Shown here: piece by piece, positions 1-22,316 of the stretch
How the letters are laid out: every line of letters starts with the position of its first letter
Position numbering within the stretch: position 1 is the stretch's first letter
Origin: a virus
Strand: one strand, 5' to 3'
IMG/VR virus record: IMGVR_UViG_3300036820_000070
Coordinates: 1-22,316 of that record
DNA: 22,316 nt
Translations under genes and position numbers: made by a program
Notes under the pieces: model-generated
Seen by the model: only the letters and a program-made list of their open reading frames with translations
Database searches by the model: none
What the model was told of the DNA's origin: nothing

Positions 1-159
1 CTTGGCGATGCACGTTTGCGGGATGTCGGTGTCAGAAGTTTGCCCCAGGTCGTGCCGCCGGGCCTTGTCGGCGCGGACCACGTCGATGAACGCGTTGTAC
101 GCCGCCGCCGGGATGCGGAGCGGGTCGTTCGGATTCACCTTGCGGAATGGATCGGCCAT
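1..159 (-). CDS. Tail-region protein, N-terminal fragment (runs off the left edge)
   Basis: Reading leftward from the ATG at 159, the frame stays open to base 1 and gives 53 residues beginning MADPFRKVNPNDPLRIPA. A Shine-Dalgarno-like AGGGA sits just before the ATG and overlaps the TAG stop of the upstream 272-aa gene, which supports both the start and co-transcription. I have seen this type of N-terminus (polar, with an 'IPA..YNAFIDVVR'-like segment) in planctomycete phage proteins that follow the tail genes, but I cannot assign a function. By position it is a tail-tip, baseplate or virion-associated protein. The C-terminal part lies outside the window. Confidence 0.7.
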   Translation of the reverse strand, partial: MADPFRKVNPNDPLRIPAAAYNAFIDVVRADKARRHDLGQTSDTDIPQTCIAK

Positions 160-168
160 TGCGATTCC

Positions 169-987
169 CTACGACAGCAATCCGGACAACGCGTTCTCGT
201 GATAGACCTTCTCGACGTAGGCGGCGATCGGCACCTTGACGATCTTCTTGGCGTTGGCGTCGACGCGATCTTCGTAGCGAATCCACAGGTATTCCCAGCC
301 GAGCTTGCTCGCGATGGTGATGTCGCCCACGGTGAAGTTCGTGCGGTTCTGGCTGCCGGAGAAGTGCAGCGTCACTTCCCAATCGTCCTGGCCCCGCTTC
401 CGTCCGCTCGCCCCCATGAACAGCAGCTCGCCCGCGTTGAACGTGAGCTGCACGCCGTCCACGTTCAGGTTGACAGTGTCGGTGTTGACGCAACCGGTGA
501 GGCTATAGAGCGACGAGACGTAGCCGGTCGAGAGATCGCCCGAGGCCATGTAGCGGGTGACGGTGTACGAGAACGCCGGCACCTGGACATCGACGCCTTC
601 GACCGAATCGGCTGTGACGCCAATCAGTTGCTTGTAGTCCGGCGCGGTCTGGCCGGCGGGGGCAAACTTGCCGGTGGTCGACAGGCTGTTGCTGATATGC
701 TGCGTGCCGCCGCCGGTGTCGAACGAGAATTCCGCTTCGCCGGGTTGTTTCCGCTCGCGAGTGCCGTAGCGGGCAGCCCCGTCGAACAGAAAATCCGCTT
801 TGCGCGTGATCTCAACGGTCTGTAGCGCCATGCCCGAGTATTCACTGGCAACTGCCTCCACGAGCGCCGCCGACGCGGCCAGCGGATCATCGGTTCCTTC
901 GACGAGGAACTTGATCTCGGCGGTCCCCTTCTCGACATCGATCGAGATTTGGGGGGATGAATAGGATTCGGCAACGACGATCGGCAC
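169..987 (-). CDS. Putative tail protein downstream of tape measure (272 aa)
   Basis: The start is GTG at 987, preceded by AAGGGG that overlaps the TAA of the tape-measure gene; the intergenic gap is 10 bp. The product is 272 aa, rich in beta-forming and aromatic residues, with no signal peptide or membrane segment. It carries two Cys (one in a 'LTGCVNTD' segment) and a Trp/Tyr-rich C-terminal part (GWEYLWIRYEDRVD). In lambda-like order the gene after the tape measure encodes a distal tail or tail-tip protein, and that is the most likely role. I do not recognise a named family. Codon use and GC match the neighbouring structural genes, so it belongs to the backbone. Confidence 0.75.
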   Translation of the reverse strand: MPIVVAESYSSPQISIDVEKGTAEIKFLVEGTDDPLAASAALVEAVASEYSGMALQTVEITRKADFLFDGAARYGTRERKQPGEAEFSFDTGGGTQHISNSLSTTGKFAPAGQTAPDYKQLIGVTADSVEGVDVQVPAFSYTVTRYMASGDLSTGYVSSLYSLTGCVNTDTVNLNVDGVQLTFNAGELLFMGASGRKRGQDDWEVTLHFSGSQNRTNFTVGDITIASKLGWEYLWIRYEDRVDANAKKIVKVPIAAYVEKVYHENALSGLLS

Positions 988-997
988 GCGGCGCCCC

Positions 998-2836
998 TTA
1001 GGTGAACGTGGCGTTCGCCCGTTGGAATTCGAGGATCAGCCGCTTCGTGTTTTCATCGAGCCGTTGCAGCATATTGAGCTGCTGCTTGGGGATCGGATCT
1101 TTGATCCCGATCCGGTCGGCCACGCTGGCGTTGAACGTGCCGTGGACCGAAGCCTTCTTCTCGGCCAGGTCCAGCAGTTCGTCGGCGTTCGGCTGGTTCT
1201 TATGCGCGGCGTAGAATTCGGGCGTGCCGGCTTCGAGCTTTTTCTTCTTGGCCTCGGCGGCCTGGTTCCGCAGGGCGTCGAACTCGGCGCGGAGCGAAGC
1301 CAGTTCGCTTTCGTCTTGCTTGCCTGCAGCTTCGCGGGCCGACTTCATCCGGTCGCTGTCGCGCTGGCGATCGGCGTCGAGCCCTTTACGGATGGCGCTC
1401 GTCTCGTTGTCGATGGCGGCTTTGTCTTTGCGACGCGCCTGCTCCCGGTCAACGATGTCCTTGGCCCAATCCTTCCCGCCAAACAAGTAGGTCCACAGGT
1501 CTTTCGCGGCGTCGCGCGTTTCGATCCAGCCTTGGCGAATCTTGCCCCACAGCCAAGTGAGCGCTTTTGCGGCCGCCGTGACCATGTCCCAATAAAGGTC
1601 AACGAACCAGTCGCGGAACTCTCGCCAGACATTCATCAATGCGTTGACGCCGGTGTTCCAGGCCAGCTTGAGCGCAGCCCACATGATCTTGGCCGCCAAC
1701 TGGATGTCGCCCGCCATCAAGGCGTCTTTGATGCCGCCGATCGCGTCGCCAGCGATTTCTTTGAGTTGGCCAAAGGCCCCGCCGAGTTTCACAAGCGCCT
1801 CGCGGCCTCCCTCGGACGTCAGCACGAACACCGCACCCAGTGCCGTCAGCCCGGCGATGACCAGCCCGACGGGTCCGACCAGCGCCGAAACGACGGCCAC
1901 GACACCGGTCAGGACGGAATGGATCACCATCGCGCCCGTTCGCAAAGCGCCAAAGGCCGCACCGGCGAACATGATCGCTTTGCCGACGAGGTAGATTCCC
2001 GCACCGACGGCGACCGTGATCTTGGCGATCTGCATGAACGAAGCGATCAGGCCTTGATTCTCTTTCGCCCACCGGGTCGCGCGCTGGGCGATATCGGCCA
2101 GTTGCTTGGCAGTGGCTTTGAGCGCCGGCGCGAACGCCGCGCCGATTGCGGCCAAGGCGCGCATGGTCGATTCCGACAGGCTGGTCCAAGCTTCCTTGAG
2201 CTTCTCGGCGGACTCCGCTTCCGCCTGCGACCAGACCATGCCCTCGGCCGCGGCGCGGGCCATGCGCCGCTGCAGTTCCGCAGCCCCTTGGCCAATCAGC
2301 GGCAACAGGTCAGTGCCCGACTTGCCGAAGACCTCCATCGCCAGCGCCGAACGGATCGCCGGGTCGTGAATCCGCTCGAACGCTCCGGCGATCTTCACAA
2401 GCTGCTGATCAGCCGACAGCCCGGCCAGATCGGCAAGTTGCAGGTGCAATCGCTGGAACGTCAGCACCGTTTCGGGCACGCCGGTCGCCAGCCCGAAAAT
2501 GGCTTTCTGCATCTTCTTCAGACCGGTCTCGAGCGAATCGGCCCCGACTTCGCTGGCCGCCGCTTTCAATAGGGAAAGACTTTCGACCGCGATCCCTGTC
2601 CGCTGGCTCAGGCGATACAGCTCGGAACCCATGTCGGCGAACGTCTTTCCTGCGGCGACTGCGCCGGCCAAGCCCGCGAGACCAACCGTGGCGATGCGCC
2701 GGCCGATGGCCGCAACCTCCTTGCCGAACGCCTCGAGCTTGGCCTTGGCCGCGGCCAGACCCTTTACCAGCCGAGAATCTTTGGCGAAGATCTCGACGAA
2801 GGCCGCGCCGGCTCGAATTTCACTGGCACCCGCCAC
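998..2836 (-). CDS. Tail tape measure protein (612 aa)
   Basis: This is the longest gene of the tail module, as expected for the protein that sets tail length and occupies the tube lumen. GTG start at 2836, with GAGG in the upstream gene's end (gap 3 bp). The N-terminus (about 1-60) is helical and Ala/Lys rich, followed by a 'YRLSQRTGIAVESLSLLK' segment typical of phage tape-measure N-terminal domains. A hydrophobic Gly/Ala/Val-rich stretch around residues 270-345 looks like several membrane-type helices, and a charged coiled-coil tail (about 465-612) follows. At 612 aa it is medium-sized, implying a short to medium flexible tail. Its position after the tail chaperone and before the tail-tip genes fits. 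Confidence 0.92.
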   Translation of the reverse strand: MAGASEIRAGAAFVEIFAKDSRLVKGLAAAKAKLEAFGKEVAAIGRRIATVGLAGLAGAVAAGKTFADMGSELYRLSQRTGIAVESLSLLKAAASEVGADSLETGLKKMQKAIFGLATGVPETVLTFQRLHLQLADLAGLSADQQLVKIAGAFERIHDPAIRSALAMEVFGKSGTDLLPLIGQGAAELQRRMARAAAEGMVWSQAEAESAEKLKEAWTSLSESTMRALAAIGAAFAPALKATAKQLADIAQRATRWAKENQGLIASFMQIAKITVAVGAGIYLVGKAIMFAGAAFGALRTGAMVIHSVLTGVVAVVSALVGPVGLVIAGLTALGAVFVLTSEGGREALVKLGGAFGQLKEIAGDAIGGIKDALMAGDIQLAAKIMWAALKLAWNTGVNALMNVWREFRDWFVDLYWDMVTAAAKALTWLWGKIRQGWIETRDAAKDLWTYLFGGKDWAKDIVDREQARRKDKAAIDNETSAIRKGLDADRQRDSDRMKSAREAAGKQDESELASLRAEFDALRNQAAEAKKKKLEAGTPEFYAAHKNQPNADELLDLAEKKASVHGTFNASVADRIGIKDPIPKQQLNMLQRLDENTKRLILEFQRANATFT

Positions 2837-2839
2837 GGC

Positions 2840-3334
2840 TTACCTCACGGAGTTGGCCCACAGGCTGGGCAATTGCGCTCGATTCACTTCGAGCGCCGGG
2901 TTCATGAACGGACGGGCCGCATACTTGACGGTCTTCTTCCGCGTCGGCTGCCGCGGGCTCGTCGCCTTCTTGCTCGTCAGCCACGCCTTGCCGACCAGCA
3001 CTTGCGTGAGCGCCACGTCGCCGCCCAATTCCAAAATGCGAGGAACGCGAACGCCGCTCGATCCGTTCAACCGCACCGGGCCGACGACGACCGATTCGGT
3101 CCGCGGGTCGTAACCGAAGAAGATCGTCTTCAGATTCGGGCTGTGCTTGGCGTGGGCGCTGGGCGGTGAACCGGGCGAGGAGACCGCCTTGCGGCGGCGA
3201 ATGCTGGTGCGGGCCGACGTGCGGACGAACGCACCTGCCTTCGACAGCGCACGCCGGTTGGCCGGCTTGAGCCGTTTGATCACCGCTTGGCGGTCGAAGA
3301 ACAGACTCTTGATTTCAAAGCCGAAGTCGGCCAT
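2840..3334 (-). CDS. HK97-gp10-like tail-completion/minor tail protein (164 aa)
   Basis: ATG at 3334, two bases after the stop of the tail-chaperone extension frame. The 164-aa protein is strongly basic in its first half (RALSKAGAFVRTSARTSIRRRK) and has a central 'PGSPPSAHA' segment followed by a beta-rich region (FFGYDPRTESVVVGPV). This combination is typical of HK97 gp10-like and phage virion-morphogenesis proteins, which help finish the head-tail or tail-terminator interface. It is unusual only in lying between the tail chaperone and the tape measure rather than upstream of the tail tube. Family assignment is by motif resemblance, not by search. Confidence 0.75.
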   Translation of the reverse strand: MADFGFEIKSLFFDRQAVIKRLKPANRRALSKAGAFVRTSARTSIRRRKAVSSPGSPPSAHAKHSPNLKTIFFGYDPRTESVVVGPVRLNGSSGVRVPRILELGGDVALTQVLVGKAWLTSKKATSPRQPTRKKTVKYAARPFMNPALEVNRAQLPSLWANSVR

Positions 3335-3336
3335 CG

Positions 3337-3621
3337 CTAGCGGTTCCGCAGGAATACTTTGAGGGCCTGGATTGGGACGACGATCTTCTTCTTGGGTTTT
3401 GCTCGGGCGTTGAACGGATGAAACTCACTGGGCTGCCGCGGCTTTCGCTTCCCGGTCGGATCGGGGGCGGCATTGAATAACGCCGCAATCTGTGCCGCCG
3501 CCCGGTCCCAGGCATCCCGCCGCCGGCCGTCAACCATCCAGAACAACTCGCGGAGCGTCAGCCGTCCGGGGTCGATGCCGACGACGCCGGCCAGCTCGTA
3601 GATGGTTCGCCAAAGGTTTCC
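3337..3621 (-). CDS. Tail assembly chaperone, -1 frame extension ('T' part)
   Basis: This frame overlaps the end of the 159-aa chaperone gene in the -1 phase and runs to a TAG at 3337-3339. Its conserved-looking part (LWRTIYELAGVVGIDPGRLT, then 'LRELFWMVDGRRRDAW' and 'PSEFHPFN') begins upstream of any ATG, GTG or TTG in that frame. It is therefore best explained as the extension of the chaperone by programmed -1 frameshifting, as in lambda G/GT. The frame is open back to 3765, so the exact crossover is not fixed. Two sites in the overlap are discussed separately. The extension ends in a basic stretch (KPKKKIVVPIQALKVFLRNR) and stops two bases before the next ATG. Confidence 0.75.
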   Translation of the reverse strand, partial: GNLWRTIYELAGVVGIDPGRLTLRELFWMVDGRRRDAWDRAAAQIAALFNAAPDPTGKRKPRQPSEFHPFNARAKPKKKIVVPIQALKVFLRNR

Positions 3622-4037
3622 GACAGCATCTTCGGCACGTCGATGTTCTCGATCCGCTGGCCCGCCAGCTTCACCGCCGCCGTCACCAGTTCCGTCTGCT
3701 TGTGAATCGCCTTCACCACCTCCTGGCGGCGAAGGCTCTGGAAAAAATCGGCGAGGGCCTCCCAAAAAGCGTCGCGGGCCGCGATGATCGCGTCGCCCCC
3801 CAGCGCCGCGCCGAACTGTTCACTGCTGACGCCCGCCGCATCGGCCTGCGGCTTGAGCGCCACGAAGATCGCGTCGCAGAGCAACACCACGTCGGTGTCG
3901 AGCCGCGTCAACAGCGGTGGTTCGCCGCCGAACAGATCGAGCAGATCGACCTTGAGCGCGTCGCGGATGCGCTTCACGCAGTCGATGGTGACCGCGAGCG
4001 TCCAGTCGCGGCCGGATGAGTCTTTGAATGTTTTCAT
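3558..4037 (-). CDS. Tail assembly chaperone, 0-frame product ('G' part, 159 aa)
   Basis: The protein starts MKTFKDSSGRDWTLAVTID and has 'VDLLDLFGGEPP' and 'DAIFVALKPQADAAGVSSEQFG' segments, which I associate with the gpG-like tail chaperone of planctomycete phages. Its ATG overlaps the TAA of the tail tube gene in a TAATG junction, so translation is probably coupled; no good ribosome site of its own is visible. It lies between tail tube and tape measure, the canonical chaperone position. The C-terminus (about 125-159) overlaps the -1 frame extension. In the family this protein coats the tape measure and recruits tail tube subunits. Confidence 0.82.
   Translation of the reverse strand: MKTFKDSSGRDWTLAVTIDCVKRIRDALKVDLLDLFGGEPPLLTRLDTDVVLLCDAIFVALKPQADAAGVSSEQFGAALGGDAIIAARDAFWEALADFFQSLRRQEVVKAIHKQTELVTAAVKLAGQRIENIDVPKMLSETFGEPSTSWPASSASTPDG
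3741..3747 (-). promoter_or_regulatory. Candidate -1 frameshift heptamer T TTT TTC
   Basis: On the - strand the 0-frame codons GAT TTT TTC contain the heptamer T TTT TTC in exact X XXY YYZ phase for a -1 slip, and the frame entered is the one that encodes the T extension. A slip here would give a product of about 233 aa. Against it, the slip would replace about 60 residues of an apparently normal chaperone C-terminus with a Gly/Pro/Glu-rich stretch. A slip nearer 3615-3621 would keep that C-terminus, but the sequence there (GGAAACC) is a poor slippery site. Confidence 0.45.
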
Positions 4038-4483
4038 TAGGAGGAGACCGTGTACCAGGACGGAGGATTGGCAGCGTAGGTCGGCTTGATGGTGACCTTC
4101 ACGGTGAGCGCTTCGGCCAGCTTTTCCTCGACGGAGAATTGCTTGACCATGCAGGTCGCCCGCAGGCCTTGCGAGCCAGTCGTGGCGATGGGTCCGTCCA
4201 TCGCCGCGAACTCGACGGCCGACCGGCTGAAGAAGGCGGTTTGCACCGCCGTGAAGTTGGCGTCGGTGGGATCGTAGACCATCTCGAACTCAATCGAGCC
4301 GTCCAACAGCGTGGCCACGTTGGCTTTCCAGCCGCCGCTGGCGCGGGTCGTCACGTCGGCCTCGTCCAGGTCCATATTGAGCGTCAGGTCTTTGACGTTC
4401 GTCATTTCGGACCAGGTGGGCGCGGCGTAGGTGCCCGTGTTGCGATAGAGCTTGGCGTTGTAGCCGAGAACGAACGATCCCAT
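4037..4483 (-). CDS. Major tail (tube) protein (148 aa)
   Basis: The start at 4483 (MGSFVLGYNAKLYRNTG) is chosen because AAGGGA lies upstream and the protein-like sequence begins there; a longer frame back to 4684 is only an arginine-rich shadow. The N-terminus with 'LYRNTGTYAAPTWSEM' and 'VKDLTLNMDLDEADVTTRA' is characteristic of phage tail tube proteins that form stacked hexameric rings. The C-terminal half is beta-rich and ends in 'VKVTIKPTYAANPPSWYTV'. It is followed immediately by the tail chaperone through a TAATG overlap. Assignment rests on these motifs and on gene order. Confidence 0.85.
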   Translation of the reverse strand: MGSFVLGYNAKLYRNTGTYAAPTWSEMTNVKDLTLNMDLDEADVTTRASGGWKANVATLLDGSIEFEMVYDPTDANFTAVQTAFFSRSAVEFAAMDGPIATTGSQGLRATCMVKQFSVEEKLAEALTVKVTIKPTYAANPPSWYTVSS

Positions 4484-4506
4484 GCGACAATCCCTTGAGT
4501 GAACGG

Positions 4507-4839
4507 TTATCCTTTGAGGCAGACCTGGATGTGCCCGGCCTGATCGCCGACGGCTTTGAGGTACGGGTAGGCCGAGCAGGCGGCGGGAATCACGTCGCCG
4601 CACGGCGCGGCCATCGGCGTCGTCGCGGCGGTGCCGGCGCTTTTGACCGGCACATAGTCGGTGCCGTCGTGCGAGCCCCACCACGTCAGCGTGGCGAACG
4701 TCTCGCCGACCAGCGCGATCACGTTTCCCGAGGCCGCTTTGGCAAAGTAGATCGCAGCGCTGGCGGCCGGCGTCGTTCCCACGGCCACGGCCGAGAGCTG
4801 CTGGTCTTGCCGAGCGATCTTTTGGTGTTCGCCGTCCAT
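4507..4839 (-). CDS. Small structural protein of unknown role (110 aa)
   Basis: ATG at 4839 with GGAG seven bases upstream; it lies in the structural operon between the tail-completion and tail tube genes, with gaps of about 25 bp on each side. The product is Ala/Thr-rich, with 'ATLTWWGSHDGTDYVPVKSAG' reminiscent of a small beta-sandwich, and has two or three Cys in the second half (CGDVIPAACSAYPYLK). I do not recognise a family. The location and the predicted all-beta character suggest a decoration or tail-surface protein. Confidence 0.65.
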   Translation of the reverse strand: MDGEHQKIARQDQQLSAVAVGTTPAASAAIYFAKAASGNVIALVGETFATLTWWGSHDGTDYVPVKSAGTAATTPMAAPCGDVIPAACSAYPYLKAVGDQAGHIQVCLKG

Positions 4840-4864
4840 CGTTTACTCCGCAGTCATTCCGCTG

Positions 4865-5302
4865 CTATTCCACGGTGCGGTAGCTCAGCGTCAGCACCGA
4901 GGTGAAGACCCGTTTCTCTTCCAAATGCTTGAGGTCGTAAGCCGCTTCGCTCGTCGTTCCGGCCCACTTCGCCTGCCGGCCGCTGATGGTCGTGAGCGTC
5001 TGCAAGCGAAGAGACTTTTCGATTTCGTCCACGAGGTTCACCAGGGCGTCCAAGTCTTCATCGCTGCCGCTGATCTTGTTCTGCACCGCGAGGTCGATCG
5101 TGTGGTCGTATTGGCACGCCGTCCGCGTCGCCGGCGTGCTGGTGCTGTTGCGGGGAATGACTGTGACGACGACCGCCGGCTCCAAATCCTTGATCTCGTA
5201 ATTCGCCAGGTACTTTCGGCACGCGGAGATCGGCTGGCTGTACGTTGCGGCCGAGAGCGCCGCGACGACTGCGTCGGCAATTTCCACGAGCGCCGCAGCC
5301 AC
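4865..5302 (-). CDS. Tail terminator / minor tail-completion protein (145 aa)
   Basis: GTG start at 5302, three bases after the stop of the upstream gene and with GGAG at good spacing. The protein begins with a helix (ALVEIADAVVAALSAATYSQ), then has a beta-strand-rich core (PAVVVTVIPRN, YDHTIDLAVQNKI) and a 'DALVNLVDEIEKSLR' helix. This alpha-beta arrangement is typical of tail-terminator/tail-completion proteins that cap the tail tube at the neck. Position after the head-tail joining gene and before the tail tube agrees. The exact family was not searched. Confidence 0.68.
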   Translation of the reverse strand: MAAALVEIADAVVAALSAATYSQPISACRKYLANYEIKDLEPAVVVTVIPRNSTSTPATRTACQYDHTIDLAVQNKISGSDEDLDALVNLVDEIEKSLRLQTLTTISGRQAKWAGTTSEAAYDLKHLEEKRVFTSVLTLSYRTVE

Positions 5303-5305
5303 GGC

Positions 5306-5692
5306 CTACTCCGTCGCCACGAGTTTGGTGTGAATTCGGTAGGTCTTGCGATACGGGTCCGAGAATCGATAGGCCGGCTCGTTGCCGGGAGCCATGACCT
5401 CGTAGACATAAGTCGCAGTTCCCTGCGTCGCTGTTGCCTGGTCGCTGCGCTCCGTGATCTGGTCGCCGCGCTGCGGTTCGCCCAGCGTCAGGTCCGCGGC
5501 TTGAATCAAGTAGTCGCGGGCCTCCCATTGCTCGACGATCCCGATGTCGCTGGCCGTCTCGAACACGGTGCGGCCGATCACGGCGGCAACCGTGAGCAAT
5601 GCATCGCCGCGCGAATACACGACGGTCTGACTGGCGTTGGCCTTCAGTTGGTCGGCCAGCCAATCGGAACCGGTTTGCAGCAGATCGGGCAT
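5306..5692 (-). CDS. Head-tail joining protein (128 aa)
   Basis: ATG at 5692, ten bases after the stop of the decoration gene. The start 'MPDLLQTGSDWLADQLKANAS' followed by 'VVYSRG' and a beta-rich remainder is typical of small neck/joining proteins (about 110-130 aa) that connect the portal vertex to the tail. It ends 'YRFSDPYRKTYRIHTKLV'. The order capsid, decoration, joining protein, tail terminator, tail tube is the standard order for siphoviruses. No other likely function is suggested by the sequence. Confidence 0.72.
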   Translation of the reverse strand: MPDLLQTGSDWLADQLKANASQTVVYSRGDALLTVAAVIGRTVFETASDIGIVEQWEARDYLIQAADLTLGEPQRGDQITERSDQATATQGTATYVYEVMAPGNEPAYRFSDPYRKTYRIHTKLVATE

Positions 5693-5701
5693 GGTCAGTT
5701 C

Positions 5702-6538
5702 TCAGGCCGAAAGACGTTCCACGGTGAACAGGTCCAGGCGGCACGAATCGCCGGCGTTGGCCACGCTCCAGGTTGCGGTCACCGAGATCAACTGATCGAC
5801 CGTCGTGTCGATCGCCGTGGCTGGCAAGTTGCACGGTTTGCTGGTGACGGTGCCCGGCGTGCCAAGCCCCTGCGCACCGGCTGCGACGATCGTTCCGCCC
5901 GAACCGTTGGCTCGCACGACGACCATCGCGTCGAAATAGCCGATGTCGTTATTCGCTATGTCCACGGCAGCGGTCGCCGCGATCACGGTTGAGCCGATCT
6001 TCAGCTTGAGCGTCAACGTGTCGGTCGAGTTGGTCGCGGGAGCAATCGCCTGGGCGCGAATCTTCAGCACGTCGCCGACTTGAAGCGTGCCCGCCGGAAT
6101 CGTGTGCGTATTGCTGAACGCCGTCTCGGTCGTCGTGTTGGTCACCGCGGTCGAAGCGGCCACGGCGGCATAGCGCAGAGGAATCTGGTCGCCGCTCGCG
6201 AGCAGCTTGACCGGCACGACCGTGTCGCTGTCGGCGGTCGCGGCTGCGGTCAGGCCGAGAGGCCTGTTGGCGCCGCTGCCGGTCGAGAGCGTGGCGACCT
6301 CGTTGGTCGCGTCCCAAAAGACCCGTTTGCCCATGGGCATTCCGGAGCCCGTGGTCGTTGCCTTGGGGAATTTGAATACACCCTCGGCCACGAGCGCGCC
6401 TTGACGGTTGGCCGGGATGTCGGCCACGGCCACGAGCGCCGCGTCTCCTTGGACGATCACGTCGCCGGCGTTGACCGCCGAGGCGGGCGTGAAGTCGAGT
6501 TGATCGCCTTCCTGAAAGAAGATTGCCGTCGGTGCCAT
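5702..6538 (-). CDS. DUF2190-type capsid decoration protein with extra C-terminal beta domain (278 aa)
   Basis: ATG at 6538 with GAGG eight bases upstream. Residues 1-112 (FFQEGDQLDFTPASAVNAGD, then 'VFKFPKAT' and 'GKRVFWD' segments) match the DUF2190 decoration family, usually about 110 aa, which stabilises capsids. Residues about 113-278 are an added Thr/Ala-rich all-beta domain (TIPAGTLQVGDVLKIRAQ, then 'NDIGYFDAMVVVR' and 'ISVTATWSVANAGDSCRLD') that I associate with phage particle-surface modules. The protein is therefore more than twice the usual family length. It lies immediately downstream of the capsid gene, as DUF2190 proteins normally do. Confidence 0.8.
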   Translation of the reverse strand: MAPTAIFFQEGDQLDFTPASAVNAGDVIVQGDAALVAVADIPANRQGALVAEGVFKFPKATTTGSGMPMGKRVFWDATNEVATLSTGSGANRPLGLTAAATADSDTVVPVKLLASGDQIPLRYAAVAASTAVTNTTTETAFSNTHTIPAGTLQVGDVLKIRAQAIAPATNSTDTLTLKLKIGSTVIAATAAVDIANNDIGYFDAMVVVRANGSGGTIVAAGAQGLGTPGTVTSKPCNLPATAIDTTVDQLISVTATWSVANAGDSCRLDLFTVERLSA

Positions 6539-6582
6539 GTTGAAACCTCGCTATGCTGCGATGAATTTGTTTGGAACGAAGA

Positions 6583-8667
6583 TCAAGCGCCCGCGTTGAA
6601 CACGGCCGCTCGAAAATCTTGGAACGCCACGCCGAAGTCGAAGAACGACCGCCATTGCATGCCGAGCGTGTTGAAGTCGGTTTCGCCCGATTCGATCACC
6701 GGCGTGCCCTGCCCGCGGAAGTAGGCGATGCTCATCGCCGCCACGTCTTCCGGGTCCGCGAACAGATACCAGCCCGTGGCGCTCTGGTTGGTGATCCCCT
6801 GGGCGTTCAGGTAGTGCGACGACACCGGGGTGAACTTGCCGGCGTGCGGGTTGTTGGCCGGCACCATCTTGCTGTTCGCCGGCACCTGCAAGATCGTCGA
6901 TTCCTTGTAATACCGCTCGGAGATGACCTTGAGCGTCGTGGGGACGAGCATGATCGCCGGGCTCAATAGCACCGGGTTTCCTGCCACGTCGACTTGGTTC
7001 AGGAACGCGACCTCGGCCGCCGTGATCCCATCGAGATCGAGCGTCGAAGTGCCGCCCGACAGATAGTTTGCATTGGCGGTCGAGAAGAACTGGTTGCCGC
7101 CAATCGTCGGGTTCGAGAGCAGCAGTGTGAACACGGCCGATTCAACGGCCAGCGCTCCTTGCCGCCCGAGCAGACGCGGAATCTGCAAGAACGCCCCCAG
7201 GTCGTCATTGATGATCTGCTGCCGCGTGAGCGCGATCAGACGGCCGTAGGTGTCGAGCTGGTTGGTGTACGACTCTTCCGACAGATTGGTCGATTTGAGT
7301 TCGCCGTCCTGGCCAACCTTCTCGAACATGCCGTTGGCCGTGAGGCGGTAACGCGAGAACGCTTTGAAATCGACGGCGTCGGTCGTGTCGCAGAACGTGT
7401 TCGAGACGGTGTTGACCGCCTCAAACGATTTCAACAACTGCTTGTTCGCCAGGTTACTGAGAATGCCGGGCAGGCTGATCGTCGAGAATTCGCCGCCCGA
7501 TGCTTGGATCGTCCGATCGGCCTCGAACGCCGCGCGGATCGTGTCGTTGTCGACCTTGCCCGGCCGGACGTAGCGGCCCGCGGCCCGGATCACTTCGTAC
7601 ATCAGGCTGTGGATCGTGGCCCCGCGAATGTCGCGCGAGCGGGCCGCTTCCAGCACACGGTCGCCATACCACTTCTCGACCGACTCTTCGCCGAGGCCCG
7701 CCGAGAGGCAGAGCGACGCTTCGAGCGCGACGGATGCGTTCACGTGCGCCAACCCGCCGCCAGCATGGATCGCCGGGCCGGTAGGACGCGATGCCCGCAG
7801 GACTTCGAGTTCGGTGCGCGTTTCGTCCCAACCTTCGGAGACGGCCTTGGCCGCGATGTCGGCGTGGCTGCTTGCCGCTTTGCGGATCGCGGCGATGCGG
7901 TTCATTTCCGCGGCGGTCTTGGTACGCAGGTCGGCGACGGGGTCGGCGTCCGCCGTCGCGGTAACGGTTGTCGGCGCGGCAGTTTTCTGCTCGGCGTCGA
8001 ACGCCGCCTCGAGCGATGAACGCTGCGTCTCGCTCAATGCCGCGCAATCGAATCCCTTCGCGCTAATCCAGTCCTCGAACTTCATGGTCATTACCTCGAT
8101 TGATTGAGCGGCGGCGGAAGCCACCATCCGGGCACTCGTTTGGTCGTCGGCCCCCAGCGCCACGAACGACACCTCTCCGAGCGTCGCCTGACGCGCGACG
8201 TAGAGCGGACCCGCGAAGGACCGCCCGTTGACTTGGACGCGTTCGCCGTCCTCGACGAACACCATCTTCTGGACGCTCGCGCCGATGCTCGCCTGCCAAG
8301 GAAAACCGTTGTCGGAGCTGGCGACGATCTCGCTTGCGTGGGCGTTGGCTCCAGAAACCGAGCCATCGACCTTCAGCACGCCACCATTGACGGTCACGTT
8401 GTCGGTGTGGCCGACGATCTGGCTCGGGTTGTGATCGCGGAGAATCGGCCGCGACTTGGCCGAGACCCGCATGCCCGACATGTCCACGACGACCGGATAC
8501 GGGATATTCGGCAGCGACATCTTGCCGCCGGTGTAAGCGGTGATGGAGAACTTGCGGAGTTTCTTGGCGTCGCCTTCCCCTTCCGCGGCCAGCACCAAGC
8601 GGCCGGCGTCTTCATCGCGCCCGCAACTGATCGTGATCTGGCTGGGGAGTTTTTTAATTGTCTTCAT
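6583..8667 (-). CDS. Prohead protease-major capsid protein fusion (694 aa)
   Basis: ATG at 8667 with GAGGAGG upstream, overlapping the portal stop by 14 bp. Residues about 1-190 form an HK97-type prohead protease: His79 in 'RDHNPSQIVGH', Ser127 in 'FPWQASIGASV', and the closing 'LGEVSFVALGADDQT'. Residues about 195-290 are a charged, helical scaffold-like segment. The remainder (about 290-694) is a major capsid protein of the HK97 fold group, with 'TIQASGGEFSTISLPGILSN' and a C-terminal 'YFRGQGTPVIESGETDFNT' region. Protease, scaffold and capsid are separate genes in many phages. An internal start at 8085 could also supply the scaffold-capsid part alone. Confidence 0.85.
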   Translation of the reverse strand: MKTIKKLPSQITISCGRDEDAGRLVLAAEGEGDAKKLRKFSITAYTGGKMSLPNIPYPVVVDMSGMRVSAKSRPILRDHNPSQIVGHTDNVTVNGGVLKVDGSVSGANAHASEIVASSDNGFPWQASIGASVQKMVFVEDGERVQVNGRSFAGPLYVARQATLGEVSFVALGADDQTSARMVASAAAQSIEVMTMKFEDWISAKGFDCAALSETQRSSLEAAFDAEQKTAAPTTVTATADADPVADLRTKTAAEMNRIAAIRKAASSHADIAAKAVSEGWDETRTELEVLRASRPTGPAIHAGGGLAHVNASVALEASLCLSAGLGEESVEKWYGDRVLEAARSRDIRGATIHSLMYEVIRAAGRYVRPGKVDNDTIRAAFEADRTIQASGGEFSTISLPGILSNLANKQLLKSFEAVNTVSNTFCDTTDAVDFKAFSRYRLTANGMFEKVGQDGELKSTNLSEESYTNQLDTYGRLIALTRQQIINDDLGAFLQIPRLLGRQGALAVESAVFTLLLSNPTIGGNQFFSTANANYLSGGTSTLDLDGITAAEVAFLNQVDVAGNPVLLSPAIMLVPTTLKVISERYYKESTILQVPANSKMVPANNPHAGKFTPVSSHYLNAQGITNQSATGWYLFADPEDVAAMSIAYFRGQGTPVIESGETDFNTLGMQWRSFFDFGVAFQDFRAAVFNAGA
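8085..8097 (-). promoter_or_regulatory. Internal ribosome-binding site inside the protease-capsid gene
   Basis: On the - strand GAGG (8097-8094) is followed by eight bases and then an in-frame ATG (8085) at codon 195. The protein from there begins MKFEDWISAKGFD, which looks like the natural N-terminus of a free-standing scaffold-capsid protein. This could yield a 500-aa product in excess over the protease-bearing form, as internal starts do in lambda C/Nu3. Confidence 0.6.
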
Positions 8668-10141
8668 CGCTGCCGACCTCCTCGGGTTCGACTTCGCCCG
8701 GATCGTGCGCCGGAGCTGGCGCGGGCACTGGCGGTTGCATGGTGGTCGGCACCGGAACCGGTAGGCCGAGTTCCTCCATCAACGCGATCTCTTTGGCCCG
8801 TTGCCGGAGCGCCTCGGCCCAATCGCGCCCCTCGCGGGCGTATTCATGCGCGAGCGTGGTGGTGTGATTCGCCAGCCGCGTTTGCTGCGCGGTCGCTTCC
8901 TTGAGCGGATCGACGTGTTCCGTGCCGTCCCAAAACCACTGGAAAACCCAATCGGAGAACGGACCCATGCCGGGCGGAATCAGACCGGGAATGAGCGCGG
9001 CCTCATCGAGCCAGGCGAAGAAGATGCGATTGAGCGCCGTGCGTTCGAGATACGTCTGATCGACGCGGATCGCCTTGTAATAGACCTGGTGATCGAGCCG
9101 ACCGGACGCATAATTGTAGGATGCCGAATTGCCGGCAGCGACGTTGAACGGCATGTTCAGGCAGCGAGCGATCTCGTTCAGGATTTCCTTCTTGAACTCG
9201 GCGTAAGTGGTCGCCGGCTGCTCGGCCTGCAGCTGGCTCATCTTCCAGCCGCCGGGCATCGTCAAGAGCGCCCGCTTCTCCAGTTCGATCGGCTCGAATG
9301 GTTCGGCAGCATCTGCTTCCCCGTTGGCCGGCGCATCGGTGTAGAGGATGCCGGCGAAATCGGCAGCCGTCTCGGCGGCGGCAATCACCGCCAGTGTGAA
9401 ACGCCGTAACTGTGCGAACAGCGGCAGCGCGGCCATGATCTCCGGAATGCCGCGATGCTGGCCCGGCCGGTCGGCGCGGAACAAGTGAATCACCTGCGAG
9501 GCCGGCACTCGGTCGAAATCCCAAGGGTTCACGACGACAAACTGGCTGCCCGGATGCTCGCGCAGCACATGGTACTCGACCGGGTTGTTGTAGACGTCGA
9601 AGACGATGCCATCGACGAACCGCAGCGACGGCGTCAGCAGAATGGGCGTCGTCACCTGATCCGCCTCGACCAACCGCAGGTCGAGCTTCACCGGCGTCGG
9701 CAGCTTCGGATTGGTGACGTACAGCGCGAACGCCTCGCCATCCTGCGTTCGGGCGCAACGCATGGTGCGGAGCTTGCCCGTCAGGTCCACGGCAGTCGCC
9801 CATTGGCGAAAGGCCCTTTCGATCTGCTTGTTCGCAGCCGGGTTCGGCGTCAGCATTTGCAGACGCGGGCCGGTGCCGATCACGTCGTTGGCTAGAGTGT
9901 TGACGATTCCGCGGGCGTAGCTGTTGTTGGCGACCTCGTACCGCGACCGAATCCGCAGGTTCCGGCGGACGAGCAGGTTGTTGGCGGCGTCGGGGGCCAA
10001 TGCGTCGGCGTTGATCCAGTGGCGACGGTTGTCGTCCGTCGTCATCGCGGCGTCGTAGCGGGCCCGAACGATCCGCGCCGGCCGCGACGTCGGAGGCGAT
10101 GCCGGTTCGGTACGGACCCAGTTCTTGAGCCAGCCAATCAT
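8654..10141 (-). CDS. Portal protein, lambda gpB type (495 aa)
   Basis: ATG at 10141 directly abuts the TGA of the upstream 65-aa gene. The sequence has the hallmarks of lambda-type portals: 'RARYDAAMTTDDNRRHW' near the N-terminus, 'NNSYARGIVNTLANDVIGTG', 'QDGEAFALYV', 'IHLFRADRPGQHRGIP' and 'LNMPFNVAAGNSASYNYASG'. Length is typical. The C-terminal tail (about 460-495) is Pro/Ala-rich and acidic. The portal forms the dodecameric DNA channel at one capsid vertex and docks the terminase. In lambda-like order it follows a small gpW-position gene, as here. Confidence 0.95.
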   Translation of the reverse strand: MIGWLKNWVRTEPASPPTSRPARIVRARYDAAMTTDDNRRHWINADALAPDAANNLLVRRNLRIRSRYEVANNSYARGIVNTLANDVIGTGPRLQMLTPNPAANKQIERAFRQWATAVDLTGKLRTMRCARTQDGEAFALYVTNPKLPTPVKLDLRLVEADQVTTPILLTPSLRFVDGIVFDVYNNPVEYHVLREHPGSQFVVVNPWDFDRVPASQVIHLFRADRPGQHRGIPEIMAALPLFAQLRRFTLAVIAAAETAADFAGILYTDAPANGEADAAEPFEPIELEKRALLTMPGGWKMSQLQAEQPATTYAEFKKEILNEIARCLNMPFNVAAGNSASYNYASGRLDHQVYYKAIRVDQTYLERTALNRIFFAWLDEAALIPGLIPPGMGPFSDWVFQWFWDGTEHVDPLKEATAQQTRLANHTTTLAHEYAREGRDWAEALRQRAKEIALMEELGLPVPVPTTMQPPVPAPAPAHDPGEVEPEEVGSDEDN

Positions 10142-10339
10142 TCAGACGGTTCCCGGCGGAACGAACATGTTGAACCGCAGCCCGCGAGTGGGCTTCTTAG
10201 TCGCGTCTTTCGCGGCCAGATATTTGTCGGCCTCGATCTGATCGGAGAGCGGGTGCTGCTCGACCGAGCCAGCGTCCCCTTGGGCGCGTGCCGGCCCCTG
10301 GGCGTTTTGGCGAATCGCGTCGGCAAGGTCGTCGGACAT
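10142..10339 (-). CDS. Small head protein in the gpW position (65 aa)
   Basis: I start it at the ATG at 10339 (MSDDLADAIRQNAQGPARA) because GGAG lies eight bases upstream; an ATG at 10354 is possible but has no ribosome site. The protein is polar, with 'SVEQHPLSDQIEADKYLAAK' and a C-terminal 'RGLRFNMFVPPG'. Proteins of this appearance commonly precede lambda-type portals. In lambda this slot holds the 68-aa head-completion protein gpW, but I see no sequence identity to gpW, so the role is inferred from position. The stop abuts the portal ATG. Confidence 0.75.
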   Translation of the reverse strand: MSDDLADAIRQNAQGPARAQGDAGSVEQHPLSDQIEADKYLAAKDATKKPTRGLRFNMFVPPGTV

Positions 10340-10829
10340 CGGATGACTCCACAAAAAAAGACAACCCGGTGGGCGAACCGACGAAAAAAGGCCACGCGGG
10401 GATGCGGCCCCGCATGGCCTTTGGAAGTTGGCTGGTTTCAGCGTCGAGGATCAATCGCCGCCGTCGCCCAATCGAGTTGTCGTTATTTATTTATATCAAC
10501 TTGTCTGCTCTAAAAACGGCGAAACCGAGCCTCTCGAAGAAATCGTTACACCGGTAGACGTCGTGGCGGCATCAGCAATCCCTTTTGCGTCCCGTTCAGT
10601 CTTTAATCACGTCTCAAACGCCCTATCGAGTACGGCGACCGTTGAATTCCCTCCAGAAACTTCGATGGTCACTGAGGGCGGTTGCTGGCAAGTCTTACCG
10701 TCCTGGAAAGCGATTACGGTTGCACCGCCGATAGCGATTGGCACAGAATTTGCGCACTGCGATATTGCGGCAGACGAATAAACCTGATAGTCTGTTGTGT
10801 TTTTCGGCACTTGAAAATAGATTGGTGTC
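10340..10829. other. Junction between cargo 1 and the capsid genes (490 bp, no convincing gene)
   Basis: Bases 10384-10422 hold an intrinsic terminator (listed separately). Bases from about 10470 to 10829 are more AT-rich than the backbone and include the run 'TTATTTATTTATATCAA' (10482-10498). A 74-codon frame on the - strand (10831-10607) shares the CATG at the start of the sce7726 gene but has no ribosome site; I treat it as doubtful. I found no convincing promoter for sce7726 here. Confidence 0.5.
10384..10422 (-). terminator. Intrinsic terminator reading leftward
   Basis: On the - strand a 15-bp stem (10422-10408 with 10401-10387, one mismatch; GC-rich core GCGGGG/CCCCGC) with a 6-nt loop is followed by TTTTTT. 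It ends transcription coming from cargo 1 or the terminase genes before the 65-aa gene, so the capsid-tail block presumably needs its own promoter or antitermination. Confidence 0.8.
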
Positions 10830-11501
10830 ATGGACGACGCCGCGATAAGAACTGCTCTCAAGCTGCGGCTCGCGACTGAGCATGCCGGCGAGGATGCGCT
10901 TATCGTCGACGAACTGGGGCTGAATGAAGGTGAGGCCCGTGTCGATCTCGCCGTTGTTAATGGGGCTTTGAATGGCTACGAAATTAAGAGCGATCTCGAT
11001 ACGCTCAATCGATTGCCAAATCAAAGAGATGTGTACGGCGAATTCTTCGACACTGTGACCCTCGTGGTTGCCGAAAAACATCTAAAATCGGCAAAGGCCC
11101 AAATCCCCGAGTGGTGGGGCATAATTGTGGCGACCACCTCAGGCGAAGATGTTCTCTTGCACAGCGTGCGTGCGCCCACGCCAAACGAAGGGGTCAGTGC
11201 GAGCGCAGTCGTCAAGCTGCTTTGGAGAAGCGAATCCGTTGCCATCTTAGAATCGCTCGGAAGGCTTCGCGGGCTTCGCAACAAGTCGCGCGACCATCTC
11301 TGGTTCGCGATCACCGCCAATTGTCCTCCAGACGAAGTCAAGCGTCTCGTTCGAGAGCAGATCAAAGCCCGGGGTGATTGGCGATCTGCCGCACGACGAA
11401 GGTCAAATGATGATTCGTCCCGACTTGTCGCCAAGTCGTTGCACTCCCCGGTCCGTCAGCGCCAGTTGCACAATCATCAATATATCGATCCCCTGCACTG
11501 A
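10830..11501 (+). CDS. sce7726-family protein, PD-(D/E)XK nuclease-like (223 aa)
   Basis: The protein starts MDDAAIRTALKLRLATEHAG and continues with 'VDELGL', 'ARVDLAVVNG' and 'YEIKSDLDTLNRLPNQ', the signature I know from the sce7726 family. Asp39 and Glu51-x-Lys53, with Glu28 upstream, form a plausible PD-(D/E)XK nuclease core. The family usually ends near 'GDWRSAARRRS' (about 182-192); here about 30 more residues follow, read antisense through the end of the beta gene. It converges on that gene and overlaps it by 140 bp. The pairing of sce7726 with a beta/sce7725 protein is known from other genomes. Function is unproven; nuclease activity and a defence role are inference. Lower GC and opposite strand mark it as cargo. 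Confidence 0.8.
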   Translation: MDDAAIRTALKLRLATEHAGEDALIVDELGLNEGEARVDLAVVNGALNGYEIKSDLDTLNRLPNQRDVYGEFFDTVTLVVAEKHLKSAKAQIPEWWGIIVATTSGEDVLLHSVRAPTPNEGVSASAVVKLLWRSESVAILESLGRLRGLRNKSRDHLWFAITANCPPDEVKRLVREQIKARGDWRSAARRRSNDDSSRLVAKSLHSPVRQRQLHNHQYIDPLH

Positions 11502-12447
11502 AATCTCTCCCGCTGTACTCGGGCAACGCACGCAGGATTCGAGCGAGGCCGGGATATTGGCTTGGTTGCCCCTTCGTGATTACTCGTCCCCTGACAACGA
11601 TCCATTCAACGTCGTGTGTATATCGAATATTGGCCGTCATTTTGATAATGCGAAAGTCGAGCGACGCGTATTCAGGATTTGAAATTGCGTAATCTGAAAA
11701 CGCCGGCCTCCGACGCATTTGGCCAGCGGCGATCAGCGATGTCCAGACATTCCATTCAGTGCGCGGAATCGCCTGTGTCGTTCCCGTCGCAATCTGCCTT
11801 AGGTCGGTCGGAAAAGCACTTCCCGAAACCGTCAATGATCGCCACTGTGCTAGGTAAGGGAGTGCGTTCACATAGGCCGGAATCACCATAACGTACTGAG
11901 CTTCAAACTGCGGGTTCATCGGCCCGAGGTCGATCACCAAATCGACTTGCTCTGGACGCACGTTGAAATTCGCAAGAATGCCATCAATTTGGTTCGGTAG
12001 GTTTGGCGTCGCGGCAATTTCAGAAGCCAAGACGCGAAGACACATGCCACGTTGATCCGCTTGAATGATTTCGTGCGTCGCGGCTTGATAGGCGGGGTCA
12101 CGGCCCAACCCGGTTACAGGAACGAGTTGGAGCTGCAGTTGCCTTGCCTGATTGAAAATATGAGATAGCGGGTGGAGTCCACTCGCTGTCGTCCCTTCGT
12201 TGGCAACGGGGTACGCATCCAAGTAGGCACGCTGACTTCCCCAATGCTTTTGGAGGTTATCAGCAACCGAAGCGATCTGCTCATCCAGAGTTTTCGCTGG
12301 AGCTTCGTTTTCGTAGTCCCAGTCAATCGGCGGAACTTCAAGCAGGGGAGTGAGGCATGATTTTACATCCGATGCAAGCTCTCGAATCGCTCGAAGTTCT
12401 CCCATCTTCGCTGTCAGAATCGGCAAGTAATGCTTATGGTCCAACAT
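11362..12447 (-). CDS. T4 beta-protein / sce7725-family protein (361 aa)
   Basis: Start set at the ATG at 12447, not 12456, because GAGG is eight bases before 12447 and abuts the earlier ATG; the protein then begins MLDHKHYLPILTAKMGE, as family members do. Other family features are 'LTPLLEVPPIDWDYENE', 'VDLVIDLGPMN', and the C-terminal 'TNHHLTFVVRQIANH'. The biochemical role of the family is unknown. Its partner sce7726 lies downstream on the opposite strand with overlapping 3' ends. A promoter lies directly upstream. Codon use is more AT-rich than in the flanking phage genes. Together the two genes form an inserted cargo between terminase and portal. Confidence 0.82.
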   Translation of the reverse strand: MLDHKHYLPILTAKMGELRAIRELASDVKSCLTPLLEVPPIDWDYENEAPAKTLDEQIASVADNLQKHWGSQRAYLDAYPVANEGTTASGLHPLSHIFNQARQLQLQLVPVTGLGRDPAYQAATHEIIQADQRGMCLRVLASEIAATPNLPNQIDGILANFNVRPEQVDLVIDLGPMNPQFEAQYVMVIPAYVNALPYLAQWRSLTVSGSAFPTDLRQIATGTTQAIPRTEWNVWTSLIAAGQMRRRPAFSDYAISNPEYASLDFRIIKMTANIRYTHDVEWIVVRGRVITKGQPSQYPGLARILRALPEYSGRDFSAGDRYIDDCATGADGPGSATTWRQVGTNHHLTFVVRQIANHPGL

Positions 12448-12480
12448 ATATTTCATCCTCGGAATTTGATTAAAGAGCCA

Positions 12481-12511
12481 ATAATAGATCGTGCTGATGA
12501 ACGGATGTCAA
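12481..12511 (-). promoter_or_regulatory. Sigma70-like promoter for the beta-protein gene
   Basis: On the - strand TTGACA (12511-12506, perfect -35) is followed after 19 bp by TATTAT (12486-12481, five of six -10 positions). Transcription would begin near 12474, about 27 bases before the chosen ATG. The spacer is slightly long. It implies that cargo 1 is expressed separately from the late genes. Confidence 0.55.
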
Positions 12512-12563
12512 GTAGTTTGATACGACCGATGCGCCGTGCTGGTGCGTACTTATTTCGAGCCTG

Positions 12564-12746
12564 TCACCCAATTGCCCGTTCCCAGGTCGTTAAACGTTGA
12601 CCACAGTCTAGACATTTGCGTCTGCGGACGATCCTTTCGCCGGTATATGGTCGTGTATAAACGACGGAAAGGCTGCGGGAGCCACAATGCCGACATCGCA
12701 AACCGCGATCACAATCCGAAACCGGACGCTGGCTGGACTTGTTCAC
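12564..12746 (-). CDS. NrdR-like zinc-ribbon protein (60 aa)
   Basis: The GTG at 12746 overlaps the terminase stop as GTGA and is preceded by AAAGGAGG at ideal distance, so I prefer this start over a longer frame back to 12911. The product has a CxxC pair (RCRHCGS), then 'YTRPYTGERIVRRRKCLDCG' containing the second CxxC, then 'QRLTTWER'. This closely resembles the zinc ribbon of the transcriptional repressor NrdR ('IRRRRECxxCxxRFTTYER') without the ATP-cone. It probably binds DNA through zinc. Roles could be in packaging, given its tight coupling to terminase, or in regulation of late transcription, as small zinc-finger phage activators (Ogr type) do. Confidence 0.8.
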   Translation of the reverse strand: MNKSSQRPVSDCDRGLRCRHCGSRSLSVVYTRPYTGERIVRRRKCLDCGQRLTTWERAIG

Positions 12747-15010
12747 GTCCGTTGCCTCCTTTGAATTTCCGCAAAACTGACTCGCCTGCGCGGAGTCACG
12801 AACTTCCCGTCCGTGCCGGGCAATATCGCGCCCTGGATTGACGCGGCCACCGCACAACCCACCAAGCCATCGAACCAGTGGTTGTCGCCACGCTCGGGGC
12901 GCAATTTCCATTCGTCGACCGTGCGACCACGACCCTCAGTCTTCACCCGATATTCGGAGGTAACGTGGTCGGCGTACAGGCGGTGCTGCTCAGCCTTGTC
13001 TCCAAACAGCGATAGGCAACCACGGTCGCCCATCGGCACGACCAGTCGGGCATGCACGAATGACTTCCAGTAGTTCGTGTCAAACAGCGCATGGCGAATC
13101 GCCCGCTTTCCCTGCACGTTTGGAATCCGCCAGTTGTGCCCGAGGCGGTCGCCAAGCTTGCGTTTGTAATCCGAGAATGGTTGGCTCGACGCGCCGACGA
13201 ATCGACCGTGGCTGGGCATGACCACGCCCGCATGCGACGACTGGCGGCAGAATTGATAGACGACATCCGTCGATGATCCCCAGTTCGCGTCGATCAAACA
13301 GCGCTCAATTCGCAGCGCCGCCCCATCGTCCCGGAGCCATTCGCGGCCGAGACAAGCGTTGGTCAGTGCCTCGAGGCCCGCATAGATCGAGCCTTCCAGG
13401 CCAGTCCCTTTTGTAGCGGCCGCCAGCGTGATCCGAGCGTCGCGGAGCGTGAAGTACGGCCGCTTCTGATCTGGAAACGTCCCGTAATCGACAACGTAGC
13501 CCGTGAAGTCGTCCTCCCAGGCCGCGACGACGAAGAACAGAAGCGTGGCCTGAATGTCGATGAACATCGTCAAGTGGTTACACCCGATGGGTATCACGGC
13601 GCGTCGCAAGCGATTCACCTTCGACGCGATCTGGTCGGCCGTGAGCTGGTCGCTATCCGCGTCGTCTTCGACCAAGGGTTCATTCTGGTATTCAGCGAAG
13701 AACGCGGCCTCGTCCTGCAGCTTGAGGTTCATCGCGTGCTGGATGGCCGACAGTTCGTCGTAATTGAACCGCTCGGGCCACGCGATCACCGCCCCCTCGT
13801 CCATCGCAGCGCGATTGGCACGATAGAATTCGGTTGCCTCGTTGCCGCCGTTGCCTTGGCGCATGCTCTCGGCGCGGATTTCGGCGTACTTCGCCCACAG
13901 CTTCTCGTCAGCCGGGAACGAATAGACCATCTTGGTCCGCTCGCCGTTCCACTCCGGATGCTTGTCCCGGCTCAAGATGTTGTCCGCCATGTCGCTGGGT
14001 CGAATCACGGTGCAGGGCATGATGCCGGAGATCTTCTTGCCCGGCCCCGCCAAACCTAATATGGCTCCGGCCAGGATGCTTTCTCGCGTCGCACATTGCG
14101 ACAACGAGCGGGCCGATTCGTCGGTCTGCGGATCGTCGAGGACCACGAGCGTCGGACGCACGGTGCGGCCGTCGGCTCGCTTGTACTTCATCCCGCGAAC
14201 GCGACCGGTGATTCCGGCGACCTTGATGATCGCGCCGCTGGCCGTGCTTCCCGGCATTGTTGGCAACACGACCTCGCGAGCGGTCCAACCGATGTGCGTC
14301 CGGTCGCCGTTGTAGAGCTGACCGTTGCAGCGATTGGCAATTCCGTCGAGGCTCTGAATCGGATAAACGACCTCGGGAAAATCCCCTAGCAACAGCTCGT
14401 TGCCGTCGAGTTCCATTTTGATGGACTCCAGCATGTCCATCGCGTGGGCTTCGTCCGAACCGATTAAGCAGACGAACTCACGGTGCCCGTTCAGCACTGC
14501 CCAGATGCACGCGCACTCGCAGATCGTCGTCTTGCCCGACCCGCGCGGCATGGCCATCGCATACAAGCCGCCGCGAAGCACGGCCTGTTCGATTCGGGCA
14601 ATAACCTTTAAATGGTCGGGCGACCACGGCAAGTGGAAGGTCAGCGGGAAATACGCTTCGCAGAAGAATCGAAAGTCGGACGCCGCCCGCGCTTTGCGAT
14701 CTGGGTTCACGACCGCCGGCAATTCGCCGATATCGCGCCCGGCAATGGCCAGGGCGACGTTCCGCGCCCGTGCGCGATCCTTCATCCGCTCGTAGGGATC
14801 GCCGTCCGCTTCGGGCCTCGGCTCGTTGCGGACCTGGACGAGCCACGCGACGTAGCGCAACAGGTCGACGTGCCGCGCATCGCCGATCCGTAGGCCAGCC
14901 CGCGTGCGATGGCGATGCAGTTGCCGCTCGTTGATCACTTCCCCCAGCGGGGTCGAGTTCAGCAAGCGACACAGTTCGCTCGGTCGTAAGGTGCGGGGAT
15001 CAGTCGCCAC
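12743..15010 (-). CDS. Terminase large subunit (755 aa)
   Basis: Packaging motor with ATPase and nuclease parts. Walker A is 'MPRGSGKTT' (154-162) and Walker B 'LVVLDDPQ' (288-295). The C-terminal nuclease has Asp485 in 'TMFIDIQ', a later Asp in 'CLIDANWG' and the closing 'DNHWFDGL'. At 755 aa it is longer than usual because of an N-terminal region (about 8-62, RPSELCRLLN to YVAWLVQ) that resembles the preceding 70-aa protein and may be a helix-turn-helix-like DNA-binding domain fused to the motor. The start overlaps the stop of that gene by 11 bp. The end overlaps the zinc-ribbon gene by 4 bp. Terminase, small head protein, portal is the lambda-like order, here interrupted by cargo 1. Confidence 0.92.
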   Translation of the reverse strand: MATDPRTLRPSELCRLLNSTPLGEVINERQLHRHRTRAGLRIGDARHVDLLRYVAWLVQVRNEPRPEADGDPYERMKDRARARNVALAIAGRDIGELPAVVNPDRKARAASDFRFFCEAYFPLTFHLPWSPDHLKVIARIEQAVLRGGLYAMAMPRGSGKTTICECACIWAVLNGHREFVCLIGSDEAHAMDMLESIKMELDGNELLLGDFPEVVYPIQSLDGIANRCNGQLYNGDRTHIGWTAREVVLPTMPGSTASGAIIKVAGITGRVRGMKYKRADGRTVRPTLVVLDDPQTDESARSLSQCATRESILAGAILGLAGPGKKISGIMPCTVIRPSDMADNILSRDKHPEWNGERTKMVYSFPADEKLWAKYAEIRAESMRQGNGGNEATEFYRANRAAMDEGAVIAWPERFNYDELSAIQHAMNLKLQDEAAFFAEYQNEPLVEDDADSDQLTADQIASKVNRLRRAVIPIGCNHLTMFIDIQATLLFFVVAAWEDDFTGYVVDYGTFPDQKRPYFTLRDARITLAAATKGTGLEGSIYAGLEALTNACLGREWLRDDGAALRIERCLIDANWGSSTDVVYQFCRQSSHAGVVMPSHGRFVGASSQPFSDYKRKLGDRLGHNWRIPNVQGKRAIRHALFDTNYWKSFVHARLVVPMGDRGCLSLFGDKAEQHRLYADHVTSEYRVKTEGRGRTVDEWKLRPERGDNHWFDGLVGCAVAASIQGAILPGTDGKFVTPRRRVSFAEIQRRQRT

Positions 15011-15212
15011 TGGCCATCTCCTGCACCAACCACGCCGCGTAGTGGACCAAATTCAATGTCCCGTCCGCATTCGTCGGCGCGCCGTCCGCGACGTCGTCGC
15101 GCAACGTCGCCTCGGAAACGGGCGTTCCGCCGACGCGGGCCAATAGCCGCGCTGCATCGGCGAGCGACAAAGCCTGCGGATTGATCGCGGAATTTGCGGG
15201 ACTTTTCGACAT
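15000..15212 (-). CDS. Small terminase-type DNA-binding protein (70 aa)
   Basis: ATG at 15212; the product 'LSLADAARLLARVGGTPVSE' continues with 'ATLRDDVADG' and 'LVHYAAWLVQEM', which looks like a short helix-turn-helix. It precedes and overlaps terminase large subunit by 11 bp, the usual place for a small subunit, but at 70 aa it is much shorter than most. Its sequence parallels residues 8-62 of the large subunit, suggesting duplication. A perfect TTTAGG/CCTAAA inverted repeat lies 3 bp upstream of the start and contains the only ribosome-site candidate (AGGA). Confidence 0.7.
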   Translation of the reverse strand: MSKSPANSAINPQALSLADAARLLARVGGTPVSEATLRDDVADGAPTNADGTLNLVHYAAWLVQEMASGD

Positions 15213-15214
15213 GG

Positions 15215-15230
15215 TTTAGGCCGTCCTAAA
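15215..15230. promoter_or_regulatory. Inverted repeat TTTAGG-N4-CCTAAA upstream of the small terminase gene
   Basis: A perfect 6-bp inverted repeat with a 4-base spacer begins three bases upstream of the start codon of the 70-aa protein and includes its AGGA. It could be an operator for a dimeric regulator or a short hairpin over the ribosome site. It lies in the 144-bp divergent gap between the leftward terminase genes and the rightward small-gene block. No convincing promoter pair was seen in that gap. Confidence 0.35.
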
Positions 15231-15356
15231 TCTCGGGAAAAGAATCTCTGGAATCTTTCTGGAATGTTGCCGCACCGCGCTTGATGTTTTTCCGCCCGCA
15301 TGGCTCATGTGTGACTGTACCAACGAACATTTACCACCAACTAACGGAGCCGAACG

Positions 15357-15692
15357 ATGAACGCCAACGACGCCAACCAAAACGACGACCTCGATTTCGA
15401 CCTGGAGATCACGAAGGTCACCCGCCGGGCTTCGGGCGGCGGCACTTGGGTTTGCGGAACGATCAACGCGGAATACCACTTCGACGCCCTGGTCTTCCCC
15501 GAACACGCCGAGAGCCCCGACTACGAGATTGGCGACAGCCGCATCTCGAAGCTTTGGGTCCAGCGGCTCGCCGACAAGCGGACGGTCTACAACTGGGACC
15601 GCGGAATGGACTCGCCCGCCCTGACGGGAGCGGCGGCGGCGGTGGTCGACTTTCTCTGCGCCGGTCTCGCGGACCTGATTTACCCGAATTGA
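15357..15692 (+). CDS. Hypothetical protein, first gene of the rightward small-gene block (111 aa)
   Basis: ATG at 15357 with CGGAG nine bases upstream. The protein is acidic at the N-terminus (MNANDANQNDDLDFDLEI) and has a compact, apparently globular body: 'GGTWVCGTINAEYHFDALVF', 'EIGDSRISKLWVQ' and 'VYNWDRGMD', ending in an Ala/Leu-rich helix. No family is recognised. The strand is opposite to the late genes, so it belongs to a different transcription unit together with the next two genes. Codon use matches the backbone. Confidence 0.78.
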   Translation: MNANDANQNDDLDFDLEITKVTRRASGGGTWVCGTINAEYHFDALVFPEHAESPDYEIGDSRISKLWVQRLADKRTVYNWDRGMDSPALTGAAAAVVDFLCAGLADLIYPN

Positions 15693-15749
15693 CCTGAAAC
15701 GAATCGCATCCATTTTTCTCTTCCCACTAACGCCAAGGAGTCCAAAACG

Positions 15750-16070
15750 ATGAACGCCCGCCAGAACCAAAACGAGATCAACCGAGTGCTTGCCCGCGGA
15801 ATGACCGTCGGGCAATTGATCGAAGCGCTCCAAGACATGCCCGAGGACGCGGTGGTGGTCTTCGCGAGCGACTACGGGGACATCTGCCACACCGAGCAAG
15901 CCCTGATCGTCCGCGAGATCGACGAGATCGATCCCGCGACCGAACGACTCGAAACGTCGGCCTATAGCCATTCGGGCATCGCCATCGAATCGATCGTCGA
16001 CGCGATGGACTCCGACGACGAATGCCCCGCGGCCGACGAAACAACCCGCATCGTCATTCTTCGTTCGTAG
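15750..16070 (+). CDS. Hypothetical acidic protein (106 aa)
   Basis: ATG at 15750, with AAGGAG ten bases upstream. The sequence 'MTVGQLIEALQDMPEDAVVV' followed by 'FASDYGDICHTEQALIVREI' is a motif set I have seen in small phage and planctomycete proteins of unknown function. The C-terminal half is Asp/Glu-rich. There are no membrane or signal features. It is 57 bp downstream of the 111-aa gene on the same strand, and likely in the same operon. A high acidic charge next to a very basic DNA-binding neighbour is noteworthy but proves nothing. Confidence 0.78.
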   Translation: MNARQNQNEINRVLARGMTVGQLIEALQDMPEDAVVVFASDYGDICHTEQALIVREIDEIDPATERLETSAYSHSGIAIESIVDAMDSDDECPAADETTRIVILRS

Positions 16071-16163
16071 CCGAAACGCCCGCGAGGGCGTCGTCCGCGG
16101 TGGTTCCGCGGGCCTGATGATGGCAGCCACTTCCATCGAACAACGTAGACGAGGAAAAGAACC

Positions 16164-16514
16164 ATGTCCGCGACGAAGACCACCAAGAAGGCCGCAGACT
16201 CGAAGGCAACCAAGACCGCGAAGGCCGCGAAGGCGAAACCCGCCGGCAAGAAGGCGAAGGCCCAAGCCGCCAACGGCAAGCCCAAGAAGATGAGCGCGAT
16301 CGACGCCGCCGCACAACTGCTGGCGTCGTCGAAGGAGCCGATGGGCTGCAAGGAATTGATCGAGGCGATGGCCGCGAAGGGCCTCTGGACGAGTCCCGGC
16401 GGCAAGACGCCGCACGCGACGCTCTACAGCGCCATCCTGCGGGAGATCAACGAGAAGGGGAAGGAAGCCCGGTTCGTGAAGACGGAACGCGGGCGGTTCG
16501 CCGCCAACGGGTAG
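16164..16514 (+). CDS. HARE-HTH domain protein with histone-like basic N-terminus (116 aa)
   Basis: ATG at 16164, preceded by GAGGAAAAG. Residues 1-48 are almost entirely Lys/Ala with Thr and Gly (AKAAKAKPAGKKAKAQAANG), like histone H1 or bacterial HU-type tails. Residues about 49-116 form a winged-helix HARE-HTH domain (MSAIDAAAQLLASSKEPMGC, then 'KELIEAMAAKGLW', 'GKTPHATLYSAILREI' and 'RFVKTERGRFAANG'). Such proteins bind DNA and are frequent in Planctomycetes. In phage context it may compact or regulate DNA. It is the last gene before an intrinsic terminator. Confidence 0.87.
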   Translation: MSATKTTKKAADSKATKTAKAAKAKPAGKKAKAQAANGKPKKMSAIDAAAQLLASSKEPMGCKELIEAMAAKGLWTSPGGKTPHATLYSAILREINEKGKEARFVKTERGRFAANG

Positions 16515-16536
16515 ACCCCGCCACGGGTTTCGCCCC

Positions 16537-16570
16537 AACGCCCCACGTTCGCCACGTCGGGGCGTTTTTT
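16537..16570 (+). terminator. Intrinsic terminator after the HARE-HTH gene
   Basis: An 8-bp stem AACGCCCC (16537-16544) / GGGGCGTT (16559-16566) closes a 14-nt loop and runs into TTTTTT (16565-16570). It lies 23 bases after the stop, ends the rightward small-gene block and shields the convergent methyltransferase gene. Confidence 0.85.
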
Positions 16571-16630
16571 CGTTGGTAGACGCCGTGGCCAACCGTTCCC
16601 ACCGGCCGCGACACGGGCCAAACGTCGCGT

Positions 16631-17944
16631 TCACGTCGCGACCTCCTTGGTGGCGATCCGTTCTGCCTTCCGCCCCGTGAACTTCTCCCATCGCTGCACG
16701 ATGACATCGGCGTATAGGGCGTCGAGTTCCATCAAGAACGCCTTGCGGTCCGTTTGCTCAGCAGCGATAAGCGTCGAACCGCTGCCCCCGAACAAGTCCA
16801 GCACATTCTCGCCGGGCCGCGACGAATACTGGATCGCCCGCACGGCCAACTCGACCGGCTTTTCGGTCAAATGAATCATCGACTGCGGGTTGACCTTCTT
16901 GATCGACCAGACGTCGACGGCGTTGTTCGGGCCGAGGTAGAGGTGCGCCGCTCCTTCGCGCCAACCGTAGAAACACCACTCGTGGTTCCCCATGAAATCT
17001 TTCCGCGTCAGCACCGGGTGCTCCTTGACCCAGATGATGGCCTGCGAGAAGTACAATCCCATTGCCTTCAGCACCGGCGGATAGTTGCCGCAATTCGCGT
17101 ATCCGCCCCAGATGTAGAAGCCGCGCCCAGGCGCGAGAACGCGGGCCATGTTCCCAAACCACGCCGCCAACAATTGATCGAACGCCTCGTCGGTGACGAA
17201 GTCGTTCGCCAGCGGCCGGTCCTTGGCGCGAAGCTTTTTCTGTGTTGGCTTCGACTTCTTGGGGTGGCGGGCCAGATCGAGCGACTGGTGATGCTTTGGT
17301 CCGGCAAATGAGCTTAGGCCGGCCGCGATGGCGTTGTTCGAGCGCGGCTCGACCTTGACGTTGTAAGGCGGGTCAGTGTTCACGAGATGGATCGTCGCAC
17401 CGTCGAGCAGCCGGTCCACATCTGCCGGCTTGCTGCTGTCGCCGCAGAGCAAACGGTGGTCACCGAGGACCCATAGGTCGCCCGGCCGCGTGGTCGCCTC
17501 GTCGGGCGGGGCCGGCACTTCGTCCGGATCGCAGAGCCCGTCATTCAAGTCGCCGTTGAGCAGCTTGGCCAATTCGTCCTGGTCGAACCCAAGCAGGCCG
17601 AGGTCGTAGTTCGCTGCCTGGAGGTCGGCCAATTCGATCGGCAGCAGGTCAAGATTCCATTCGGCCAGCTCATTCGTCTTGTTGTCGGCGATGCGGTAGG
17701 CCTTGATTTGCTCGGCCGTCAGGTCTTTGGCGACGTGGACCGGCACTTTTTCCAGGCCTAGCTTCTGCGCCGCCTTCCAGCGAGTGTGGCCAACGATGAT
17801 CACGCCGTCGGTATCTACAACAATCGGCTGGCGAAAACCAAACTCGCGGATCGACGCGACGACTGCGTCCACGGCGTCGTCGTTGAGACGCGGGTTGTTG
17901 GGATACGGCTTGACCCGCGGTAGCCGCCACAGTTCGATCTTCAT
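16631..17944 (-). CDS. ParB-like nuclease-fold domain / beta-class DNA methyltransferase (437 aa)
   Basis: Start at 17944 (MKIELWRLPRVKPYPNNPRL) because GAGGTG lies seven bases upstream; 22 extra residues in the longer frame look non-coding. Residues 1-110 form a ParB/sulfiredoxin-like domain ('GFRQPIVVDTDGVIIVGHTR', then 'WKAAQKLGLEKVPVH' and 'KAYRIADNK'). Residues about 156-430 are an N4-cytosine/N6-adenine methyltransferase of the beta order, with catalytic 'NTDPPYNV' (189-196) ahead of the SAM site 'LDLFGGSGSTLIAAEQ' (382-397). A basic insert (about 200-245) may contact DNA. This two-domain architecture is common in phages as a solitary methyltransferase that protects phage DNA or modifies host sites. 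No cognate nuclease is adjacent. Confidence 0.92.
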   Translation of the reverse strand: MKIELWRLPRVKPYPNNPRLNDDAVDAVVASIREFGFRQPIVVDTDGVIIVGHTRWKAAQKLGLEKVPVHVAKDLTAEQIKAYRIADNKTNELAEWNLDLLPIELADLQAANYDLGLLGFDQDELAKLLNGDLNDGLCDPDEVPAPPDEATTRPGDLWVLGDHRLLCGDSSKPADVDRLLDGATIHLVNTDPPYNVKVEPRSNNAIAAGLSSFAGPKHHQSLDLARHPKKSKPTQKKLRAKDRPLANDFVTDEAFDQLLAAWFGNMARVLAPGRGFYIWGGYANCGNYPPVLKAMGLYFSQAIIWVKEHPVLTRKDFMGNHEWCFYGWREGAAHLYLGPNNAVDVWSIKKVNPQSMIHLTEKPVELAVRAIQYSSRPGENVLDLFGGSGSTLIAAEQTDRKAFLMELDALYADVIVQRWEKFTGRKAERIATKEVAT

Positions 17945-18255
17945 CGGAGCGCACCTCGAGCACAGGGTTATGTGCTGGTGGCTCCGAGATGCGGAGTGCG
18001 GCCCCGGCAATCCAGGACGGCGGGCAGACGAACCAGAGACCGTCTACCACTTGATCAGGCTGCAGAAATTCTACCGCAATAAGGGCGTTTCGTCACGTCG
18101 ACCGATCCTTAATTCAATTTGCCGCGTCCTTCACTACTTGCGAGCAGCGTTGGCGAAAGATAGCTTACGGAAGTAGCTGAATCATCCACCAAAATCACGA
18201 TGAAAGAACTAACGGGTGGAGCTGACTGGCAGCGCTTTTTGCAAGGGCTGATGGG
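17945..18255. other. Divergent intergenic region between methyltransferase and PP2C operon
   Basis: This 311-bp stretch separates the leftward phage block from the rightward PP2C-kinase operon. The first 45 bases hold a strong hairpin in the methyltransferase leader (listed separately). GC falls from about 18060 onward, marking the start of cargo 2. I see no consensus promoter for the PP2C operon; the best candidate (TTGCGA, 17-bp spacer, TAGCTT near 18139-18167) is weak. No gene is evident. Confidence 0.45.
17946..17985 (-). promoter_or_regulatory. Leader hairpin sequestering the methyltransferase ribosome site
   Basis: In the - strand transcript three helices stack: 5+4+6 bp (17985-17981/17950-17946, 17980-17977/17955-17952, 17976-17971/17964-17959) with a 1-nt and a 3-nt bulge and a 6-nt loop. 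The inner arm contains GAGGTG, the Shine-Dalgarno of the gene, and the hairpin ends two bases before the ATG. No U-tract follows, so it is not a terminator. It may be a translational control element. Confidence 0.55.
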
Positions 18256-19371
18256 ATGGATCTTGAGACTAATTTTAACCGTGCAGGGCGTTCGACGCTT
18301 GAGAACCAACTATCGACTTGGTTCATGCGCCGCACGGCTGTCAATGGTGTTCGTCGTGTTGCGAGCGTCTTTGCGGCGGTCGCAACTGACGTGGGGGGGG
18401 TGAGAAGCGAGAATCAAGATCGTCTGGCGATCGCCCGCATTCGTGACCGCACGGGACGTGCATTCATATTGGCAGCACTGGCAGATGGGATGGGGGGAAT
18501 GCGAGAAGGCGCTGAATGCGCTGCGACGACGCTAGCTTGTCTGATTGGAGGAATTGCTGAACGAGCGCAGGCGAGCGACGTACCTCGAGATTGGCTCTTG
18601 CATTCTGCGTCTGTTGCAAACGTCAGGCTGCACGCGAAATTTAAAGGTAAGGGAGGCTCGACGCTTTCCACGATCCTGGCCAGTGGAACTGGTGACGTCT
18701 GCTGGTTGAGCGTCGGCGACAGTCGCGTCTATGTCACCGAGGGGAAAAAACTAACACAAATCTCGGTGGACGACACGATTGCCGGACAACTCGCATCACC
18801 GGCTCAGTTAGGGCCCGATCATTCAAAGCTGCTGCAATACGTAGGTATTGGTGAATCACTGGAGCCGCACATCGATCAATTTCAGATCACTGTTGGAAAC
18901 TCAATACTTCTAACATCTGACGGCGCTCATTACCTGCCGTCGCAATCAAATCTGTTTGGTCTGATTGTAGAGCATGCAGCTGATCCTGGCACGTGCGTTC
19001 ACAGATTGGTGGAATTATCAAAATGGAGCGGCGGCGCTGACAACGCGAGCGCTGCAATGGTGACTTGGGAAGCTGGATCAGGGAACGAAACCAGACAAAC
19101 GCTACCAGCCTTAGAAGTATGGGACCCATTCGGAGAATTGCAGATACTTTGGCAAGTATCTCCGCGCGAAGCACCGCAGGAACGTGTGGCTCCTGTACCT
19201 CCGCCGGACATGAAGAGAAAACCACCTAATAAACAACCGGGGTCGAGTAACAAACGCCGTAGTCGAGGTGGGCACAAAGTTAAGCCAAAGCCGCAACCGC
19301 GGCGAAACGATTCGGGCGGGGACGAAGTTCCTCAGCTATTGATTGAGTTCCCCAATAAGAAGGGGACTTAA
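18256..19371 (+). CDS. PP2C-family Ser/Thr protein phosphatase with basic tail (371 aa)
   Basis: All metal-binding PP2C motifs are present: 'RSENQDR' (50-56), 'ADGMGG' (76-81, Asp77), 'GSTLSTI' (134-140), 'VGDSRVYV' (153-160), 'TSDGAH' (220-225) and 'GADNAS' (260-265). It should therefore be an active Mg/Mn-dependent phosphatase removing phosphate from Ser/Thr. The catalytic domain ends near residue 272. The tail (about 310-371) is Pro/Lys/Arg-rich (KRKPPNKQPGSSNKRRSRGG) and ends in a hydrophobic 'PQLLIEFPNKKGT', perhaps a nucleic-acid or kinase docking segment. The start has AAGGG about 10 bases upstream. The stop is three bases before the first kinase. The likely role is to keep the two kinases silent until triggered. 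Confidence 0.9.
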   Translation: MDLETNFNRAGRSTLENQLSTWFMRRTAVNGVRRVASVFAAVATDVGGVRSENQDRLAIARIRDRTGRAFILAALADGMGGMREGAECAATTLACLIGGIAERAQASDVPRDWLLHSASVANVRLHAKFKGKGGSTLSTILASGTGDVCWLSVGDSRVYVTEGKKLTQISVDDTIAGQLASPAQLGPDHSKLLQYVGIGESLEPHIDQFQITVGNSILLTSDGAHYLPSQSNLFGLIVEHAADPGTCVHRLVELSKWSGGADNASAAMVTWEAGSGNETRQTLPALEVWDPFGELQILWQVSPREAPQERVAPVPPPDMKRKPPNKQPGSSNKRRSRGGHKVKPKPQPRRNDSGGDEVPQLLIEFPNKKGT

Positions 19372-19374
19372 CAC

Positions 19375-20430
19375 ATGCTTTTACCAGACAGATACCAGGT
19401 TGCGGGCGATGCGCTTGATGGCGGCATGGGGTCAGTGATCCCTTGCAAAGATACTGTGCTTTCGCGTGACGTCGCAATTAAAGTACTCCAAAGTGGGACG
19501 GAGCACCGCCGCATTCTGGATGAAATCGCTGCGCTGTTGAAGATGAGATCCAAGCACGTGGTTCAGGTATACGACGTACTTGACCTGCCTGGCGGTAAAA
19601 TGGGAATCGTGCAGGAGTTCATTGAAGGCAAGGATCTGCTCAAACGCGCAACGATTGCAGCATCTAAGGCGGACTACTACAAGCAGCTGTGGCAGATCGC
19701 TTCAGGGATCAGTGATATTCATGCGGTTGGCGTGATTCATCGTGATATTAAGCCCAATAATATGAAGATCGACCCAGAAGGCGTAATTAAGATATTTGAC
19801 TTTGGATTGGCACGTGATGAGGGTGAAGATGCGGCAACAGCAGGTTTTATTGGGACTCATGGCTTTGCGGCACCAGAACTCTACAAGGGCTCGGTTAGTT
19901 TCACGAAGGCTATCGATACATACGCGTTTGGTGCCACCGCTTACTTTCTAGGCGCACGCCTTCTTCCAGCTAGCTTGCGCAATAAGCCTCCTACCCCTGT
20001 CAAAGCCGACTGTTTTGACGACTTGCCATTTGAATTACCGCCGGACATCTCGTTTGCACTACATGGTTGCCTCGCACATGATCCCAGAAAAAGACCGCAG
20101 ATGAGCGATGTCAGGGACATGCTTGCTCGGCACCTGCTGGCGGGCCGGCACAAAGCCTTGCTGGTATATAATGGTAGTCCAAACTATTTGAACGCAGACA
20201 ATCGATCCGTGAATCTTAGGCTTAAAGGAATGGGCCAAATAGAGATTAGTTACGACGATTTGGATTATCGAATTGTTAGCGTAAGCGGGGACGTCGCCAT
20301 CAACAATCGGATCGCGTCGGCTGGTGACGTATTGCCTGGTTCATGCGTGATCGCTCTTGGCAGTCCGGCTATGAAAGCACAGCGCCGGTACATTACGTTT
20401 GATTTGTCGCATCCGGAGATTGTGCTATGA
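19375..20430 (+). CDS. Ser/Thr protein kinase 1 with C-terminal beta-rich (FHA-like?) domain (351 aa)
   Basis: The Hanks-type kinase domain spans about 6-255: ATP loop 'ALDGGMGSV' (13-21; first loop Gly replaced by Leu14), Lys36 in 'VAIKV', alpha-C Glu50, catalytic 'HRDIKPNN' (122-129), 'FDFG' (141-144), 'APE' (166-168), Asp181 and Arg240. It should be active. Residues about 258-351 are a separate all-beta region (ALLVYNGSPNYLNADNRSVN, then 'VSGDVAINNRIASAGDVLPG' and 'CVIALG', ending 'RRYITFDLSHPEIVL') whose 'NN..I..GD.L..G' pattern recalls FHA domains, which bind phosphothreonine. The start has AAGGGGA upstream. The stop overlaps the next start as ATGA. There is no transmembrane segment, so it is cytoplasmic. 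Confidence 0.88.
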   Translation: MLLPDRYQVAGDALDGGMGSVIPCKDTVLSRDVAIKVLQSGTEHRRILDEIAALLKMRSKHVVQVYDVLDLPGGKMGIVQEFIEGKDLLKRATIAASKADYYKQLWQIASGISDIHAVGVIHRDIKPNNMKIDPEGVIKIFDFGLARDEGEDAATAGFIGTHGFAAPELYKGSVSFTKAIDTYAFGATAYFLGARLLPASLRNKPPTPVKADCFDDLPFELPPDISFALHGCLAHDPRKRPQMSDVRDMLARHLLAGRHKALLVYNGSPNYLNADNRSVNLRLKGMGQIEISYDDLDYRIVSVSGDVAINNRIASAGDVLPGSCVIALGSPAMKAQRRYITFDLSHPEIVL

Positions 20431-21512
20431 GCGGGACCTTGGAGGTAGGCGACGTCGTGGGTGATCGATACGAGATTCTTCAGTATATCGGCGAAGGTGG
20501 TATGCAGTTTGTTTATGCTGCTCGAGATCGAACTGCGGGCCGTCGAGTAGCGCTGAAGACGCCCAAGAATAAGTCGGCTACCAAGCGATTCAAAAGGAGT
20601 GCAATCGTCGCTGCAAAGGTCAATCACCCAAATGTTGCGAAAACGCTTGACTATCTCAAGGTGGGTGACCAACGGTTCTTGATCGAAGAGTTGATAGAAG
20701 GTGAAGACTTGGCCAAGGCGCTGCTTCAGGAATCAAGTTTTTTGGATCCTTATCTGGCAGCAAAAGTGTTTCATCACCTCGCAAAGGGAGTGGCGGCTGC
20801 ACATCATGCGGGTGTTGTCCACCGAGACCTAAAGCCGACAAACGTCATGATAGTCGGTGGTTATTCGATCGATGAGTTGAAGGTCACCGACTTTGGAATT
20901 GCCAAAATGGCGGAAGAAGAATTAGAAGCAGCTGCCGAGGGAGGGACCGCGACACTCACGACATCGCAAACTGCCGTCGGCGCGCTTCCTTACATGGCTC
21001 CGGAGGCGATTGAGTCCCCAAAAGAGGTGACGTCAGCGGCGGATACTTGGTCGCTAGGTGCAATGATGTTCCATTTGATGGCGGGCTCGCCGCCGTTTGG
21101 GAGCGGTCTTAAGGCGGTGAAGGCAATTCTGAACGCTAATGAACCGTCAATTCCTCCGTTTGTGACCAAGAATCCCCAGTTCGCTCCACTAGCAACTGAA
21201 ATTATGACATTGGCTTTGTCGTGTTTGAAAAAGGAACCCGGAGAGCGTCCAACAGCCGATGATTTGGTGAAAAGCTGTGAAGAACTCTGTTACACGTCAT
21301 CCCGACGCAGGACTGGCGTCGTTGTAAGGTTCGACTTCGGTGCATATGGGTTTATCAATGATGGCGGAGGTGATACGTTTTTTCACAAGGGCAGCGTGTA
21401 CGGACCCGAATGTCCAGGCAAAGGCGATCGGGTAATGTATTCAAGTTTTGACGGTGGCGGAGCGCCGCGTGCGCATCCGGTTGTAAAACTAAAGCCTAAC
21501 GCAACTGCGTAA
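20427..21512 (+). CDS. Ser/Thr protein kinase 2 fused to a C-terminal cold-shock domain (361 aa)
   Basis: Kinase domain about 15-285: 'IGEGGMQFVY' (21-30; last loop Gly is Gln), Lys44 in 'VALK', 'HRDLKPTN' (132-139), 'TDFGIAK' (154-160), 'APEAI' (191-195) and Arg274. The alpha-C position aligned to the usual Glu appears to be Ser58, so activation may depend on a partner. Residues 296-358 are a cold-shock/OB-fold: 'TGVVVRFDFGAYGFI' with RNP1-like 'GAYGFI' (305-310), 'DTFFHKGSV' (316-324, RNP2-like), then 'GKGDRVMYSSFDGG' and 'PVVKLKP'. That domain normally binds single-stranded RNA or DNA. The gene is coupled to kinase 1 by ATGA. A nucleic-acid-sensing kinase is the obvious hypothesis. Confidence 0.88.
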   Translation: MSGTLEVGDVVGDRYEILQYIGEGGMQFVYAARDRTAGRRVALKTPKNKSATKRFKRSAIVAAKVNHPNVAKTLDYLKVGDQRFLIEELIEGEDLAKALLQESSFLDPYLAAKVFHHLAKGVAAAHHAGVVHRDLKPTNVMIVGGYSIDELKVTDFGIAKMAEEELEAAAEGGTATLTTSQTAVGALPYMAPEAIESPKEVTSAADTWSLGAMMFHLMAGSPPFGSGLKAVKAILNANEPSIPPFVTKNPQFAPLATEIMTLALSCLKKEPGERPTADDLVKSCEELCYTSSRRRTGVVVRFDFGAYGFINDGGGDTFFHKGSVYGPECPGKGDRVMYSSFDGGGAPRAHPVVKLKPNATA

Positions 21513-21518
21513 ATTCCA

Positions 21519-21764
21519 TCATGAGTTACGATCGGTCGATACGAGCTCGCTGCCAGCACGGATTTGTGCGTCGTGCGGTGCAATGATTGCAATTCGTGCG
21601 CGTCGTCCTTTTCGTCCGCTAAAGCGCACGACAATCTGCACGCCTGCGATTTCCACGATTCGGAATTCGCCTTTGTGGTACCATTCGATTGATCGAGCGC
21701 TCGATACCGATGCGGCGGTGGCATCATTTGGGTTTTTGCAATCCTTGTTGCGTTCAATGGTCAT
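21519..21764 (-). CDS. Small CsrA-like protein (81 aa)
   Basis: ATG at 21764 with GGAG eight bases upstream. Residues 1-30 are a polar leader. Residues 34-74 ('FRIVEIAGVQIVVRFSG' followed by 'RARIAIIAPHDAQIRAGSEL') follow the CsrA pattern of short strands and 'R-R-I-x-I-x-A-P-x-D-x-x-I-x-R-x-x-E'. CsrA proteins bind GGA-containing mRNA leaders and block translation. Here the arginine-rich linker and the N-terminal extension are atypical and the similarity is partial, so the name is tentative. It converges on the kinase operon with six bases between stop codons and shares its lower GC. Confidence 0.5.
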   Translation of the reverse strand: MTIERNKDCKNPNDATAASVSSARSIEWYHKGEFRIVEIAGVQIVVRFSGRKGRRARIAIIAPHDAQIRAGSELVSTDRNS

Positions 21765-21991
21765 TTTAGTACTCCCCGTAATAGCAAAATCGAAGAATCC
21801 AATAATCCGGACAAGCAAAACAAACTGTGTCTAAACGGGGGCCTGTTCCCGCGGGCCGCCCGCCGCCGTTTTCGCGTGGGAGAACCTAACTCCCCCCGGC
21901 CCCTCCCTGCCACGTTGGCAGACGCGGCACGTTGGCCCACGTCGCGGCGTGTCGGCCTCTGGCCCGTTCGTCCGCCCGCGGCGCAGGAACG

Positions 21992-22043
21992 AGGCACGGG
22001 CGAACGTGGGCGACGACGTTGAAAGACGCGTTAGGCACGGGCG
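21992..22043. repeat. 11-bp direct repeat AGGCACGGGCG
   Basis: AGGCACGGGCG occurs at 21992-22002 and 22033-22043 in the GC-rich stretch (about 21836-22030) next to the putative att region. This could be an arm-type integrase site or chance in GC-rich DNA. No gene is evident in that stretch; the - strand frames across it are arginine/proline-rich shadows. Confidence 0.25.
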
Positions 22044-22316
22044 TCTCCCGTGGCTTGGACCATCGCCAGAACGCCGGCCTTGATTGCGTCGGGTAGGCGC
22101 GGCCAAGCGGCGACGACGCGAGCCAGATCGGGCGGAAGATCGGGGCTAGACGTCGCCCCAGACGGACACGGCACCGCTGCGGGCACCATAGTGGGCACCT
22201 CGCCGTCGGCATCTTGGCGCAACTCCGCAACGGGTATATTGGTTGCGGCGTCGTGCCCGCAGTCTTCTAATCCGCAGGTTGCAGGTTCGATTCCTGCCGG
22301 GCGTAATGACTTACGA
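22031..22316 (-). CDS. C-terminal end of a probable integrase or att-spanning protein (95 aa visible, enters from the right)
   Basis: This frame is open to the right window edge and ends at TAA (22031-22033). It reads antisense through a tRNA-Arg 3' half to give 'RPAGIEPATCGLEDCGHD', a string I recognise as the antisense translation of tRNA sequence that often ends planctomycete and phage integrase genes. It then continues to 'PPDLARVVAAWPRLPDAIKA' and 'GVLAMVQATG', a tail I associate with mobile-element proteins in Planctomycetes. The catalytic domain would lie right of 22316, so integrase identity is inference. A short version starting at TTG 22222 is possible but has no good ribosome site. 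Confidence 0.5.
   Translation of the reverse strand, partial: RKSLRPAGIEPATCGLEDCGHDAATNIPVAELRQDADGEVPTMVPAAVPCPSGATSSPDLPPDLARVVAAWPRLPDAIKAGVLAMVQATGDARA
22264..22305 (+). other. 3' half of tRNA-Arg(UCU): probable integration core (att)
   Basis: From the anticodon loop CTTCTAA (22264-22270, anticodon TCT at 22266-22268) the sequence follows a bacterial tRNA-Arg: variable region, T arm GCAGG-TTCGATT-CCTGC (22281-22297), 3' acceptor strand CGGGCGT and discriminator A (22305). The 5' half is absent: no D arm and no matching ACGCCCG upstream. The anticodon stem pairs imperfectly. A fragment that begins at the anticodon loop is the classic att core of tRNA-targeting integrases. Confidence 0.65.

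Follow-up and report, generated by a model that had tools for sequence, protein, structure and literature searches.

Near one end of the 22.3-kb linear IMG/VR virus record analyzed here (IMGVR_UViG_3300036820_000070, 22,316 nucleotides, referred to as the window), a phosphatase gene and two protein kinase genes lie in tight succession, and an earlier note on this DNA proposed them as a candidate new phosphorylation-based defense system. Are they one? Judged from sequence, the operon is a new intact copy of KKP (kinase-kinase-phosphatase; PfkA-PfkB-PfpC), not a new kind of system. KKP was published and tested in 2024 as a tripartite toxin-antitoxin and antiphage module of the Pseudomonas prophage Pf6 (Guo et al. 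2024, PMC11341870), which settles the candidate as a known system. With high confidence, we take the operon to be KKP cargo of a temperate phage that probably infects Planctomycetota; the kinase pair would be the toxin and the phosphatase the antitoxin.

Three intact reading frames occupy positions 18256-21512 on the plus strand, coding for a PP2C phosphatase (1116 bp), a Ser/Thr kinase (PfkB, 1056 bp) and a cold-shock-domain kinase (PfkA, 1086 bp). The phosphatase and first kinase genes are spaced by 3 bp, and the two kinase genes share a 4-bp ATGA overlap. Tens of other loci have this gene order, mostly with the identical 4-bp overlap, so the arrangement is not a product of chance. GC content is about 0.51-0.54 in the operon versus 0.62-0.65 in the phage backbone (about 63% overall), and promoter and terminator scans around the operon returned chance-level signals only. 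The features of the operon are as follows.

18256..19371, plus strand: PfpC-like PP2C Ser/Thr phosphatase, 371 aa, putative antitoxin (NCBIfam Stp1, motifs, synteny)
19375..20430, plus strand: PfkB-like Ser/Thr kinase with beta-rich, remotely FHA-like C-terminus, 351 aa, putative half of the toxin (PF00069, motifs)
20146..20427, plus strand: C-terminal domain of PfkB, aa 258-351, probably divergent FHA-like, beta-rich (hhalign against FHA profile)
20427..21512, plus strand: PfkA-like Ser/Thr kinase with C-terminal cold-shock domain (CSD), 361 aa, putative half of the toxin (PF00069, CSD)
21312..21488, plus strand: cold-shock/OB domain of PfkA, aa 296-354, GFI motif (Pfam match, alignment)

The phosphatase matches the Stp1/IreP family of PP2C proteins in NCBIfam (E 5e-28) and keeps every metal and phosphate motif intact (NQD, DGMGG, GDSR, DD, SDGAH and DN); it scores below the threshold of the Pfam PP2C models. 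It is the least conserved of the three proteins, at 25-50% identity to its homologues. In E. coli NDM2 (L003, NZ_CP083887.1, 613-1778; also NZ_CP083886.1), the PP2C gene is split or annotated as hypothetical, although the KKP kinases do not differ from those of other strains. If that strain has really lost the antitoxin, harm would be expected; a sequencing error, or kinases tolerated at their native expression level, are the alternatives.

Both kinases carry a PF00069 domain (E 7e-35 in PfkB and 5e-48 in PfkA) with intact GGM, HRD and DFG motifs, and their predicted structures have a pLDDT of 93 and 92, respectively. At the C-terminus of PfkA, aa 296-354 give a weak cold-shock match (PF00313, E 0.009, below the curated cut-off) with a GFI motif at aa 308-310; the domain is detected in 25 of 65 PfkA homologues, with a best E of 1e-9. 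Over its full length, PfkA is 54% identical to the homologue in an E. coli P2-like element and 55% to that on a Rhizobium plasmid, with corresponding values of 46-48% for PfkB.

The C-terminal domain of PfkB was compared with FHA by profile. The Pfam FHA model (PF00498) had no match at E 0.1 in 63 PfkB proteins, namely that of the window and 62 homologues found at the equivalent place with 34-64% identity to it. Against a reference profile built from 11 FHA domains of the genomes searched in this analysis, the domain scored 22.6 in hhalign (P 0.0013, with a probability of only 18%). All of 200 column-shuffled FHA alignments scored lower (maximum 16.8, mean 10.8, sd 1.8), as did the reversed FHA alignment (13.1) and a CSD alignment (12.2). 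Since its score lies above these three kinds of control, the domain is probably a divergent FHA domain with an only remotely FHA-like fold, although SxxH, which belongs to the FHA signature, is absent in 43 of 45 PfkB proteins. Searching the PDB with a sequence profile of the domain gave no convincing match, and the matches obtained by Foldseek and VIA-align with the whole PfkB model, and by Foldseek with the PfkA model, were kinase domains only. The earlier description of the locus, as tightly coupled genes of lower GC than the backbone encoding a complete PP2C, a kinase with a beta-rich C-terminus and a second kinase with a cold-shock or OB domain, is confirmed.

An alignment of six PfkA proteins, searched against 84,980 species genomes and IMG/VR, returned 78 genome loci and 14 viral loci, with a convincing PfkA in 74 and 13 of them. 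By profile searches, the PP2C-PfkB-PfkA triplet is complete in 64 of the 74 genome loci and in all 13 viral loci; of the ten incomplete loci, five run into the end of their contig and in the other five the upstream genes are broken or partial. In 67 of 78 loci the PfkB and PfkA genes share exactly 4 bp, and the highest identities to the window are 71% for PfkA, 64% for PfkB and 50% for PP2C. A scan of viral contigs with a single PfkB sequence gave no match. The same triplet is found in a Klebsiella Peduoviridae phage, an E. coli P2-like element and plasmids of Xanthobacter, Agrobacterium and Rhizobium. Related copies also lie on conjugative plasmids, and several adjoin other defense genes: ABC-three-component (ABC-3C) genes on the Agrobacterium and Rhizobium plasmids, a Shedu-domain gene, type I restriction (RM) genes, and a pair of OLD-TOPRIM ATPase and UvrD helicase genes that we read as Gabija-like. 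Both the co-occurrence of the three genes and their mobile or defense-associated surroundings agree with the module anticipated by the earlier note. One KKP clade is present in 14 of 5,426 complete E. coli genomes; E. coli 15EC039, whose KKP was tested previously (PMC11341870), was not identified among the matches found.

Some individual loci depart from the usual setting. On the Xanthobacter plasmid (L004, 7059-8405), an IS5 element separates PP2C from a PfkB whose start is truncated. A Verrucomicrobiales MAG (L008, 747-7071) has KKP after a recG-like gene and before REP-associated-transposase-like and PIN-domain-like genes, families named from reading the sequence, and this copy apparently sits outside a prophage. 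A further triplet is in a contig binned as Aenigmatarchaeota (L042, 219-3546), an assignment that is likely a binning error.

The left and middle of the window form the minus-strand late region of a lambda-type tailed phage, in which cement protein and tail tube genes are also present. The features used to place the operon are listed below.

6583-8667, minus strand: capsid, in the late region
8654-10141, minus strand: lambda-family portal, in the late region
10830-12456, between terminase and portal: second low-GC cargo, with an sce7726-family gene on the plus strand (PADLOC cll) and a Beta-protein gene on the minus strand (PADLOC PD-Lambda-2_C)
12743-15010, minus strand: GpA-type terminase, in the late region
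16631-18010, strand opposite to the operon: ParB-DNA methyltransferase fusion, adjoining the terminase region
18036..18255, no strand: upstream cargo boundary (blastn)

A near-identical phage (L100, capsid 96% identical) has neither the KKP operon nor the second insert. Its blastn homology to the window halts at 18035, about 220 bp ahead of the PP2C gene, and where the window has KKP and the methyltransferase it encodes a sigma-70 region 2 protein (58-1080) and a Fic/DOC protein (1785-2942) on its minus strand, the Fic protein taking the place of the methyltransferase fusion. As this close relative carries other genes there in place of the operon, KKP is cargo at a variable site. At the second insert, whose two genes overlap tail to tail by 140 bp, the homologous blocks of L100 are only about 190 bp apart. 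The earlier note had put the operon in a cargo position next to a putative attachment site; the cargo position holds, and the attachment site is a possible reading of a tRNA-like 3' half at the contig end (22248-22305), which scores 20 bits with the Rfam tRNA model, below its cut-off, and by eye resembles Arg(TCT).

The window capsid has matches in 63 of 392 Planctomycetota genomes, with up to 57% identity over its length; elsewhere identity reaches at most 41% in Verrucomicrobiota and, among the best-scoring matches, at most 35% over partial length in Pseudomonadota. A 3.84-Mb planctomycete contig holds a prophage with the same gene order as the window, with identities of 69% for the ParB-methyltransferase (L148 5120-6493), 70% for the terminase, 66% for the portal and 54% for the capsid, and with primase-like and helicase-like genes, as read from the sequence, upstream of the methyltransferase. 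From the capsid matches and this syntenic prophage, the phage host is probably a planctomycete, placed to phylum level. KKP is not present in the 19 kb read of the syntenic prophage, and a search for KKP PfkA at E 1e-60, which recovered three known-positive genomes, found none in the 392 planctomycete genomes. None of 294 planctomycete genomes contained the tRNA-like 3' piece when up to one mismatch was allowed. The PfkA tree groups the window, with a support of 96, with proteobacterial copies and one Verrucomicrobiales MAG, a position among proteobacterial copies which suggests that the operon was probably acquired horizontally. The range of KKP is widened to an apparent planctomycete phage and a Verrucomicrobiales MAG.

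How the operon would act can be read from the published module. Neither KKP kinase is toxic alone; jointly they phosphorylate themselves and many host proteins. PfpC undoes this phosphorylation, and its binding and modest inhibition by T4 Gp59 tip the infected cell to growth arrest (PMC11341870). KKP protects P. aeruginosa from phage, and four of four KKPs from other prophages protect E. coli (PMC11341870). According to work cited in PMC13048266, a second trigger is the degradation of PfpC that RepG4, a protein of Pf4, sets off. The window copy retains every catalytic motif that this cycle needs and may well run it; from the published behavior we infer its toxicity, antitoxin role, trigger and defense. 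The two kinases, jointly and not singly, would phosphorylate themselves and many host proteins that serve replication, translation, transcription and division, so that growth stops, and the phosphatase would reverse this as the antitoxin. Upon infection by another phage, a protein of the invader would block or deplete the phosphatase, the kinases would prevail and the cell would arrest before the invader completes its cycle, amounting to abortive infection or superinfection exclusion. The same kinase-phosphatase balance may also tune prophage gene expression in the lysogen. The mobile abortive module sketched in the earlier note, with a phosphatase restraining kinases, fits KKP very well; its relay from nucleic-acid sensing through two kinases in series does not, as KKP needs both kinases together and the trigger found is T4 Gp59 (PMC11341870). 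A more speculative and rather doubtful extension is that KKP works in Planctomycetota, a phylum without a known member, with different poisoned proteins and a different phage trigger, and that the degenerate PfkB FHA domain licenses PfkA by docking it and does not read phosphothreonine. The poor conservation of this 'FHA' domain makes it a testable question how the two kinases license each other.

The module might instead serve mainly to regulate lysogeny, of its own or a co-resident prophage, and not to defend against lytic phages. The Pf6 KKP of P. aeruginosa acts on the silencer MvaU by phosphorylation and governs the production of Pf4/Pf6, to which later work adds control of the PfiAT antitoxin (PMC13048266). 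We still regard a mainly regulatory role as unlikely, given that relatives outside phages adjoin defense genes with no prophage needing control and that all four KKPs from other prophages defended E. coli, while the two roles are not exclusive. The kinases could also act in the phage's own lytic growth, phosphorylating host proteins in the manner of T7 gp0.7. The position in a phage genome adjoining late genes and the broad targets of the published kinases would suit such host-takeover cargo, which is nonetheless very improbable for an operon that co-encodes a phosphatase, lies on the strand opposite to the late genes, is missing from the near-identical L100 and has plasmid and chromosomal copies.

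Least of all do we expect a TerY-P-like module (vWA, PP2C and OB-fold kinase) whose vWA gene was lost or was never there. TerY-P and TerY-P-like triads share with the window a PP2C and a Ser/Thr kinase, with an OB fold in some members, as well as an antiphage role that is predicted for the window, and TerY-P-like modules whose kinase is fused to an OB fold are known to act against phages on their own (PMC11090510); the earlier note was right that such a kinase may carry an OB-type domain. However, TerY-P has a vWA protein and one kinase, whereas the window has a second kinase and no match to the vWA model PF00092 anywhere, in a search that was positive in 13 of 14 control genomes. The operon is flanked by the opposite-strand ParB-methyltransferase and, downstream, by no recognized gene. 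TerY-P is excluded by the missing vWA gene, and the conserved triplet (64 of 74 loci) has exactly the layout of another published family. Stk2 of Staphylococcus and PD-T4-6 likewise defend through Ser/Thr kinase activity, but are single kinases without a partner kinase or phosphatase, unlike this three-gene operon. Stk2 is excluded on gene content, and the separation from TerY-P and Stk2 drawn in the earlier note stands. Defense-profile searches with PADLOC gave mad6, PD-T4-6 and PglW as the top kinase matches, which reflect the generic kinase fold and not membership. The module was not named by the PADLOC 2.0, Pfam or NCBIfam scans, so further copies of KKP will go on being taken for new kinases, and the identification made here helps their annotation.

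Over 1200 KKP clusters have been reported, filtered for PP2C-Pkinase-Pkinase order with genes of 900-1300 bp, mostly from Proteobacteria and also from Cyanobacteria and Bacteroidetes, with a GFI/A-motif cold-shock domain on PfkA and an FHA domain on PfkB (PMC11341870). The window copy differs in its probable host phylum, Planctomycetota, which is beyond that stated range, and in a PfkB whose FHA domain escapes Pfam; this probable host and the doubt on the FHA domain are what is modestly new. In common with KKP, it has the PP2C-kinase-kinase order on one strand with gene lengths within 900-1300 bp, the GGM, HRD and DFG motifs of both kinases, a cold-shock domain with GFI on the last kinase, a catalytically intact PP2C and a location in a phage.
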